64,000 bases of DNA from Turneriella parva DSM 21527 (lineage in GTDB: Bacteria > Spirochaetota > Leptospiria > Turneriellales > Turneriellaceae), in assembly GCF_000266885.1 (NCBI RefSeq), contig NC_018020.1, positions 1,736,001 to 1,800,000 on the forward strand, written 5' to 3'. This document shows, one piece after another, positions 1 to 64,000 of this stretch; position 1 is the stretch's first letter, and every line of letters begins with the position of its first letter. The notes beneath the pieces are model-generated. The model ran no database searches. It was given only the letters and a program-made list of their open reading frames with translations, and was not told where the DNA came from. Position numbers and translations under genes: made by a program.

Positions 1-360
1 GACTACGTTGACATACACTTCAATTGCGAAGAATGGTTGATGGCAAAGCTCGGCTACCCCGAAGAAAAAGCCCACCACAGGCTGCACGAAGACTTTCGCC
101 GCACCGTGCAGAAACTGAAACAAGAATACGACGCCGGCAATCACCATTCGCTGTCGAGCCTTGTGACTTTGCTGAGGCAATGGCTCTTGACCCATATCGT
201 CATCGAAGACAGCAAATATGCCCGCGTGTTCGCCCATGACACGCAGGCGACGATCAATATTTCGCGCCTGCTCATTCGCGAAAAAGAAATCTCGATTCCC
301 CGAGACCAGACCCTGATTTATACGTATATCACCGCCCGCATGCGGGCCAGCGGCGCGTAA
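1..360 (+). CDS. Bacteriohemerythrin, C-terminal part (5' end outside window)
   Basis: The open frame runs in from the window edge and ends at TAA 358-360. The visible 119 residues carry the later part of a hemerythrin four-helix bundle: an HFNCEEWLM segment, YPEE..HH..LH, then WLLTHIVIEDSKY. These supply the spaced His, Glu and Asp ligands that hold the non-haem di-iron O2-binding site in this family. The N-terminal helix with the first His ligand lies upstream and is not visible. Bacteriohemerythrins bind O2 reversibly in the cytoplasm or act as O2 sensors when fused to signalling domains; whether this is a stand-alone protein or the end of a larger sensor cannot be decided here. About 35 residues follow the bundle, slightly longer than usual. 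The next gene is convergent, 58 bases away. Confidence 0.85.
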   Translation, partial: DYVDIHFNCEEWLMAKLGYPEEKAHHRLHEDFRRTVQKLKQEYDAGNHHSLSSLVTLLRQWLLTHIVIEDSKYARVFAHDTQATINISRLLIREKEISIPRDQTLIYTYITARMRASGA

Positions 361-418
361 TCACCGGCCTGACTGTCGCTAGTTGTTGCTGCCGGCAAAA
401 TCTGCTCGCGACTGAATT

Positions 419-2065
419 TCAGGTCCCACAAAAAGTCCGGTACGGCTCAGCGGCCGGGGGTGCGGGTGAGCGGTAAGCCAGGTTCGCTTCAGTCTCGACA
501 AATGGATTTTTGAGCGCTTCGAGTAGCGACTCCATGACCGAAAGATCACCTGCACTCACGGCGGCCGCGAGTGCTTCTTCCACCTTGTGGTTGCGCGGTA
601 TGACTGCCGGATTGACTGCGCGCATGTTCGTGAGTGCTTCAGCCGGTGATATGCTCTGCCGTTTTACGCGCGCCCACCATCTGCCAGCCCACGCGGTGAA
701 TTCTGCCGCGGCGAAGAGTGCCTCAGTGCCGGGTAGGGTGTTGGCTTCGGTGCCATGATTTTCGGCTGATACCGCTGCTCTGCCGCTTAAGCGTCGAAAC
801 GTATTCGTATAGTCCGCGGTGTGTTGCTGCATCAGTGTCAACAGATCTGTCACGAGACCTACATCCGCCTCTTCATGGTTCACGAGGCCCAGTTTCGCCT
901 GCATACCGTGTGAGTAGTGGTGGTTAAAGCGTTCGTTGAAGCGCGCGAGCGCCTGCTGGCCGATTGCAATCGCCTGCTGTTCATCGTCGGCAAAGAGCGA
1001 GAGCAGCGTTTCGGCGAAGCGCGCCAGGTTCCAGGCAGCGATACGCGGCTGGTTGCCGAACGCGTAACGGCCGTGCTGGTCGATCGAGCTGAAAACCGTC
1101 GCGGGGTCGAACGCGTCCATGAACGCGCACGGGCCATAGTCGATCGTCTCACCCGAGAGCGCCATGTTGTCGGTGTTCATCACGCCGTGAATGAACCCGG
1201 CGCACTGCCAGCGCGCGATCAGTTGCGCCTGCCGTTCGGCGACCGCGTCGAAGAAGGCGACGTAGCGGTCTTCACGCGGGCCGATTTCAGGGTAGTGTCG
1301 CGCGATGGTATAGTCGGCCAGCGCCTGTAAAATTTCAGGTTTTCCCTCTTGGCTTGCGATAGCCGCGGCCGGCGCACCGAGCGCGTCCGTGCGCGCGCCG
1401 GCCCCTGCCCATCCCTGAGCCGCGGCAAATTCAAAAGTTCCCACGCGAATATGGCTCGCCGCGACGCGCGTCAGCACTGCGCCGGGAAGAACGTTTTCGC
1501 GGTACACGGGTTCACCTGTCACCACCACGGCTAGGCTGCGTGTCGTGGGTATGCCGAGTGCAAACATTGCCTCGCTCATAATGTATTCGCGCAGCATCGG
1601 GCCCAGCGCCGCGCGGCCGTCGCCGCGGCGCGAATAGGGTGTCTTGCCCGGGCCCTTAAGTTGAATATCCCAGCGGCGGGCCCAGCGCAGCGATGTGTCT
1701 GGCGCGCCACTGGCGGGGGGTAACCGCTCACCTTTGACCACATGTTCGCCGAGCAGAATCGCGCGGCCGTCGCCCAGCATCGTGAAATGCCCGAACTGGT
1801 GGCCGGCATAAGCCTGCGCGATCGGAGTTGCACCTTCGGGCAAAACATTGCCGCCAAATACCAGCGCAGACTCAGCTTGCCCGAGCAGTTCGGCGTTCAG
1901 ACCCAGTTCAAGCGCGAGTTCGCGGTTGAACACCACGAGCTGCGGCAGCGCCACGGGGGTGGGTGCCACCGGGGTGTAAAAAATTTCCGGCAGGTTCAGG
2001 TAACTGGTGTCGAAGTTCCAATTTGCCGTTTGGCTTTCGTCTGGGGGTGTATGAGTTATAGGCAC
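419..2065 (-). CDS. selO: SelO family protein adenylyltransferase (YdiU)
   Basis: 548 residues, full family length. SelO is a pseudokinase-fold enzyme that transfers AMP from ATP to Ser/Thr/Tyr of target proteins and is linked to redox stress. Diagnostic stretches are present: YAGHQFGHF near residue 87, GDGRA near 98, QLKGPGKTPYSRRGDGRA near 135-152, HGVMNTDN at 293-300 and DYGPCAFMD at 309-317 (catalytic and metal-binding region). The C-terminus is FCGT, so the penultimate redox position that is selenocysteine in some eukaryotes is cysteine here, as usual in bacteria. The TGA directly after GT is therefore read as an ordinary stop. ATG start. It lies downstream of the hydroxylase/PilZ genes on the same strand, with a 134-base gap. 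Confidence 0.95.
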   Translation of the reverse strand: MPITHTPPDESQTANWNFDTSYLNLPEIFYTPVAPTPVALPQLVVFNRELALELGLNAELLGQAESALVFGGNVLPEGATPIAQAYAGHQFGHFTMLGDGRAILLGEHVVKGERLPPASGAPDTSLRWARRWDIQLKGPGKTPYSRRGDGRAALGPMLREYIMSEAMFALGIPTTRSLAVVVTGEPVYRENVLPGAVLTRVAASHIRVGTFEFAAAQGWAGAGARTDALGAPAAAIASQEGKPEILQALADYTIARHYPEIGPREDRYVAFFDAVAERQAQLIARWQCAGFIHGVMNTDNMALSGETIDYGPCAFMDAFDPATVFSSIDQHGRYAFGNQPRIAAWNLARFAETLLSLFADDEQQAIAIGQQALARFNERFNHHYSHGMQAKLGLVNHEEADVGLVTDLLTLMQQHTADYTNTFRRLSGRAAVSAENHGTEANTLPGTEALFAAAEFTAWAGRWWARVKRQSISPAEALTNMRAVNPAVIPRNHKVEEALAAAVSAGDLSVMESLLEALKNPFVETEANLAYRSPAPPAAEPYRTFCGT

Positions 2066-2199
2066 GTTGCTGTGAAGTTAAGCAGCTGCTGCGCCTGCGG
2101 CGAAATATATTCTGCTCCATGGCAGGCAATCTGAAGACCTAAGACGCCGACTAGTGCGCCATGGGGCCGAGCCATACCGCGAAAAACCTTACGCCATTT

Positions 2200-2499
2200 T
2201 CAGAGACTGAGTACCACAGCGAGGATTGACGAATCGATGTGTTTATCGAATCGAAAATGAAAATGTGGTTCGCCTGAAACTTTTGACCTGTGGTAGGCCA
2301 GAATTGTGCCTTTGAAAACGAAGTCAGATTTATTGATAAGCACAATCGCCGGGCCAAGGTCCAGCGCGCTCGGACCCGTGAAGCAGAGGCCCCCCTGGCC
2401 AATGTCGAGGGTCTCACCGGCGTGCGAATCGGCACCCACCGAAAGTGTAATGTCTTTCGTGGCTTTGATTCGAATGAACGCCCTTTGGTCTGCCTTCAA
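2200..2499 (-). CDS. Small PilZ-like domain protein, start overlapping the hydroxylase stop
   Basis: A longer open frame (from 2730) exists, but everything upstream of 2499 lies antisense-frame inside the hydroxylase gene. The best start is the TTG at 2497-2499, which overlaps the TGA stop of the hydroxylase (TTGA), a usual sign of translational coupling. The 99-residue product begins MKADQRAFIRIK: RAFIR fits the RxxxR motif of PilZ domains, and LDIGQGGLCF about 25 residues later fits the DxSxxG motif with Gly in place of Ser. PilZ domains bind cyclic di-GMP through these two motifs. The substitution may weaken or abolish binding. Its position suggests a regulator of, or partner to, the membrane hydroxylase. 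Function beyond the domain match is inferred. Confidence 0.65.
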   Translation of the reverse strand: MKADQRAFIRIKATKDITLSVGADSHAGETLDIGQGGLCFTGPSALDLGPAIVLINKSDFVFKGTILAYHRSKVSGEPHFHFRFDKHIDSSILAVVLSL

Positions 2500-3710
2500 G
2501 CTGTCGCAACCTGTCTGGTAAACGGCCTGAAGTAGATCAGGTTCCAGACTGCAGACAGTACCGCAATCGCAGTAACTGTCGTGAGAATCTCCCAGCGATG
2601 TGAGACCTGCGCGACGAATGCGACTGTCAATACGAGCCGCGCGAGCTCTGACGGCAATAACCAGCGTTTCGATTCGAGAATGCCGGCCCAGTTGATGATA
2701 CTGTGCCACAAGAGTATAGCTCCCACCCATTTCATTTCATAAGACAGTGGGGATTTCGGTGAGATCACAAACAGCATCAGTACGGCAGTCAGTATCGCAT
2801 GCACCACGAGGTAGGTCTTGGCACCGTCAAACATGACGCTTTGGTAGCGTTTCTGGTTCTGCACGGTGATTTCGGGCGGCAGCGGCTTCTTGCCTTCTGG
2901 TGACCAGCTGAGCGGCATGAACCAGATGCGCAGCTTGTTGAAGAGGCCCGGCGCTTTCAGCATTTCCCTGAAAATCACGGCGTAGTAGTGAAAGTTGATC
3001 TTGATCGGGTTAAACGACTGCGGGTGGTTGTACATGCCGTAGACGATCTTCTCGCGCTCTTCGGCAAAGGTGCCGAACATCCTGTCCCAGATGATCAAGA
3101 ACTCACCGAAATTCTTATCGAGGTACTGGTAGTTGGCGCCATGGTGCACGCGGTGGTGCGACGGCGTGGTGAAGATGAACTCGATCGGCCGCCACAATTT
3201 AGGAATAAATTCTGTGTGGTGCAAGAAAGAAATGAAGAGGTGCAGTGCGGTCATCGTATAGATGTCGAAAGGCGTGAAACCCACGAGGGTCAGCGGCCAA
3301 AAAAAGAAAAAAGAGAATAGGCGCTGCGTCACGCTCGCACGCAGTGCGACGAAAAAATTCATTTCTTCGGCCGAGTGGTGCGGCGAATGTGCCGCCCACA
3401 TGATCTTCATCTCGTGGCCCCAGCGGTGCACCCAGTAAAAGATGAAATCGACGCCGAGCAGCAGCAGAATGAAGTTCACTGGTGTCATTTCGAGTGGACC
3501 GGCGACACGGTAGTTGGCGTGTAGCCAGCCATAAACTTCGTACACACCCGCTGCCACGAGCAGGTTGGTGGTCTGGTTACCCAGGGCTGTGCCGAAATTG
3601 GCGACAGCCTCCTGGAAGTTGATGTATTTGCGCTTGAAGGCGAAGCAGGCCGCGATCTCGAGCAGCACAAAGAAGATCGCGATCGGGGTCAGCAGCGCGT
3701 AGACGTTCAT
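2496..3710 (-). CDS. Fatty acid hydroxylase / sterol desaturase family membrane protein
   Basis: 404 residues with a multi-span hydrophobic core. The eight-histidine di-iron signature is complete: HRWGH at 95-99, HSPHHS at 108-113, HH near 164 and HHRVHH at 185-190. Enzymes of this superfamily hydroxylate or desaturate lipids in the membrane using O2; the spacing and the long C-terminal hydrophobic extension (about residues 290-400) resemble the alkylglycerol monooxygenase/TMEM195-like branch. The substrate cannot be deduced. It sits 12 bases downstream of a DUF1761 membrane gene and overlaps the PilZ-like gene by the TTGA junction, so the three are probably one transcript. ATG start. Confidence 0.9.
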   Translation of the reverse strand: MNVYALLTPIAIFFVLLEIAACFAFKRKYINFQEAVANFGTALGNQTTNLLVAAGVYEVYGWLHANYRVAGPLEMTPVNFILLLLGVDFIFYWVHRWGHEMKIMWAAHSPHHSAEEMNFFVALRASVTQRLFSFFFFWPLTLVGFTPFDIYTMTALHLFISFLHHTEFIPKLWRPIEFIFTTPSHHRVHHGANYQYLDKNFGEFLIIWDRMFGTFAEEREKIVYGMYNHPQSFNPIKINFHYYAVIFREMLKAPGLFNKLRIWFMPLSWSPEGKKPLPPEITVQNQKRYQSVMFDGAKTYLVVHAILTAVLMLFVISPKSPLSYEMKWVGAILLWHSIINWAGILESKRWLLPSELARLVLTVAFVAQVSHRWEILTTVTAIAVLSAVWNLIYFRPFTRQVATA

Positions 3711-3722
3711 GGCAGGCTCATA

Positions 3723-4223
3723 TCAGGCGTACTGGCAGATCACACCGCCCATCAGGGCGATTGTCACCAGCCAGTAACCCGAATGGATAAAGATGTATTT
3801 GAAGCCTCTGCGCTCGAACAGCGCGTTGATGCTGATGAGCGGAAAAGCAAAGAAAATCGAGAACAGCACGCCGTGAAAGACGCCGTGTTTGAAGGTGCGG
3901 TAGTTCTGACCGTAGTCGCGCATAAAGTTTTCGAGCATCGTCTGCACCGGCGAGCCTGGTACGCCGAACCCCGGTGTTTTCACGAGTATCGAATACACAT
4001 GACCCTGGTGAATGACGATTGAAATAATCGCGAGACCTATCAGAAACGAAAACACGAAAACCAGAAAGAAAATGAGCGCCATGTTCGCACCTTTGAGTTT
4101 CTCTTCTGTCAGACCCGCGGCGTTCATCCATGCGGTGCCGAGAACTTTAGGGTGGTACCAGACAAAACCCACGGCCAGGGGTATCAGAGCGGCGAGTGCA
4201 ATCATTGCAAGGTTGGGCATCAT
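3723..4223 (-). CDS. DUF1761 family membrane protein
   Basis: 166 residues. The N-terminal pattern (Ala-rich helix, GFVWYHPKVLGTAWM, then a Glu/Lys segment and a second membrane helix) is the DUF1761 signature, followed by two or three further membrane segments ending GGVICQYA. The molecular role of this family is unknown. Two consecutive ATG codons (4221-4223, 4218-4220) can start it. It opens the probable DUF1761-hydroxylase-PilZ transcript and is divergent from the VTT-acyltransferase gene; the 77 bases between the two likely starts (4224-4300) must hold both promoters, but no clear -10/-35 pair is visible. Confidence 0.8.
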   Translation of the reverse strand: MMPNLAMIALAALIPLAVGFVWYHPKVLGTAWMNAAGLTEEKLKGANMALIFFLVFVFSFLIGLAIISIVIHQGHVYSILVKTPGFGVPGSPVQTMLENFMRDYGQNYRTFKHGVFHGVLFSIFFAFPLISINALFERRGFKYIFIHSGYWLVTIALMGGVICQYA

Positions 4224-4300
4224 AGTCGGGCATGCTGCGCCTTCAACTCATGCCATGTCAACACATTGACGGTCGGTTTCGCCGCCGCACTGCGACAGAT

Positions 4301-6091
4301 ATGGCGCAGAGCAAAATGGGCCGCTTCGTCGATCTGCTGCGGCTCAGCTTTCCGCTCATTCTGCTCATTGCCCTGGCAATTTCATGGAAGTTTCTCGACC
4401 CAGCGATTATTGACGCAATCAGCAACGGCGTTCGCAATATTCCAAATACGCCATTCGCTATTTTCTGGGTAGTGCTTGTCTATTGCGTTCTGAGTATTTT
4501 TGTTTTTCCCATCAGCATTCTGCTCTATGGCACGATTCTCACGTTCGGATTGTATCCGGGAGTTGTCTATTGCTTTGCCGGCACGATGTCTGCTTCTGTT
4601 CTGAATTACTATTTCGGCGCCTGGTTTAGCCAGAAGCAGGTATTTCGCTTTCTGGAACACCGCAAACTCTCTGACCTTAAAGAAGCTTTGCAGAGCCCGA
4701 GCCTTGCGACGATCATGATCATTCGGCTGACTCCCGTCGCGCCCTTCACCGTTGAGAATTATCTCGCGGGCGCAGTGGGAGTTAAACCCGGCCTCTACAT
4801 TTTGGGCACGTTTCTCGGCCTTACCCCGGGAATTCTCTGCATCGGCCTCATCACCACCGCGCTCAGCCCTTACGTCAAAAATCCCGTCTATTACATTCCG
4901 ATCTATTTCGGTATGTCGAGTGTGCTGCTCTTCTGCATTGTCCTCGGCAAGAAGGTCGCGGCGGCCTGCACCAGATATCGCCTTCAGAAGAGAATCGGCT
5001 CCATAGTCTATTCGCGGCTTGACCAAATCAAGGGTGTCGATCTATACTTTCAAGACCAGCAGCGGCTGGCCTCGTATATTTCGCAGGTGAGTTATGGCGT
5101 CGATCAACAGAGTTTTTTCGTCAAGGTCGGCGGCCCGCACGGCTCAGATGCGCTGCTGCTTTTTCAGAAGATTACCGTGACGCCGAAAGAACTGCTGGGT
5201 TATGTCAAGGCCAGAGGTTCGCTCGGTAAGAGCGTCGTGCGCAAGATTATCGCATTTTTCGTGCAAAACCGCCGCATCACGATTCTGGTGAATGGCTGTC
5301 CGAACCTGACGGGCGATTTTCGCTTTGTCTCAAAGCCAGACGATCTCGATGAAGCCGACGCACTGGTTGCCGCTCTCAGAAAACTCAAAAATGTCATCGA
5401 TTTCGACGCCGTGATCGTGAAAGATATTAATCCGCCACTTAGAAAAAAGCCAGCCGAATTCAAGAAGTTTCAGGTCGATCCGAATATGGTGGTACAGAAT
5501 ACGTGGCCAACGGTTGAGGCATACGTTGCCGCTATGCGCACGAAATACCGGCAGCGCTACCAGAGCACGATGAAAAAAAGCGCGGCGATTTCCATGCAGA
5601 AGCTGAACCTGACGCAAATCGCCGAGCACAAGGCCGAGATCAACGGCCTGCTGTCGCAGGTCGTGAAGCAAGACAAGTTTAATCTTGAACGTATACCCGA
5701 AGACTACTTCATGCGCCTCGCAGGCATGCCGCAGTTTTCGCTCTACGGTTATTTCTTGCATGACCGGCTTGTTGGTTTTCGCAGCTCGCTCGATGCTGCA
5801 GACAGGTTGATCGCGCACTATGTCGGTTTCGCAGCAGACGTGAACGCCGAGCAGAAGCTGTACCAGCGCATGCTCTATGATTTTGTTGCCGAGGGTATCG
5901 AAAAAAAACTACCTGCAATCCATTTGGGTCGCACGGCACTCGAAATCAAGTCAACCGTGGGCGCCGATCGCGAAGATTACCTGCTGCTCTTCCATTCAGA
6001 TAACTGGTTCTATCGCACGATCGGCAACTACTATGTCGGCAGACTGGCAGCGACCGAATTCGAAGCGCGTTCGCCGTTTCGGGACGAGTGA
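4301..6091 (+). CDS. VTT/TVP38 membrane domain fused to a GNAT-like (peptidoglycan-type) acyltransferase domain
   Basis: An in-frame ATG at 4232 is also possible, but the ATG at 4301 gives a normal membrane-protein start (MAQSKMGRFVDLL) and avoids an Arg-rich, poorly coded leader. The product is 596 residues. Residues 1-220 form a VTT (SNARE-associated/TVP38/DedA-like) domain with reentrant Gly/Pro-rich loops such as RLTPVAPFTVENYLAGAVGVKPG, typical of lipid-scrambling or flux membrane proteins. The last ~370 residues are soluble and resemble the FemAB/COG3146-like GNAT branch, with the region around YGYFLHDRLVGFRSSL as the likely acetyl-CoA-fold core. The combination suggests membrane-anchored N-acylation, substrate unknown. 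The stop codon abuts the stop of the convergent gene with no spacer. Confidence 0.7.
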   Translation: MAQSKMGRFVDLLRLSFPLILLIALAISWKFLDPAIIDAISNGVRNIPNTPFAIFWVVLVYCVLSIFVFPISILLYGTILTFGLYPGVVYCFAGTMSASVLNYYFGAWFSQKQVFRFLEHRKLSDLKEALQSPSLATIMIIRLTPVAPFTVENYLAGAVGVKPGLYILGTFLGLTPGILCIGLITTALSPYVKNPVYYIPIYFGMSSVLLFCIVLGKKVAAACTRYRLQKRIGSIVYSRLDQIKGVDLYFQDQQRLASYISQVSYGVDQQSFFVKVGGPHGSDALLLFQKITVTPKELLGYVKARGSLGKSVVRKIIAFFVQNRRITILVNGCPNLTGDFRFVSKPDDLDEADALVAALRKLKNVIDFDAVIVKDINPPLRKKPAEFKKFQVDPNMVVQNTWPTVEAYVAAMRTKYRQRYQSTMKKSAAISMQKLNLTQIAEHKAEINGLLSQVVKQDKFNLERIPEDYFMRLAGMPQFSLYGYFLHDRLVGFRSSLDAADRLIAHYVGFAADVNAEQKLYQRMLYDFVAEGIEKKLPAIHLGRTALEIKSTVGADREDYLLLFHSDNWFYRTIGNYYVGRLAATEFEARSPFRDE

Positions 6092-7069
6092 CTATTCGTT
6101 AAACGAACTGCCCACCAACTCACCCGCCGCATTGTAGGTAAACCTTAGGGCAAAGGGCGCGTGCGGCTTTTTTATACCAAACATTTTGACCATGCGCGCG
6201 GGTGCCGAAAATTGCATGTCGTGTATCTCGACGATGTGGTTGTTGTCTTGCACGAACGAATGCACGAGAGGGTGGTGCGCAAACCCCAGATACCACACCG
6301 CCTGCGCATGCCGGCGGGTACGATCGACAAAAGCGTCGGCCGCGTGGCGCAGGTCTTCAAACATAAGCCGGTCATCGAAGAGGCTGAACTCTGCACGGAG
6401 CACGCCGCTCTTCGTCTGCACCAGGCCACCCCAATCGAAAATACTCAGAGGTAGGGGTAGCGCAGAAATCTTCTCGAACTCGATACGGTTTTCACTGACG
6501 GCACGGCGTACCCGTGCATGCGCATATTGCTGTAAACCAAATGTGCCAACGAGGTACGCGACCATAAAGAACAATCCGAGCCTGTGCCAGAATCTTTGGC
6601 GGCTGGCATCGTATCTGCCCAGCAAAATGAAAGCGAGCAACCCGAACGTAAAATACAGATCGACGATAAACTGCGAGCTCAATGTGAAACGGTGGTTCGA
6701 TAACGGTGCAAGCAGCATCGTACCATAGGGCGTGACCAGGTCAGAAAAAATGTGGATATAGATTCCCAAGAGGGCCGTAAACCACAGCAGGCGAAAGTCT
6801 TTCACTTTGCTGAACCGGTAAAAGACTGCGGCGGGTATTACCGCAAAGAGTGGCGCCGCCAGCACCGAGTGGGTAATCCACCTGTGGGTTTTGATGGTCA
6901 GAATCGGATCGCGAAAAACCGCCATTACCACATCGAGATCGGGAAAATTCACGCTTGCGACGAGCAGCCAAAAGATCGTGCGCTTTGTGCCGGTGTCGCC
7001 GGCCGAAGGTGGGGTGCGCACGAATTTTGCGGCGATTGCCGCCGTCATGGAATGTGTCAGGTTATCCAT
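6092..7069 (-). CDS. YdjM/DUF457-type membrane-bound metal-dependent hydrolase
   Basis: 325 residues. The N-terminus has the family pattern: MDNLTHSMTAAIAAK, then NFPDLD and HRWITHSVLAAP, which provide His and Asp residues proposed to bind metal within the membrane-bound LexA-binding/hydrolase family. Four or so membrane segments fill residues 60-190, and a soluble C-terminal domain of about 130 residues follows. Function is poorly known; many members are annotated as inner-membrane hydrolases. ATG start at 7069. It is convergent with, and directly abuts, the VTT-acyltransferase gene. Confidence 0.8.
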   Translation of the reverse strand: MDNLTHSMTAAIAAKFVRTPPSAGDTGTKRTIFWLLVASVNFPDLDVVMAVFRDPILTIKTHRWITHSVLAAPLFAVIPAAVFYRFSKVKDFRLLWFTALLGIYIHIFSDLVTPYGTMLLAPLSNHRFTLSSQFIVDLYFTFGLLAFILLGRYDASRQRFWHRLGLFFMVAYLVGTFGLQQYAHARVRRAVSENRIEFEKISALPLPLSIFDWGGLVQTKSGVLRAEFSLFDDRLMFEDLRHAADAFVDRTRRHAQAVWYLGFAHHPLVHSFVQDNNHIVEIHDMQFSAPARMVKMFGIKKPHAPFALRFTYNAAGELVGSSFNE

Positions 7070-7144
7070 GAGTGCCTGCGCGCAGTTTCAACATCGTAGC
7101 AGCCGCGTACTCAGTTCTCTGCGGTAAAGTCGGTTTTGGTCAGA

Positions 7145-7367
7145 GGTGACCAGGGTGACCACGCGGGAACTCGCGAAGCATAACACACAAGGCGCATTTT
7201 CTTGGCGATGCGAATTGCGATGCCGCCAAGGGCGGCTAATCAGCGCAAATTCGGGCGGTTTTGCGCCCCTCGCATAGCGAATCGCCTCGATTCGCGGAGG
7301 AATTTGCTTTGATTAGCAGTTCGCATGGGCAAGAAAATGCGCGTCAGCGAGTTCCCGCCTGGTCACC
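7145..7367. repeat. Large imperfect inverted repeat (about 220 bp), MITE-like
   Basis: The 449-base gap 7070-7518 holds no gene. Paired arms are: GGTGACCA 7145-7152 with TGGTCACC 7360-7367; GCGGGAACTCGC 7163-7174 with GCGAGTTCCCGC 7347-7358; GCGCATTTTCTTG 7192-7204 with CAAGAAAATGCGC 7330-7342. Additional weaker pairing continues inward (GCAAATTC near 7244 with GAATTTGC near 7299). A perfect 8-bp stem, 7277-7284 with 7288-7295, closes a 3-base loop at the centre. The DNA could fold into one long cruciform-like hairpin. It may be a non-autonomous mobile element or a bidirectional termination/structural element. No transposase or clear target duplication is seen. Confidence 0.8.
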
Positions 7368-7436
7368 AGGCGGTAGCTGCCGAAGCGGCAAAAGACCCCA
7401 TTTCGGTCGCGGTACCGGCCGCGCCCGAAAATAACC

Positions 7437-7514
7437 TATCTACTGATAGATAAAAATTTGCCGCAGCGTGCATGCTGGTGTATACTATCTATCAGTAGAT
7501 AGATAACCGGAGGA
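7437..7514 (+). promoter_or_regulatory. Promoter with two inverted operator copies and strong RBS before the GAF-cyclase operon
   Basis: A sigma70-like promoter reads TTGCCG (7458-7463), 17-base spacer, TATACT (7481-7486). A 16-bp imperfect palindrome with TATCT/AGATA half-sites lies just upstream of the -35 box (7437-7452), and its exact reverse complement lies at 7486-7501, overlapping the last base of the -10 box and the start site. Centre-to-centre distance is 49 bp. Each copy also has ATAACC adjacent (7431-7436; 7503-7508). The geometry fits repression by a dimeric HTH protein; the TetR-type gene in the same operon (8683-9216) is the obvious candidate. The Shine-Dalgarno GGAGGA is at 7509-7514, four bases before the ATG. 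Confidence 0.8.
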
Positions 7515-7518
7515 CACA

Positions 7519-8679
7519 ATGCCAACAACGCTCACAACCCCGATTCCCATGAACGAAGATGAACGCCTGAGCGCGCTCAGGCGGTACGATATTCTCGACA
7601 GCGAAAAAGAGCAGCTGTTCGACGACCTGACAAGGCTTGCCGCCGATATTACCGGCACACCCGTAAGCCTCATTACCCTCGTCGACAAAGACAGAGTATG
7701 GATTAAGTCGAATGTCGGTTTCGACGCTCCTGAAACACCACGCGAAGGCGCCTTCTGCGCGCACACGATCATGACCGAAGATGGTATGGTCGTGAGCGAC
7801 GTCAGTCTCGATGCCCGTTTTCAGAACGGCGTGGTCGATGCTGAAAAGAGCGTACGGTTTTACGCGGGTACTCCGCTGAAAACCCGTGACGGCTACAATC
7901 TCGGCACACTGTGCGTGGTCGATACCAAGCCGCGGGAAATTTCAGAAGATGCTCTTGCCCGACTCAAGATGCTTGCGCGACAGGCGATGGCGCAGATTGA
8001 GCTCAGGCATAATCTGGGCGCGCTTGCGAAAACTACCCGCAAGGCAATATCACTCGAGAATCTCATGAAAAGGTATACATCGCGCAGCGTCTGGGAGCGC
8101 GCCGACCTGACCGTCGAAAATGGGCGGTTAGATATTCACGATGAGGAGGTTTTTGCGACATATCTCTTTCTCGACGTCGTCGGTTTCACGCGTTTCAGTG
8201 AAGAACTGGGCTCTTCGGCAACTGTTGAGCTGCTCAACGCCTATTTTAGGCCCATCGTCGATGTCGTCTTTGCGAACGGCGGAGACATCGATAAGTTTGT
8301 CGGTGATCAGCTTTTCTGTCTGTTTCAAGACGGCGCGCAGGCCGTTGCCACGGCCCTCAAGATTCGCGCCATGCTCGAAGAACTCAATCAAGAGCGCGCA
8401 GTCAGGGGCGACGTGACGCTAAACGTCACCATGGGGCTACATTCAGGGCAGGCAATTCGCGCGAACGTTGGCGGTGATGACCGCAGAGACAATACGCTGA
8501 TCGGTAACGCCGTCAACATTGCAGCGCGGTTGCAGAAGGCATGCCGCCCCGGTGGCATTCTCATCAGCCAGACGCTATTTGAGAGCGTTCAGCCACATGC
8601 CAAGAGCGAGCAGCAGGTTCGTTTACGGCTCAAGAATCTTACAGAAACTGTGCTGGCGCATTATATCGATGCGCCCTAA
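7519..8679 (+). CDS. GAF-domain class III adenylate cyclase
   Basis: 386 residues, no membrane segment, so a cytoplasmic enzyme. Residues ~10-170 form a GAF domain (ERLSALRRYDILDSE, then FYAGTPLKTRDGYNLGTLCVVD near 115). After a linker, residues ~210-370 form the catalytic domain: FLDVVGFTRFSEE supplies the first metal-binding Asp, DKFVGDQLF the purine-binding Lys and second Asp, and TLIGNAVNIAARL the Thr, Asn and Arg that position adenine and the transition state. Lys plus Thr at the specificity positions favours ATP as substrate; this is inference. The usual GD before AVN is GN here. It heads an operon with a TetR regulator 3 bases downstream. Transcription is likely controlled by the palindromes at 7437-7501. 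Confidence 0.9.
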   Translation: MPTTLTTPIPMNEDERLSALRRYDILDSEKEQLFDDLTRLAADITGTPVSLITLVDKDRVWIKSNVGFDAPETPREGAFCAHTIMTEDGMVVSDVSLDARFQNGVVDAEKSVRFYAGTPLKTRDGYNLGTLCVVDTKPREISEDALARLKMLARQAMAQIELRHNLGALAKTTRKAISLENLMKRYTSRSVWERADLTVENGRLDIHDEEVFATYLFLDVVGFTRFSEELGSSATVELLNAYFRPIVDVVFANGGDIDKFVGDQLFCLFQDGAQAVATALKIRAMLEELNQERAVRGDVTLNVTMGLHSGQAIRANVGGDDRRDNTLIGNAVNIAARLQKACRPGGILISQTLFESVQPHAKSEQQVRLRLKNLTETVLAHYIDAP

Positions 8680-8682
8680 CGT

Positions 8683-9216
8683 ATGGGAAAAAAAACAGAA
8701 ATTCTGACCCTGGCCAACCGCGAGCTGCAAGAAAAAGGTGTCTCAAGCCTTAGTTTTCGCGAGCTCGCGGCGAAGCTGGGCATCAAGTCGTCGAGTGTGC
8801 ATTATTATTTTGCCCATAAAGATGACCTGATTGAAGCTGTTGCCGACCAATATGGCAAGAGTATGTTTGCTGCGATCGAGGCCGACACGGCAAAGCTGAA
8901 GCCGGGCAAGGCGCGCCTCTTGAAGCTGTTCGACCTTATCGAGTCGAATCTCGAAAACCGCCATTGCACGGCAGGCATTCTTGCCGCCGAATCTTCACAG
9001 ATTTCAGACGAAGCCAAAGCGCTCGTGGCTCGGTTCTTTGTCGACCTCAGCGAATGGCTTCGCCGTCAGCTGGTGGCACTGGGCAAATCTGAAAAGCAAT
9101 CGCAGGTGCTCGCCACCGTAATTCTTTCATCCATCGAAGGTTGTCTGATGATGGACAGCCTGAACAACAAACCTGACTACCTGCGCGATTTGCGCGAGTT
9201 TGTCAAATCGCTCTGA
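8683..9216 (+). CDS. TetR/AcrR family transcriptional regulator
   Basis: 177 residues. The N-terminal ~50 residues form the TetR helix-turn-helix: ILTLANRELQEKGVSSLSFRELAAKLGIKSSSVHYYFAHKDDLI, with the characteristic HYYF(A)HKDDL end of the recognition helix. The C-terminal domain is an all-helical ligand/dimer domain whose ligand cannot be inferred. It begins 3 bases after the cyclase stop and overlaps the start of the thioredoxin-like gene, so it is the middle gene of the operon. It probably binds the two palindromes in front of the cyclase and autoregulates. ATG start with a weak ribosome site, as expected for coupled translation. Confidence 0.93.
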   Translation: MGKKTEILTLANRELQEKGVSSLSFRELAAKLGIKSSSVHYYFAHKDDLIEAVADQYGKSMFAAIEADTAKLKPGKARLLKLFDLIESNLENRHCTAGILAAESSQISDEAKALVARFFVDLSEWLRRQLVALGKSEKQSQVLATVILSSIEGCLMMDSLNNKPDYLRDLREFVKSL

Positions 9217-9712
9217 GATTATTTTGCAAGGCCGCTCTTCCCTCTACAGAATAGCTGCAGTCGCCACTCTGCTCCTGGTGGTTATTGGCTACATCTACCA
9301 AAAATACCGCATTGCGCCGGGCATTGAGTTTGCACAACTCGAAGCGTACAATGCGCGGGGCGAAAGAGTGAAGGTATGGCAGAAATCAAGCCGCGGCACA
9401 GTCGTCGTGTTTTTTGCCAGTTGGTGTCATGACTGTGAGCGTGAACTGCCGAAGCTGCAACGTGTTTTGCAGGGGCAACTCAAGGGCGTAGATGTGGTAG
9501 CGCTCACTGACGAAGGTATCACGACAATGGTCCAATACCGTGACGCGATGAAATTCAATTTCAGGTTCTATTCACTACCGAAAGATTTTGGACATTACGG
9601 CATACATGCGATACCGACAATCTATTTACTGAATGCGCAGGGCGAAACCGTTTTCACCAAGGTCGGCGATGTCGACTGGAACTCGCCAGAGCTTTCGCGT
9701 CAACTCGAGTAA
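9200..9712 (+). CDS. Membrane-anchored TlpA/ResA-like thioredoxin
   Basis: 170 residues from a TTG start overlapping the TetR gene by 17 bases; a second TTG at 9224 is possible. Residues ~15-35 are one hydrophobic helix (YRIAAVATLLLVVIGYIYQ), a signal anchor placing the rest outside the cytoplasmic membrane. The redox motif WCHDC sits near residue 75 in the family context VVVFFASWCHDCERELPKLQ, and the cis-Pro loop is AIPTIYLLNAQG. TlpA/ResA-like proteins reduce or isomerise periplasmic disulfides, for example in cytochrome c maturation. No partner is encoded nearby. Co-transcription with a cyclase and TetR regulator suggests redox-related signalling, but that is inference. Confidence 0.88.
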   Translation: MSNRSEIILQGRSSLYRIAAVATLLLVVIGYIYQKYRIAPGIEFAQLEAYNARGERVKVWQKSSRGTVVVFFASWCHDCERELPKLQRVLQGQLKGVDVVALTDEGITTMVQYRDAMKFNFRFYSLPKDFGHYGIHAIPTIYLLNAQGETVFTKVGDVDWNSPELSRQLE

Positions 9713-9750
9713 CCTCGCCTGCGGCGTAACTAAGCCAAATCTGCCGCCCG

Positions 9751-10842
9751 TTATTGCAGCAGCACCTGCGTCTCGGCCTTCTGCTCACCATTGACAGCAA
9801 CGACGATGCGGTGCGCACCGGCATAGTGCTTTCGCGTCGTAAAATTCTGAAAACGGTGCTTCTTGCTGAAGTTGTGGCGCGAGCCCTTTTCAAATTCGCG
9901 TTCGGTAATCTGGAATACTTTCTTCGAAGTGCTACCACCTGCTTTGACGAAGAAGACCCAGTACTCGAGCCGCAGACGCTCGGCAGCGGCCACAACCGCA
10001 GAGAACTCGATGCGCACTGCATCGCCGATTTTGATTTTGGCAGGCGAAACCTTTAGATCGCGAATTTGCGTTTTGGTTTTTGTCGCCAAGGCGAATAATT
10101 TGAGTGCGCGCGGGTTGCCTTTCTTGAGTTCGTTGCGCAGCGCATGCCGCACGAGTGCGTCAACTTCAGCCGATGACCCTGCCCATCGCTCCGCGGTTTT
10201 CAGCGCGACCTCGAGGTTGTCTTTCGAAATATCGTTCAGGTTATTCGCCACGCTGCGGCGTACATATTCGGAAGTGTCGGATTTCAGATTTTCCAGAATC
10301 TTGAGCACTGGCCGCGGGTCTTTCTTAAATTCAGGCAATGCCATCGCCCAGGGCAAACGCGGCCGGCAACCTTCTGAAGCCAGCCGCCGCACATGCTCGC
10401 TCTTATGCTTCGACCATTGCAGCATCACCTGCATCATCTCTTGCGGATAGCGCACGATAAACGGCCTGACCGCAAATTCAGAACTGCACGCAGCCGTGAA
10501 CACTTCGAGCGCCCTGACAGAAGTTTTGAAATCCTCCAAACCAAAACGCTCGACAAAGTCGGGAAAGATCATGTCACCGAATGAATTGGTGCCTTCTTTG
10601 ATCCTCTGCTGCACGATGGGTGTCAGCAAGCGGATAGAACTTTTGTAATCATGGTTGAGAGCTGCGTGCAGGCAGTCGGCGACGTGGTGCATGCGGTCTT
10701 TGAGCTCGCGGTTTTTCCATTTGCGGTCGAGTACCTGCCTTGTGAATGCGGCCGCGTCAAAATCTGGCGCAGCGGTTTTTACATCGGCTGCGAGCGTGGT
10801 AATGTATGTCTTGCTGAAGAACTGGTCTTTGAGGGGTTGCAT
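9751..10842 (-). CDS. alkC: AlkC-type DNA alkylation repair glycosylase
   Basis: About 363 residues. The family body is clear: EPL-like N-terminus (MQPLKDQFF), a helical HEAT-like repeat array, and the highly conserved block EHVRRLASEGCRPRLPWA followed by DTSEYVRRSVANNLNDISKDN. AlkC enzymes excise alkylated bases such as 3-methyladenine and 3-methylcytosine by HEAT-like wrapping of DNA. The last ~110 residues (from about IRDLKVSPAKIKIGDAV) are beta-rich and match the Ig-like domain present in the longer AlkC branch. The start is ATG at 10842 with an in-frame TTG just before it at 10845; the gene begins directly after the stop of the upstream membrane gene, so the two are likely co-transcribed. 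Confidence 0.88.
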   Translation of the reverse strand: MQPLKDQFFSKTYITTLAADVKTAAPDFDAAAFTRQVLDRKWKNRELKDRMHHVADCLHAALNHDYKSSIRLLTPIVQQRIKEGTNSFGDMIFPDFVERFGLEDFKTSVRALEVFTAACSSEFAVRPFIVRYPQEMMQVMLQWSKHKSEHVRRLASEGCRPRLPWAMALPEFKKDPRPVLKILENLKSDTSEYVRRSVANNLNDISKDNLEVALKTAERWAGSSAEVDALVRHALRNELKKGNPRALKLFALATKTKTQIRDLKVSPAKIKIGDAVRIEFSAVVAAAERLRLEYWVFFVKAGGSTSKKVFQITEREFEKGSRHNFSKKHRFQNFTTRKHYAGAHRIVVAVNGEQKAETQVLLQ

Positions 10843-10846
10843 CAAA

Positions 10847-11521
10847 TTATCCCATCAGGTGGTAGCTCAACACGGCCGCTGCTGTATAGATAAATGAAAC
10901 CAGGGCCGCGCCGCAGGTATACCACAGGAGAGATTTTTCTTTCACGCGTCCAAATACAAAAACAATCATGAAGCTCAGCAAGATCTCCGGCAGGATGATA
11001 TAGCGGGCGACATGGCCCCATTTGATCACATTAATTGCGTACCAAGAGGGCAGCATCCAAAGCAGTTCTTCAGACCCGATGAAAAGAATAGCTCCCACCA
11101 ATATTGCGGCGGCATAGGCCAGCTTATAGCCCCAGCGCTCATGCGCGACCGAGTAGGCGATCAGAATCTGCGAGGCAGGTATTGTCCAGAGTAGCGCCAT
11201 GTATCCTGACACGGTGTCCCACTTGAACAGGCCATCGGGTGGCAAGACCAGTACGCCGAGATGCCGCGAGAGTACCCAATCGGGAAAGATCTGGAAAATG
11301 CTGAGCACCATAGAGAAAATAAGAATCTGCTTGAGCTGAATAGACGCTTCTGTCCGTGACCACAGATAAAAGAGAATATCCCATACAACGCAAAGTGTCA
11401 GTAGTGCAATACCGATGTTTGCCGGGGTTCTGAACCAGAGAAGAGCGGCCGTGATGACGAGAAAGAGAAACTGCCAGGGCAGCGCTGAAGCCAGACGAAA
11501 ATCACTGCGGTTGTAATTCAT
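10847..11521 (-). CDS. Multi-pass membrane protein of unknown function
   Basis: 224 residues, six or seven predicted membrane helices spread over the full length, with few charged loops. Features include a WDILFYLWSRTEASIQLKQ cytoplasmic-like segment, FPDWVLSRHLGVLVLPPDGLF between helices, and GSEELLWMLPSWYAI. I do not recognise a confident family; a small carotenoid-cyclase-like or DUF-type membrane protein is possible. It is four bases upstream of alkC on the same strand, which suggests one transcript rather than a shared function. ATG start at 11521. The 157 bases upstream (11522-11678) hold no gene and no convincing terminator. Confidence 0.7.
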   Translation of the reverse strand: MNYNRSDFRLASALPWQFLFLVITAALLWFRTPANIGIALLTLCVVWDILFYLWSRTEASIQLKQILIFSMVLSIFQIFPDWVLSRHLGVLVLPPDGLFKWDTVSGYMALLWTIPASQILIAYSVAHERWGYKLAYAAAILVGAILFIGSEELLWMLPSWYAINVIKWGHVARYIILPEILLSFMIVFVFGRVKEKSLLWYTCGAALVSFIYTAAAVLSYHLMG

Positions 11522-11678
11522 GGCTCACCTTCGGCGTGAACTGCTCTGGGGGACAACTGAGATATGAATCTCTGGGTTTTACCGACCCGCCCTTTTCTGA
11601 GTGGCGCTCATTTCATGAATCAGAACCTAGGCCGAGACTCAAGAAGATTGACGCAGAGCCGCTACGATAGTGGTGAAT

Positions 11679-13181
11679 CTATCGATACTGAAGGATAGTC
11701 GGATTATCACCACCAAGAGGGCCAGCAGCGCTGATACCATTACCATAACTGTATGATCCCGTACCATTCTGGAAACCCACAGCGTATATGTTTCCAGGGC
11801 TATCAGCAGAAATACCATTAACGCGTGAATTGTTACTGCCCGATGTTACGCTTCTGCCCCATTGTGCTGTTCCTGCGCTGTCATACTGCACCAGAGTCAT
11901 GTTATAGTTGAACGAAGTTCCCGTTACAGTTACACCAGTGCCGTACGTGAACGCATTTTCAGATAGTTTGTTTCCGCCAGCAGTGATTCTGCCGCTGGCA
12001 TTAACGGCTACAGCAAAGAAACGCGATTCAGCTGTTGCCGTGGTTACTGTTCGTGCCCACTGAGCGGTACCTGTAGAATCATATTTGACCAACAGAGAAT
12101 TCATAGCACCCGAAACGGCTGCCGTGGCAGTAATACCAGTGCCATAAGTGAACGCCGTATTGCCAATTTGATAACCGGCCACATAAGCGTTGCCACTTGA
12201 ATCCACTGCCACCGCGTTCGCCGCCGTCTGATTGCTGCCGGCTGTCGCTACCCTAGCCCATTGTCCCGTACCTGCCGAGTTGTATTTGACAACCACCAGA
12301 TTAAGACCCGAGATCGACAAGCCAGTTGCTGATACCCCAGTGTCATATGTGTACGTGGCATTCGTCGATTGTGAACCGGCCGCGTACACATTGCCAGAGC
12401 TATCAACACCCACACCATTAAAAACAGAGTTATTGCTACCAGCCGTGACGGTCTTGGCCCATTGGGCAGTTCCGTTTGTATCATATTTAACGATGACGGC
12501 GTTAGTAGCTGCCGCTGCGGAGCCGGTCGCTGAAACTCCCGCAGCGTAGGTGAACACGCCATTTTGGTTTTGGCTACCAGCCGCATAGGCGTTGCCGCTG
12601 CTATCGACGGCCACTGACGTGTATGCAGACGCATTCGTACCCGCTGTAACGGTGCGCGCCCACTGCGCATCACCTGCTGAATTGTATTTAACTATCACCA
12701 CGTTGTTGCCAAGACTATACGTACCCGTTGCGGTGATTCCGGCTGCATAGCTTGTGGCGGCATTTCCGCTTTGAGAGCCGACGGCGAAAATATTACCTGA
12801 ACTATCAACAGCAATACCTGCAAATGCAGAGCCACCCGTACCTGCCGTCGTGGTTCGTGCCCATTGAGCCGCGCCAGAAGAATTGTATTTTACGATTACA
12901 GCATTGGAGCCTGCTGCCGTGCCCGTTGCGGTCACGCCAGTTGCGTATTGATGCGCTCCCGTGCCCGTTTGTGAGCCGACCACATACGCATTGCCAGAGC
13001 TATCACTGGCCACAGCAGAAAAAGAAATAGTTCCGCTGACCGGTGTCGGTAACCGTGCCCACTGAGCAGTGCCCGCAGCGGCGCTACCGCTCGACGCGTC
13101 ACCGCTATCGCCACCGCCACTCTTGCAATGCACGAAGGCACCGCTAACCATAAGTATCATAAGGTAAGCTTTCAATTTCAT
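11679..13181 (-). CDS. SBBP-repeat (beta-propeller-like) lipoprotein
   Basis: 500 residues. A signal peptide ends in the spirochaetal lipobox GAFVHC, followed by a Gly/Ser/Asp-rich tether (KSGGGDSGDASSGSAAAG). The rest is seven ~60-residue repeats, each opening (A/G)QW(A/G)(R/K) and containing a (A/G)xxVDSSGN(A/I)Y-type strand and VIVKYNSSG; these are SBBP-type repeats, which together could close a seven-bladed beta-propeller on the cell surface. DNA repeats are diverged, so not freshly amplified. Base composition is somewhat lower in G+C than neighbours. No function is known. In-frame TGA lies two codons upstream of the ATG, so the start is secure. A ten-C tract 17 bases upstream may affect expression. 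Confidence 0.85.
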   Translation of the reverse strand: MKLKAYLMILMVSGAFVHCKSGGGDSGDASSGSAAAGTAQWARLPTPVSGTISFSAVASDSSGNAYVVGSQTGTGAHQYATGVTATGTAAGSNAVIVKYNSSGAAQWARTTTAGTGGSAFAGIAVDSSGNIFAVGSQSGNAATSYAAGITATGTYSLGNNVVIVKYNSAGDAQWARTVTAGTNASAYTSVAVDSSGNAYAAGSQNQNGVFTYAAGVSATGSAAAATNAVIVKYDTNGTAQWAKTVTAGSNNSVFNGVGVDSSGNVYAAGSQSTNATYTYDTGVSATGLSISGLNLVVVKYNSAGTGQWARVATAGSNQTAANAVAVDSSGNAYVAGYQIGNTAFTYGTGITATAAVSGAMNSLLVKYDSTGTAQWARTVTTATAESRFFAVAVNASGRITAGGNKLSENAFTYGTGVTVTGTSFNYNMTLVQYDSAGTAQWGRSVTSGSNNSRVNGISADSPGNIYAVGFQNGTGSYSYGNGISAAGPLGGDNPTILQYR

Positions 13182-13198
13182 GCGTCAAAATAACGGGT

Positions 13199-13220
13199 GG
13201 GGGGGGGGACGTAAAGATTA
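13199..13220 (-). promoter_or_regulatory. Ten-C tract and possible -10 box upstream of the SBBP lipoprotein
   Basis: On the minus strand a TAATCT hexamer (13215-13220) is followed by an uninterrupted run of ten C (G 13199-13208 on the plus strand), then 17 bases to the ATG. If TAATCT is the -10 element, transcription would begin in or next to the homopolymer. Such tracts change length by slippage in other bacteria and switch surface-protein expression. No good -35 box is visible. Confidence 0.4.
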
Positions 13221-13281
13221 TTTTGCCGCTGTTCTTTTTTTGAGCGGGCAGATGCATTGCGTCCGCAGAATGGCAGCGTCT

Positions 13282-14463
13282 CTAATCTTCTGGTGGCACC
13301 AGCCTAATTTTGCCACCAGCAAGAATAAACCCGCCGTCACGGTCATAGAGTACCCCCGCCTGGCCGGGTGTCACTGCCCATGCAGGGGTATCTAATTCAA
13401 TCCGTAGAGACGCCATCAATGGCGTCTCTACCTTGTATGCCACCGCCGCCAACGGCTGCCCGTTGTAACGAATCTGCACGTTGCACGGTACACCTTCTGA
13501 CCACGCGCGGTCGTCTTCGGCGACGCCCTGGAAAACCACATCGCGAATATAAAACGTGCGGCGCTCGAGCTCTTCGCGGGGGCCAAGAATGACATCGCCA
13601 TTCGAGAGAATTTCGAGCACGAACTGCGCTTCGGCAAAACCCGCCACGCCGAGGCCCTTGCGCTGGCCGATGGTTAATCCCACTGAACCTTCATGTTTGC
13701 CGAGTATCGCGCCCAGACGGTCGCGAAAATACCCAGGCCGCATCGAGACACCCTCGCGCTTCAGGAACGCCTTGTGGTCGTTGTCGGGTATAAAACAGAT
13801 CTCCTGCGAGTCGGGCTTGCGCGCGACGGGAATATTGTTCGCTTCAGCGATGCGCCGCGCTTCGTCCTTGATCATCTTCGCGAGCGGGAAAATCGTGCGC
13901 GCGAGTGACTCTTGCGACATGCCATAGAGATAGTAGCTCTGGTCTTTTTTGCGGTCAGCTGCGGGCGCGACGGCATAACGCCCGTTCGGCAGGTGAACAA
14001 TGTCGGCGTAATGACCCGTAGCGATCTGGTCGAAGCCGAGTGCTGTCGCCTTTTCATAGAATTCGCCAAACTTGATGTAGGTGTTGCAGTGCACGCACGG
14101 GTTGGGAGTTAACCCGTTCTCGTAGTCGGCGACAAAAGGATCTATGACATTCACACGGAAGTCGGCTTCCATCTTGAGCGCGTAGAACGGTATGCCCATT
14201 CCGCGAGCCGAGCGTTCGGCATCTGCCATATCTTCTGGCGAGCAGCACGAGGTGAGTTTGTTCTTCACCAGGACAGGTGTTTCGCACGACCCCACCCCGC
14301 CTTCGGCACCCCTCCCCTTATCAAGGGGAGGGGACAGGGGGAGGGGTTCTTTATACTCCCAAAAGCGCATATTGGCGCCGATGACTTCATGACCCTGCTG
14401 TTTCAGCAAGAAGGCAGAGACGGCAGAGTCGACGCCGCCCGACATGGCGCACAGAACACGCAT
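13282..14463 (-). CDS. mnmA: tRNA-specific 2-thiouridylase MnmA, with an in-frame palindromic insert
   Basis: 393 residues from ATG 14463; an in-frame TTG at 14475 overlaps the rhodanese stop. MnmA adenylates and thiolates U34 of tRNA Lys, Glu and Gln. Visible motifs: PP-loop SGGVDS at residues 8-13, CCSPED near 73, NPCVHCN with the first catalytic Cys near 123, PDSQEICF with the second catalytic Cys, and GQRKGLG. Between the NxRFW(E) strand and CCSPED, where homologues have a short variable loop, there are about 25 extra Pro/Gly-rich residues encoded by a palindromic DNA element (14290-14346). All catalytic motifs and the frame are intact, so the protein should be active. The upstream rhodanese gene may deliver the sulfur. 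Confidence 0.96.
   Translation of the reverse strand: MRVLCAMSGGVDSAVSAFLLKQQGHEVIGANMRFWEYKEPLPLSPPLDKGRGAEGGVGSCETPVLVKNKLTSCCSPEDMADAERSARGMGIPFYALKMEADFRVNVIDPFVADYENGLTPNPCVHCNTYIKFGEFYEKATALGFDQIATGHYADIVHLPNGRYAVAPAADRKKDQSYYLYGMSQESLARTIFPLAKMIKDEARRIAEANNIPVARKPDSQEICFIPDNDHKAFLKREGVSMRPGYFRDRLGAILGKHEGSVGLTIGQRKGLGVAGFAEAQFVLEILSNGDVILGPREELERRTFYIRDVVFQGVAEDDRAWSEGVPCNVQIRYNGQPLAAVAYKVETPLMASLRIELDTPAWAVTPGQAGVLYDRDGGFILAGGKIRLVPPED
14290..14346. repeat. Small palindromic element inserted in frame in mnmA
   Basis: Inner perfect stem: 11 bases 14309-14319 (CCCCTCCCCTT) pair with 14323-14333 across a 3-base loop. Outer arms CCCCACCCC (14290-14298) and GGGGGAGGGG (14337-14346) pair with one mismatch. 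The element translates as a Pro/Leu then Lys/Gly/Arg-rich peptide within a variable loop of MnmA. A second element with the same architecture is at 21602-21668. Confidence 0.8.
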
Positions 14464-14471
14464 ACTGCCTG

Positions 14472-14792
14472 TCAATATTTCGCCATGTTGGGGTCGATAT
14501 GCGACGCCCAGGCATCGATGCCGCCCATCAGGTTACTGACGTTGCGGTAGCCCTGGTTCACCAGAAAATTTGCGGCCTGCATCGAGCGCCCGCCGTGGTG
14601 GCAGGTAAGGATAATTTCAGCGTCTTGCGGCAGCTCTGTGTAGCGAGCCGTCAGCAGGTGCAACGGAATATGCAGCGCAGTCTCGAATTTACAGATATCG
14701 AGTTCGTTGTCGTTGCGCACATCGACGAGCAGAAATTTCTCACCCGCGTCCATTTTCTTCTTGAGATCATGCACTGAAAGCTGTTCAACCAT
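14472..14792 (-). CDS. Single-domain rhodanese-like sulfurtransferase
   Basis: 106 residues from ATG 14792 (MVEQLSVHDLKKKM), the usual size for a lone rhodanese domain; an in-frame ATG further out at 14837 would add 15 atypical residues. The sequence has the family's FLLVDVRNDNEL strand, the active-site loop CHHGGRS with the catalytic Cys near residue 64, and the final GGIDAW. The Cys would carry a persulfide. Its stop codon TGA overlaps the possible TTG start of mnmA and is nine bases from the ATG, so the genes are coupled; a role as sulfur donor for MnmA thiolation is a reasonable inference. Confidence 0.92.
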   Translation of the reverse strand: MVEQLSVHDLKKKMDAGEKFLLVDVRNDNELDICKFETALHIPLHLLTARYTELPQDAEIILTCHHGGRSMQAANFLVNQGYRNVSNLMGGIDAWASHIDPNMAKY

Positions 14793-14869
14793 ACTGCACG
14801 AATATACACCAGAGACAGCGCGTAAGCCAAAATCCATTTACGGGGCAGCCCGGTCTGCCATGAGGTGGT

Positions 14870-15970
14870 ATGGCGCGTTTGTTTCTGAAATCCTACCTTT
14901 TGCTGACGGTCATGTCTTTTTCTGCCGCCTCGTTACTTTTCAGTGATGCCCCAATAGGCCGCAACCTGGGTTTGCTCACCCCGGGCAAAGCTGTGAGTTT
15001 GCGGCTCAAAGATGATCAGGTTATCGCCGATGTCGAGCTGCAGAGCATCGACCAGAAATCGATCAGCTACAAGAAAGGCGCGATGGCGGTGAAGATTGAC
15101 CGCGATCTGGTTTTTCGCGCGCGCCAGGGCGATGCATTCTATTCTGATCTGGCGCTCACCGCCGAAGACCATGCTCGGTTCGGTGGCTACGTCGATTATA
15201 TTAATGAGCGGGGTGACATCATCGTTGATACCGAAGATGTGCAGTACATCGGCGTCATTACGGGCGAAGATGAAACGGTGATGACAATTCGCACCCGCAG
15301 CGCAAGCTACGATGTCGAGAAGCGCAAGATCGCCGCCTGGCGAAGGGGCGGTGTCTGGTCTGGCGATGAGAACGCGCGGCAAGAACCCAAAGGGTCAATC
15401 TTCGGCATGCAACCCTATCTTGATAAGAAGCGCACTTTCAATTATGCGCTGATGCTTTCGGGGCCGTGGTCTGTGCTGCCGCAATTCGGCCTGGGACTCA
15501 GTACAAATGTCAACTGGCCGGTATTCGGTGGCGTGCGCGGTTCGTTGGGTTACATCTTGGTTGACACCAACACATTTGGCATGATGGCGCAGGCGAGCGC
15601 TTACCTCAACGTCAACCTCATTGGCTTTGGCGCTTCGCGTCTCTTTGCCGGTTCAAGTTATATCTGGCGCGGGGGCATGGTGATGGATTATGCCTATGGC
15701 AGCACCGGGCCTTCATATCGTGGAAGCCAGGTGAATGGTACGATCACACAGAACACCTACTCGTTGCATCTCGGTCTCAAATACAAGAACCTCATGTTCG
15801 AGGGCGGCGTCGAGATGCCGATTTCATCGCGGCAAGATTTCGAGCGCCCGATGAACCCGCAGACCACAGATCTGGTTGAAATTGAGCGAGGGGTGGGCAG
15901 GGTCAAAAGTTCTCTCGATACCTTCGAGGGAATTTCGCGCGTTTATGCCAATATTTCGCTGATGTTCTGA
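14870..15970 (+). CDS. Outer-membrane beta-barrel protein of unknown function
   Basis: 366 residues. An N-terminal signal peptide (about residues 1-25, ending near FSDAP) is followed by a beta-rich domain of ~140 residues with alternating strands (VSLRLKDDQVIADVELQSID, RFGGYVDYINERGDIIVD), and then a C-terminal half built from amphipathic Gly/aromatic-rich strands ending in Phe (YANISLMF), the usual C-terminal barrel signal. An SD-like GAGGT lies just before the ATG at 14870. No family is recognised. It is divergent from the rhodanese/mnmA pair, 77 bases away, and precedes a DUF4180 gene by 20 bases. Confidence 0.75.
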   Translation: MARLFLKSYLLLTVMSFSAASLLFSDAPIGRNLGLLTPGKAVSLRLKDDQVIADVELQSIDQKSISYKKGAMAVKIDRDLVFRARQGDAFYSDLALTAEDHARFGGYVDYINERGDIIVDTEDVQYIGVITGEDETVMTIRTRSASYDVEKRKIAAWRRGGVWSGDENARQEPKGSIFGMQPYLDKKRTFNYALMLSGPWSVLPQFGLGLSTNVNWPVFGGVRGSLGYILVDTNTFGMMAQASAYLNVNLIGFGASRLFAGSSYIWRGGMVMDYAYGSTGPSYRGSQVNGTITQNTYSLHLGLKYKNLMFEGGVEMPISSRQDFERPMNPQTTDLVEIERGVGRVKSSLDTFEGISRVYANISLMF

Positions 15971-15990
15971 ATTGTCAGCGTCTATTCGTT

Positions 15991-16338
15991 ATGCCGAATA
16001 CCGCGGTAGCTGAAATTGATTCGCAGGAGATATTGATTGCGAATGGTGCTGATGTTCTGGGTCTCATCTATGCGCACGAAGAAGATAACCTGATTCTACA
16101 CCAGAGAAATATCGCGCCTGAATTTTTTGATCTTTCGACGGGCATCGCGGGCGAGGTTGCGCAAAAGCTTGCTAACTACCGCCGGCGCATTGCGGTGGTG
16201 GGTGATTTTTCTGATATCGATAGCAAGAGCCTACGCGATTTTATTTATGAGAGCAATAGGCGAGGCAATATATTTTTTGTTGCGTCGAGCGAAGAGGCAA
16301 GGGCAAAAATTCTCGCCCAAGTTATAAAACCGAGCTAA
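15991..16338 (+). CDS. DUF4180 family protein
   Basis: 115 residues, cytoplasmic. The family signature is clear: ILHQRNIAPEFFDLSTGIAGEVAQKLANYR, then IAVVGDF and SLRDFIYESNRRGNIFFV near the C-terminus. This small alpha/beta fold family has no established function; members often sit near stress or regulatory genes. It starts 20 bases after the barrel gene and may be read with it. Confidence 0.88.
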   Translation: MPNTAVAEIDSQEILIANGADVLGLIYAHEEDNLILHQRNIAPEFFDLSTGIAGEVAQKLANYRRRIAVVGDFSDIDSKSLRDFIYESNRRGNIFFVASSEEARAKILAQVIKPS

Positions 16339-16375
16339 GGGTAGCAAAATTGAAGCATAAATGTGGATTGGACGT

Positions 16376-16825
16376 ATGAAAAAAATTGTCTGTCTGCTAA
16401 TTATGCTCTCTTTGTCACAGTGCAAAGAAGAACCCAAGGGCAAGCCCGTCGCCTTCGCCGAGGCCTGCGGCGGCAAGTACTACGCAAAAGAAGTAAAGGG
16501 GTTGTATGAAGGTGAGCGCATTGCGATTCCCGGCTATTTAAGCGTTTCGGGTATGCTGCTGCAGAACGATACGATCAATCTCGACCTGTATGAGACGCCT
16601 GATCGCAAAGGGAAATCCATAACCGTGAGCGTGCGCACGCATGGTGGCAAGAACGCAATCGACAAACTTGCCAAAACCTACCAGGAAGGCGACCTCAAGA
16701 TTCATACTGCGACGGGTGAAACCCTGGGCAGTAAAGACAAGGTTATCATTCACGCAGAGCATATTGGCAGCCCCCTCGGGGAGCCCAGTTGCCTGTTCAA
16801 AGTGTTTATAATAGAGAAGGGCTAG
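16376..16825 (+). CDS. Small lipoprotein
   Basis: 149 residues from the ATG at 16376 (MKKIVCLLIMLSLSQC); an ATG at 16361 would put charged residues before a normal signal peptide and is less likely. Lipobox LSQC gives a mature N-terminal Cys followed by KEEPKGK. The remaining ~120 residues form a compact domain with strands around IAIPGYLSVSGMLLQNDTINLDLYE and two Cys (SCLF near the end, EACGG near the start) that could form a disulfide. No family recognised; the fold looks OB-like by strand order, a guess only. Confidence 0.75.
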   Translation: MKKIVCLLIMLSLSQCKEEPKGKPVAFAEACGGKYYAKEVKGLYEGERIAIPGYLSVSGMLLQNDTINLDLYETPDRKGKSITVSVRTHGGKNAIDKLAKTYQEGDLKIHTATGETLGSKDKVIIHAEHIGSPLGEPSCLFKVFIIEKG

Positions 16826-16940
16826 CAGATTCCGGAGAATAAAACCCGTTGGGGATATAATGCCCTTTTGAGCCTCGCGATGGCACTGGCGCGGGCGTCA
16901 TATTTGTTGACGCGTTGGCATGGGTGGGCTCTGTTCGCGC

Positions 16941-17354
16941 ATGAAAACCATCAAGCCGCGGTTCGTCTACCCACTCACCATTGTGTTATGGTTTTTTGCG
17001 ACTGGTTGCACGAATATCGACTTGCTCAGCAAGCTCGAAGCGCCGGGGGGTGGTGCCTCGTTCCGAAACATTCGGGTGGTGAGTACAAACATAGACCCGT
17101 CGCTAAACACTGGCGGCACCTTCAATGCTACCGTGACGTTTAGCGAGGCCGTGAACGTGCCCATAGGCTCTATCACCATCGATAACGGGGCTGCCCTCAC
17201 AAGCCTTGCATCGGTCGATAACATCACCTGGACATTTACACTCACTGGCCTGACGAATGCTACCTACAACGTGCAGTTTTCATCAAATATCAATGCCGTG
17301 AGCGGTGGCTCGTTGGCGCCGTTTACCGTGACGTTCACGCATACGGGGGTTTGA
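16941..17354 (+). CDS. Small lipoprotein with one SbsA/Big-like Ig domain
   Basis: 137 residues from ATG 16941. The signal peptide (MKTIKPRFVYPLTIVLWFFATGC) ends in a lipobox FATGC. After a short Gly/Ser tether there is one Ig-like beta-sandwich of about 95 residues with the pattern TFNATVTFSEAVNVPIGSITIDNGAA and NVQFSSNINAVSGGSLAPF, as in SbsA-like Ig repeats. Related domains occur in the giant lipoprotein at 21597. Probably a surface protein; function unknown. A TATAAT hexamer lies at 16856-16861 upstream but without a matching -35 box. It is convergent with the next gene. Confidence 0.75.
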   Translation: MKTIKPRFVYPLTIVLWFFATGCTNIDLLSKLEAPGGGASFRNIRVVSTNIDPSLNTGGTFNATVTFSEAVNVPIGSITIDNGAALTSLASVDNITWTFTLTGLTNATYNVQFSSNINAVSGGSLAPFTVTFTHTGV

Positions 17355-17388
17355 AGCAATTTGGCGACTGACGCTTTAAGTCAGATTC

Positions 17389-18006
17389 TCAATTGCACGC
17401 CGTAGTGCATTGATTTCTGAGCTCAAGACAATACGCGCCCAATTCCGTTTCTGGACCCGCACCGCCACCGCAGGCCTCAAGGTCTGCATCACAAGAGGCG
17501 ATACATTGCGCAATATTGTCAGGCGTGAAGCCGTTGGTCTGCGTGTAGGTTTCCCGCAGTGAACTACCAGAAATAGACCTGATCTCTGTCGTTAGCCGTA
17601 CCTTGTGATTGAAGGCACCAGCCATGCCCTCGATAGGCGCGAACTCGGCCACGGTATTGCCCTGGCTCATTTGCGGCGCGACAGATTGCATCGACACGCA
17701 GGTCACGAAATTATCGCGCGAAAGCTGCACTGATCCACTGCAGACTGTAGAACTGTGGGTTGTCAACGTGGTGACGTCCATGGCCTGATCGAAAGTAATA
17801 CGTAACTTGGTATGCAGTGCAATCTGCGTCGTCCCTTCTGCAGGCGCGATAGTAAACGTGAATTCCTGAGGAGTGTTGCCTCCGCCGTTGTTCGTCTGGC
17901 CTTGCCCAGGCTGGTCGGTAGAGTTGCTCGGGAAGCAGCCGAACCCACCGAGAATTATACCCGCAACCGCAAGGGTCGAAATGATGTTCTTTTTGATTTT
18001 CTTCAT
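17389..18006 (-). CDS. Lipoprotein with SbsA-like Ig domain and Cys-rich tail
   Basis: 205 residues from ATG 18006; an ATG at 18048 would extend the signal peptide unusually. The signal peptide ends GGFGC, followed by a flexible Gln/Gly/Asn tether (residues ~25-45). An SbsA/Big_5-like Ig domain follows: FTIAPAEGTTQIALHTKLRITFDQAMD is the standard opening. The last ~45 residues contain six Cys (AQCIASCDADLEACGG ... YCLELRNQCTTACN), probably three disulfides in a helical hairpin. Function unknown, likely periplasmic or surface exposed. It converges with the preceding lipoprotein gene. Confidence 0.75.
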   Translation of the reverse strand: MKKIKKNIISTLAVAGIILGGFGCFPSNSTDQPGQGQTNNGGGNTPQEFTFTIAPAEGTTQIALHTKLRITFDQAMDVTTLTTHSSTVCSGSVQLSRDNFVTCVSMQSVAPQMSQGNTVAEFAPIEGMAGAFNHKVRLTTEIRSISGSSLRETYTQTNGFTPDNIAQCIASCDADLEACGGGAGPETELGAYCLELRNQCTTACN

Positions 18007-18128
18007 GGCAGACCTTATCAGGTTGCAGGTGCTTTGTCCATAGGGCATCTTGCCCTATGCCGCCAAGAATTTCTGAGCCCTCGTACTGGGCTCTTCTGCT
18101 TATGCGCCGCACCCCGCTGTCGGCGAGT

Positions 18129-18617
18129 TTAGGTAAAATACTTCAACGCTCTGGTGTAAACTTCGTTTGCATACGCCTCGCACCCGACCTCGCCCTCGCG
18201 CGGTGCCCACGGCGCAAAATCTTTGTCGCTTGCCGGAGCATAAGGGCCGGGCTTTACTTCAAAGCAGATTGCGGTTTCACTTTCGACGATGATGCTGTGC
18301 CAGATGCCCGGGCCGATATCGATGCCATAATTGTCAGAGGCTGACAGGCGCGTGACGGTTTTTAGATCCCCCTGATCATCAAAGGTAATAAAAAGCAGCT
18401 GCCCGCGCAGCACGACAAAACTTTCGCTTTTCGGTGGGGTCGTGTGGCGATGCGGAGTGACATAGGTTCCGCGGACCATCACGTTCAGAAAACGGTTGGG
18501 GTTTTCTTCAAAGGTTGCATGAAAGTTGTGGTTTGTGCGCTGGCGTGCTGAGTCCCTGGCCCTATTTTCGAGTTCATCGAGCAGGGTAGAAGTGATGATT
18601 TGGATAGGGGGCTTCAT
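18129..18617 (-). CDS. WbuC-family cupin metalloprotein
   Basis: 162 residues from ATG 18617; an ATG at 18653 is in frame but gives an atypical leader. The protein shows the WbuC pattern: RQRTNHNFHATFEENPNRFLNVMVRGTYVTPHRHTTPPKSESFVVLRGQLLFITFD. The two His of PHRH, the Glu of ESF and a later His (GIWHSI) make the usual cupin metal site. WbuC proteins occur in O-antigen clusters elsewhere, but no polysaccharide genes are adjacent, so the role is open. A small hairpin (GAGCCC/GGGCTC, about 18074-18092) separates it from the upstream lipoprotein. Confidence 0.85.
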   Translation of the reverse strand: MKPPIQIITSTLLDELENRARDSARQRTNHNFHATFEENPNRFLNVMVRGTYVTPHRHTTPPKSESFVVLRGQLLFITFDDQGDLKTVTRLSASDNYGIDIGPGIWHSIIVESETAICFEVKPGPYAPASDKDFAPWAPREGEVGCEAYANEVYTRALKYFT

Positions 18618-18782
18618 AGTTGTGCAACTGCTGATTTGTATTGCGTCGGTCAACTATTGAATTCAGCACGTTTGGGTTATATCGCAAATCGGCAACGCTC
18701 TCTCGATCGTTTGGGTTTTCTCCCTGTCTGATTAAAGATTGCCGTGCGGGAATATCTACAGTCACTGTCGCGTGAAAGGTTT

Positions 18783-20423
18783 ATGAGGCAGACTCTTTTC
18801 ACCTGTATCGTGTCCTTAATAATATCCGCGGCTCCGCTTTGGCCTGGCCAGATTGCTGGCGAAATCAATATCACTGCTGATGTTGAATTTATTGAAGATA
18901 TGCCGCCCCAACTGGCATTTGAACAGGTTGAGGCGCAGAAATCATTACCGTGGCAGCGTGTCGGAAAAAATGCAACGCATTTTGGGTTTTCAAGGTCGGC
19001 GTATTGGTTTCGCATTGATCTGAAGAAATTTGCGTCATTCGCGGCGCAGAAAAAGATATATGCAGTCTTCGCGTGGAAAGCCCTCGACTCGATTGAGGTC
19101 TTCTACCGCGATGCTGCCGGCAATACACAAAAGCAGATCGCGGGCGATGGTTACCCCAAATCAACGTGGAGCCTGCCAGAAACGCATTTTCCCGCGGTGC
19201 AGATACAGCCCGATCAGGTATCAGGCCGACTGCTGTTCATACGCCTGCAATCCACGTCGATTAAGAACTTTCCGATTCTGCTCAAGACCGAAGGCGCGTA
19301 CCTGCATGATCTCAAGCGTGAACTTACAATCATCGTCATCTATTCGACTATTACCCTCATTCTGATCGCGTTTGCTTTCTTTCTCTATGCCATATCGAGA
19401 GACATGAACTTTCTTTTGTACACGGGCTATCTAGTTTCGATTGCGCTGGCATTTGACACCACTTTTGGCAACGCGTTCGATCTTCTCTGGCCCAATTCAA
19501 CCTGGTGGCAGAACCGGGCCGGTTTTACCCTGGTCGGCGCGCAGATTATTTTTTCGACACTGTTCGTGAGCCGTCTGCTCGACTTTCGCAAGTTTCTGCC
19601 ACGCGCCGATTTCGTCTGCAATGCACTCGCAATTTTCTGTGCCATTAGCCTGCCCGTGAGTCTGCTCGACCTGCCCGTTGTGTGGTTCTCGACTCTATAT
19701 TCCCTGATCTATCTGGTTTCGATTCCGGCTTTTTTCGGCATCGGTATTTACCTCTTGCCGAAGAGCGGCCTGCACGTGCGCCTCTTCATCATCGGCTGGG
19801 CGATTCTTTTCTTTTTTGGAGTGTTTCACATTCTTTATCTGCGCAGCGTGCTCGAGTATTCGGGGTGGATTGTCTACGCAGCTGTTCTCATTTTCCCTGT
19901 CGACATTCTGTTCTTCTTCATGGCAGCATGGGAAAAGCAGCGCCTCGCCGACCGCGAGCGTTTGCGATTGCTCGATGAGAAGATGCAGGCATTGATCGCG
20001 CGAATGCCGGGTGAATCGAAGGCCAAATACCGCAAATCTTCGCTGACCGACGTCGACGTGCAGAGCACTCTCGCCCGGCTGAAGATTCTCATGGACGAAG
20101 AGAAAATTTACCTCATCGAAGATTTGCGCCTGCCCGATCTGGCCAAGACGCTCGGCCTCAACCGCACACAGCTTTCAGAACTTTTGAACAGCCACTTTCA
20201 GAAGAATTTTGCCAACTTTATCAACGAATACCGGGTGGGCGAGGCGCAACGCCTGCTCGTTGAGAATCCGCATGAAAATGTGCTCGATATAGCCTTCGCC
20301 ACGGGCTTCGGCTCAAAGGCGGCGTTTTCGACCGAATTCAAAAGGGTGACGGGCGTTACTGCGAAAGAATACCGCGAAAAAAATCTGCAAAAGGCGGCGA
20401 ATTTTGCGCAAAATAGGTCTTGA
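18783..20423 (+). CDS. 7TMR-DISM receptor fused to an AraC-type HTH (membrane-bound transcription regulator)
   Basis: 546 residues from ATG 18783 (MRQTLFTCIVSLIISA signal peptide). Residues ~25-175 form the periplasmic 7TMR-DISM extracellular domain 2 (AYWFRIDLKK, RLLFIRLQSTSIKNFPI). Residues ~180-390 hold seven membrane helices. After a short cytoplasmic linker with coiled-coil character (ADRERLRLLDEKMQALIARM), the last ~100 residues are an AraC/XylS DNA-binding domain: DLAKTLGLNRTQLSELLN and VLDIAFATGFGSKAAFSTEFKRVTGVTAKEYR. This architecture, common in Leptospira relatives, would sense an outside ligand, perhaps a carbohydrate, and act directly on DNA. It is 52 bases upstream of the barrel/giant-lipoprotein pair, which it may regulate. 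Confidence 0.92.
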   Translation: MRQTLFTCIVSLIISAAPLWPGQIAGEINITADVEFIEDMPPQLAFEQVEAQKSLPWQRVGKNATHFGFSRSAYWFRIDLKKFASFAAQKKIYAVFAWKALDSIEVFYRDAAGNTQKQIAGDGYPKSTWSLPETHFPAVQIQPDQVSGRLLFIRLQSTSIKNFPILLKTEGAYLHDLKRELTIIVIYSTITLILIAFAFFLYAISRDMNFLLYTGYLVSIALAFDTTFGNAFDLLWPNSTWWQNRAGFTLVGAQIIFSTLFVSRLLDFRKFLPRADFVCNALAIFCAISLPVSLLDLPVVWFSTLYSLIYLVSIPAFFGIGIYLLPKSGLHVRLFIIGWAILFFFGVFHILYLRSVLEYSGWIVYAAVLIFPVDILFFFMAAWEKQRLADRERLRLLDEKMQALIARMPGESKAKYRKSSLTDVDVQSTLARLKILMDEEKIYLIEDLRLPDLAKTLGLNRTQLSELLNSHFQKNFANFINEYRVGEAQRLLVENPHENVLDIAFATGFGSKAAFSTEFKRVTGVTAKEYREKNLQKAANFAQNRS

Positions 20424-20475
20424 ATGATCATTTGAGGCGACAAAAGCTGAAAAACCCTCTATTAAAGAAGAGTCG

Positions 20476-21600
20476 ATGCAGGCTCCGATCTTCAAACTAC
20501 TTCTGTTGGCGCTCGCGAGCTCGGCTCTCGGTGCTGCCCGCCTGCCTCGGGTTATGGTGCTCGAGACCGTCAACCGCTCGGGCGACCCGAACCTCAAATA
20601 CCTCGAAGCCTCGATTTCTGACGCGATTCGCACCGAGCTGAAAAATCGCTTTCTGTTCACCGAAATACCCGTTGAACAGCGCAATGCGCTCGCCGAGAAG
20701 AACTACATCTTTCCGCAAGATTTTGATACCGAGACTGCAGCAGTGGCTTTGGGGCTTTTGGGCCGGCAAGATATCGTCGTGACCGGCAGCTTTCGCGGCA
20801 ATGCCGGTAACGCCCGCAGCATCATTGTCGAAATTCGCATCATCGGTGTGGGCGAGAAAAAAATTCTGAAGACGATCAGCCATAAGGCCGCGGTCGACAG
20901 CTCGGTCTTCAATACTTTGCAGAAAATTGCGACCGAATCGGCAATCGAAATGGAAAAGATTCTGCCGAGCAAAGACGAGTTCGCGCGCATCTCGCTGGCC
21001 GACAGTTTCTATGAGGGGGGATTAAACCAGGTGCTGGTGTCATTTGGCTTCGCACCGTCTCTTTTCGCCGCGTCAGGCGGTATCGCGACTGGTTCAGAAC
21101 TTTCGCCCAAAGATTTTAATAACCTTACCGTTCGCGCCGCTTACCGCCGCAATTCGGTTTACCGCGAAAATCTGTACCTCGAAGCACGCGGCAGCGTTGA
21201 TTTCGGTTCGAACAAATATGCATTAAAGCAAACTGAACTCAGCGATCTGAATCTGCCGGCGAGCCATTTGGGCTATCGTATCAGCGCGCCCGTGGGCATG
21301 CGTTTCGCCTTTTTCGGATCTCTTCTCGTACAACCCTATGTCGGCCCTGCGGCGGGCTTTGGCACCATCACCGTCGACGCCTCTTCAACCCAGCTTGTCG
21401 TCTATGACGCCAGCCGCAGCGCAGTGACTACGCTCAAAAAGAATTATGCGGGCATGGGTTTCATTTCAGGTGCCGACATCACGCTGCTCTTAAAATCAAA
21501 CGTGCAGATATTTACCGACATCGAATACCAAATGATTTTCGCCGACGGCGGCAGTTTTTTCACCCTGGGTTTTTTCATGGGAGCGGGGTATAGATTATGA
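20476..21600 (+). CDS. TolB/CsgG-like periplasmic domain fused to an outer-membrane beta-barrel (pair 1)
   Basis: 374 residues. Signal peptide MQAPIFKLLLLALASSALGA. Residues ~22-170 form an alpha/beta domain like the N-terminal TolB/CsgG/LpoB group: PRVMVLETVNRSGDPNLKYLEASISDAIRTELKN, DIVVTGSF, and a helix with ESAIEMEKILP. Residues ~180-374 are Gly/aromatic-rich amphipathic strands ending GAGYRL, an outer-membrane barrel. A paralogue with the same order is at 43056-44207, and both are followed, with an ATGA overlap, by a lipoprotein gene. The fused periplasmic domain could recruit or hand over the lipoprotein, with the barrel anchoring or translocating it. That model is inference; domain classes are from sequence pattern only. 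Confidence 0.75.
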   Translation: MQAPIFKLLLLALASSALGAARLPRVMVLETVNRSGDPNLKYLEASISDAIRTELKNRFLFTEIPVEQRNALAEKNYIFPQDFDTETAAVALGLLGRQDIVVTGSFRGNAGNARSIIVEIRIIGVGEKKILKTISHKAAVDSSVFNTLQKIATESAIEMEKILPSKDEFARISLADSFYEGGLNQVLVSFGFAPSLFAASGGIATGSELSPKDFNNLTVRAAYRRNSVYRENLYLEARGSVDFGSNKYALKQTELSDLNLPASHLGYRISAPVGMRFAFFGSLLVQPYVGPAAGFGTITVDASSTQLVVYDASRSAVTTLKKNYAGMGFISGADITLLLKSNVQIFTDIEYQMIFADGGSFFTLGFFMGAGYRL

Positions 21601-24600
21601 GAAACCTCACCCCCTCCGCTACGCTCCCCCCCCTCTCCTTAAGGAGAGGGGGTTGGGGGGTGAGGTTTGCCACCATTGTTATTCTTTCAGCGACCCACTG
21701 CGCCAAGCTGCCGACTGTCAACGAAACCTTCGAGCGTGCGCTCGGCAATTTTCGCCTCGGTGGTGCGGTAGTCGGCCTCGCCGGTCAAGGCCTGACGCTC
21801 AGCGCTAACGGCGGCAGTCCCCTTGCGATTACGCAAAATGGCAGCTACCAGTTCGATGTGGCGTTACGGGATAAATCCCCCTATGCCATCACGATTGCGC
21901 AACAGCCGCAAAACCCGAAGCAGACGTGTACGCTCTCGAATGCGAGTGGTGTGCTGCAGTCAGAAGCAATCAACAACGTCGACGTCAACTGCGTCAGCGC
22001 TCCGTTTCGGGTGGGCGGCACCGTGCTCGGGCTCATTGGCGGTTCGGTGAAAATTCAACTCAACGCCAGCGAAGAGTTGACGCTCAGCGCCAACGGCACG
22101 TTTCAATTCACGCAGACGATTGCCGACGGCACCATGTACAACGTGCAGGTGACGCAGAACCCAGGTTCGCCGGCGCAGACCTGCTCTGCGAGCAAGAACA
22201 AGGCGAACGTGCGCAGCAAAGACGTAACCGACGTCGCGATCGTCTGCGCGACGCAGAATTTCACTATTGGCGGTTTTGTCGCCGGACTCACCGGCTCGGG
22301 GCTCAAACTCTCGCTCAACGGCGGCCCTGACCTCACAGCCGCCGCAGGCTTCTTTACATTTCCGCAGGTGATCGCCGACAATTCGGCATTCAACGTGCAG
22401 ATCACGACGCAGCCCACCAACCCCGCGCAGACCTGCACCGTGAGCAACAACCAGAATATTCTGCAGGGCGGTAACATAACCAACGTGCAGGTGCAGTGCG
22501 GCAGCCAGTCTTATGCGGTTTCGGGCACAGTGACGGGCCTCGTCGGGCAGGGGTTCACCTTGCAGATTAATGGCGGCTCAGAGCTGCTCGTCGGTGCCAA
22601 TGGCGCGATTACTTTTCCCGCTATGGCCGATGGCTCGGCCTACAATGTGCAGGTGCTCTCGCAACCGACGTTGCCCACGCAGGTGTGCGGCGTCGTGAAC
22701 AACAAGGGCACTATAGCCGGCGCTGCGGTCACCGATGTGCAGGTGATCTGTTCAGTACAGGCATACCAGATTTCGGGTTATATCGCCGGGCTTTCGGGCG
22801 GCACCGTGACACTCGTCAACAATGAGAACAACGACGAGATCATGAATGTCGGCAACGGCTTCTTCAACTTTGCCCGGCTGATACCCGACGGCAGCGCCTA
22901 TTCGGTTGCCGTGAAAAACCAACCGCTGAGCCCGCTGCAGTTTTGTTCGATCTTGAACAGCACGGGTGCGATCAGCGGCGGCAGCGTCGGTAATATCTTC
23001 GGCTATTGCCAGCTTGCGTACCAGGTCGGTGGCACGGTGACGGGTCTTGCGGGGCAGGGGCTTGCGTTGCAGATCAATGGCACCGAAATCAAAACCATTG
23101 CCACGAACGGCAGCTATAACTTCACCTATGGCCTGCCCGGCGCCGCAACCTATTCGGTGCAGGTGCTGAACAACCCGAAGGGCCTCAGCCAAACCTGCGT
23201 CGTTACGAATGGTTTCGGTACGATGCCTTCTTCAGCGGTGAGCAATGTCAACATCAGCTGCACCACAGACTATTTTGCGGTAACGGGTACCGTGCGCGGT
23301 CTTGCTGGCAATGGCCTCACGCTGCAGAACAATGGTGCTAACGATGTCGTACTCAACACCACCGGCGCAGACATCAATTTTGCTTTTGCGACCCAGATCG
23401 ATGGTTCGGGTTACGACATCACGATTCTGAATCAACCTTCGAGCCCGCCGCAGAATTGTATCGTTTCGGCTTCGGGCACTTCGGCCTCGGGTACTGTATC
23501 GGGTGGCAACAAAACAGGCCTCTTGATCGATTGCGCGCCCGATGCGCCAGGGCAACCTGATCTTCTGGCTGCAGACGACAGTGGTAGCAGCGACAGCGAT
23601 AATATCACGAACCGAACGACGGCATTGACGTTTCAGGGTAATGCCGAAGCAAATTCAACGGTGACGCTGATGAATGGCGCTACACAAATCGCCACGACGA
23701 CTGCGAACGGCTCAGGTTTCTGGCAGGTCGACGTTAACCTCACCGAAGCAGTCTATAACCTGACTGCACGAGCAACCAATGCCGCTGGCTTCACCTCTGC
23801 CGACAGCCCGGCACTTCTGGTGACAGTAGACGTGACAGCACCCCTCGTACCGACAATTCCCGATCTTCAAGATGCCGACGACACCGGAACATCTGTGCTA
23901 GACGACAGAACCAATGTTACAACAAACCTGACATTCACCGGCAACGGCGAATCGGGGCAATTAGTGCAATTGCTCGAAGGTGCGACCATACTGGGCTCGG
24001 GGCTTGCAACCGGCGGCACCTATACTATCGATCTGGCGCTCGCCGCTGGTATACGCAACATCACCGCGCGCGTCATGGATGCCGCCGGTAATATTAGCGG
24101 CGCTTCGCTGCCGCTCAGCGTCACGATCGACACAACGGCCCCCACTGTGGCGCTCAGCTACAACCAGAGCGGCAATACGACGGGCCCCTTTGCCGCGGGT
24201 AGTCTCACCGTCACCGCCACTTACAGCGAGGCGCCCAATGGAACGCCAAACATTACGGTTGATCAACCGGGATCTTCAGATGTTACCACGGCCATGCTCC
24301 CGACGGCAAACCCTCTCGTATTCACTTACACCTACACGGTGACGGCTGATAATGGTGGCGCCTTCCAGGACGGCACAGCCACCGTGAGCCTCAGTGCGAC
24401 CACGGATACCGCGGGAAATTCGTCGCAGGCCCCCACGAACGCAAGCTTCGGTATTGCAACTGCAGGTCCCGCCATCACCTCGGCCGTGCTCGCGAACAGC
24501 AATGCATACATCGACGTAACATTCAGCTCGGGCGTATACACGAACAGTGGCCCGCCCTCGGGAGCCGTGCACACGGGGGATTTTCTATTGGATTTTTCAG

Positions 24601-27600
24601 CCAATGCCGGCCCCGCGAGCGGTGCAACCATCAGCTCGGTGAAAAAACCCGACAACACAGTAGAGGCATCGGCGTCTGCTCTCACGGGCGGTGAAACCGT
24701 TGTGCGCTTCTTTCTCGCAATTACGTGTAGTCCCCCGGTACCCTGCAATCCGTCAGGGGCTGAGACGATTAACATTCGAATGTTTGATGCCAACTCCATC
24801 TATGACCTATCGAACAACCCGGCAAAGGCATCCGTGGCAACCGGCGCAAAATTTCTGTTCGATAAGAAAGTGCCGACGATTACAGCGGTAACGCCCAATA
24901 CGGTGCTCAAAGACAGTAATGTCGGTTCGGTAAGCGTCAGCATCACTTTCAGCGAGGCGATGGACACGACATTCAATCCGTCGCAGACATTGACCGTCGG
25001 CGCGACACCGTACACAATTACGGGTTCAAGCTGGAGCGTCGGCAACACGGTCTGGACAGGATCATTCGCTTTCACCGACCTCAATGCGACAGCGACGGGT
25101 AGCTATACAATCAGTGGCTTTCGCGATATTGCGAGCAATGTGATCGCTACCAACACAAGTTACACGATCAATGTTGATACGCAGAATCCCGTCTTTTCAG
25201 CGGTTGCGCCTGCGAATTCAGCGAGCGCCAATACGACTGCTGTCAGCTACACACTTTCAGAAGCCTTGCAGGCCGGCACCGTCACGTGGACCCGTACGGG
25301 CGGTAGTACAGACGGCTCCTCGCCGCACACCCAAACTCTAGTGCCCGCTGAGCTCGCGAGCGGCACGTTCAGCGGTGTTCTAACCAACCCGCCGACTCTA
25401 GTGAGCGGTGCGGTCTATACGATCACTTTCAACGGCAGCGATGCCAATGGCAATGCCGCACCGACCGTCACGCGCACTGGTTTCACCTTCGACACCTCGA
25501 AACCCACGGTGAGTTCGGTTTCGGTAACAGCCCTTCGAGACGCCGATGTCGGATCAAAAAGTGTCAGCATTACTTTCAGTGAAGCGATGAACACCGCTGT
25601 GAATCCCTCGCCGACAATTACCGGACTTGCATCTGCATACACCATCACCGGCTCAGCGTGGTCAGTCGGCAACACAGTTTGGACAGGTGCGTTTACCTTC
25701 ATCGATAACAACGAAGCTGCAACGGGTACCTACAATATCAGCACCTTTCAAGATGCGCAGGGCAATGTCATGAATGCCGATACCGCGCGCACGGTTACTG
25801 TCGACACCCGAAACCCGGCGATTACCGGTAGAACATTGCATTCGCAAAATAACTATATCGACGTGACCTTTGACCAGGGTGTTTATACCAATAGTGCCGG
25901 CGCGGGTGCGCTCATCGTTTCTGACCTCGTGCTGACCTTTACGCAAAATGGCGGTGGGGCAACAGCGGCGACGATCGCTTCGGTCACGAAAACCACGGGC
26001 AGCGCTTTGACGGGGGGAGAAACAACGATACGCTGCAATCTTTCCATTACCGGCACCGCAACTGGCGTCGAGACCATCACCGTGAGGCCTGCGGCGTCGC
26101 AGATCTTTGACAGCGTCGGCAATGCCGCGCCGATCACGACGGTGACTGCTTCGATAAACCTGAACCCGGGAGATATATTGCCCCCGACCATCACTCTTGT
26201 CCAGACTCTCGATTCTAACGGCAATGGCCGCATAGACGCGTACAAAATAACGTTTAGCGAAAACATTGTCGATTCAAGTTTTCCCGGATTTACGGCCAAC
26301 AACAACCTCGGCACGGTCACGACCGCGTGGCTCGTGGCAGGCTACACCAACGTGCAACTCGCCCACGGCACAACAGCGCCCACGGGTCAAACCGATGTGC
26401 TCAACGACAACGTCATCTACCTGAAATTTTCAGAATTCGCTAATGGATACGATACCGGCGCCAAGCCAGACCTGACGACGACCGCCTCGCCCGGCGTCAA
26501 AGACCTCGCGAATAATACCATGGCGCAGCTCTTCACGGCAACGGTTACCGAATCTGACACAGCAGCGCCGATTATCACAGCGGCCGAAGGCACAGTGGGA
26601 TATAACCGCGTGTGGCTGGCATTTTCTGAAGCGGTGGATAACTCTGCGGCCATCGGCTGCCTCACAACCATTACGCAAACGGCCTTGTCTTATAACAATA
26701 TCGCTGCGGGCGGGGCAACCGCGGTTAGTGCGACACCCTGGGACGATGAAAACGGCTGCGATGCGTTGGTGCGGTTCAACACCAATGCCAACCTGCTGAC
26801 GGCCGATGCCAATGGTTCGGGCGACAGGGTCGGGGCGGCCTCAGCAACCGCAATCTACGACGCGGCCGGCAATGCGATGACGACAACGCAGGTATCGCTC
26901 ACGGCGTCTGCCGGCGTCTTCACCGCGCTCTACCCCACCAACGGCCTCAACTGGATGGACTACATCAGAAACAACGGCACGACCGTGTTTAACGCGAATT
27001 CGACCGCCTGCACCGGCAGCGAAACCGGCGGCTATTACAAGTGTCTGCATGGCGGCGCAATGCGCGTTGAGTCTCTACCGACCGGCAACACAGACTGCAC
27101 GGGTGTCACGGCGATCGATTCATTGGATGCGTTTAATTGGGTGTGCGATACATCCACCAACCCGGTGCGCATGGTATCGACGGCGCTCAATGAGACGAAG
27201 AACCTGAGCGACCTAATCGATTGGGGTACGTGTGGGGGCACCGATCTTTCACCGTGTAAATGGAAGCAGATGACGCTGCGCATCTTTCGCAATGGCAATG
27301 AAATCAAAGTAACGCCGCCTCGCTATTGGGCGGCGAACAATATCGTGAGGCGAGTGGTGAGCGGTATTCCTGTTTCACTCAACACCAGCGGTACCATTCA
27401 CGTCATCATGACCAATACAGACGCTACCTTCAGTATCTCCGCAAAAAATGCCCTGGTCGTGCAATCAGGTAGCAAGGTCGCCAACACGACGAACAACCCC
27501 GTCGTTGGAGGCGGCAGCGCCGACTTCTCGTGGATTGAAGGCGAATTTGAGCAGCAGAACACGGGAAATGCCTGCTTTCGCGTCGGCGGTAAATTTCAGG

Positions 27601-29684
27601 TGGTGAGAAATGCCAGTGCACGCGGGCTCAATTCACCGTCTTTCAGAATTCAAACCAGCGCCGATAATGTTTTATTGTTTAACACGGCGGTGGGATACTC
27701 GCCGAGCTCTGAAAATTATCTATTGGATAGCCCAAATTACGCCACGCTTACCAAAATTCGCGGCGCGAACACGACCGTAAAACTTTTTGATACAGGGGGC
27801 ACAGGATCGGTTATCCATAACGCGCTGGGTATTGGCGCAGGTAGCCAGGGCATAGCTGCCACGAGCGGCATCAATGTCACAGTGCTGAATTCAACAGTCG
27901 GTATGCTTACGGGTGCAGGCTTCACCGGCTCTGCGACAAATGGTGGCGGAGTATTGATGAATTTCTTGAGTGCGCAAACCGGTTCGTCGGGCATAACGCA
28001 GGCAAACACGAAATTTTCGCACCTGAATATAGCGGCGGCGCACGCGGCGACGAGCGGCGTTCTGGTGCAGAATACCGCCGCGCATTACTGGGGTGGTCTA
28101 TTGCGCTTCGGCAGCAACACCGGTAAGAATTGTGACACCTCGGCAACGACAGCGACGCTTGCAGGCCTCGTTGACACAACTTGTGCCAATGGTGGTGCCT
28201 CCGATGCAACCTTCACATCGGGTATCACCATGGCCGGCACATTCGTTGGCAGGGTGACCACCAATGATGCGGTGAATACCTCAGATACGAACGGCACTGC
28301 GCCCTTTGCCTCGGGGAACAATTGGCTGAACTTTGCCAATGACTACCGCCTTTGGGGAAAAGACGGCACAGCTATCACCGATAGCACTACACGCGGATCT
28401 TGCACCAGTGGTACCTGCCGCATTTGGGATATGCGGCTGACCTCGACTGATACGGGAGCGGGCGGGGCGGCCGTCGCTTACAATGTCAACGCGCTGCCTT
28501 ATGGCAATCAGGCATACTCACACGCCTGGTATTCAGCGACTGCCCCCACGGCACAAAGTTCGTGCGATAACTACGCGGCGATCGGTTCTACTTTCGTCGC
28601 TAGCGGGGGAGCGTGTTCGTACCCAGGTTATAAAACCAACAGTGCCTGCACGGGCGCCACCGGTAACTGGTCAGCAGCGAAGTGCGTTTCTACTTTCATA
28701 CCTAATGCCACCGAGTTTATCGGCGACGGCGTCGGCAACGAGAACGGTCTTTGCGAATCGAATGAAGTCTGCCTGTTCACACCGAATATCGGCGCTTATC
28801 AGGGCGAAGAGACGAACCCAACGGTCAACTGCCCGGCAGGCACCACCTACCGCTGGTGGGGAAAAACTTATTGTAAAGAAAACTTCATCGACGGAACAGT
28901 CGCCGGAGTCACGTTGCTGCGCTTTGATACCAACGGAATCGATGGTTCGGGCAACCCTGTTGCCTGGACGCCACGAATGCTACCGATATCTATGGACAGC
29001 GTCAGATGGTGGCTCGATGCCTCTCAGGGCGCCTACAGCGATGCCGGCGCCACGCTCGCCTCGAACGGTCAGACAGTACAACAATGGAACGACCAGAGTG
29101 GTGGCGCCCGCCACGGATCATCGGCTACCGCTGGCAATCGGCCAACCTATGTCACCGGAGCGATCAACGGCCGACCCGTGTTGCGGTTTGACGGTACTTC
29201 AGACCAGCTGTCGTTTAACGGTAATTTTTTTCTAAACACAGCATACACATTGATTGTTGTCGCAAAAATCACCAGCAATAAGGCAGATAACTGGTTTCTT
29301 GCAGGTGATACCAACGACGCCAATGCAGAACTGCGGTTGGGCTTCTTGAGTACTTCTTCGTTTCAGCTGGGTCAGGGCAGCAATTCATTGGCCGTGACAG
29401 AATCGGCGAGCGGCAACGCCGACATTTATCTCGGTAGTCTCAACACATCAACGGGCCGGGCGATAAGAAAAAACGGAACCTTGCTCACCAGCGATGCCAA
29501 CACCAGTACGGTCTATTCATACACGAATTCACGCATAGGCAGAAGAGGCGCGGGATTTTTCTTTCAGGGCGATATTGCCGAAATTATCGCGTTTAACAAA
29601 GAGCTGAGCCAGACTGAACGCGAGATGGTGCAGTGTTACCTCGGCAAAAAGTACAGTATTGCGCTGAGCCACAGCTGCCCATGA
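21597..29684 (+). CDS. Giant (2695-residue) repeat lipoprotein, surface-exposed
   Basis: Starts at ATG within ATGA, overlapping the barrel gene. Residues 3-24 come from a palindromic DNA element, followed by the rest of a signal peptide with lipobox-like SATHC near residue 35. Residues ~50-650: seven ~83-residue repeats (GG/SG-xVxGLxGxGLxLxxNG ... YxVQVxxQPxxPxQTC ... VxNVxVxC), two Cys each. Residues ~655-830: two Ig-like repeats with DDSGSS/DDTGTS openings. Residues ~840-1780: SbsA/Big-like Ig repeats. Residues ~1790-2300: beta-helix-like Asn/Gly/Thr region. Residues ~2470-2690: LamG-like lectin fold opening WWLDAS..AYSDAG and ending FNKELSQTEREMVQCYLGKKY. The layout resembles an adhesin or carbohydrate-binding surface fibre. 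No frameshift seen over 8 kb. Base composition like neighbours. Confidence 0.85.
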   Translation: MRNLTPSATLPPLSLRRGGWGVRFATIVILSATHCAKLPTVNETFERALGNFRLGGAVVGLAGQGLTLSANGGSPLAITQNGSYQFDVALRDKSPYAITIAQQPQNPKQTCTLSNASGVLQSEAINNVDVNCVSAPFRVGGTVLGLIGGSVKIQLNASEELTLSANGTFQFTQTIADGTMYNVQVTQNPGSPAQTCSASKNKANVRSKDVTDVAIVCATQNFTIGGFVAGLTGSGLKLSLNGGPDLTAAAGFFTFPQVIADNSAFNVQITTQPTNPAQTCTVSNNQNILQGGNITNVQVQCGSQSYAVSGTVTGLVGQGFTLQINGGSELLVGANGAITFPAMADGSAYNVQVLSQPTLPTQVCGVVNNKGTIAGAAVTDVQVICSVQAYQISGYIAGLSGGTVTLVNNENNDEIMNVGNGFFNFARLIPDGSAYSVAVKNQPLSPLQFCSILNSTGAISGGSVGNIFGYCQLAYQVGGTVTGLAGQGLALQINGTEIKTIATNGSYNFTYGLPGAATYSVQVLNNPKGLSQTCVVTNGFGTMPSSAVSNVNISCTTDYFAVTGTVRGLAGNGLTLQNNGANDVVLNTTGADINFAFATQIDGSGYDITILNQPSSPPQNCIVSASGTSASGTVSGGNKTGLLIDCAPDAPGQPDLLAADDSGSSDSDNITNRTTALTFQGNAEANSTVTLMNGATQIATTTANGSGFWQVDVNLTEAVYNLTARATNAAGFTSADSPALLVTVDVTAPLVPTIPDLQDADDTGTSVLDDRTNVTTNLTFTGNGESGQLVQLLEGATILGSGLATGGTYTIDLALAAGIRNITARVMDAAGNISGASLPLSVTIDTTAPTVALSYNQSGNTTGPFAAGSLTVTATYSEAPNGTPNITVDQPGSSDVTTAMLPTANPLVFTYTYTVTADNGGAFQDGTATVSLSATTDTAGNSSQAPTNASFGIATAGPAITSAVLANSNAYIDVTFSSGVYTNSGPPSGAVHTGDFLLDFSANAGPASGATISSVKKPDNTVEASASALTGGETVVRFFLAITCSPPVPCNPSGAETINIRMFDANSIYDLSNNPAKASVATGAKFLFDKKVPTITAVTPNTVLKDSNVGSVSVSITFSEAMDTTFNPSQTLTVGATPYTITGSSWSVGNTVWTGSFAFTDLNATATGSYTISGFRDIASNVIATNTSYTINVDTQNPVFSAVAPANSASANTTAVSYTLSEALQAGTVTWTRTGGSTDGSSPHTQTLVPAELASGTFSGVLTNPPTLVSGAVYTITFNGSDANGNAAPTVTRTGFTFDTSKPTVSSVSVTALRDADVGSKSVSITFSEAMNTAVNPSPTITGLASAYTITGSAWSVGNTVWTGAFTFIDNNEAATGTYNISTFQDAQGNVMNADTARTVTVDTRNPAITGRTLHSQNNYIDVTFDQGVYTNSAGAGALIVSDLVLTFTQNGGGATAATIASVTKTTGSALTGGETTIRCNLSITGTATGVETITVRPAASQIFDSVGNAAPITTVTASINLNPGDILPPTITLVQTLDSNGNGRIDAYKITFSENIVDSSFPGFTANNNLGTVTTAWLVAGYTNVQLAHGTTAPTGQTDVLNDNVIYLKFSEFANGYDTGAKPDLTTTASPGVKDLANNTMAQLFTATVTESDTAAPIITAAEGTVGYNRVWLAFSEAVDNSAAIGCLTTITQTALSYNNIAAGGATAVSATPWDDENGCDALVRFNTNANLLTADANGSGDRVGAASATAIYDAAGNAMTTTQVSLTASAGVFTALYPTNGLNWMDYIRNNGTTVFNANSTACTGSETGGYYKCLHGGAMRVESLPTGNTDCTGVTAIDSLDAFNWVCDTSTNPVRMVSTALNETKNLSDLIDWGTCGGTDLSPCKWKQMTLRIFRNGNEIKVTPPRYWAANNIVRRVVSGIPVSLNTSGTIHVIMTNTDATFSISAKNALVVQSGSKVANTTNNPVVGGGSADFSWIEGEFEQQNTGNACFRVGGKFQVVRNASARGLNSPSFRIQTSADNVLLFNTAVGYSPSSENYLLDSPNYATLTKIRGANTTVKLFDTGGTGSVIHNALGIGAGSQGIAATSGINVTVLNSTVGMLTGAGFTGSATNGGGVLMNFLSAQTGSSGITQANTKFSHLNIAAAHAATSGVLVQNTAAHYWGGLLRFGSNTGKNCDTSATTATLAGLVDTTCANGGASDATFTSGITMAGTFVGRVTTNDAVNTSDTNGTAPFASGNNWLNFANDYRLWGKDGTAITDSTTRGSCTSGTCRIWDMRLTSTDTGAGGAAVAYNVNALPYGNQAYSHAWYSATAPTAQSSCDNYAAIGSTFVASGGACSYPGYKTNSACTGATGNWSAAKCVSTFIPNATEFIGDGVGNENGLCESNEVCLFTPNIGAYQGEETNPTVNCPAGTTYRWWGKTYCKENFIDGTVAGVTLLRFDTNGIDGSGNPVAWTPRMLPISMDSVRWWLDASQGAYSDAGATLASNGQTVQQWNDQSGGARHGSSATAGNRPTYVTGAINGRPVLRFDGTSDQLSFNGNFFLNTAYTLIVVAKITSNKADNWFLAGDTNDANAELRLGFLSTSSFQLGQGSNSLAVTESASGNADIYLGSLNTSTGRAIRKNGTLLTSDANTSTVYSYTNSRIGRRGAGFFFQGDIAEIIAFNKELSQTEREMVQCYLGKKYSIALSHSCP
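21602..21668. repeat. Palindromic element inside the signal-peptide coding region of the giant lipoprotein
   Basis: Outer arms AAACCTCACCCC (21602-21613) and GGGGTGAGGTTT (21657-21668) are a perfect 12-bp inverted repeat. An inner perfect palindrome, CCCCTCTCCTT with its complement, occupies 21630-21651. The architecture (outer C-rich arm, spacer, inner C/T palindrome) matches the element in mnmA at 14290-14346. It is read through in frame and adds about 22 residues before the hydrophobic core of the signal peptide. Confidence 0.85.
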
Positions 29685-29696
29685 CAGGCCAATAGG

Positions 29697-30587
29697 TTAC
29701 TCAATCCATTCTGGCGTGATACCGCGCGGCAGCAGCACTTTCTTTTTGAGACTTGCGGGCAGCCGAAGCCCCTCTGCCGATTTGATGCGGCTGATGTCAA
29801 CCTTACCACCAACGTCGGCCGGCAATACCAGCCCCTGAGCGGTTGCGAGCCGGCCCATATAAATGGTGCCACCGACTGTCTGGGGAAACTGTAAGCCCTC
29901 TGCCGATGAGAGTCCGACCAGGTAGAGACTGCCGTCGACGATTTCTGGAAGCGTAACACCTTTCGCCGAAACGATGCCGCTCAGAAAGAGGCTGCCATGA
30001 ATAACCTTTGGCAACTGCAGGCCCTTGGCGGTTCTGAGTTTGCTCAGGTACAGGCTGCCGTGCATGGTTTCTGGCAGGTGCAAGCCTTCAGGCGATTTCA
30101 GGCTACCGAGATCAAGCCCACCGCTGAAGCCCGCGGGCAATTGCAAACCTTTTGCCGATATGACGCTACTCAAATAAACGGTGCCTTGAAAAGTCGCAGG
30201 CAAATTTAATCCCTCGGCTGATTCAAGCTCGCTCAGAGAGAGATCACCCTGCATGACCTTCGGCAATATTAATCCTTCTGTTGATTTGAGGCCGCTCAGG
30301 TTCAATTTGCCATAGAGGATTTCAGGCAATTTCAGGCCTTTTGCTGATTCGCGATCGCTGAGGTCTAATTCACCGACATGCGCCCTGAATCGCCCGCTGA
30401 GCGCGTCTTTCTCGTTTGTACTTATTTCTTTCCGTTGAATTTTATATTTCTCGGCTATTTCTTTCTTGATTGCACTGGCACTCAGCTGCCGTGGCGGCTT
30501 GGCCGCATGAATATTTGCATACGGCGAATGCTGCAGCACCAGAATGAACAGGCCGGCGTGAAGGGTCTGGCAAATGATTCGCATCAT
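29697..30587 (-). CDS. Secreted protein with ten 21-residue beta-solenoid/LRR-like repeats
   Basis: About 296 residues from the ATG pair at 30587/30584; a longer frame up to 30713 exists but the signal peptide (MMRIICQTLHAGLFILVLQHSPYANIHA) begins here. After a charged ~45-residue segment (IKKEIAEKYKIQRKEIST), ten tandem 21-residue repeats with consensus GxLxLSxLxSAxGLxLPxxxx run to near the end. The regular Leu/Val/Ile spacing suggests a solenoid with one strand per repeat. Similar repeat proteins occur in scattered bacteria without a known function. It ends 12 bases from the giant lipoprotein's stop, convergent. Short C-terminal cap ILPRGITPEWIE-like. Confidence 0.75.
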   Translation of the reverse strand: MMRIICQTLHAGLFILVLQHSPYANIHAAKPPRQLSASAIKKEIAEKYKIQRKEISTNEKDALSGRFRAHVGELDLSDRESAKGLKLPEILYGKLNLSGLKSTEGLILPKVMQGDLSLSELESAEGLNLPATFQGTVYLSSVISAKGLQLPAGFSGGLDLGSLKSPEGLHLPETMHGSLYLSKLRTAKGLQLPKVIHGSLFLSGIVSAKGVTLPEIVDGSLYLVGLSSAEGLQFPQTVGGTIYMGRLATAQGLVLPADVGGKVDISRIKSAEGLRLPASLKKKVLLPRGITPEWIE

Positions 30588-30775
30588 GGGATTTCTTTTC
30601 ACATTTGCCTGCAAGCGCAACTCTTTACTGGCATGGATTCGATTTTCAATCGGGAGCATCTTTTGAGTTCGCATAAATTCTGTTGGGCGCAATTTGATAT
30701 GAAAATATTTCACGCAATTTTGCTTGATAACATAAGGTCAATAATTTCGAGTAAGACGGTTTCAGAGTAAATTGT

Positions 30776-31138
30776 ATGAGTCAAGCCGCATCACAAGCCG
30801 CCGCATTCTATAAAGATGTCACAAAAAATAGAGAAATCTGGACAATTCGTGACGAAGACGGGTACCCTGCACCAATGACCAGTAGCAAGAAGAGATCACA
30901 GCCTTTTTGGTCTTCTGAATCGCGAGCAAAGAAAATCATACAGAATGTCGCCGCATATCATGGTTTTAAAACGGTCAAAATCGAGTATCATAAATTTATC
31001 AATGATTGGCTACCGGGTTTAGATAAATATGGGCTATTAGCCGGCTTGAATTGGTCTGGACCACGAGCCGTCGGCTATGACATTGAACCGAAGCAGTTAA
31101 AGCAAAACCTCGAGAATTACAAAGCCGAAGAAACATAG
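30776..31138 (+). CDS. DUF2750 family protein, probable integron cassette gene
   Basis: 120 residues. The family body is recognisable: AAFYKDVTKNREIWTIRDEDGYPAPMTSSKKRSQPFWSSESRAKKII and the tail LPGLDKYGLLAGLNWSGPRAVGYDIEP. DUF2750 proteins are small, of unknown function, and often found in accessory regions. Base composition is lower in G+C than the flanking core genes. An attC-like site follows 30 bases after the stop, so this looks like the gene of a cassette. The upstream cassette boundary is not clear. ATG start. Confidence 0.85.
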   Translation: MSQAASQAAAFYKDVTKNREIWTIRDEDGYPAPMTSSKKRSQPFWSSESRAKKIIQNVAAYHGFKTVKIEYHKFINDWLPGLDKYGLLAGLNWSGPRAVGYDIEPKQLKQNLENYKAEET

Positions 31139-31168
31139 CCTGGCCGTGGCTTCCGAATATCAAACTGC

Positions 31169-31364
31169 GCCCAACAAATTTTACGCGCTGCGGGCGCGAC
31201 CGCTCCGCTGGGTCGCGTCCTCGGGTCTTCGCGGCAGAAGATCGCGGATGACGCGCACACCGGGAGGTGTGTTTTCGCGCGTCACCGCGAGCCGCTACGA
31301 CCACATTTTGACTTGCTACGAAGACGCAGCAAGTCAAAACGTCAGCGTAAAATCCACGTTGGGT
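31169..31364 (+). mobile_element. attC-like integron recombination site 1
   Basis: Begins with GCCCAAC (31169-31175), a match to the inverse core RYYYAAC, and ends GTTGGGT (31358-31364), a match to the core GTTRRRY; the two pair with one wobble. Just inside, ATTTTACGCGCTG (31178-31190) pairs with CAGCGTAAAAT (31343-31353) except for extra unpaired bases, as in the L boxes with extrahelical bases of attC sites. Internal hairpins include a perfect 12-bp stem TTTTGACTTGCT/AGCAAGTCAAAA (31306-31317 and 31328-31339). At 196 bp it is longer than most attC sites. It occupies most of the gene-free stretch 31139-31448. Confidence 0.6.
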
Positions 31365-31448
31365 GCAACTGCGAAAGCATTCTACCTTTAATTCTTGAAA
31401 TTCTGATTAGGAATTGACGGTTTACAGACATGAGACGAAGGTATTTAT

Positions 31449-31763
31449 ATGCAGCCGGTAATGGATAAAGCTGACATACTTAACAGACTCAAAGATGCCA
31501 AACCAGAGTTTGCTCGTTATGGGGTGCAAAATATTGGCCTATTTGGCTCTTTTTCTCGCTCCGCGGGGCGGCCGGATAGTGATAGTGATGTTGATTTTGT
31601 CGTGAGATTCAAGCAAAACGCCACAGATTTCTATAATTTCATGAATTTGGCTTACTATCTTGAAGATAAATTAAACCGTAAGATTGACTTATTGACCTTC
31701 GACTCCCTTCCTGAGAATTTCAAAAAGGTAGTGGAAAAAGAGATAGTTTACCTTGAAGTCTGA
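31449..31763 (+). CDS. mntA: MntA-like minimal nucleotidyltransferase (antitoxin)
   Basis: 104 residues from ATG 31449 with GAAGG about seven bases upstream; an ATG at 31458 (MDKADILNRL) is also possible. The catalytic signature is intact: IGLFGSFSR followed by DSDVDFVVRF, the GSxxR...DxD pattern of minimal nucleotidyltransferases, with the third Asp in KIDLLTF. In characterised HEPN-MNT pairs, MntA transfers AMP onto a Tyr of HepT and so blocks its RNase activity. It overlaps the HepT gene by 11 bases. Noticeably A+T-rich compared with neighbours, and lies between two attC-like sites, so it is likely an acquired cassette. Confidence 0.92.
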   Translation: MQPVMDKADILNRLKDAKPEFARYGVQNIGLFGSFSRSAGRPDSDSDVDFVVRFKQNATDFYNFMNLAYYLEDKLNRKIDLLTFDSLPENFKKVVEKEIVYLEV

Positions 31764-32109
31764 TTTTGAATATTTGGGCTATATTCTTGGGGAAATAGAT
31801 TTTCTTGAGAAGGAATTGAAGGCCATTACAGAAAGCGCGTTTCTAACCTCTGAGATACATAAGCGGGCTACCGCAAGGAGCTTGGAGATTATTGGAGAAG
31901 CAGTAAAAACGATTTCTCCAGGCCTGAAATCTAAATACCCTGAGATTCCCTGGAGACTGATTGCTGGCACCCGCGATAAATTGATACACGGTTACTTCAT
32001 CGTAGACTATAAAATCGTATGGGATGCGGCCACGAATAAACTTCCTGCCTTAAAGCCACAATTGAAAGAGATTCGCCTGAAAGAAAAAGACATCTTTCAG
32101 GCGGGCTGA
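31753..32109 (+). CDS. hepT: HepT-like HEPN RNase toxin
   Basis: 118 residues from a TTG start that overlaps the antitoxin gene by 11 bases, a usual arrangement for this pair. The HEPN active site RDKLIHGY near residue 75 fits RX4HxY: Arg and His form the RNase site, and the Tyr is the residue AMPylated by MntA in characterised homologues. The helices before it (ATARSLEIIGEAVKTISPGLKSKYPEIPWRLIAGTRDK) are standard DUF86/HepT. When free it would cleave RNA and halt growth; here it probably stabilises the cassette. A+T-rich like its partner. Confidence 0.93.
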   Translation: MKSDFEYLGYILGEIDFLEKELKAITESAFLTSEIHKRATARSLEIIGEAVKTISPGLKSKYPEIPWRLIAGTRDKLIHGYFIVDYKIVWDAATNKLPALKPQLKEIRLKEKDIFQAG

Positions 32110-32125
32110 CTTCAATCGCAGCAGC

Positions 32126-32399
32126 GCACAACAAAATTTATCTGCTGCGCTCCCTGCGGTGCCGTAGCTTCACCGAAGACGGAGACCGTAAGAGCGGTCG
32201 CGGGTGCTCGGCCCTACGCGCCAAAGATGCCTTCGTCGCACAAACGGGACGTATGTTTTGTGCTCCACCTAGCACGGAGACTCGGCTTCGCCTCGTCGCA
32301 GGCAGGCGCTTCGGGCTTATTTGGTGACGCAAATTTGCTCTACAGACTGAAATAATGAAACATGCGTCACCAAACGTCAGCGTAAATTCCACGTTCACC
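32126..32399 (+). mobile_element. attC-like integron recombination site 2
   Basis: The 5' end (GCACAAC, 32126-32132, one mismatch to RYYYAAC) and the following AATTTA...GCTG mirror site 1. The 3' end is nearly identical to site 1 over 24 bases (AACGTCAGCGTAAA shared, one base different before CCACGTT). A perfect 9-bp stem GGTGACGCA/TGCGTCACC precedes that arm. The last seven bases, GTTCACC, do not fit GTTRRRY; this is expected if the bases after G^TT belong to chromosomal DNA at the end of the cassette run. The TGA stop of the minus-strand DUF6279 gene (32395-32397) lies across this junction. Confidence 0.55.
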
Positions 32400-33249
32400 G
32401 CGGGGAAATTTCTTCGACCAGTTGAATGTACTCGTCCATTTTTGCCAGAGCATGCATGCGCTGGTCGGGCGTTAGCGTCTTGTCGGCGGTAAGGGCCATT
32501 TCTTTCAGCAGAGTCAAAGTGCGCTGAAAACGTACCTTAAATCTCTGCGGCACATTGCGCTCCTGATAGATCATGCGGCCTTCTAAATCTGCCTTGAGCG
32601 TCTGGTGATCGGGTTTTGAGCGCAATAGCCTGACAAATACCCCCTGCTGGTCTTCGCGGTAGCGCAGCCAGTCGACCGCGCTGTCGGCTATCGAAACGTA
32701 TTTTGTGCGCAGCATGTCTTTCTGCAATTTTGTGAGTGACCCTGTCCATTCTTCGATTTGTTTCACAATCGCCTGAAACTCTTCTTGCTGGCGCACGCTC
32801 AGCGGACGGGCGAGCTTTTCATCGAGTTCACGGTTTTCTTTATCGAGCTTCTTTTGAAAATGGTTCAACTGATCATCGCTGAGGGTCTGCAATACATTTA
32901 CCAAATCGGGTATTATGCGGGCGTAAATGGCATTGCGGTGCCGGGTCAACCGGTCAGTGAGCCAGAGCAGATCGGCTTCGGTCAGAGTCGCAGCAAGACG
33001 GCTGCGCAGATCTTTCAGATCGGCGCCGTAAAGTTTCAGTTGGGTTGTACGGTGCCAGGCGTGGTGTACCTGAAGCCGTGCTTTCAGATATTTCTCTTGA
33101 GTGGAGTTCAGGTCGAAATATTCGTCGATTCGATTGAGAATTATCTGCGGCAGAAGGTTGTTATACGCAACCTTGCCGAGGGCCCTGGTGCAGCATGCAA
33201 CGGAGAGAACAAAAGCAAACAGCAGCGTCAGCCGCAATCTTCGGCGCAT
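32395..33249 (-). CDS. DUF6279 family lipoprotein
   Basis: 284 residues from ATG 33249 (MRRRLRLTLLFAFVLSVACC). The frame stays open to 33522, but that extension is encoded by a structured repeat and lacks a signal. The lipobox region SVACC is followed by CTRALGKVAYNNLLPQIILNRIDEYFDLNSTQEKYLKARLQVHHAWHR, the DUF6279 signature. The rest is long amphipathic helices rich in Lys, Glu, Arg and Leu. Function unknown; probably periplasmic. The stop codon coincides with the end of the attC-like site 2, so the last codons may have been altered by cassette insertion. A 154-bp dispersed repeat lies seven bases upstream of the start. Confidence 0.83.
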   Translation of the reverse strand: MRRRLRLTLLFAFVLSVACCTRALGKVAYNNLLPQIILNRIDEYFDLNSTQEKYLKARLQVHHAWHRTTQLKLYGADLKDLRSRLAATLTEADLLWLTDRLTRHRNAIYARIIPDLVNVLQTLSDDQLNHFQKKLDKENRELDEKLARPLSVRQQEEFQAIVKQIEEWTGSLTKLQKDMLRTKYVSIADSAVDWLRYREDQQGVFVRLLRSKPDHQTLKADLEGRMIYQERNVPQRFKVRFQRTLTLLKEMALTADKTLTPDQRMHALAKMDEYIQLVEEISPR

Positions 33250-33255
33250 AAGGGT

Positions 33256-33409
33256 CTGCGCGGCAGATCGCAAAACGACGAATTTCAGAAAAAGTTCCGC
33301 GATTTTCGAAGCGTAAATCGCTCTATGAACGGGCTGAGGCCCGCTTTTCCCGAATTTCGTTGTTTTGCTGTAGCTATAAATTTTCAAATCAGGCGACCTG
33401 CCGCGCTGC
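33256..33409. repeat. Dispersed structured repeat, copy 1
   Basis: This ~154-bp element shares about 90% of its bases with 63354-63506. Terminal arms CTGCGCGGCAGATCGC and GCGACCTGCCGCGC are inverted repeats; a second pair (AAAACGACGAATTT... with ...GAATTTCGTTGTTTT) lies inside, and there are two internal hairpins, one of them CGGGC..GCCCG. It lies directly upstream of the DUF6279 lipoprotein start and 30 bases before the acyltransferase gene, that is, between divergent genes. Confidence 0.9.
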
Positions 33410-33438
33410 CTCAATAGCCGCTCTTCGGGCCGCCTGCG

Positions 33439-34248
33439 ATGGGTCACCTGCTTTATCGCTTTACGGGGGCGAAAATTCTTGCTTCGCAGAAAGCGGTGAA
33501 TCGCCTTAAACTTATCGCTCAAGCGCTCGCGCTCTTGCCTCTGGCCGCCATCTTCGTCGCTTTACTGGGTGTGGCGCTGATGCCCGGCATTGCCGTGTTT
33601 CAATGGCTAGGTGGCATCGCAGAGGCTTGGCCAATCGCCGGTCAATATTTATTCTGGGGTATCGGGATTGCCGCAGGCTTCTTTACGTATGGCTTCTCGC
33701 TGATGGTGGTTATCCCCCTTGCTTGTTTCTTGATGCGCGCTTATGCGCGTGATTATCGGGGCGTGTATTTTTCAGCCGAAGCCGGGCGCTGGTATTTTTC
33801 GAATGCGCTGCTCTATCTCGTGCGCTATTCATTTCTCGAGTTTGTGACGCCCTCGCCTTTCGGGAATATTTTTTACCTGCTGATGGGCATGAAAATCGGT
33901 GATGACGTCTTCATCAACACGACGCATATATCTGACCCGGCGATGATAAGCATCGGCAACCGTGTCACTATCGGCGGTTCAGCCGTGATTGTGGCGCATT
34001 ACGCGCAGTCGGGTTATCTCATCGTCGCGCCTGTCAATATCGGCGATGACGTGGTCATCGGTCTCAGGGCGACGATCATGGGCGATGTTGTTGTGGGCGA
34101 CGGTGCCCGCGTTCTGGCGAATTCTGTCGTCTTGCCGAAGACGCGCATCGGCGCGGGCGAAATGTGGGGGGGAGTTCCCGCTGTGCGGATAAATTCTGAG
34201 ACTTTGGGTATTAACCCTGCCGGTATTTCTCAAGCAGCGGATCGATGA
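33439..34248 (+). CDS. Membrane-anchored hexapeptide-repeat acyltransferase
   Basis: 269 residues. Two or three N-terminal membrane helices (residues ~25-115) are followed by a left-handed beta-helix acyltransferase domain: MKIGDDVFINTTHISDPAMISIGNRVTIGGSAVIVAHY, VNIGDDVVIGLRATIMGDVVVGDGARVLANSVVLPKTRIGAGEMWGGVPA. The ending is typical of the LbH acetyltransferase fold, as in the C-terminal part of some non-ribosomal peptide synthetase-like proteins. Donor and acceptor are unknown. The 3' end overlaps the convergent alkB gene by 38 bases, which is unusual and limits where either gene can terminate. No better start codon than ATG 33439. Confidence 0.78.
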   Translation: MGHLLYRFTGAKILASQKAVNRLKLIAQALALLPLAAIFVALLGVALMPGIAVFQWLGGIAEAWPIAGQYLFWGIGIAAGFFTYGFSLMVVIPLACFLMRAYARDYRGVYFSAEAGRWYFSNALLYLVRYSFLEFVTPSPFGNIFYLLMGMKIGDDVFINTTHISDPAMISIGNRVTIGGSAVIVAHYAQSGYLIVAPVNIGDDVVIGLRATIMGDVVVGDGARVLANSVVLPKTRIGAGEMWGGVPAVRINSETLGINPAGISQAADR

Positions 34249-35251
34249 CGCGAAACCACAGGGGCGGCACGAGTGCCAGCGGAAACATCGCCCCGTAACC
34301 GCCCGGCAGCTGCGGGCTTTCGTCGCGGTGGCTTAACAGTTGATATCGCAGCGTCGGATTGTGATGGTGGTCGCTATGCCGCTCGAGGTGTATCATATAA
34401 AGATTCGATAACAGCTGGTTCGCGTTCCACGAATGGCGGGTCGATACGGGTTCGTATTCGCCGTTCTGCTTTTTCGTGCGTGTCAATCCATAGTGTTCGA
34501 TGTAATTAATCAGCTCGAGCATGCTGAACGCAAAGAAGCTCTGCAACACGAAAAACAAAAGCGCATAGGCGCCGATCAGAAAATAAAATGCCCCGCCGAT
34601 CGCGACGGGAATAAGCAGAAACCACAACATCTGGTTGTGCCAGCCCCAGAGAGAATAACCCTTGTGCCGCAGCCGTTGTAGCTCAAGCTGCCAGGCTGAG
34701 CGGTAGCTGCCGCCGACCGAACGCAGCCAAAACGAGTAAAAATTCTCGCCCACCCGCGCCGAAGACGGGTCTTCTGGGGTGGCCACCCGAGTATGGTGGC
34801 CGAGGTTGTGTTCTATGATGAAGTGCATGTAACATACCGATGCCAGCAACACCTTTGCCAGCGTGCGCTCCCAGGCGCTGTGCCGGTGACCGAATTCGTG
34901 CGCGATAATGATTCCTGAGCCCGTCATCACCGCGATAGAAAACCCGAGGCCAACCTTTTGGCAGAAGGGCAGAGTATCGCCCTGAATGAGAACTGCGCCC
35001 CAGATGAGAATGGCGATCTGGCACGGCACCCACAGTACCGGCATAATCAGAAAAAAACGATCGCGCGCCAATGCGGCTGCCTGATCAGCATGCGGATTGC
35101 TCGCGTCATGACCCAGAATCTGATCAGCGATGGGTATTGCGATAAAAACCATAACGAGCGAAAAGTAGTTGAAGCCGATCAGATACCCGACAATAATCTG
35201 CAGCGGCATCTGTATCACGAGAAGAAAAGCCAGTTTTTTCGATCTTGTCAC
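34211..35251 (-). CDS. alkB: AlkB-type alkane 1-monooxygenase
   Basis: 346 residues with six membrane segments. The alkane hydroxylase histidine boxes are all present: HEFGHR near 125, EHNLGHHT near 145, NYIEHYG near 250 and LERHSDHHHNPTLRYQ near 285, which bind the di-iron centre. AlkB oxidises medium/long n-alkanes to 1-alkanols in the membrane and needs a rubredoxin partner, which is not encoded nearby. It overlaps by ATGA the acyl-CoA ligase gene upstream, so the pair can form the entry of a hydrocarbon or terminal-oxidation route. The substrate could instead be a lipid chain made by the cell. Confidence 0.9.
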   Translation of the reverse strand: MTRSKKLAFLLVIQMPLQIIVGYLIGFNYFSLVMVFIAIPIADQILGHDASNPHADQAAALARDRFFLIMPVLWVPCQIAILIWGAVLIQGDTLPFCQKVGLGFSIAVMTGSGIIIAHEFGHRHSAWERTLAKVLLASVCYMHFIIEHNLGHHTRVATPEDPSSARVGENFYSFWLRSVGGSYRSAWQLELQRLRHKGYSLWGWHNQMLWFLLIPVAIGGAFYFLIGAYALLFFVLQSFFAFSMLELINYIEHYGLTRTKKQNGEYEPVSTRHSWNANQLLSNLYMIHLERHSDHHHNPTLRYQLLSHRDESPQLPGGYGAMFPLALVPPLWFRVIDPLLEKYRQG

Positions 35252-36867
35252 TTTGTACCCTCTTCGGCGATCAAGGCCCTGAGTGCCTTTTTATCGACCT
35301 TACCGATCGGTGTTAACGGAATCGTCGGCACAAATTCAATTTCACGCGGTACTTTGTATGCCGCAAGTTTCTCCCGCGCGAAGCGCAGAATATCTTCGCG
35401 CAGCGCAGGTTTGTCGCTCTGTTCATGGCCTGGTCGAAGCTCAACGACCAGCTTGACAGATTCGGTTGCGTGATCGGAATGCTTTTTCGCCAGTATTGCG
35501 GCGACGGCAATAGCCGAATGCTGCTGCATCACCGCCTCGACCTCGACCGAAAAAACCTTATAGCCGCCGACGTTCACCATGTCTTTTAAACGGTCGACAA
35601 TCGTCACATAGCCCTCTGCATCGATGCGCGCGATATCGCCCGTTTTTAGCCAGACCTTACCTTCATGTGTTTGTAGTGCCGCCTGCGTCTCTTGCGGATT
35701 GTTCCAGTAACCCTGCATCACCTGCGGGCCCGAAACGTGAAGTTCGCCCTCGGCACCGCCGTCGAGCGCAGATATTTTAAGCTCGGTACCCGGCAGAGCC
35801 TGCCCTACGGTGCCGGGTTTCACTCGCCCGGGGTAATTGACTGTTATGCCAGGCGAAGCTTCGGTCATGCCGTAACCTTCGAGCACGGGCACCTTGATGA
35901 CTGCTTCGAGAGATTCTTTGAGCGCATCGCTCATCGGTGCGGCCCCCGACATTGCGAATTTTAGCTCACTGAAATCGACACGGCGGAAATCATCACGCGC
36001 CAGAAGTTTCTCATAAAGCAGCGGCACTGCAAAGATCAGGCTGGGGCGGTACTTTTTTAACTGCCGCACGATGAAATCGAGATCGCGGGGGTTTGGAATC
36101 AAGAGCCACGCGCCGGCAATCACGATTGTGTTGAGCGCGGCGATAAGCCCGGCGATGTGAAAAAACGGCAAGATGGAAAGTCCCGTTTCACTGCCGATTT
36201 CGGGATGTGTGACCGCAATGGATTGTTCGATATTCGCCAAAAGATTCGCATGCGATAGCATCGCTCCTTTGCTGCGGCCGGTTGTACCGCCCGTGTACTG
36301 TATCGCCGCGGTATCTGTGACTAGCCTCGCGACCAGACAATCAGAATCACTCTGCGCGGCCAAAAACTCGTTGAACCAGATTTCGCGCGCATCTCTGAAC
36401 CGAATATCAGGATATGGTACCTTACCGAGCAGGCGGCCGAAAAACTGTATCAGAAAAGGCATCAGATCGAGAGGGCGCGTTACCACGATCAACCGCAATG
36501 AGGCCAGAGCCGGCACAAGCTCTTGTACGTTTTTCACATAAACGTCGTCGAAGCTGATGACTGCTGCGGCACCCAGGTCATTTATTTGATCTGCTATCTC
36601 GCGCGGCGTTGCGAGGGGCGATAGTCCCGAAATGATACACCCGGCTTTGAGTGCACCCATCATGAAAACCAGATATTGCGGCAGGTTGGGCAGGTGTATC
36701 GCGACTCTGTCGCCTGGTTGTAACCCCCGCGCCTGCAGACCGTGCGCGATGCGGTTGCTCAAGCGGTTATATTCATCGTAAGAAAATTGGCGATCGATGA
36801 ACGTGAAGGCAGTCTTGCCGCCGAATTTACGTACCGTGGCGAAAAATTTTTCGTGAATTGTCGGCAC
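35248..36867 (-). CDS. Long-chain fatty acid--CoA ligase (AMP-forming)
   Basis: 539 residues from a GTG start, typical for the acyl-adenylate-forming family. Motifs: YTGGTTGRSKGAMLSH (P-loop-like phosphate-binding loop) near residue 190, YGMTEASPG near 330, LKTGDIARIDAEGYVTIVDRLKDMVNVGGYKVF near 420-450 and the catalytic Lys motif LTPIGKVDKKALR close to the end. It activates a fatty acid as acyl-AMP then acyl-CoA. The stop overlaps the start of alkB (ATGA), so alkane hydroxylation and activation of the resulting acid may be coordinated. Chain-length preference cannot be read from sequence. Confidence 0.93.
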   Translation of the reverse strand: MPTIHEKFFATVRKFGGKTAFTFIDRQFSYDEYNRLSNRIAHGLQARGLQPGDRVAIHLPNLPQYLVFMMGALKAGCIISGLSPLATPREIADQINDLGAAAVISFDDVYVKNVQELVPALASLRLIVVTRPLDLMPFLIQFFGRLLGKVPYPDIRFRDAREIWFNEFLAAQSDSDCLVARLVTDTAAIQYTGGTTGRSKGAMLSHANLLANIEQSIAVTHPEIGSETGLSILPFFHIAGLIAALNTIVIAGAWLLIPNPRDLDFIVRQLKKYRPSLIFAVPLLYEKLLARDDFRRVDFSELKFAMSGAAPMSDALKESLEAVIKVPVLEGYGMTEASPGITVNYPGRVKPGTVGQALPGTELKISALDGGAEGELHVSGPQVMQGYWNNPQETQAALQTHEGKVWLKTGDIARIDAEGYVTIVDRLKDMVNVGGYKVFSVEVEAVMQQHSAIAVAAILAKKHSDHATESVKLVVELRPGHEQSDKPALREDILRFAREKLAAYKVPREIEFVPTIPLTPIGKVDKKALRALIAEEGTK

Positions 36868-36920
36868 CGCGTCAGTCTCATCGGTATTTTTGCATCGTAA
36901 ACCGGTAAATAAGGCAAACG

Positions 36921-37874
36921 CTAGACACTTGCCCTTTCTAAGCGATCATTGATCGCCGGGCCAAAACCCTCTTCGGGCATGCGTTCGGCGAGTATAATTT
37001 CTGCGCCCGCAGCATCGAGCCGGTGCAGCGAGGCAAACAGGTTGCGCGCAGCTTCGTCGAGGTTTCGCGTCGGCGAGAGTTTTGCACCCGCGACGATGTT
37101 TTGGTGCGGGGGTAAATCCGCCAACGCTAATACAGCCACTTTCTTGCTGCGGTGCTCTTGTATCAGTTTATCGAGATTGCCAAGCACGAGGCGAGTACGC
37201 GGTGCATAGTGCGAACGCAATTGGCCGGGCGAGGCGGCGGCGGGCGTCGTCGATGTGACGACGGTCGCCTGGGGCGCCGCCAGCTGAAGGTCAGAAATTT
37301 TGACGCCACCTAAACGCAGTACGGTGATCGTGTCGCCCTGCACTGCAACCACCGTCGATTCGAGGCCGACGCTGCACGCGCCGCCGTCGAGCACGTACGG
37401 TATCAGACCGCCGAGCTGGTCGGCGACATGAGCCGCCGTGACTGGGCTGATAAAGCCCGAAGGGTTTGCGCTCGGCGCCGCAAGCGGAAAGTCGAGCTGG
37501 TGCAAGAGGTCGAGCGCCATCGGGTGCGCCGGCACGCGCAAGGCGACGCTGTTGCCGCCGCCGGTTGTCTCGTCAGGTACATTCGATTTCTTCTTTAATA
37601 CAAACGTCAGCGGGCCCGGTGAAAAATGGGCTGCGAGCTGCATCACAAGTTCGGGAACTTCTTCTGCGTAGCGCGAGAATTCTGCGGCGCCCCTAACGTG
37701 CACGATCAGCGGGTTAAAGGCGGGCCTGCCCTTGGCTGCGTAAATTTTCAGCACGGCGTCGCTGCTGAGCGCGTTGGCCGCAAGCCCATAGACCGTTTCA
37801 GTCGGTATCGCCACGAGCTCACCGCGGCGCAGCAGCTCAGCAGCTTTTTCAACGTTAGTGCCCAGTTCGGTCAT
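36921..37874 (-). CDS. tsaC: L-threonylcarbamoyladenylate synthase (TsaC/Sua5)
   Basis: 317 residues, the longer Sua5-type form with a C-terminal domain. The N-terminal YrdC domain shows VAIPTETVYGLAANA, KGRPAFNPLIVHV, FSPGPLTFVLKK, VALRVPAHP and the APSANPSGFISPV segment. The enzyme makes threonylcarbamoyl-AMP from Thr, bicarbonate and ATP for the t6A37 modification of ANN-decoding tRNAs. The C-terminal ~110 residues contain the SHYAPRT linker typical of Sua5. It lies three bases downstream of the DUF1801-DUF2200 gene. ATG start. Confidence 0.95.
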   Translation of the reverse strand: MTELGTNVEKAAELLRRGELVAIPTETVYGLAANALSSDAVLKIYAAKGRPAFNPLIVHVRGAAEFSRYAEEVPELVMQLAAHFSPGPLTFVLKKKSNVPDETTGGGNSVALRVPAHPMALDLLHQLDFPLAAPSANPSGFISPVTAAHVADQLGGLIPYVLDGGACSVGLESTVVAVQGDTITVLRLGGVKISDLQLAAPQATVVTSTTPAAASPGQLRSHYAPRTRLVLGNLDKLIQEHRSKKVAVLALADLPPHQNIVAGAKLSPTRNLDEAARNLFASLHRLDAAGAEIILAERMPEEGFGPAINDRLERASV

Positions 37875-37877
37875 CGC

Positions 37878-38633
37878 TCAAGACCGCAGTATCTTATCCA
37901 TTTTCTTACCGGCCGCGAGCTCATCGACGAGCTTGTCAAGATAGCGCACCTTCTGGGTCAGAGGGTTTTTGATCTCTTCGACGCGCACCCCGCAGATGGT
38001 GCCGGTAATCAGCTTCGCGTTGGCGTTCAGCTTTGCCTGCGCGAAAAAATCGGCGAAGGTAATATTTTTGGCAATCAGCCTTTGGATCTTCTTCGTGCTG
38101 AAGCCGGTCAGCCAGGTAATGACTTTATCGAGTTCTGCCTGTGTGCGGCCTTTGCGCGTTACTTTCGTGACGTATAGCGGATAAACGGCGCCGAAGACAA
38201 TCGCCGCCATGCGTTCATCGTGATTACCGCGCGCTCTCGCTGCTGGCAGCTTCTTGAGAAGACCTTTGCGCTTCACGATATTCTTGTAATCCCATTGAAT
38301 AGTGCGCGATTTCGCGAGCCAGCGTTTCAGGGCCTTGACGTCGACCTCGTCGAGGGAGGTGTAAGTCGCCGAAGCGTCTTTGAATTTTCCCGTGCCGGGT
38401 TTTAGCCCGCTTTCTTCAAAATCGGCGCCGCTCCAAAACATGAGGCGAATGCCGGCCTTGAGTTTGCTGTAGCCGACAATCGGGTTACCGTCGAGAAACC
38501 AAACCGGGTGCCCATGCCAGATCTTGTTTTCAGCGCCTTTGAGGTTGGCGTCGATGGTGCGCGCGAGCAACTCGCAGATTTCTTTATCGGCTGCGGCCTG
38601 TGCGTTGTTGTATTTCTGTGTTTCAGAGTTCAT
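37878..38633 (-). CDS. DUF1801-DUF2200 fusion protein
   Basis: 251 residues. Residues ~1-135 match DUF1801 (YdhG-like) with WHGHPVWFLDGNPIVGYSKLKAGIRLMFWSG. Residues ~150-251 match the whole of DUF2200: VYPLYVTKVTRKGRTQAELDKVITWLTGF and LITGTICGVRVEEIKNPLTQKVRYLDKLVDELAAGKKMDKIL. Both are usually separate small cytoplasmic proteins with no proven reaction; the join suggests they work on the same substrate or bind each other. No stop codon or frameshift separates them. It is read with tsaC, three bases apart. ATG start. Confidence 0.85.
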   Translation of the reverse strand: MNSETQKYNNAQAAADKEICELLARTIDANLKGAENKIWHGHPVWFLDGNPIVGYSKLKAGIRLMFWSGADFEESGLKPGTGKFKDASATYTSLDEVDVKALKRWLAKSRTIQWDYKNIVKRKGLLKKLPAARARGNHDERMAAIVFGAVYPLYVTKVTRKGRTQAELDKVITWLTGFSTKKIQRLIAKNITFADFFAQAKLNANAKLITGTICGVRVEEIKNPLTQKVRYLDKLVDELAAGKKMDKILRS

Positions 38634-38662
38634 GCCGTTCTAGAATTTGCCAGCGTCGCACC

Positions 38663-39082
38663 TCAGTCTTCATCGACGATGCTGTCAAAACTATAGCCGC
38701 GCGCACCCGGTTCGAGCCTTACACGCTTCTGGGCATCGACGCCCGACTTGCTGCCAAAAAAATCGTATTCTTTGCCTTGCTCGAGTTGTGGCATTGGCCG
38801 GGGGCCGACCCAACCCTCGCGCGGTCTGAAAACAGTGTAGCTAAATGTCACTGCACGCCCTTTTTTTATTTTTGACTTCGTGCGGATTGTCTTCGTCACG
38901 ACAGCCTGCACCTCGGTCTTGAATGTCTCGCAATTGTCACAAGGCTCGTTATTGACCTGCGTGACCCTGATGCGCAAACGTTCGGGCGACTTTTTCTGCA
39001 TCTCTACATAATACCGGGGATTAATTTCTGCGAAGAGAATGGTCGCAGAGAGAAAAACAATTGCCGAAACGAACTTGCGCAT
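38663..39082 (-). CDS. Small secreted protein of unknown function
   Basis: 139 residues. Signal peptide MRKFVSAIVFLSATILFAE with cleavage near AEI. The mature part is beta-rich (LRIRVTQVNNEP, TEVQAVVTKTIRTKSKIKKGRAVTFSYTVFRP) with a CDNC motif at about residue 48 that could bind metal or form a disulfide. A C-terminal SFDSIVDED tail is acidic. I do not recognise the family. It lies 29 bases upstream of the DUF1801-DUF2200 gene on the same strand and is divergent from the hydrolase gene, 35 bases away. Confidence 0.65.
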   Translation of the reverse strand: MRKFVSAIVFLSATILFAEINPRYYVEMQKKSPERLRIRVTQVNNEPCDNCETFKTEVQAVVTKTIRTKSKIKKGRAVTFSYTVFRPREGWVGPRPMPQLEQGKEYDFFGSKSGVDAQKRVRLEPGARGYSFDSIVDED

Positions 39083-39117
39083 AAGGCCCAGAATACAAAC
39101 CGCATTTACGGTGTAAT

Positions 39118-40029
39118 TTGAGATTCAAACCTGTTCGCGTGTTCAAACGTAGCGATATAGAATTCGTATCAGGTAAAAAAGGCGAACTCTGCCGGGGTTG
39201 GCTTTATGCGCCCGATGCTGAGTCAGGGCGTCTGCCCGCAGTCATCATGGCGCACGGCTTCGGTGCCGTCAAAGAACTGCGGCTCGACGCCTATGCCGAG
39301 AAGTTCGCCGAAGCCGGCTGCGCTGTGCTCGTATTTGACTACCGCCATTTCGGTTCAAGCGAGGGCGAGCCGCGCCAACTGATTGACATATCGTTGCAAC
39401 TCGAAGACTGGCGTGCCGCGCTTGAGTTTGCCCGCCACCATTCGGCAATCGATGCGAAGCGTATTGCGCTTTGGGGTAGTTCATTTTCTGGCGGTCACGT
39501 TGTTGAAATCGCCGCGGCAGACCAAAAAGTCCGCTGCGTAATTTCGCAGGTGCCCCACCTCGATGGTTTTGCCTCGGCGGCCATGGCAGGTGGCGCGCAG
39601 GCGGCAAGGCTCGGCATCGAGGCTGCGCGCGACGCTGCCAGCGGCCTTATCGGTTTAGATCCTCATTATGTCAAAATTGCGGGCGGCCCGGGAGACCTCG
39701 CTGCGATGACCTCTGAAAACGTCGCCGCGATCTGGCCGCGCATGATACCCACGGGTTTTAGCTTCGACAACCGCATCGCTGCGCGCATCTTCTTGCATCT
39801 GCCGCTCTATTCGCCCGAACGCTTCGCCGAAAAGATGACAATGCCCTGGCTGATTCAGGCAGCAACGCATGACCAGACCACCCCGCTTGCGCCCGCCGAA
39901 AAGGCCGCGCGGCTCGCGCCCAAGGCGACGCTGATCAAGTATGACTGCGACCACTTCGACCCATATCTGCCCCCGCTTTTCGACACGATCGTGGCGGCGC
40001 AGGTTGAGTTCTTAAAGAAGTGGCTTTAG
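39118..40029 (+). CDS. Alpha/beta hydrolase (dienelactone hydrolase/peptidase S15-like)
   Basis: 303 residues from TTG 39118; a GTG at 39139 is a possible alternative. The alpha/beta hydrolase fold is clear: oxyanion HGFG near residue 43, VFDYRHFGSSEG near 75, the nucleophile elbow GSSFSG near 122 with Ser as nucleophile, Asp in THDQTTP near 265 and His in CDHFDPY near 288. The cell role is unknown; it could act on esters of small or lipid compounds. No signal peptide, so cytoplasmic. A structured non-coding stretch follows the stop. Confidence 0.9.
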   Translation: MRFKPVRVFKRSDIEFVSGKKGELCRGWLYAPDAESGRLPAVIMAHGFGAVKELRLDAYAEKFAEAGCAVLVFDYRHFGSSEGEPRQLIDISLQLEDWRAALEFARHHSAIDAKRIALWGSSFSGGHVVEIAAADQKVRCVISQVPHLDGFASAAMAGGAQAARLGIEAARDAASGLIGLDPHYVKIAGGPGDLAAMTSENVAAIWPRMIPTGFSFDNRIAARIFLHLPLYSPERFAEKMTMPWLIQAATHDQTTPLAPAEKAARLAPKATLIKYDCDHFDPYLPPLFDTIVAAQVEFLKKWL

Positions 40030-40172
40030 CAGTTTCCTGAAAAAGGAAACTGTTAGCAGGCTTCCGGAACCGAAAAAGCGAAAAGCAGGCCGTTTCGGCC
40101 GCTTTAGCAGTCGTTTGCGCATGCAAACGACGAGGCTTTTCGCTTTTTCGGGAGTTTTTCCGGAGACTGTTA
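40030..40172. repeat. Nested hairpin cluster downstream of the hydrolase gene
   Basis: Three perfect stems lie in 120 bases: CAGTTTCC/GGAAACTG (40030-40037 with 40045-40052), a 17-bp pair CCGAAAAAGCGAAAAGC (40070-40086) with its complement (40135-40151), and, inside it, GTCGTTTGC/GCAAACGAC (40110-40118 with 40123-40131). The phrase CTTTAGCAGT occurs twice, at 40024 and 40102, each just before a hairpin. It can act as a transcription terminator for the two convergent genes or be a mobile palindromic element. Confidence 0.75.
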
Positions 40173-40198
40173 GAGCCTAGTGCCGAAGGTCGAGCTGC

Positions 40199-40432
40199 TT
40201 ACGCAGCCTGAAAACGTTTGATTTCGACTTCGCTGCCGCTTCTCGAGGCATTTTCGGCGATTGCCAGGACTGCTTCTGTTCGCGGTTCATCTAAGTAGAA
40301 TTCGCCGCAATTGTCGCAGATTTCGGCAGGGACATCTTTAATAATGATGATCGCCGATTTTCTGTTCAGGGTCACGTGCGTCAAACCGGGTTTCAATTCG
40401 CCAGTCTTACAGATATTACAATGCCTTATCAT
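40199..40432 (-). CDS. YgiT-type zinc-finger protein (probable antitoxin)
   Basis: 77 residues. Two CxxC pairs, CNICKTGE near the start and CDNCGEFY about 30 residues later, form the YgiT/MqsA-type zinc finger. The C-terminal segment after LDEPRTEAVLAI is short, without a full HTH, so it may be a truncated MqsA-like antitoxin; members of this length pair with DUF4258 proteins. It overlaps the upstream DUF4258 gene by ATGA (40429-40432), as expected for a toxin-antitoxin operon with the toxin first. Direct repression of the promoter would be likely but is not shown. Confidence 0.85.
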   Translation of the reverse strand: MIRHCNICKTGELKPGLTHVTLNRKSAIIIIKDVPAEICDNCGEFYLDEPRTEAVLAIAENASRSGSEVEIKRFQAA

Positions 40433-40710
40433 TTTCGCTGCCTCAAGGTCTCATCCCACAGCAGTGGGTCAGGCCTGTAAACTGAAATTATGATTTCGCT
40501 GTTGTGTTCGGCGTCGAAAGCAGCGATCACATGAGTTACGCCTGTCTTCCCGCGATGAAATAACAATCGGCTTGGTAGCGGCTTGTCATCTGGGTACGCG
40601 GCAATAACTTCATTGGCTTTTACCGCCTGCTTGACGTCGTTAACGGAAATCTCCCTTTCGAACATGCGTCGGATGGCATGGCCAGAAAATTCAAACCGCT
40701 TCTCATCCAT
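40429..40710 (-). CDS. DUF4258 protein (probable toxin)
   Basis: 93 residues. The sequence fits DUF4258: FSGHAIRRMFEREISVNDVKQAVKANEVIAAYPDDKPLPSRLLFHRG ... HVIAAFDAEHNSEIIISVYRPDPLLWDE. The HA.RRMxER motif and C-terminal I(I)SVYRPDP are shared with small RelE-like or MqsR-like toxins. It is first in the operon, with the zinc-finger antitoxin gene overlapping its stop. Toxicity is inferred from the family, not shown. ATG start at 40710. Confidence 0.85.
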   Translation of the reverse strand: MDEKRFEFSGHAIRRMFEREISVNDVKQAVKANEVIAAYPDDKPLPSRLLFHRGKTGVTHVIAAFDAEHNSEIIISVYRPDPLLWDETLRQRK

Positions 40711-40752
40711 GTTCTCGTCGAAAACACGGAATGGATTAGATTTGTCACGTGA

Positions 40753-41073
40753 TTATCTGCTCCGCGGCATTTGCGACTGGGGCGCGGCGAGCTGGTGCTC
40801 TTTGAATTTACTGTATTCGCTAGCATCGCCCCTAATCATGGAAAATATGCTGACTTTGTCATTTTGCGCGGGGCTGATTAGCAGGTGGACGGTGGCAAGA
40901 ACACTGTCAAGTTGCGAACCAATTGCCGGGCTTGGTGGGACAACAAAAACTGATTCAGTCTGCATTTCACCGCCGAGGTCTATCAAGTATTTGCGCATTT
41001 CGTCGCGTCTTACCTGGTCACCGATGTCATAGGTCACGATTATCGTTTCCGCATTGTGAATTAATGTCTTCAT
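40753..41073 (-). CDS. Cas2/VapD-like small protein outside any CRISPR locus
   Basis: 106 residues from ATG 41073; an ATG at 41091 adds six residues. The opening IIVTYDIGDQVRRDEMRKYLIDLGGEMQTESVFVV follows the Cas2/VapD ferredoxin-fold pattern: first strand ending YDI.D..RR, an amphipathic helix, and a second strand with Q(T)ESVF. A later VSIFSMI strand matches the fourth strand. No cas1, repeat-spacer array or other cas gene is within the window. VapD, a Cas2 relative, is an RNase toxin, so a toxin role is more likely than spacer acquisition. Sits in the small-gene accessory run on the minus strand. Confidence 0.6.
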   Translation of the reverse strand: MKTLIHNAETIIVTYDIGDQVRRDEMRKYLIDLGGEMQTESVFVVPPSPAIGSQLDSVLATVHLLISPAQNDKVSIFSMIRGDASEYSKFKEHQLAAPQSQMPRSR

Positions 41074-41116
41074 ACCACTCGCCTCTTTCAATGCCTACCA
41101 GCGCACTAATTGTTCA

Positions 41117-41389
41117 TCAAGAAATATTATCAATGTTGCTTTGATTGTTGATTTCAAAATTGCTAAAATCCAAACATTCTGGCATGCGAGCAAGAATTAC
41201 GTCAATTTCTGCATGCGTCAAGTGCACCGCTTTTCTCTTGTCATATTTGTGCAAGATGACAGTACTGCCACCGATTGATAATTTGCCAGAATACCGATAT
41301 ATATTCTTATCGTTGTGTTGATGATAGCGATGCCATCTTCGCTGATGTTCGATAAGCCATTTAGTATCATTAAGTCGGCACAAATTCAT
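41117..41389 (-). CDS. Small protein of unknown function
   Basis: 90 residues, rich in His, Arg, Asn and Lys (KWLIEHQRRWHRYHQHNDKNIYRYSG), then a short beta-rich part (KLSIGGSTVILHKYDKRK). No family recognised. A+T-rich compared with core genes. It overlaps by ATGA the zinc-ribbon gene upstream, so the two are probably co-translated and functionally linked. Start ATG 41389. Could be an accessory component of the adjacent toxin-antitoxin genes, or unrelated cargo. Confidence 0.55.
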   Translation of the reverse strand: MNLCRLNDTKWLIEHQRRWHRYHQHNDKNIYRYSGKLSIGGSTVILHKYDKRKAVHLTHAEIDVILARMPECLDFSNFEINNQSNIDNIS

Positions 41390-41688
41390 GTTTGCTCCCC
41401 ATCTAAACCGTTTGAAACTTTCGACTGTTCAATTGCGGGGGCATTTTCCGTGGGTGAACTTAGTTTTTCGACCCAATTGCCGTCGTTTTCAACGACGTGA
41501 TACCTTTCATTATCCGTAGTAAATGTGAATCTGTCACCTGCTAAAATGCAACAAGCCCGAACCTTAGTTATTGTGCCTGCGACGCCAGAAAATTCTCGGC
41601 TCAGTCTTAGAAGTAGATCAGGATCTGGTATAAAATCGTGCCTCGATCTTGGCAGGATTTCTTGGCCGCAAATTTTACAAACTTTCAT
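41386..41688 (-). CDS. Small zinc-ribbon protein of unknown function
   Basis: 100 residues from ATG 41688 (MKVCKICGQEILPRSRHDF); a frame-open extension to 41751 overlaps the upstream gene and is unlikely. The N-terminal CKICG looks like half of a zinc ribbon, with ACC (near residue 46) the only further Cys, so metal binding is uncertain. The middle (FIPDPDLLLRLSREFSGVAGTITKV) and C-terminal (RFTFTTDNERYHVVENDGNWVEKL) parts do not match a family I know. It ends in the ATGA overlap with the next small gene. Confidence 0.55.
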   Translation of the reverse strand: MKVCKICGQEILPRSRHDFIPDPDLLLRLSREFSGVAGTITKVRACCILAGDRFTFTTDNERYHVVENDGNWVEKLSSPTENAPAIEQSKVSNGLDGEQT

Positions 41689-41710
41689 ATAGACTGCTTT
41701 TAACAGGTCT

Positions 41711-42253
41711 CTATCTACAGCAAGCCACCGGGATAGAAGAACTACAAGCATTCGACACGAAGCCAGTATTTAGCACCGCTGGCCCGACTGGGCCCGCCGT
41801 GCTAGTTGTCCAACGATTACAGTCAAAATAGGTAGCACCATTGAAACCTACGCTTATCCACTTTGTGGTGCCAAGATCTGTTCCGCTTTGAAGTTCTATC
41901 AAAATTTCATGAACCGTGCACATGTGCGCATTGGTATCAGAGCAAGCTGTTTGACAAAGAGTCTTTGCAGCTGCGTAGCTGCCGATGTTCCCATTTGTCG
42001 CGGTGCTTGCGCCGCAGTATGAACCTAAGCGCTGGGACATGCCCGTATACAGCGCATCAAAGTTCTGATTCATCTCAGTCGCTGAGACGACACCACCGTT
42101 TGTGAATGTGAACGGCTTAGTAATGGGTGCAGCCCATATTGCCACGGCACCTATCAACGCCAGAAAGAAGGTCGTGGTCTTTCGATGGTTTTTTAGCCAG
42201 AGTATTGTTCTGCCGGTGTATTTACCCGGCTCGATTGTGATGTGTATTTTCAT
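41711..42253 (-). CDS. Cys-rich secreted protein with SATEMNQNF motif
   Basis: 180 residues. Signal anchor/peptide near residues 25-42 (KTTTFFLALIGAVAIWA), then FTFTNGGVVSATEMNQNFDALYTGM, a motif seen at the start of many secreted or phage-tail-like Leptospirales proteins. The rest has eight Cys (YCGAS, LCQTACSD, MCTV, FDCNRW, NACSSS, ACC) and ends PVACCR, so it should be disulfide-rich. It lies 17 bases after the barrel/lipoprotein pair and is on the same strand. Might be another exported component of that module. Function unknown. Confidence 0.65.
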   Translation of the reverse strand: MKIHITIEPGKYTGRTILWLKNHRKTTTFFLALIGAVAIWAAPITKPFTFTNGGVVSATEMNQNFDALYTGMSQRLGSYCGASTATNGNIGSYAAAKTLCQTACSDTNAHMCTVHEILIELQSGTDLGTTKWISVGFNGATYFDCNRWTTSTAGPVGPAVLNTGFVSNACSSSIPVACCR

Positions 42254-42270
42254 AAAGCCTCCTGAATTAG

Positions 42271-43059
42271 TTAATTTGAATAAGTACAGGTTCCGTAAAC
42301 ACCGTTACCATAAGTGCAGGCACTCCCACCACTGACGACAAAGGCTGAGCTACCGGCTGTGCTCAAATTACCCTTTGCATCGCGAACAATCCATCTAAGA
42401 GTCGCGCTCGATGAGATTGTGACGGTAGCAGTTTTCCCCGCGACGACCGTGCCATTGCCTGTGAAATTCGGCGTTGAACCATCGGTGGTATATGCTATCG
42501 CATTGCAAGCGACGTTGTCGCTGCACGATAGAGTGACTGTTTGAGCGCTTGAGAACGTGCCGCCCGCATTGTTGGTCGAGGTGGTCGGCACTGTCGCGTC
42601 GGCGTAGATTTGGGTGAGAATACTATTATCAACGGAAGTTCCGTCAGATGAGTTAAACCCTGTCGGCGTGCCGCTGCTGTTGGTTGTGACTGCGACGTTG
42701 CCAGAGGTTGCATTGCCATTGGGGTTGCCCGTGCTGAGGTAGAAGTTGCCCTTGAGGTCGACGCTCAGATAATAGTCGATTGTACCATCGCCGTTGGTGT
42801 CGAGGCCAGACCATTTGCCAGCGACGAGCGACAAGAACAGAATTTCGGGCACGCCGTCTCCGTTGAGGTCGAGGCCGTCGGCGATGCCGTCACCCGTCAT
42901 GTCGATCATTGTACCGGGTACGGTGCCACCACCGGCTTTGGGCAGCTGCACGGTGGTGCCGGGCTTGAATGCGTTCGTCGAAGCGTCGGTAAAAGCCCCT
43001 TCAAAACCACGGCACGCAAGAGCCAGTGGCATTAAAGCCAAAAATATAATTATTCTCAT
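42271..43059 (-). CDS. Lipoprotein with EF-like Ca loops and chitobiase-type domain (pair 2)
   Basis: 262 residues. Signal peptide MRIIIFLALMPLALAC ends at the lipobox LALAC. Residues ~50-90 contain three acidic Asp/Gly loops (DMTGDGIADG, DLNGDGVPE, DTNGDGTID), dockerin/EF-hand-like calcium sites. Residues ~165-245 resemble a chitobiase/beta-hexosaminidase C-terminal (CHB_HEX) Ig-like domain (FSSAQTVTLSCSDNVACNAIAYTTDGSTPNFTGNG). The two Cys pairs are probably disulfides. It overlaps the barrel gene by ATGA (43056-43059), the same arrangement as 21597. This would be the smaller counterpart of the giant lipoprotein. Confidence 0.78.
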   Translation of the reverse strand: MRIIIFLALMPLALACRGFEGAFTDASTNAFKPGTTVQLPKAGGGTVPGTMIDMTGDGIADGLDLNGDGVPEILFLSLVAGKWSGLDTNGDGTIDYYLSVDLKGNFYLSTGNPNGNATSGNVAVTTNSSGTPTGFNSSDGTSVDNSILTQIYADATVPTTSTNNAGGTFSSAQTVTLSCSDNVACNAIAYTTDGSTPNFTGNGTVVAGKTATVTISSSATLRWIVRDAKGNLSTAGSSAFVVSGGSACTYGNGVYGTCTYSN

Positions 43060-44207
43060 ATTCTGTACCCCGCTCCGAGTCCGACCGAAAGCAATTTCAA
43101 AGTCGTATCCGCATCAAAGAGAAACTGTTGTTGTATCTGCACGGCGATGCTAAGATTCTTGTGCACGAAAAAATCCGTGATGAACCCGCCTGAAACAGCC
43201 GGTACCATGTAGTTGATATCGTAGCTTGTCTTAATGGTGCCCGCCGCCGCACCACCAGCCACGTATGGTCGAATCTGCGTTTCTTGAACCCAGCCCCACT
43301 TCTTGGGTATGATAAAGGCGTAAGTCAGACCGCCCGAAAAATCAAAGGCCGACATCTTATCGATTTGCGTTTTGCCTGTAGTCAAAGCGAATGAAGTGGC
43401 AAAGTAGGGTTGAACAAAACGGTGCAAAAATTTAAAACTTGTATTGAAAGACCCGCCGAGCCCCAGAGCCAGAAATTTGCTTTCGAAGCCCCAGGTTACC
43501 GCTGCGTTTGCCATGCCATGAAAAATGAAATCTTTCGCAATAAACAAGCCACTATCTTGATAGACAACTCGCTGGGTCAGCGGCGGTAATTTCTCAGCCA
43601 TCTCTTGAGTCATGTCATCGGCGAGTGCATTGATATTATCAAAAATCTTTGCATCGAGTTTTGCGGTTCTTGATTTGCTGAGCGCGAGGCGTTTTTCAGC
43701 AACATCGACTGCCTTGGCCTGAATTTGTACAGTTGGCTCTACTGCCACAAAGCTACCCATGACAACGACATCGGCGCCTGTGGCTTCACCTATTTGAATT
43801 GCGGTTTCTTCGCTAAATGTCTGCTCTTTGCTGATGTTCCTTTCTTTGAGAATCTTATCTGCCGTTGAGCGAGGTAGAATCTCAAACTTACGGGTTTTCT
43901 TGAGTGGGTCGATCAGTGCTTCTGCAATCGTGACCGAAAGATATTCGGCGTTAACATTCTTTTGGCGGTTTACAAAATCTAGAATCAAGACGCGTCGCGC
44001 AATCGACGGCTGCTGCGCCACGATATTTAAGAGGGGCAAGAAGCAACATATGATACCAGTAAAAATAATACGAGATTGACGGATAAAGCCGCGCGCCTGA
44101 ATGCTAAATATCTTCCCTAAGCCATAGAAACGAAAGTGGATACTGCCCCCTTGCGGGCCATTATGGAAGGCCCTGCCTTTAGGCTCGTATCCAACACAAT
44201 ACCACAA
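43056..44207 (-). CDS. TolB/CsgG-like domain fused to outer-membrane barrel (pair 2)
   Basis: Up to 383 residues. Paralogue of 20476-21600: after a hydrophobic segment ending LLNIVAQQ, the domain ARRVLILDFVNRQKNVNAEYLSVTIAEALIDPLKKT, ADVVVMGSF and a following helix match the TolB/CsgG/LpoB-like fold; the last ~200 residues are barrel strands ending GAGYRI. The only normal start codon in frame is a TTG at 44205-44207, which lies inside the palindromic element 44182-44273 and gives an odd ~45-residue leader; no ATG, GTG or TTG lies just before the signal peptide. The true start may be non-canonical or the element may have displaced it. Overlaps the lipoprotein gene by ATGA. Confidence 0.72.
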   Translation of the reverse strand: MWYCVGYEPKGRAFHNGPQGGSIHFRFYGLGKIFSIQARGFIRQSRIIFTGIICCFLPLLNIVAQQPSIARRVLILDFVNRQKNVNAEYLSVTIAEALIDPLKKTRKFEILPRSTADKILKERNISKEQTFSEETAIQIGEATGADVVVMGSFVAVEPTVQIQAKAVDVAEKRLALSKSRTAKLDAKIFDNINALADDMTQEMAEKLPPLTQRVVYQDSGLFIAKDFIFHGMANAAVTWGFESKFLALGLGGSFNTSFKFLHRFVQPYFATSFALTTGKTQIDKMSAFDFSGGLTYAFIIPKKWGWVQETQIRPYVAGGAAAGTIKTSYDINYMVPAVSGGFITDFFVHKNLSIAVQIQQQFLFDADTTLKLLSVGLGAGYRI

Positions 44208-44273
44208 ACGTAATACTGCATTGGCCCAGAGACAGGGCCATCGAACGTTTGTGTATGTAAGCGGATACGAGCC
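44182..44273. repeat. Palindromic element at the 5' end of the pair-2 barrel gene
   Basis: Paired arms: GGCTCGTATCC (44182-44192) with GGATACGAGCC (44263-44273), 11 of 11; CACAAACG (44203-44210) with CGTTTGTG (44246-44253), 8 of 8; TGGCCC (44222-44227) with GGGCCA (44235-44240). The spacers between arms are asymmetric. Beyond it a perfect palindrome GCGTTG-T-CAACGC lies at 44319-44331. The remaining bases to 44440 hold no gene. Confidence 0.75.
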
Positions 44274-44440
44274 GCTAAGACCCTACGAGTCTGCACGGCA
44301 GAGTAAATGCGATAATCGGCGTTGTCAACGCAAAAAACCGCTAGGTGCGAACTATAATAATTTAGTGCTCGCGAAGCGTGATGAAACACTCTTCGCCCTT
44401 TTTTACTTTCCATAGCGAACCGCTGCCGTAACGGTGGTTA

Positions 44441-44773
44441 ATGCCAATCGCCGTCTCTCAACTCTGGGACAACCTGATGCTCTTTCTGGTTGTCGGTGTT
44501 TTTATTGAACTCGCAGTCTCTGCGATATTTTCCATACGCATTATCGACGACCTGCTCAACACCACGCTGCTCAGGTCTGTGAAAAATGCGCTGGTGATAA
44601 TCGCGGCCTTCGGTGTCTGCGCAAAAATTGACCAGCTGCGCTTCTTCTATGGTACGAAAATAACGGTTGCTGAGAGTGTGCACTATGTGCTGTCGAGTCT
44701 TGTGCTCGCGCGCATGGCGACCCTGGTGCACGAGTTTATTAACTACGTGCGCTCACGCAGCAAGGCGATGTAG
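44441..44773 (+). CDS. Small membrane protein, three predicted helices
   Basis: 110 residues. Three hydrophobic helices (LMLFLVVGVFIELAVSAIFSI, TTLLRSVKNALVIIAAFGVCAKI, VHYVLSSLVLARMATLVHEFI) with short charged loops and a basic C-terminus. I do not recognise a family. It is divergent from the barrel gene and precedes the cyclase operon by 70 bases, so it may share its promoter or be independent. ATG 44441 start. Confidence 0.65.
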   Translation: MPIAVSQLWDNLMLFLVVGVFIELAVSAIFSIRIIDDLLNTTLLRSVKNALVIIAAFGVCAKIDQLRFFYGTKITVAESVHYVLSSLVLARMATLVHEFINYVRSRSKAM

Positions 44774-44843
44774 GTACGGGCCAGTTGGCCTGAAATTAGC
44801 TGTAGTTATGAAAATCCGTTGCGGATAAATAAAGGAAAACAAT

Positions 44844-46727
44844 TTGAAGAATCTTTCACTGCGCTCGAAACTCATGGTCATCACTTCGGGGCTGATTATC
44901 ATCAGCCTCATTGTGCTTTCTGTTATCTCAATCCGCTATTTCGCGCAAGACAAAACAGACCTGATCAAACTGCAGACGAACGACACCGCCAAGCTGATCG
45001 CCGAACGGCTGAAGACCGAGATTGGTGCCAAGATCGAGGCACTCACGGTTTTCGATCGTTACGCTGCGGCTGCATCGTCTGCAGGCTCACCTAGAAAAAA
45101 GGCCGAGCGCAAGAAGGGTAAGGCAGCCGCCAGTGCGCCACAGACGCCGATGGCTGCAGGCACGGGTGTGCTGCGCGTCAGCCGCTATATTTATAATGCG
45201 AGCGGCATCTCACGCGTCTACAAGCGCGACATTGCTTCAGCGCAGCAGGCTCTCGAGCTCGGCGCCGATCTTTTTGAGCGCGACGAAGGGCGCCTCGCTG
45301 AACGCCTGAAAGCCGTATTCAAAGGGCAGACGCTGGTTTTGACACGCACGCAGGCATTCGGCAAACCGGTGTGGTTTCTGGCTTTTCCCATTATCGAAGG
45401 GCAGGTTGCGGAGCGTGTTGTCGCCGCGTACCTCAGCAGCGAAGTTCTCGATTCGGCTTTCACCTCGCGCGTCTACACTTCGTTTTTTGTGGATAGCGAC
45501 CGTGCTGTCATCGTGCACACTGACAAGAAAGAGACGCTCGCAGGCCGTTCACTCAAAGACCACCCGGCTGTGGTGTTCTTGCAAGGGCAAGAAACCAAAG
45601 CAGGCTTTAGCATTTACCCAAACAGCGCGACAGGGCATGAATATTTCGGTGCGTACTCAAAACTTGAAGTCGGTTCGACCGCCATAGTCGTAGAGCTCGA
45701 AAAAGACAAGGCGCTCGAATCGGTGAGACTTCTGCAAATCACCGCTGCCCTCATTGCCGGCATTATCATTCTCGTTGCGCTGATTCTCGTCTACTTTTTT
45801 GCGAAGACAATTTCTGAGCCGGTGCGCGAACTGCGTGACGCGGCCGAAAAAATCAAAAGCGGCGATTACCATTTGCGGCTAACACCGCGCAGCGGCGATG
45901 AGGTCGGTGCGCTGACACAGTCGTTCAACGAAATGGCGGTTGGCCTCGAAGAGCGCGAAAAGCTTAAGGGTGCGCTCGGCAAGTTTGTGAACCCCGAGAT
46001 TGCCGAAAAGGCGATGAAGGGTGAACTAAAGCTCGGTGGCGAACGGCGAACGGCGACGATCTTCTTCTCAGACATTCGCTCGTTCACCGCAATTTCAGAG
46101 CAGTTGCAACCTGAAGAGGTCGTCGAGTTTTTAAATGCCTACATGACGATTATGGTTAAGATCATTGGCGACCATAACGGCATCGTCGATAAGTTCATCG
46201 GTGATGCCATCATGGCAGTGTGGGGAGTTCCCGAGTCCAAGGGTAACGACGCCCTGAACGCGGTGAACGCGACGATTGAAATGCGCCGGGCGCTGCTCGA
46301 ATTCAACAAGGGCCGCGGTTCGGCGAAAAAGCCGATCATCAAAATCGGCTGCGGCCTCAATACCGGCGCGGTGCTTGCCGGGCAGATCGGTTCAGAAGAC
46401 CGTCTCGATTATACCGTTATCGGCGACGCAGTGAATCTGGCCTCACGCGTTGAAACCCTCAACAAACCCTTCGGTACCGACATTCTCATCTCACAAGATA
46501 CTTACAACGTCGTCAAAAATGATTTTGATTGCGAACCGATGCAAAAGATCAAGGTCAAGGGCAAGTCGCAGCCGCAGCAGATTTATGCCGTGCTGCGCAA
46601 GAAAGGTGATAAGAATGGCCCCAAAGACCTGAAAGAACTGCGCAAACTGCTCGGCATCGACATGTCGGGCAAGCCGAAGAAGTCGGGCGACGACGAAGAA
46701 GTCAAATATGAAATTCTCGAAGGCTGA
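44844..46727 (+). CDS. Membrane-bound class III adenylate cyclase with Cache-like sensor and HAMP
   Basis: 627 residues from a TTG with AAGGA nine bases upstream. Helix 1 is at ~10-30, an extracytoplasmic sensor domain of ~250 residues follows (includes a Ala/Lys-rich insert near 85-105), then helix 2 near 295-320, a HAMP domain (~318-375: EPVRELRDAAEKIKSGDYHLRL) and the catalytic domain. Catalytic residues: Asp in FSDIRSFT near 407, Lys and Asp in DKFIGDAIM near 450, and Thr, Asn, Arg in YTVIGDAVNLASR. All residues for ATP cyclisation are present, with the usual GD kept. It overlaps the FecR gene by 20 bases, so stimulus sensing and the FecR-domain protein are co-expressed. Confidence 0.93.
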   Translation: MKNLSLRSKLMVITSGLIIISLIVLSVISIRYFAQDKTDLIKLQTNDTAKLIAERLKTEIGAKIEALTVFDRYAAAASSAGSPRKKAERKKGKAAASAPQTPMAAGTGVLRVSRYIYNASGISRVYKRDIASAQQALELGADLFERDEGRLAERLKAVFKGQTLVLTRTQAFGKPVWFLAFPIIEGQVAERVVAAYLSSEVLDSAFTSRVYTSFFVDSDRAVIVHTDKKETLAGRSLKDHPAVVFLQGQETKAGFSIYPNSATGHEYFGAYSKLEVGSTAIVVELEKDKALESVRLLQITAALIAGIIILVALILVYFFAKTISEPVRELRDAAEKIKSGDYHLRLTPRSGDEVGALTQSFNEMAVGLEEREKLKGALGKFVNPEIAEKAMKGELKLGGERRTATIFFSDIRSFTAISEQLQPEEVVEFLNAYMTIMVKIIGDHNGIVDKFIGDAIMAVWGVPESKGNDALNAVNATIEMRRALLEFNKGRGSAKKPIIKIGCGLNTGAVLAGQIGSEDRLDYTVIGDAVNLASRVETLNKPFGTDILISQDTYNVVKNDFDCEPMQKIKVKGKSQPQQIYAVLRKKGDKNGPKDLKELRKLLGIDMSGKPKKSGDDEEVKYEILEG

Positions 46728-48735
46728 CGCCGCTTTTACCGCCGCGATGCTCGGTGGCATCGCGATACTCTCGGGCTTGCTCTATCTGCACAACAGCCGC
46801 CGCACCGCCGGTAAAGGTGAGTCGATCGGCAAGGTGTTCTTCAAGCGCGAAGTTGCCATGCGCAAGTTCTCTGACCGCATGGTATGGGAAGACGTCGAGA
46901 ACGGTTCACCGCTCTATTCACTCGATGCGGTTATGACAGGCAACTATTCCGATGCTGAATTGGTACTCAACTCGGGTTTGAAGCTAAAACTCGAAGCAAA
47001 TACCCTCGTCGAGCTCGACCTCGAACAAAGCGGACTGAAGCTCAGGCTTTCTGGCGGTGGCATCAAAACGGCCGGCGCGCAGAATGCGCAGACGGTAGTC
47101 ACGACGACCGACGGCCAGGCGATCAACGTCACGCAGGCAGATGCGAGCATTCGCACGACGGGTAAACAGACCGCGGTAGAAGTCAAAGAAGGCCAGGTGC
47201 AGGTTGTCGGCAAAGATGGCCAGACGCAAACTGTCGCCAAAGACGAAGTTCTCGCCGAAGGCAAGAAGGCGCGCATTACGTTGCAGCTCACGGGTATTCT
47301 CGAAGACGCCGTCATTCTTGCAGCTGGCAAAACGGGAAAGGTGATGCTGGGCTGCAGCGGCAACGCGCGCACGGCTGAAGTGTCACAGCGCTCTGACATG
47401 TCGTCGGCGCGGCAGATTGAACTCGAAAACGGCAAAGCGACCACGACGCTCGCCGCTGGCGATTGGTACACGCGCTGCAAAGGCGAAGGTGGATCTATAT
47501 CTGCCACGCGCCATTTTCGCGTGGTCGAAGCCGGCAACTACCAGATTGCGCAGAGTGCATCTTACGATGAGAAGCCCGCCATTCGCTTTGAAATCAAACC
47601 ACCTCGCGGCGTGACCTCGACCCAGATTGAAATTGCCGACAACGCGCAGTTTGTGAACCCCGTCTATGCCGAAACGACGAGCCGTTCTTCGGTGGTCGTG
47701 AATGTACCCAAAGACGGACGCTATTACTATCGCCTGCGCCCTGCGTCAGAATCGGGGCGCGTCGATTCGCAGTTGCCGCCCGCGACCGGTTCCGTTGTCG
47801 TTCAGCGCAATGAAAAACGAGCCGGGCTGGGCTTTCTCAGTCTCGGCGCGGCTTCGTACTCACGTTCGCAGGTAGAATCGGGTAAAGCGGTCGTTGCCTT
47901 TGAAGGCGCCGAGCGGGCGAATTATGAGATTCTGCAGCGCGGCAGTGACAAAGTTTTGCGCTCGGGCGAAACGCAGCGTAGCAGCGTTGAGCTGCCTGCA
48001 GACCTCGCAGCGGGTAAATATACGTTGCGGGTGAAATCCTCATCGGGTGAGAAAGCCGAACTACCTTTCGAGGTGCGTGACAAGGTCAGGGTTGAACTCG
48101 TCGAGCCTGTCAACAACACGGTCGTTTTTTTGCCGCCGCAGCAAAAAACTGTGGGGCTCGCGATTAAGTGGCGTGGCAGCGCTGAAATTACCTTATACCA
48201 GGTTCTTATCGCTGAAGACGCGGCGATGCAGAAAGTGCTGAAGAAACTCAACGTTGAAGATACCGAGTTTCGCTTTACGGGTCTCACCGCGCGTACCTAC
48301 TTTGTGAAAGTGCTGGCGCTCGAGAATAACCTCGCGCGGGCCGAAAGCGCGGCGCACCAGGTTGTTGTGCAAGACAAGCTGCCCCCGGTTGCAGAGCTCT
48401 ACCCAAAAGACGACCAAAAGGTGGATATCACCCGTTCTGCGGGCCTCAATCTGAAGTGGCAGCCCGTTACCGGGGCGAGCTCATACGAGGTGAAGGTCTT
48501 TCAAAAGCGAAAGGGGGGCCTGGTGCTCGTCGACTCGCGCGTGACGAAAACAACTGCCCTGACCGTTTCTGATCTCAAGAAGCTGAAAGAGGGTGAAATG
48601 GTCTGGGAAGTACGCGCGCAGCAGGCCGATCGAACGGGAAAGGTTGTGCAGCAGAGTGAGCCGGTGCGCAACACAGTGAATGTGTCATTTGGCGCGACGC
48701 CACCCGCGCCTGAGATTGTACCGACGGTTGAGTAA
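46708..48735 (+). CDS. FecR-domain membrane protein with fibronectin-like repeats
   Basis: 675 residues. One N-terminal membrane helix (AAFTAAMLGGIAILSGLLYL) and then a FecR-like domain (residues ~35-200: ENGSPLYSLDAVMTGNYSDAELVLNSGLKLKLEANTLVELDL ... TAVEVKEGQVQVVGKDGQTQTVAKDEVLAEG). The following ~470 residues are beta-sandwich repeats (for example LVEPVNNTVVFLPPQQKTVGLAIKWRGSAEITLYQVLIAED and DGSSYEVKVFQKR-like units). Ends EIVPTVE. Located between a cyclase and a 735-residue protein, all on the same strand. FecR proteins transmit periplasmic signals, so this may be the outside sensor for the cyclase. This is inference. Confidence 0.8.
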   Translation: MKFSKADAAFTAAMLGGIAILSGLLYLHNSRRTAGKGESIGKVFFKREVAMRKFSDRMVWEDVENGSPLYSLDAVMTGNYSDAELVLNSGLKLKLEANTLVELDLEQSGLKLRLSGGGIKTAGAQNAQTVVTTTDGQAINVTQADASIRTTGKQTAVEVKEGQVQVVGKDGQTQTVAKDEVLAEGKKARITLQLTGILEDAVILAAGKTGKVMLGCSGNARTAEVSQRSDMSSARQIELENGKATTTLAAGDWYTRCKGEGGSISATRHFRVVEAGNYQIAQSASYDEKPAIRFEIKPPRGVTSTQIEIADNAQFVNPVYAETTSRSSVVVNVPKDGRYYYRLRPASESGRVDSQLPPATGSVVVQRNEKRAGLGFLSLGAASYSRSQVESGKAVVAFEGAERANYEILQRGSDKVLRSGETQRSSVELPADLAAGKYTLRVKSSSGEKAELPFEVRDKVRVELVEPVNNTVVFLPPQQKTVGLAIKWRGSAEITLYQVLIAEDAAMQKVLKKLNVEDTEFRFTGLTARTYFVKVLALENNLARAESAAHQVVVQDKLPPVAELYPKDDQKVDITRSAGLNLKWQPVTGASSYEVKVFQKRKGGLVLVDSRVTKTTALTVSDLKKLKEGEMVWEVRAQQADRTGKVVQQSEPVRNTVNVSFGATPPAPEIVPTVE

Positions 48736-48745
48736 GAGCCCGCGT

Positions 48746-48765
48746 GACAGCTCGCGCAAGCTGTC
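48746..48765. repeat. Hairpin in the gap between the FecR and 735-residue protein genes
   Basis: The 135-base gap 48736-48870 holds GACAGCT (48746-48752), six bases, AGCTGTC (48759-48765), a perfect 7-bp stem followed by TCTAAAA rather than a T-run. It could attenuate transcription of the downstream gene; it is not a classical terminator. Confidence 0.45.
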
Positions 48766-48870
48766 TAAAATGCCGCATCAGCGAGTTGTTGCACGGGCTT
48801 GTGCGAGAGCGCATTTTCAAATTTGCCCCCTGTGTAGGCGATTCAAGATTGCCCACGCCGCAGGCCAGCC

Positions 48871-51078
48871 ATGCAAGATATAACATCTGAATCGAACGCG
48901 TCTGCCATTCTTGTGCAAGACCGCTCTTCGCTGACGGCACCCAACAGCGCCGACATGGAGATTCTGGCCAAGCTCGACGAGAAGCTGCGCTTCATCGAGC
49001 AGAAAAAAGTCAGCGTCAATGACCCCACGTACTATCTCGCACTCGACCACATTTCGGTCGCCAATGCAACGGCGCTCGAAGCGGCGGTGAAAAAAGTTAC
49101 CGATATGGCAAATGGCGGCAAAAACCGCGTCGCCTATCTGTACCCGATGCTTGTTTCACACCATTCAAAGCCTGCGTTTCAGCTCTTTCTGTTCTACCCT
49201 CCCAAAAACAAGGCTGCTGTGCGCGATGCCGGGCCGCTGCGGCGTGCGGCAATGTCGAAGTCTGAGCCGTTAATCCGCTCGTTGCTTGAGGCAAAAAGAT
49301 CGAAGCCGACCGAGATTGAAGAAGAAGACCCGGGCGCGGCACTCATCAAGCTCGACGGTAAAGCGGCGCGGTTTTATCCCGACTTTTACTCGCTCGAATA
49401 TGACTTTCGTCGTTTGCTCAAGAAGAGTTACGATAAGCTGCAGATACCCTATATCGAGATACCCGATTTTTTTGTCGACCTGCGCGAGTTCTTTGCACGC
49501 AGCGGCGATCTGGTCGATCGCATCGGCGATCGTTACCATATCGTTATCGACCAGCTGATGCTCGACGATTCGGGTAATTACGCACGCGTACCCGAAGTGA
49601 TCAGGCATTACCGCGTGATCGCCGATGGTCTTGAGAAGTTCGTGCTCAATGTTCTCTATGACAAAGCCAAGAAGGGCGGGGCGGCCCCCTACGTGGCGTC
49701 TCTCGAAGAATACCGCAGAAATTACGTCGTGCCTGCCGAGCCCGGCCGTAAGCAGAGTAAAGAAAAGGTCGATGCGCTTCTGCGTGTCGCTGGGTCTTAT
49801 CCTTTTGATCGTATTCAAGATAAAGAGAACAATGCAATCAGAGAGAAACTGAACGACACGATCAGCTGGCTGAACGTTTTGATCGAGAAAAAAGACAAGC
49901 TCGTGAACCGAAAGCAGGCGCAGAGCGTCGACAATCTGCTGCAGAAGATCGAAAGCATGGTGCAGTCGCACACAAAACAAAACCTCGATATATTCCAGAT
50001 CGATCTGCGGCGCGAAGTCTTGCGTACCGTCAAAGACGAAGCGCAGGCGATGGCGATGGAAAACGAGTTTGAAAAGAAACTCATGAATCGATTCGGCTCT
50101 TACAAGGCGATGCAATCAGACGGCTCGGGTATTTGCTATTTTGTCGACCAAAAGTATATGAGTTCGGTACTTGAGAACCTCAGCCGGCAGATGAAGACCG
50201 ATACCGGTGCAGCCGAACGATACGAAATTGCGATGAGCATGTACGAGCAGCTGGCAAAGCGCAAAGACCCGGCGCTCGACCAGGGGCTGTCTGCTGAAGA
50301 GCGCATTAATCTCTCGCAGATGCGGGCGCACAACGTCAATAAACACGCCGAGACGAAGCAGCTCGAACGCAATGCGAATCGCTATAACATTCCACAGGGA
50401 GTGCTGGTTTCGCTCATTTCGGCGATACTGTTTGGTGCGGCGATGTTCTATTCGACGCAGCTCTTTTGGCTGGTGTTTCCGCTGACGTTGGTATCGGTAA
50501 TCGCGTTTTACCGCATCAACTTTCAGTCGAAACCAAAAAAATCGGGCACAGAAACAGATTCAAAATCGGTTTCGACGGCAGAAGAAACGGCCGAAGACAA
50601 CATGGCGAAGCGCCTGGCCGAGCAGCAGGCAATCGTCAGATCAAAGGTGGCAAGCTACGGCTCAGCGATGGTTTTCCCCTACATGCCGCAGAAACATTCT
50701 GAGCGGGTGCTGACCGAGGCCGAATTTCGTGACAAGGTGCGCCTCGCCGCGCCCGAGGTAAAGCGTAACGTGCCTGAAATGGGCGGTCTCGACGGCAAAG
50801 CGCTCGAGCAGGCCGTTTATGACGCGTTGCGCGAAGATTCTGTGTGTATTGTCATACCGACTGAAATAGTGAAAAAGTCGATGAACAAGGTACCTCCGGC
50901 TATTTATATCAGCTACAAAGATTTTTCTTCAGACCAAACCCGCGCGAAAATTGCCGAAGAATACCGCCAGATATTCAAGCCGAACCTGAAAGAGTTCGAG
51001 CAAGAGTTTTACCGGTACCTGATCAATACGCTCGAGGTGAAGTATTACACGTATCTGAAGAAGAACCTGAAGAAATAG
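48871..51078 (+). CDS. Large hypothetical protein with two membrane helices
   Basis: 735 residues. Long soluble N-terminal region (1-505) with mixed helices and many charged residues (LIEKKDKLVNRKQAQSVDNLLQKIESMVQSHTKQNLD), two membrane helices near 510-555 (VSLISAILFGAAMFYSTQLFWLVFPLTLVSVIAFYRI) and a soluble C-terminal domain. Orthologues of this form are expected in Leptospira relatives, but I do not recognise a domain. It has no signal peptide, so both soluble parts probably face the cytoplasm. Follows the FecR gene after a 135-base gap containing a hairpin, so it may be part of the same operon. It converges on the ABC1-kinase gene, one base apart. Confidence 0.7.
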   Translation: MQDITSESNASAILVQDRSSLTAPNSADMEILAKLDEKLRFIEQKKVSVNDPTYYLALDHISVANATALEAAVKKVTDMANGGKNRVAYLYPMLVSHHSKPAFQLFLFYPPKNKAAVRDAGPLRRAAMSKSEPLIRSLLEAKRSKPTEIEEEDPGAALIKLDGKAARFYPDFYSLEYDFRRLLKKSYDKLQIPYIEIPDFFVDLREFFARSGDLVDRIGDRYHIVIDQLMLDDSGNYARVPEVIRHYRVIADGLEKFVLNVLYDKAKKGGAAPYVASLEEYRRNYVVPAEPGRKQSKEKVDALLRVAGSYPFDRIQDKENNAIREKLNDTISWLNVLIEKKDKLVNRKQAQSVDNLLQKIESMVQSHTKQNLDIFQIDLRREVLRTVKDEAQAMAMENEFEKKLMNRFGSYKAMQSDGSGICYFVDQKYMSSVLENLSRQMKTDTGAAERYEIAMSMYEQLAKRKDPALDQGLSAEERINLSQMRAHNVNKHAETKQLERNANRYNIPQGVLVSLISAILFGAAMFYSTQLFWLVFPLTLVSVIAFYRINFQSKPKKSGTETDSKSVSTAEETAEDNMAKRLAEQQAIVRSKVASYGSAMVFPYMPQKHSERVLTEAEFRDKVRLAAPEVKRNVPEMGGLDGKALEQAVYDALREDSVCIVIPTEIVKKSMNKVPPAIYISYKDFSSDQTRAKIAEEYRQIFKPNLKEFEQEFYRYLINTLEVKYYTYLKKNLKK

Positions 51079-51079
51079 T

Positions 51080-52387
51080 CTATTCGCTAAGGCCGATGGC
51101 CTCGAATAGTTCGTCTTTCCAGTTCGCCTCTGCCCCGAGTGCTGTCAGGTTGCCGATGAGGCCCGCAATCGCGCGGTCGATGAACAAGATGTCTCCGGGA
51201 AAAGTAATGTCTTTCAACTCGTTGAAGTTTGCCTTGTTATAGTTGATAATCTTTTTGATCGGATCGCGTTCGGTATTAAAACGATAGGGCCGTTCGAGAA
51301 ACACCGGCGCCAACGCGTCATGAAACAGCTGCACATGCTTAAACGGAACCTCTTCGCCCGACTTCATCATGACCTTCATCGAGGCCGCAACAGCCGTAAT
51401 TTCACTGAACCTGTCTTGCCGGCAGAGGCTGATAGTCTTCATATAGCCCGCGTGCAGCCAGTCGGGCAATTCTTTGATGCTGCCGAAATCATAGAGAGCG
51501 ATTTTGCCGTTTTCGAGAAATGCGTAATTGGCAGGGTTTGGGTCTGACTGCAGTTTGCGAAAGACCAGCAGCTGGGCTGCGAGCGCGCGAAAGAGCAGGC
51601 GACCCCAGATATTTTTTTCTGCCGCGGTGCGGTGCCTCGCCGATTCAATCGTGATACCCACCAGCAGTTCAGTTGTAAGCACCCGCTGCGAAGACATCTC
51701 TTCAACAGGTTTGGGAATACAAAACCTGTCGTCGTTCGCGTAGAATTCACGAAACTCATGAATACGCCGAATCTCACGGCGGTAATCAACCTCTTCGATA
51801 AGCCTGGCCTCGATCTCGGCGAACAAATGGTCGAGGTTCGTCGCGAGCATACTTTCGAGAATCAGCTCGAACAATCGCCGCAGGTTCTTCAGATCTGAAA
51901 AGATTGCCTGGTCGATTTTCGGGTACTGAATTTTTATTGCGACCTGCCGGCCGTCATGCATTGTCGCGCGGTGTACCTGGCCGATCGAGGCCGCCGCGAG
52001 CGGTTTCTCATCAATCTCTTTTATGAGTGTGCGCCAGTGCGGTATGTCGGCGTCGAGCGTTTGCATCATTACCGCGGTCGAAACGGTCGGCGCATTCTGT
52101 TGCAGAGACTTCAGCACAAAAGCCAGTTCTTTCGGCAAAATCGCCTCTTGCACTGAAAGCATCTGCCCGATTTTCATTGCGCCGCCCTTGAGGTTGCCGA
52201 GGGTCTCGGCTATTTTCTCAGCGTTTTTCACCCACGCGCGGGCCATGCGAAGCTCGCGCGATTCTTCGCCGAGAAAGAGGCCGAGGGTTTTTTCACCAAC
52301 GAGTGAAAAACCCACCCGGCCGGCCAACGCGCCCATTTTGAGAAACCGGCCAAAGGGCGAAGTCGTCAGCTTTTCTTGTTCAGCCAT
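51080..52387 (-). CDS. ABC1/UbiB-family atypical kinase
   Basis: 435 residues. The family's Lys-rich N-terminus and the KxGQ motif are present (GGAMKIGQMLS near residue 68), with the Ala-rich loop AAASIGQVHRA near 130, VAIKIQYP near 150, SDPNPANY near 262 as the catalytic-loop variant of the usual HxDPHPGN, and the DFG in LYDFGSI. ABC1/UbiB proteins act in quinone or lipid metabolism in bacteria by ATPase-linked lipid handling. It overlaps the Nudix gene by 8 bases and ends a run of coupled genes. The His of the usual HaDPHPGN motif is replaced by Gln-Ser, as seen in some relatives. Confidence 0.9.
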   Translation of the reverse strand: MAEQEKLTTSPFGRFLKMGALAGRVGFSLVGEKTLGLFLGEESRELRMARAWVKNAEKIAETLGNLKGGAMKIGQMLSVQEAILPKELAFVLKSLQQNAPTVSTAVMMQTLDADIPHWRTLIKEIDEKPLAAASIGQVHRATMHDGRQVAIKIQYPKIDQAIFSDLKNLRRLFELILESMLATNLDHLFAEIEARLIEEVDYRREIRRIHEFREFYANDDRFCIPKPVEEMSSQRVLTTELLVGITIESARHRTAAEKNIWGRLLFRALAAQLLVFRKLQSDPNPANYAFLENGKIALYDFGSIKELPDWLHAGYMKTISLCRQDRFSEITAVAASMKVMMKSGEEVPFKHVQLFHDALAPVFLERPYRFNTERDPIKKIINYNKANFNELKDITFPGDILFIDRAIAGLIGNLTALGAEANWKDELFEAIGLSE

Positions 52388-52841
52388 AGAACTCTACAGA
52401 ATGCGAGACGAGCTCGCCGCCGGCGTAGTTGAATTTTGCCGAAAAGAATTTCGGTTGGTTGAGCCACTGCAGAAAAATGCGGTCACCTGGCCACAAGGGT
52501 AGCTGTAGCACGCGTTCGTTCTCTATCCACACCAGGTCGCCTTCGGCGCAGTCGTCTTTCAATTCACCTTCAAACTCTGAGGATGTATAAAGAAAACAAT
52601 ACCAGTCGTGACCTTTGGCAAATTGCGGAAAAGTCATGACCCCGCGCAGCCTTGGCTTAATTTTCAGGTTGCTCTCTTCAAAGACTTCGCGCATGACACA
52701 TTCTTCTGGCGATTCTCCGGGCTCGAACTTGCCGCCGAGCCCGTTGTACTTGCCGAGGTGCACGTCGTCGGCCCGCTTATTTCGGTGCATCATGAGTGTC
52801 TTGCCGTCTTTTTGTACGTAGCAAAGCGTCGCGAGAATCAT
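52380..52841 (-). CDS. Nudix hydrolase (MutT/8-oxo-dGTPase-like)
   Basis: 153 residues. The Nudix box is GGKFEPGESPEECVMREVFEESNL near residue 36-59, matching Gx5Ex7REUxEExGU except that the last Gly is Asn. The first part (MILATLCYVQKDGKTLMMHRNKR) is the usual first strand. The most likely substrate is an oxidised nucleotide such as 8-oxo-dGTP, based on the LGKYNGLGGKFEPGE context. It overlaps both neighbours by 4-8 bases (ATGA-type at 52838-52841), so the group is a tightly packed transcript. ATG start. Confidence 0.92.
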   Translation of the reverse strand: MILATLCYVQKDGKTLMMHRNKRADDVHLGKYNGLGGKFEPGESPEECVMREVFEESNLKIKPRLRGVMTFPQFAKGHDWYCFLYTSSEFEGELKDDCAEGDLVWIENERVLQLPLWPGDRIFLQWLNQPKFFSAKFNYAGGELVSHSVEFYG

Positions 52842-53461
52842 GGTGTTGCCCCCGGTTCATAGGTTGCGTTGACGATGCGGTCGGCCAAGCCGTCGAGCAG
52901 GCGCTCTTCTGCGGTGTAACGCGATTCAAACAGCGGTTCGCCCGCCGAATAGGTCGTTGCATACCGCACCGTGTGCTGTTCATAGGGTTGAGTATCTTCT
53001 TCGCCTTCGCCGCGCGCTCTGATGCGCACCGACGCGACGATCGAAAGGTTGTATGTGAGCGGCGCCGCCGAGCGGTCAAAAACACCAGGCTCTTCAGCGT
53101 AGAACAGTATTTTGCCGTACAAGATCAGCTGCGCCGCCTTTTTATCGGGAGTCACAACCACCGAACTCAGGCGCGTGTATGCGACCTGTAGCTTGTCTTT
53201 GAGCCGGCCGGTGAGCTGTGGCGAAAACGTTCGGTTGTCGAAGTTTTGAATATAGAGCAGCCGGCGTGCACTGCGAAACTTGCGATATTCGAGGGTCAGG
53301 GGTTCTGATTCTGTGTCGCCGAAACCTTTCGAGAGCGTCGCACAGCCAAAAGGCGCGAAACTAAACCCTGTGAGCGTCAACCCAATGCACAGCAGCTGCC
53401 GCAGGCCGCTGGCGCCTGTAACGCCGGGCAGCCTCGACAGCCGGGCACGCGTGCTGATCAT
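52838..53461 (-). CDS. LptE-like LPS-assembly lipoprotein
   Basis: 207 residues. Signal sequence residues ~15-38 with a lipobox SFAPFGC. The mature part contains LLYIQNFDNRTFSPQLTGRLKDKLQVAYTRLSSVVVTP, QLILYGKILFYAEEPG and YNLSIVASVRIRARGEGE, the pattern of LptE, a plug for the LptD barrel in LPS delivery to the outer membrane. LptE is very divergent, so this is a family-level call. Overlaps the biotin carboxylase by ATGA at 53458-53461 and the Nudix gene at 52838. Leptospira relatives make LPS, consistent with the call. Confidence 0.72.
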   Translation of the reverse strand: MISTRARLSRLPGVTGASGLRQLLCIGLTLTGFSFAPFGCATLSKGFGDTESEPLTLEYRKFRSARRLLYIQNFDNRTFSPQLTGRLKDKLQVAYTRLSSVVVTPDKKAAQLILYGKILFYAEEPGVFDRSAAPLTYNLSIVASVRIRARGEGEEDTQPYEQHTVRYATTYSAGEPLFESRYTAEERLLDGLADRIVNATYEPGATP

Positions 53462-54918
53462 CGCGCAGCCTGCGGTGTATTGGTGAAATCAGCGAGCGTG
53501 CCATACCTTGCAAGGCCTGCCCGGCGCTCTTCTTCGTAGAGCATGATCGCGGCGAGAGCGGCTGCCGTGTCAGAATCGTAACGCGGCGGCTCAAATTCGC
53601 TCTGCAGGTAACGCGTGTAATGGCTCACTTCGCCAAAGCGTGGGTCTTTGAGCAGCTGAATGAGCAGTGGAATATTCGTATGAATGCCATTGATCATATA
53701 CTCTGCAAGCTTCTGGGCCAACAAGTTAATGGCTTCATCGCGTGTGGGCCTGTGCACGATAACTTTTGCGAGCATGTTGTCATATTTGCCCGAGACCTCT
53801 GAACCCTGCGAGATACCTGTGTCGATTCGCACTCCCTCGGGTTCGACATAGGTTTCGATTATACCCGTTGATGGCTGGTAAGTGCCGTCGCTTTTTTCTG
53901 CGCAGATGCGCGCCTGAATCGCGTGCCCCGTCACGCTGACGCTTGCATATTCAGTTTCGCCACCTGCCGCAATCAGAATCTGCTCGCGCACAAGATCGAG
54001 CCCCGTGACCATTTCTGTTACGGTGTGCTCGACCTGCAACCTTGTGTTCATCTCCAGAAAATAGCATTCGTTACGAATCGGGTCGAATAGGTATTCCATC
54101 GTGCCGGCATTGCTGTAACCGACATGGTCTGCCAGCCTAACCGCCGATGCATGCAGCTCTGCCCTCACATTCGGCGGCAGGTTCGGTGCGGGCGCCTCTT
54201 CGATGATCTTCTGGTTATTTCGCTGCGCACTGCAGTCACGGTCGAACAGAGAGAAATTCTTTTTCGCGGCGTTGCCCAAAACCTGCACCTCAACATGGCG
54301 CGCTTTGACGAGGTAACGCTCGACAACGAGTGACTTGCTGTTATAGAGCCTTGCCGCTTCGCGGATCACCTTCTCAAATGCTTCTTGCGCCTCGGCCATA
54401 TTGTGAATGATTGCCTGCGCCTTGCCGCCACCGCCCGCCGCTGCCTTGAGCACGACCGGGAGGCCAATACGCTCGACCAGTGCAGTTCGCTCTTTTTCGC
54501 TCAGTTTCGTCGCATCTTCAATTTCTTCGCCCGGTAAGAGCGGTACGCGCGCTGCCTTGGCTTCGGCGCGCGCGCTGGTTTTTTCGCCCATTCTCTTCAT
54601 GGCCGCTGATGAGGGCCCGATAAAGATGGTGCCCTGCTTTTCGACTTTGGCGACAAACTCGGCGTTCTCAGATAAGAAGCCATAACCGGGGTGAATCGCA
54701 TCGACACGGTGCTCGGCCGCAATACGCAATATATCCGCCTGATCGAGAAACCCGTTCGCAAGCCGTGAAGCTACATCAGCCTCGCGCACATAAAGCGAAC
54801 CGGCGTCTTCGTCTTCGTAAATGGCCACGCAGCGAATACCCATAGTGCGCGCGGTGCGCATGATGCGGCGGGCGATTTCTCCGCGATTGGCGATGAGTAG
54901 CGTCTTTATTGTTTTCAT
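53458..54918 (-). CDS. Biotin carboxylase subunit (acyl-CoA/acetyl-CoA carboxylase type) with altered Gly-rich loop
   Basis: 486 residues, biotin carboxylase size with no biotin-carrier domain. N-terminus IKTLLIANRGEIARRI, then the ATP-grasp core AAAGGGGKA near 162-170, ERYL and ARHVEVQVLGN near 210, DRDCSAQRNNQKIIEEAPAPNL near 236, EMNTRLQVEHTVTEMVTGLDLV near 290, and the lobe to about 450. Canonical family members have GGGGKGM and QRRHQK; here KAQ and QRNNQK differ. The carboxyl-phosphate and biotin-binding Arg of NTRLQVEH remains. It would carboxylate biotin on a separate BCCP. No carboxyltransferase gene is in the window. Overlaps the LptE-like gene by ATGA. Confidence 0.88.
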   Translation of the reverse strand: MKTIKTLLIANRGEIARRIMRTARTMGIRCVAIYEDEDAGSLYVREADVASRLANGFLDQADILRIAAEHRVDAIHPGYGFLSENAEFVAKVEKQGTIFIGPSSAAMKRMGEKTSARAEAKAARVPLLPGEEIEDATKLSEKERTALVERIGLPVVLKAAAGGGGKAQAIIHNMAEAQEAFEKVIREAARLYNSKSLVVERYLVKARHVEVQVLGNAAKKNFSLFDRDCSAQRNNQKIIEEAPAPNLPPNVRAELHASAVRLADHVGYSNAGTMEYLFDPIRNECYFLEMNTRLQVEHTVTEMVTGLDLVREQILIAAGGETEYASVSVTGHAIQARICAEKSDGTYQPSTGIIETYVEPEGVRIDTGISQGSEVSGKYDNMLAKVIVHRPTRDEAINLLAQKLAEYMINGIHTNIPLLIQLLKDPRFGEVSHYTRYLQSEFEPPRYDSDTAAALAAIMLYEEERRAGLARYGTLADFTNTPQAAR

Positions 54919-54966
54919 CTCAACTGTTCTCGGGCGGCGGGCTTCACTGGTCAGAACTTTTGCACG

Positions 54967-56007
54967 CTATTGATCGACTGTCTGGTTCAGGAGTCGTTTT
55001 GTCTGTTCAAGTCGTTTTCGCATTCTCAGCAGAGAGACTTTCGAGTAGATCGCATCTTGCGGAAAGTTCAGCATCGCCTCATACTGGCGGGCGGCGGTCT
55101 GGTAATCTTGCGAAAAAAAGGCCGATTCTCCGTAATAGAAGTGCAGCTCTTTCTTGTAGCTCTTTTTGGTGTCTACCGTGCGAAACCAGAGTGTCGCATC
55201 GTAATGTTTTTTCATTGTGTAGGCGACCTTGCCCATACCGATGAGCGCATCGTTGAAGCCCGAGTCTTGTTTCAGGCAATGCTTAAATGCATTGAGTGCT
55301 TCGACTGTGCGCTTTTGTTCGAGCAGTGAGTCGCCCAGCGCCACGAGCGCGTCGAGACTGTAGATGTCGTATTTATACGCACGCAAGAAATTATAGTCTG
55401 CCGCATCGCGGCGCGCGGCGAGCTCATAACTTTTGCCGAGATAATAATAGTTTTTGCTGTACTGCGGCACCAGCTGTGTGCACTTCTCAAATTCAGCGAT
55501 CGCCTCGCGGTGCTGCTTGAAATAGAGATAAACCCTGCCGAGGTTGAAGCGACCGGGAAAAAACTGCGGCTCTGACTGGCGCAATTCTTCGAAGATTTCG
55601 CGTGCCCTGTCCATGTCGTTCGCCATAACGAAGGCGAGACCTTCGCTGTTTTTCGAGGTCGCGAGATCGTTCGCACCCTCGGCCCAGAGAAACTCGCCCC
55701 GGTTTGTAATGCGCGGGCGTTTGACTTCTGTGCTTGCCCTGGCAGGGTCGCTCTTGCGCAGATCGTCTGCTGTAATTCTATCGGGAAATTTGCGCGTGCT
55801 TTCATCGATAATCACCCAGCCCATGTCGAAATCGAGCTGCGTGGGCTTGAAACTCGACAGAAATTCGGGGGTAATGCGCGGGTGAAATAACTTAAGGTCT
55901 GCCTGAACCTTGTCTTTTTTACGAACCGGACTGCCGCTGTAGATTTCGCTGACCGCAGACAGCTGGGTTGCTGCGGCAAAGAGCATACAGGCGGTCGCGC
56001 GCTTCAC
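54967..56007 (-). CDS. TPR-repeat secreted protein
   Basis: 346 residues from GTG 56007, which overlaps the TGA of the GST gene (GTGA). An open-frame extension to 56055 adds an Arg-rich stretch and is less likely. VKRATACMLFAAATQLSAV is a signal peptide. Residues ~110-330 contain five or six TPR units, e.g. FFPGRFNLGRVYLYFKQHREAIAEFEKC and KNYYYLGKSYELAARRDAADYNFLRAY. TPRs mediate protein-protein contacts. Probably periplasmic. Located between the biotin carboxylase and GST genes; 48 bases to the former. Confidence 0.82.
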   Translation of the reverse strand: MKRATACMLFAAATQLSAVSEIYSGSPVRKKDKVQADLKLFHPRITPEFLSSFKPTQLDFDMGWVIIDESTRKFPDRITADDLRKSDPARASTEVKRPRITNRGEFLWAEGANDLATSKNSEGLAFVMANDMDRAREIFEELRQSEPQFFPGRFNLGRVYLYFKQHREAIAEFEKCTQLVPQYSKNYYYLGKSYELAARRDAADYNFLRAYKYDIYSLDALVALGDSLLEQKRTVEALNAFKHCLKQDSGFNDALIGMGKVAYTMKKHYDATLWFRTVDTKKSYKKELHFYYGESAFFSQDYQTAARQYEAMLNFPQDAIYSKVSLLRMRKRLEQTKRLLNQTVDQ

Positions 56008-56756
56008 ACGGCGAAGGTTTCGCCGCGTTTGTCGGCGTAAAGCTTGTCGCGCCACTCAATGAGGTCGGCGAATTCAGTTGCCAGGTCATTCTGTGAAAAA
56101 GTCTCACGCATCGCCGGCTTCAGCGGAATGTACTTGTCGCTTACCGGGCGCACAAACTGCAGCGTCGCAGCAGCTGTAATGTCTGCATACGTGAAGTGGT
56201 CGTAGAGGTAGGGTTTACCCGCGAGGCCTTTGCGCACCTGGTTCAGCACCTCGCGCACTTTCTTCTTTTCTTCAGCGATGATGGCGTGCCTGAAATCGTA
56301 CTTCATGCCGAGGTATGCGACCCCGAGGTCAGCGAGGGGTGTCAGAACATTCTTCGCAAACTCGGGAATCAGATCGGGCAGGTTCTCGCGTTTGGCATCT
56401 TCGTTATGCGCGGTCGCATCGGTTGCGATAATGCGGTTTGATTTGCGCGCGATATCGCAGAGGTCATGCCAGCCACGAATTTCGTCTACCATATCGAGGG
56501 GAATCAGCTTTTCGCGATGTCCCTCGCGGTCAGCATACGCGACAATCGCCCACGAATCTTCGTACACACGGCCATTGGCAACCAGCAGCGGCGCGCTGAC
56601 GTTGCCCGTGAGCTTGCCGGCTGCCAGGCGCAGCAGCGGAGTTGTAATCATCGGAATGTGCTCGGTGTATTGGTAACGAATCACGTGGTGGTCAAGCGCC
56701 CAGCGCGCCTGAACAGTCCACATCGAATATGAGATGCCAAACAGACGATTGTTCAT
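56004..56756 (-). CDS. Glutathione S-transferase-like protein 1
   Basis: 250 residues from ATG 56756; GTG 56765 is possible. The GST pattern is recognisable: MNNRLFGISYSMWTVQARWALDHHVIRYQYTEHIPMITTP in the thioredoxin-fold N-domain, then GNVSAPLLVANGRVYEDSWAIVAYAD for the cis-Pro and GSH-contact strand, and the all-helical domain with YLYDHFTYADITAAATLQF. The substrate is unknown and spirochaetes usually lack glutathione synthesis, so the thiol partner is uncertain. Its TGA overlaps the TPR gene start, so they are likely co-translated. Confidence 0.85.
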   Translation of the reverse strand: MNNRLFGISYSMWTVQARWALDHHVIRYQYTEHIPMITTPLLRLAAGKLTGNVSAPLLVANGRVYEDSWAIVAYADREGHREKLIPLDMVDEIRGWHDLCDIARKSNRIIATDATAHNEDAKRENLPDLIPEFAKNVLTPLADLGVAYLGMKYDFRHAIIAEEKKKVREVLNQVRKGLAGKPYLYDHFTYADITAAATLQFVRPVSDKYIPLKPAMRETFSQNDLATEFADLIEWRDKLYADKRGETFAV

Positions 56757-56807
56757 AAGGCGCACTGACCCTGTGAAAGCCGCCGTAAAGTAGAATGAGG
56801 ATTCAGA

Positions 56808-56909
56808 TCAGCGAGATTTCTTTTTTTCTGCCTTTGCAGCCTTTTTCTCTTTAGCCGTCTTGGCTGGTTTCTTCTTGATATCTTTTTTCTGGTTGTTGTC
56901 TTTTGCCAT
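56808..56909 (-). CDS. 33-residue lysine-rich small protein
   Basis: A short open frame ATG 56907-56909 to TGA 56808-56810 encodes 33 residues, MAKDNNQKKDIKKKPAKTAK then EKKAAKAEKKKSR, with 14 Lys. A GAGAGAGACC purine-rich stretch ends about four bases upstream and can serve as ribosome site. Similar 30-40-residue Lys/Ala-rich proteins are found in diverse bacteria and often bind nucleic acid or ribosomes, but I assign no function. It lies in a gap of 231 bases between the GST and GluQ-RS genes. Confidence 0.6.
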   Translation of the reverse strand: MAKDNNQKKDIKKKPAKTAKEKKAAKAEKKKSR

Positions 56910-56987
56910 ATTGGTCTCTCTCGTCACGAACTAATGTGCTGAGCACCTGACAACTCTATCGTTGTGTTGTCTGTCGCGCAGCCCCGC

Positions 56988-57854
56988 TCAATTCAACTCA
57001 ATCGATTTGCAAATGTCGGCAAAGCTGGCAACCGGTCGCCGAATACCTGCAAGACGTCCGATGCTTTCATAAACTTCGGCCACGGTTTTGCCGTGTGCGC
57101 GCAGGTATTGCAGAGAGGTATCTCCGGCTGATTTTGAAAGTTTTGTACCCTGAGGACTCAACAGTAACCTATGGTGATAGAAGGTAATCTGCGAGAAGGC
57201 TGGCCGCTGCAGGCATGCGGCGAGATAGAGCTGCGCGACAGTCGAGGCCAGCAAGTCGTCGCCGCGCACGACCAGGTCGACACCAAAGTGCAGGTCATCG
57301 ACGAGCGAGCAGATCTGGTAAGCGGGGTAACCGTCTTTTCTGCGCACGACAAAGTCGCGCATGTCGTCGGCAAGATAAACGCTCTGTTCGGCCTTACCGG
57401 GCGATTTCATCGTGAGCGCATGGGCATTGGCGGTGTTGAGTCGCCAGCTGCAGCCGGGCTCGTCGAGAGCAATCGATTCGTGCTTACAGTCTCGGGCACA
57501 GCCCCTCGCTGCCTCGCTGCGCGAACACCGGCACGCATAGACATGTCCTTGGGCGGCGAGTTCTTTGATTGCGGCCTCGTACAGGGGCAAGCGAAGCCGC
57601 TGCGAATAGAGCTCTTCAAATTCTACCGCGTCTCTCGGGCCTTCATCGATCTGAATTTCGAGAAAACTAAGGCATGCGAAGATATCGGCGATGAACTCAG
57701 GCCTTGCGCGGACTCTATCCATGTCGTCGATGCGCAGCAGAAGTCTCGCCCCGACCCGCTTTGCGATCGCCGCGGTCATGGCAAATGCATACGCATTGCC
57801 GAGATGCAGGTATCCACTCGGCGTGGGGGCGATGCGCGTTCGGGCAAAATTCAA
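56988..57854 (-). CDS. gluQ: Glutamyl-Q tRNA(Asp) synthetase
   Basis: 288 residues: a truncated glutamyl-tRNA synthetase without the anticodon-binding domain, as in GluQ-RS (YadB). Motifs: ARTRIAPTPSGYLHLGNA (HIGH-like HLGN), a Cys cluster YACRCSRSEAARGCARDCKH for zinc, FVVRRKDGYPAYQICSLVDDLHFGVDLVVRGDDLL, and the KMSKS-like loop GTKLSKSAG. It attaches Glu to queuosine-34 of tRNA-Asp without a tRNA-Glu role. It starts three bases after the NAD-kinase-like gene stop. ATG start. Confidence 0.93.
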   Translation of the reverse strand: MNFARTRIAPTPSGYLHLGNAYAFAMTAAIAKRVGARLLLRIDDMDRVRARPEFIADIFACLSFLEIQIDEGPRDAVEFEELYSQRLRLPLYEAAIKELAAQGHVYACRCSRSEAARGCARDCKHESIALDEPGCSWRLNTANAHALTMKSPGKAEQSVYLADDMRDFVVRRKDGYPAYQICSLVDDLHFGVDLVVRGDDLLASTVAQLYLAACLQRPAFSQITFYHHRLLLSPQGTKLSKSAGDTSLQYLRAHGKTVAEVYESIGRLAGIRRPVASFADICKSIELN

Positions 57855-57857
57855 TGC

Positions 57858-58778
57858 TCACCCCTCAGAGATAACGAGGCGTGCCTTTTCGGGCGCAACA
57901 CCGACACTCGCGATCGCCCCCGAATTGAATTGCAAGAAGTCCCGTTCGACTCCGTCGCTGAAGATAACGCCGGCGGTTGGCATGCGCGATTCAACCGTCA
58001 AGGGTCTGGCTTCACCGATCATGCCCCAGACGATATTGGCCTGTGATTGCCGGCTCGCAAAGGGTTCCCGCACGGCGAAAATAAGTTCGTTCGAGCTCCA
58101 ACCGAGATTCTGGTAGCGTTCGACTGTGGCGCCGGCGGCGAAACCCCGTACCATGTTGAGTACAGACGACATCCACCCTGTTTTGCCGGCACCTGTCGCC
58201 ACGAGAATGCCCGATGACGATTGTTCTTCTTTCTGGTTCTCGTGTTGAATAATGTAGCGCGCCGAGATGTGCGATGACGGCCCGATAAAAAAGTCATTGA
58301 ATGCCAAAAGTCTTTGGCCGTCGTTCAGCTTCAACTCTGCCATGGTGATTTCTGCAAATTGGTTCTTGCCCGCAAGGCAGGCATCGACCTGGCGTGCGGT
58401 CTGCGAGACCTGGGTCTTGAGCAGCACACCGTCGTATTGGGTCGGGTCGGGGTTAACGCCGATGATCGGCTGGCCTTTCGCGTACTTGGCGGTATTCGCG
58501 ACAAGGCCGTCTTGACCGATGGTGATAATCAGGTGGTTTTCGGCGAACAGAAAAGAAGGCAGATAGCTGCGGTCGATGATCTTGTACTTCAGCCGGCCTG
58601 AGAGTTGGGCTATCAGAGATTCGAGACTTTGGTAAAACCGATCGTGCTCGGCGTCGATATCGCTGATGGTGCCGCCAGAGCGTTCGACATAAAATTTTGC
58701 CTGTGCGTGCGTCTGAAACTTGTCTTGCAGCAGCTCGCGCCGTGTTTTGCTTCTGACAATGATCGCAAAATCAAACAC
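57858..58778 (-). CDS. NAD kinase-like (ATP-NAD/sugar kinase) protein
   Basis: 306 residues from GTG 58778; TTG 58796 adds six residues. The motif LIITIGQDGLVANTAKY replaces the usual GGDGT of NAD kinases, and the later SSGILVATGAGKTGWMSS resembles the second TGSTAYS-like motif. PIIGVNPDPTQYDG is the usual PxxGVN strand. Loss of the second Gly (GGDG to GQDG) may change activity or substrate. A second, canonical NAD kinase is expected elsewhere. Located just upstream of gluQ, which starts three bases later. Confidence 0.75.
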   Translation of the reverse strand: MFDFAIIVRSKTRRELLQDKFQTHAQAKFYVERSGGTISDIDAEHDRFYQSLESLIAQLSGRLKYKIIDRSYLPSFLFAENHLIITIGQDGLVANTAKYAKGQPIIGVNPDPTQYDGVLLKTQVSQTARQVDACLAGKNQFAEITMAELKLNDGQRLLAFNDFFIGPSSHISARYIIQHENQKEEQSSSGILVATGAGKTGWMSSVLNMVRGFAAGATVERYQNLGWSSNELIFAVREPFASRQSQANIVWGMIGEARPLTVESRMPTAGVIFSDGVERDFLQFNSGAIASVGVAPEKARLVISEG

Positions 58779-58808
58779 GCTAAGAGCGCATCTCAAAACC
58801 CTCGTCTC

Positions 58809-58841
58809 GCGACAAGCCGCGTTCGGCTTCGAACTTGTCGC
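58809..58841. terminator. Hairpin between the SPFH and NAD-kinase-like genes
   Basis: An 8-bp perfect stem GCGACAAG (58809-58816) pairs with CTTGTCGC (58834-58841); the loop contains a smaller partial stem. There is no long T-run on the minus strand, so a rho-independent terminator is only possible. Confidence 0.4.
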
Positions 58842-58872
58842 AAGCCACGCGATGGCGGTTTTTAGCTGCGCT

Positions 58873-59883
58873 TTAAGTGTTCGGTTTAGTCAGCGAATCG
58901 AGCAGCTCAGGTGTAATATTCAGCGTACCGATCTTCTCTGCGTTCTCGGCGAGCAGCCTGAAGGCCATGGCAATCTGTGAGTTCGAATTGAATTCTTTGC
59001 CGATTGCAGCCAGGGTTTTCCAGTCCATGTTGCGGTATGGCTTCAGCAGAGTTTCTATGGTATAACCCTGGGCGTCGGCTTCTTTGCGCGTGTTCTGTAC
59101 GCGGGTTTCGACGAGTTTCTGCCTCTCGGTTTCGATTGCGATATCTGCCCTGATCTTCATCTCGCGCAGTTTCTTGTTGTTTTCTGCGGTGAGAATTTCA
59201 GTCTCCATCTTCTTTTCGACGATCTGTTTCTTTTTCTCTTCGACAGCGATTTCGGTGTTGAGTTCTGATTCTTTAATCTTACGCTCTTCGACGACTGCGA
59301 AGTTGCGCCGCGTATAGATTGCCTGGTCAGCATTCTGCTGAATACCTTCGCGCGTTTCAGCCTCGAGTGCGCGTTCCATTTCTGGCGTGCCGCGCACTGC
59401 GAGCACGTTCACCGCGAGCACTTCGAGACCAAGGGCGTTGACTGCGACCGAACCTTTGAGGCCTGCAAATATCTTTTCTTCGATCGCTTTGGCCGCCCGC
59501 AGCGTATCTTTGAGCGGCATTGCATGCACGAGGGCTGCGGTTGCGGTCTGCGCTTCGTTGCTGATGCGTTGCGTCAGTTTTTCACTTTCGTCTTTCTTAT
59601 AGCTGCCGGCCGCATCGACGGTGAAGTCGAGCACTTCGGCGAGCTTTTTTGCATCGCTCACACGGTATGAAATCTGTCCCTGAATGGAAACAGTCTGGTA
59701 GTCGAGCGTCGTCTCGTTAAAGATGAAAGGCACGTCGTTGCTGCCCAGCGGTATCGCTGCAATAGAGCTCGAAGGTTCGTAATAATAGAAGGCGAGGCCG
59801 CGTCCCTCACGGGCAACGCGGCCTTTCTTGTAATGGATGACATACGTCATCGCGTCGAATTTGATGAAGCGTATGCCGAGCAT
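58873..59883 (-). CDS. SPFH/band-7 domain protein
   Basis: 336 residues from ATG 59883, one base after the antiporter stop. SPFH domain: residues ~30-200 (VSIQGQISYRVSDAKKLAEVLDF, GLEVLAVNVLAVRGTPEMERALEAETREGIQQNADQAIYTRRNFAVVEERK), then a long coiled coil (residues ~200-290: ELNTEIAVEEKKKQIVEKKMETEI). No N-terminal membrane anchor is evident, unlike HflK/stomatin. SPFH proteins build scaffolds at membranes. Its coupling to NhaD suggests it may scaffold the antiporter. Ends in SLTKPNT. Confidence 0.88.
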   Translation of the reverse strand: MLGIRFIKFDAMTYVIHYKKGRVAREGRGLAFYYYEPSSSIAAIPLGSNDVPFIFNETTLDYQTVSIQGQISYRVSDAKKLAEVLDFTVDAAGSYKKDESEKLTQRISNEAQTATAALVHAMPLKDTLRAAKAIEEKIFAGLKGSVAVNALGLEVLAVNVLAVRGTPEMERALEAETREGIQQNADQAIYTRRNFAVVEERKIKESELNTEIAVEEKKKQIVEKKMETEILTAENNKKLREMKIRADIAIETERQKLVETRVQNTRKEADAQGYTIETLLKPYRNMDWKTLAAIGKEFNSNSQIAMAFRLLAENAEKIGTLNITPELLDSLTKPNT

Positions 59884-59884
59884 T

Positions 59885-61465
59885 TTAGAGGTATACGAAG
59901 GCAATAATCGCAAGCACGGGCACAAGAATCAGCGTCGTGTATGCCATATAGCCAAAGAAAGATGGCATCTTGATCTTGGCTTCTTCGCACATTGCCTTCA
60001 CCATAAAGTTGGGAGCGTTACCGATGTACGTATTCGCGCCGAAGAATACTGCACCAATTGAAATCGCCACGAGAATCGTTTCTGCGATCGGGCCCGTCGA
60101 TGCCTGCACAACAGAGCCCGCTGCTGCGCCCATCGAGGCGGTCAACCCCTGGCCTAGCGCAAAGAATGTTGCATACGAAGGTGCGTTGTCGAGAAACGAG
60201 CTAAGGCCACCGGTGATCCAGTAGAACTGCCACGGTTGTGTGATGCCGGTTTCTGCGCCGCGCGCTTTCAATATGCACAGCGCGGGAATCATGGTTATGA
60301 ATATACCAATAAAGAGCGCCGCGACTTCAACAATGGGGCCAAAGCCGAAATGGTTCTTGTCCCGGGGGGTGATGGGGTGGTAGTGCGAAAGCGATTTTAC
60401 ATGCGCTTCGGTCGGGCCCTCGGCAGCGATGCGTGCGAGCACTGTCTCTTCATGCTCTTTGCGTTTGCGCGTGCGGTTGGTGTAGTCGATGACGAATGAA
60501 AGCAGCGCCAGACCGACCATGACAGGTTGCTGCAACCAACCCATCGCAAGAACGCCGTGTTCGGTCTTGTAATCCTTCAAGAACACGACGGCCATGAGCA
60601 CGCCGAATATCAGAACAAAGTTAAAGGCCCCCGTGACGCGCAACCGGCTTTGGTTCTGGTTATCTTTCGCGATATCGGTCTTCGATTCAAATTTGTACGC
60701 AAAGTTATCCCAGATAAAAAAGACGAGCAGCAGAGCAGAAACCGCAGTCAGCCAGATCGGCCAGAGATGAATAAGGGTCCAGAAGAACGGCACGCCGTAG
60801 AGGTAACCCATGAAAAGAGGGGGATCTCCCACTGGTAGCAGAGTACCGCCGACGTTCGAGACAATCAGAATAAAGAAGACGAATATATGCGTCGTGCGGC
60901 GGCGCTCTTTATTCGTGCGAATCAGCGGACGAATGAGCAAAACCGACGCACCCGTTGTGCCAATGATACTCGCGAGCACAGCACCAATGCCGAGAATGAG
61001 CGTATTCGTCAGGGGCGTTGCCTTCAGGTCTCCCTCGACAAAAATACCACCCGAAATTGTGAAGAGTGCAATGAGCAGCGTGATGAACGCATAATACTCT
61101 TTTAGCGATTCGACAATAACCTCGATGCCAAGGTGGCCTAGCGTCACGAGGTATGCGCCCATAATGAGCGCCAAGAGCACGCTGATGACGGCCTTGACGA
61201 GATTCGATTCCCAAAGGTGGGGTATTACCAGGGGCAGCACGGCGATCGCTAAGAGAATGATCACGAATGGAATTATCGTATAGATCGACAGTTGCTTGCC
61301 GAGTTCTTTCTGGGGGTCTACCGCGTGTGCGCCTGCGGGCGAGTGGCCCGCAGCAGAAGTTTCAGCGCCCGCCTTGGCCGTGGCAGCATCGTCTGCTGCG
61401 AGCGTATGGGTGGCCAATGTGCCCACGAGGCAAATAGCCGCCAGAGTTGTGAAAAGCTTTTTCAT
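59885..61465 (-). CDS. nhaD: NhaD-type Na+/H+ antiporter
   Basis: 526 residues. Unusual N-terminus: a signal peptide (MKKLFTTLAAICLVGTLATHTLA) and a ~35-residue Ala/His-rich, probably outside, segment before the first helix of the core. The core has ~12 helices and NhaD/ArsB hallmarks: LASIIGTTGASVLLIRPLIRTN, NVGGTLLPVGDPPLFMGYL and SSFLDNAPSYATFF. It exchanges Na+ or Li+ for H+ and contributes to pH and salt control. SPFH gene starts one base after its stop; OmpA gene is 16 bases upstream. Start ATG 61465. Confidence 0.92.
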   Translation of the reverse strand: MKKLFTTLAAICLVGTLATHTLAADDAATAKAGAETSAAGHSPAGAHAVDPQKELGKQLSIYTIIPFVIILLAIAVLPLVIPHLWESNLVKAVISVLLALIMGAYLVTLGHLGIEVIVESLKEYYAFITLLIALFTISGGIFVEGDLKATPLTNTLILGIGAVLASIIGTTGASVLLIRPLIRTNKERRRTTHIFVFFILIVSNVGGTLLPVGDPPLFMGYLYGVPFFWTLIHLWPIWLTAVSALLLVFFIWDNFAYKFESKTDIAKDNQNQSRLRVTGAFNFVLIFGVLMAVVFLKDYKTEHGVLAMGWLQQPVMVGLALLSFVIDYTNRTRKRKEHEETVLARIAAEGPTEAHVKSLSHYHPITPRDKNHFGFGPIVEVAALFIGIFITMIPALCILKARGAETGITQPWQFYWITGGLSSFLDNAPSYATFFALGQGLTASMGAAAGSVVQASTGPIAETILVAISIGAVFFGANTYIGNAPNFMVKAMCEEAKIKMPSFFGYMAYTTLILVPVLAIIAFVYL

Positions 61466-61481
61466 TTTTCCGCCTTAGTGA

Positions 61482-62486
61482 TTATTTTTGAATAACGTTG
61501 AAGGTGACGCGCCGGTTCAGCGCGCGGCCCGGTACGGTTTTATTGTCGCCCGCCGGTTCAGTATCGGCGACACCCCGCGTTTCGAGCCGGTCGGCCGCAA
61601 TGCCGCGGGCGACGAGCGCCTCTTTCACGAGGTTTGCGCGCTTCTCTGAAATCAGCTGGTTGAGCGATTTGGGCCCAAGCGAACAGGTATGGCCGGTGAT
61701 GCGCAGATGGCTGTTTTCAGACTTCATCTTTTCAGCAAGTTCATCGAGCGCCTTCAGCGTCTCAGGTGTCAGCTCAGTCTTTTCGGCAACGAAGCCGAGC
61801 CGCACTTTCTCTACATAATCTTTGAATGCCGGTGTCGGCGCGCTGGGGGTTGCCGCAGCAGGTTGAGGTGCAGCTTCAGCGGGTACAGGTGTTGCTGCGG
61901 GTGCAGGGGCCGGCGTTGTCGAAGGCTCAGATGTTACGGGTGGGTTGTTTTCCGTTTTTGCACAACCGCTCTTATAGGCGATAAAGTAGAAGATCACGGC
62001 TGCGGCAATCAGCAGCAGCAGGCCGAGCAGAATCTGCATGATCGCAGAAGACTTCTTGCCCCCCGAGACAGCAGGGGCCGCACTTTGGGGTTCGCTTGTC
62101 GATTGGGCGGTAGGCGCAACAGCTATCGGTGCAGCTTCTGCAGATTTTTTGGCGGATGGTTTGGGGGCCTTCGCGGCTTTTGTTTTTTTACCTGCACTCT
62201 TGTTCGCAGCCCATTTGCGAATTTCACTGCGAAAAAACTCATCGCCCTCTTTGGTAAACTTGTAGTGCTTACGAATGTATTCCATCGTCAGCTTCTCGGT
62301 CGCTGAATAGTTGTTGGCATCTTTCACCACGCGCAGCAGGTTCTTGGCATCGGCGATAGAGATGCGGCCATCGCCGCGACCGCTCGTGAGGCCCTCTGCG
62401 AGTTCGAGCATGCGCCGGTCATATTTCTTGCCTTTGATAACAGTGTAATAGCTGTCGCCAGCTTGTGACGAATTTGATCGGGTCAT
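61482..62486 (-). CDS. OmpA-family C-terminal domain protein with an EF-hand-like N-domain
   Basis: 334 residues from ATG 62486; ATG 62519 is also in frame. Residues ~10-95 form an unassigned helical domain with a DGRISIADA loop (GRGDGRISIADAKNLLRVVKDANNYSATEK), resembling an EF-hand-like module. A Lys/Ala/Pro linker, one membrane helix near 160-180 (ILLGLLLLIAAAVIFYFIAY), a Pro/Ala-rich periplasmic linker and a C-terminal OmpA/MotB peptidoglycan-binding domain follow: LRITGHTCSLGPKSLNQLISEKRANLVKEALVARGI with NxxLxxxRA-like spacing (Asn, Leu, Arg). Anchors the envelope to peptidoglycan, N-domain in the cytoplasm. 16 bases before nhaD. Confidence 0.88.
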   Translation of the reverse strand: MTRSNSSQAGDSYYTVIKGKKYDRRMLELAEGLTSGRGDGRISIADAKNLLRVVKDANNYSATEKLTMEYIRKHYKFTKEGDEFFRSEIRKWAANKSAGKKTKAAKAPKPSAKKSAEAAPIAVAPTAQSTSEPQSAAPAVSGGKKSSAIMQILLGLLLLIAAAVIFYFIAYKSGCAKTENNPPVTSEPSTTPAPAPAATPVPAEAAPQPAAATPSAPTPAFKDYVEKVRLGFVAEKTELTPETLKALDELAEKMKSENSHLRITGHTCSLGPKSLNQLISEKRANLVKEALVARGIAADRLETRGVADTEPAGDNKTVPGRALNRRVTFNVIQK

Positions 62487-62561
62487 GAGTGATGACTTTT
62501 TTTTCGCGGGGTTTGTCAATAGTTTTAGAGTCAGTTTTTCGTAGTGAGGATCTACCCTGTG

Positions 62562-63302
62562 CTACCGTCTGTTTTCCCGGTAGAGTCTCTGCACATACTT
62601 GCCGGCAGTGGTATTTCTGTAGCCTTCAATTACCGCCGGTAACGTGCTGCCGGGTTTCACCGAGTTCAGGTCGGGCAGCCTTGCACCGTACTCACTGGGA
62701 AGAATGACCGGTGCTGCGAGTGCAGCAAAGGTGATGTCGGCCGCAGAAATCTTCTCGCCGCACAAAAAAGGTCTGCCATCTTGCAGAAGTTTGTCGACAT
62801 AGGCAAACTCGGCCTCGAAAACAAGACGTGAGCGCTCCGCCTCGTCGTGGTAGATCGCCATCTCGGCGATCATGCCTGCCTTGAGCATGGGCGCTGCGAG
62901 AGGCAGCATACGTTTCTGCCACGCTGGCACGACATCTTGTGAGAAGATTTCAGCGAGCGAGAGCTCGTTGTCGAACAGATGGCGGTAGATGAAGCGGCGG
63001 GTGTGCGGGCCGATGCTCGCGTCGAAGCGCTCTTCGAGCACCAGTGCTTCGGGGTGCGCATAAAGCCAGGTTTGTCGATACCGCGCTGCCAGGTGCTGCA
63101 AAATCGCGGTCGAATCGGGTATAACTTCGCCGTCGTCGATCAAGACCGGGGTCGCCCGGTGCCGGCCACCAGTATGCCAAAGCGTTACCGCGGCGTGTAA
63201 ACCGGGAATATAGCTTTCTTCGGTAAAGGGTAACCCGGCCAATTGGAGCGCCCATTTGACCTTTTCGACGTAATGGCTGATCGATATGGAAATGAGACGC
63301 AT
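62562..63302 (-). CDS. Glutathione S-transferase-like protein 2
   Basis: 246 residues from ATG 63302 (MRLISISISHYVEKVKWAL); the frame extends to 63371 through the dispersed repeat but without reason to start there. N-terminal thioredoxin fold with SHYVEKVKWALQLAGLPFTEE, then RATPVLIDDGEVIPDSTAILQHLA (cis-Pro and Asp-Ser thiol contact) and a helical C-domain with LCGEKISAADITFAALAAPVILPSEYG. The Cys/Ser/Tyr thiol residue cannot be assigned. It is divergent from the last gene; the 339-base gap 63303-63641 contains the dispersed repeat copy 2 and no other gene. Confidence 0.85.
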   Translation of the reverse strand: MRLISISISHYVEKVKWALQLAGLPFTEESYIPGLHAAVTLWHTGGRHRATPVLIDDGEVIPDSTAILQHLAARYRQTWLYAHPEALVLEERFDASIGPHTRRFIYRHLFDNELSLAEIFSQDVVPAWQKRMLPLAAPMLKAGMIAEMAIYHDEAERSRLVFEAEFAYVDKLLQDGRPFLCGEKISAADITFAALAAPVILPSEYGARLPDLNSVKPGSTLPAVIEGYRNTTAGKYVQRLYRENRR

Positions 63303-63353
63303 GGTACAGGGACGTACCGAGGTTTGCGTCGCGGCCGGCATGCGTTTTTGGGA

Positions 63354-63506
63354 CTGCGCGGCAGGTCGCAAAACGACGAATTTCAGGAAAAGTTCCGCGA
63401 TTTTCGAAGCGAAAATCGCTCTATGAACGGGCCAAGGCCCGCTTTTCCCGAATTTCGTCGTTTTGCTATAGCTCTAAAATTTCGAATACGGCGACCTGCC
63501 GCGCAG
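63354..63506. repeat. Dispersed structured repeat, copy 2
   Basis: 153 bp, about 90% identical to 33256-33409. Terminal arms CTGCGCGGCAGGTCGC and GCGACCTGCCGCGCAG are exact inverted repeats (16 of 16). Inside it a second inverted pair (AAAACGACGAA... and ...TTCGTCGTTTT), a perfect CGATTTTCG-AAG-CGAAAATCG hairpin and a GGGCC-AA-GGCCC hairpin follow in order. Copy 1 has degenerate terminal arms by comparison, so copy 2 looks more intact. Confidence 0.92.
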
Positions 63507-63641
63507 CCCTTTTTTGTTGTCGTAAAGTCTGCCCCTGCCGCGTCGTCTGTAATATAGGAACAAAAGGGCGACCTGTCAGGCCTGCCGCAACCGCTGGGTT
63601 TGCGGGGTCGGGGCTGAGTGTTGTCCGGGGTAAAGGTACTC

Positions 63642-64000
63642 GTGCAGACGAATAAAAAGAGAAAAAGTCTCGAGAAGCTGTCACCTGCAGACTATTCAAA
63701 GCTGCTGGCGCTCTATCTCGACGAGAAAAAGCAAAAGCAGGCCCTGAAAATGGCTGCAGACAATATTTCAGCGCTCGAGATGCTGGTGCAGTTTGAAACC
63801 ATGGTGGCGATGAATAAACGCCTCGAAATCGGTTCTGTGCCTGCCGACTATAAATTGCCCGTTTACCAGATTGTCGAAATAGCCGAGAAGTTCTTTCACG
63901 TTGAAGATCCTAAACTAATCGAAACCGAGCTCAAGGGAAACAAGATCTGGCAAACAATCAAGGCAAGCGCTGCCGATTTTGGTCTCTTTCAAGACACGCT
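63642..64000 (+). CDS. Unknown protein, N-terminal part (runs off the window)
   Basis: GTG 63642-63644 opens a frame that remains open to the end of the window, 119 residues visible, preceded by GGGGTAAAGG as a possible ribosome site. The product begins MQTNKKRKSLEKLSPADYSK and continues with a helical, charged sequence (YLDEKKQKQALKMAADNISALEMLVQFETMVAMNKRLEIGSVPADYKLPVYQIVEIAEKFFHVE). No family is recognised and no signal peptide is present. Divergent from the GST gene. Confidence 0.65.
   Translation, partial: MQTNKKRKSLEKLSPADYSKLLALYLDEKKQKQALKMAADNISALEMLVQFETMVAMNKRLEIGSVPADYKLPVYQIVEIAEKFFHVEDPKLIETELKGNKIWQTIKASAADFGLFQDT

Follow-up and report, generated by a model that had tools for sequence, protein, structure and literature searches.

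A family of TolB/LpoB-like barrel proteins paired with lipoproteins in Turneriella parva and its order: candidate dedicated membrane partners

In Turneriella parva and its relatives, genes coding for a protein made of a TolB/LpoB-like domain and an eight-stranded barrel (hereafter A) are mostly followed by a gene coding for a lipoprotein (B). Computational analysis established the domain make-up of these proteins, their pairing, their expansion and taxonomic limits, and a covariation between A and the residues that follow the lipid-modified cysteine of B, referred to here as the tether. Our inference is that A acts as a dedicated receptor or anchor in the outer membrane, recognising the N-terminal tether of B. 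The proposal that A is the dedicated membrane partner of B in a two-gene module, docking its tether, is given an even chance. A wider proposal is put forward more tentatively and should be regarded as somewhat improbable as a whole: an undescribed docking system of one spirochete order, in which about 20 partners per genome would each read the address peptide of their own lipoprotein, with swapped payloads and exchangeable membrane parts (an 8-stranded barrel or a DUF5683-like helical domain).

The window analysed is a stretch of 64,000 nucleotides from T. parva DSM 21527, spanning positions 1736001-1800000 of contig C1. The genome searched here comprises two contigs and 4,409,302 bases, and the published genome is likewise of 4,409,302 bases (PMC3746428). 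The window carries two such pairs, A/B and A'/B', whose features are the following.

20476-21600, plus strand: gene A, 374 aa, with signal peptide, TolB/LpoB/CsgG-like domain and 8-stranded barrel
20542-20970, plus strand: TolB-D1/LpoB/GNA1162-like periplasmic domain of A, about residues 23-165, from model and Foldseek
21028-21597, plus strand: 8-stranded OmpA/OmpX-type barrel of A, about residues 185-374, from model and Foldseek
21597-29684, plus strand: gene B, 2695-aa lipoprotein, ATGA overlap with A, alternative start GTG at 21660
21603-21668, plus strand: palindromic repeat element in the 5' end of B (signal-peptide n-region or leader), 12 genome sites, fold -48 kcal/mol
21699-21767, plus strand: lipid-modified Cys (residue 35) and proposed docking tether of B, next 22 residues AKLPTVNETFERALGNFRLGGA
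21744-23546, plus strand: seven Cys-paired repeats of B, Cys 111/132, 196/217, 280/301, 364/385, 450/471, 534/555 and 621/646
23556-23831, plus strand: Ig-like (Big_13) domain of B, best stretch, Pfam E=5e-25
29190-29618, plus strand: weak LamG/concanavalin-like C-terminal domain of B
42271-43059, minus strand: gene B', 262-aa lipoprotein (FG-GAP-like, CHB_HEX_C_1), ATGA overlap with A'
42946-43014, minus strand: lipid Cys and proposed tether of B', C RGFEGAFTDASTNAFKPGTTVQ
43056-44207, minus strand: gene A', second TolB/CsgG-like and 8-stranded barrel protein, 5' start uncertain

The first-pass annotation had read the ATGA overlap of A and B, the same order and 4-base overlap in A'/B', the paralogy of the two first genes and the lipoboxes of the lipoproteins, and all four readings hold. 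The homology of A and A' extends over 178 aa (28%, E=1.2e-13), and the lipoboxes are directly legible as ATHC|AKLP and PLALAC|RGF. It had also proposed a TolB/CsgG-like domain fused to an outer-membrane barrel, and had staked the pairing beforehand on the second half of A being a beta-barrel, a test that the pairing survived. Both halves could be modelled and matched in the PDB. AlphaFold2, run on alignments of family members, returned for A (pLDDT 81, pTM 0.52) and for A' (pLDDT 84, pTM 0.45) an alpha/beta domain of TolB/LpoB type and, after it, eight long strands; given the low pTM, each single domain is reliable while their relative placement is not. Among PDB structures, Foldseek matched A to OmpA (2.9e-8), TolB (5.9e-8), Ail (6.9e-8), LpoB (1.5e-6) and OmpX, and A' to TolB, Ail, NspA, LpoB and GNA1162. 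A' also matches the Pfam family CsgG (2e-9); A has no Pfam match, its kinship to CsgG being one of fold only (TolB, LpoB). A lipobox is absent from both. In the relatives a second subclass of A (subclass II) keeps the common N-domain but ends in a DUF5683-like helical part, with no recognised barrel.

A 7TMR-DISM membrane receptor with an AraC-type HTH domain (window 18744-20423) ends 52 bp upstream of A and may regulate the pair from the membrane. At locus L022, a response regulator (226 aa) is encoded directly upstream of another A copy. Window 14870-15970 codes for an apparent outer-membrane barrel protein of 366 aa with an N-terminal soluble domain and the C-terminus ANISLMF; it has no Pfam match and is not an A homolog.

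The architecture first described for B was retained in part. The seven Cys pairs are present, spaced by 21 residues in six cases and by 25 in one, and so are the Ig-like Big_13 domains; the LamG-like domain is weak, its Laminin_G_3 match (E=0.0036) falling below the Pfam cutoff, and the beta-helix-like region found no support. The start of B is ambiguous, since the in-frame GTG at 21660, downstream of the palindrome, yields a complete and compact lipoprotein signal, MRFATIVILSATHC. The palindromic element (core in the first 21 codons, CCCCTCTCCTTAAGGAGAGGGG) adds about 19 in-frame codons, and, judging from that compact signal, it looks as if it had been inserted into the original start region of B. 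Small secreted proteins are encoded downstream of the pair in two copies (window 41711-42253 and L022 10842-11381), with an apparently common N-terminal pattern, FTNGGVVSATEMNQNFDAL and WSSGETLTAADLNQTVQSL respectively; they are a possible third component. Across the family the payloads of B, i.e. what follows the tether, are diverse: DUF5122 propellers, fn3, Big_5, NHL, Lcl_C, DUF1554/Len-like, RCC1, FGE-sulfatase, CHB_HEX_C_1, Ig-like and LamG-like domains, or no known domain.

The A family is expanded in T. parva and restricted in range. T. parva carries at least 22 A paralogs; 27 matches were obtained at E<1e-6, some of which are fragments. A truncated copy (106 aa, L023 13557-13877) directly precedes an intact A and is a degraded tandem duplicate. 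The order of T. parva is represented by 18 genomes (T. parva and 17 relatives, GTDB-style grouping), those of the relatives being partly draft metagenome assemblies. A threshold of E<1e-22 recovered the full family from every genome of the order (18/18) and from none of 30 others in the class. Of the 159 Spirochaetota sampled, 12 matched at E<1e-45, and these 12 all belong to the order. An extension of the family across the Leptospirales was rejected, as Leptospira-type genomes gave weak N-domain matches only; full-length A proteins turned up in a single order of the class Leptospirae only. A related-locus search yielded no conserved stretch from the alignment, and no confirmed match with A alone as query.

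The pairing with lipoprotein genes was scored with a home-made rule, which counts A as paired when an ORF carrying a lipoprotein signal follows it at -120 to +200 bases. In a first set from T. parva and relatives, 38/60 testable A homologs were followed by a lipoprotein gene, 15 of these genes lying at -4 and 4 at -1, against 27/363 genes under the same rule in 20 random 20-kb stretches of T. parva (odds ratio 21, Fisher p=2e-21). In a second set of 40 loci, fetched after the first, a lipoprotein follows 26/41 homologs. That A homologs elsewhere would mostly be followed by a lipoprotein start, as the first-pass annotation had required, was borne out twice against a background of 7-13%; a control on secreted-protein genes gave 15/117 (odds ratio 11.8). 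Pooled over T. parva and 17 relatives, 64/101 A homologs are paired (p=1e-30), and 16/22 in T. parva alone. The misses of the second set, when read by eye, include several further lipoproteins that had escaped the rule (L121, L142, L143, L129_29). About a third of the A homologs have no adjoining lipoprotein, e.g. L024_14 (before purF), L027_5 and L031_4; the neighbours of the T. parva copies, on reading, are lipoproteins or unrelated genes.

One T. parva copy, L025_8 (L025 10009-11976), is a natural fusion of A and B whose reading frame is open over 655 codons. Its A part is 86% identical to the A of relative L045. Its B part begins at mature residue 17 and is 46-78% identical to the split partners, A and B being separate genes in the relatives. 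The signal peptide, the cysteine and 16 tether residues are missing, and the junction lies at a common GAG. A designed fusion was rejected, as L025_8, set against the split relatives, proves to stem from a deletion between two GAG stretches; this origin proves adjacency more than function, and L025_8 may be a decaying gene. The payload is placed after the last barrel strand. Both ends of an 8-stranded barrel normally face the periplasm, so the payload of L025_8 would be periplasmic if the fusion works.

This topology bears on two alternatives to docking. In the first, which is unlikely, the pair is an envelope sensor: B would face the periplasm with A as its outer-membrane receptor, and the complex would monitor the envelope or ligands, as in OmpA-RcsF and Tol-Pal. 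The suggested periplasmic payload agrees with a sensor, as do the N-domain, folded like TolB and LpoB (which partner Pal and PBP1B in the periplasm), and the upstream AraC-type receptor and response regulator genes. However, payloads such as the 2695-aa Ig-like and LamG-like protein or the propellers resemble surface adhesins rather than periplasmic sensors, and every payload is different.

In the second alternative, which we hold improbable, A would be to its lipoprotein what Slam is in function, a dedicated translocator or flippase that brings its own B to the surface through or along the barrel. The gene logic is that of Slam, 185/353 (~52%) of whose homologs adjoin a lipoprotein gene (PMC5449769), the payloads include families known as Leptospira surface proteins (LenA/B-like), and lipoprotein flipping in spirochetes is largely an open question (PMC11784454). 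On the other hand, 8-stranded barrels have no lumen for a polypeptide, whereas Slam has 14 strands and TPRs. An export pore is made less likely by the narrowness of the barrel and by subclass II, whose A proteins are devoid of a recognisable one; the T. parva fusion carries its payload after the last strand, normally on the periplasmic side. The first-pass annotation had left open whether the barrel protein is an exporter or an anchor: an anchor fits these observations, while a dedicated exporter fits them poorly.

An indication of specificity comes from the tethers. The first 22 residues after the lipid cysteine were compared between B proteins without BLAST similarity beyond mature residue 40. 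Tether pairs with z>3 amount to 1-2% at A identity below 20%, 13% at 30-40% and 47% above 40%, against 1% in control lipoproteins. At A identity >=0.30, tether similarity rises with A identity in a permutation test that keeps the pair structure (p=0.0002 for all pairs, p=0.0055 for barrel-type pairs only), and no such trend was found for signal peptides (p=0.54) or residues 23-44 (p=0.33). With the DHIPGQD subclass (described below) removed, a modest tether signal is left (p=0.008 at A identity >=0.30, not significant at >=0.25). Among the few barrel-type pairs at A identity >=0.40, signal peptides also resemble each other (p=0.03), which indicates some shared descent, and the covariation could stem in part from the shared descent of adjacent DNA. 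Nevertheless, on the DNA the signal peptide separates the tether from A, and it does not track A at >=0.30, so that co-inheritance of neighbouring DNA is not a ready explanation.

A sharply defined tether is that of the lipoproteins paired with subclass II A proteins, e.g. CDYFSYGHVPHRSDHIPGQDTP, whose payloads differ (RCC1, fn3+FGE, CHB_HEX, fn3). The degenerate DNA pattern for DHI[PA]G[QKR]D occurs at six sites in 13 genomes (~42 Mb), and 6/6 sites fall in a B gene adjoining a subclass II A, one of which the lipoprotein rule had missed. The reversed pattern gave 0 sites in the same search. As subclass II A proteins are not barrels, the term outer-membrane partner may not hold for all A proteins.

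A tether common to the whole family was not obtained. An aromatic motif at +9..+11 was rejected as a universal tether: defined post hoc in the first set, it held weakly in a fresh set (8/26 against 4/42, p=0.046). In 22 non-redundant tethers, an EM motif search scored 62.5 against 51.5 +/- 2.5 for shuffles, with more restarts given to the real set, and revealed no single clear motif. A small Ig-like lipoprotein in the window (16920-17354, CTNIDLLSKLEAPGGG...) has no adjoining A homolog and a tether resembling that of an A-linked lipoprotein of L032 (CTNIGLADYLENPAS); by this resemblance it is a candidate user of an A in trans.

That A and B are gene neighbours only, i.e. envelope genes duplicated in blocks whose tether similarity was inherited with the adjoining A, has little probability: paralog expansion and tandem copies as in L023 do show block duplication, and tether resemblance fades below ~30% A identity, but payloads were exchanged while pairing and tether persisted, the signal peptides, although nearer to A, do not track it at >=0.25 or >=0.30, and DHIPGQD is confined to B genes beside A.

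In the preferred reading, that of docking, the barrel of A would sit in the outer membrane with its TolB/LpoB-like domain in the periplasm. This domain, possibly together with the barrel, would recognise the ~20 residues that follow the lipid-modified cysteine of B, and this recognition would capture, anchor and position B at the outer membrane. Conjectural elements of this scheme are physical binding, the part of A involved, the side of the membrane, and whether B is retained, placed or licensed for the surface. Docking would depend on the tether, which stays constant, while the remainder of B, such as adhesin-like or propeller domains, would be a payload open to swapping. One A would serve one B, the overlapping genes ensuring that both partners are made together, and duplication would have given about 20 copies of the module, their tethers matched.

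The destination of spirochete lipoproteins and their arrival at the surface are a long-standing open question. About 20 matched pairs of partner and lipoprotein, with a short candidate address peptide, make part of this sorting question directly testable. Turneriella colonises the tissue of Hydra and takes part in tumour formation there (PMC7081986), which renders its envelope proteins of biological interest.

In the open-licence literature, no described system with the A-B layout was found. Two-partner secretion (TpsB/TpsA) was rejected, POTRA domains and a 16-stranded barrel being absent from A and A'. The family of CsgG, LpoB, TolB-N, FlgO and GNA1162 resembles the N-domain, by Pfam and structure for A' and by structure for A; its members are lipoproteins or soluble, however, and none of those matched carries a fused OmpA-type barrel. 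The CsgG pore is built from inserted hairpins, and an identity of A or A' with the curli channel was rejected, both having a separate C-terminal 8-strand barrel and no lipobox. Membership of the OmpA family was also rejected: A has the 8-stranded barrel but no C-terminal OmpA-like peptidoglycan-binding domain in Pfam, and the protein ends at strand 8. The likeness to OmpA-RcsF is that of an 8-stranded barrel with a periplasmic domain partnering an outer-membrane lipoprotein; in Escherichia coli it is the periplasmic domain of OmpA, not the barrel, that binds RcsF (PMC7553776), which is a precedent for docking. In contrast to A-B, OmpA-RcsF is neither a gene pair nor a family of matched copies, and the periplasmic domain of OmpA is of another fold and C-terminal. 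For spirochete surface lipoproteins, the Borrelia LptD homolog, a general route of flipping, is the only one so far proposed, as cited in PMC11784454; from that citation it would be one general machine, unlike the dedicated gene pairs described here. Slam is close in layout, with an N-terminal periplasmic domain, a C-terminal outer-membrane barrel and diverse payloads (PMC5449769, PMC9090332), a lipoprotein gene adjoining ~52% of its homologs (PMC5449769) as compared with 64/101 for A. A and A' have no DUF560 and no TPR match in Pfam, and membership of Slam was rejected on these domain grounds: Slam consists of TPRs and a 14-stranded DUF560 barrel, A of a TolB/LpoB-like domain and eight strands. 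Slam was surveyed in Proteobacteria, whereas in the A-B pairs of this spirochete order specificity appears to reside in the N-terminal tether of the lipoprotein.
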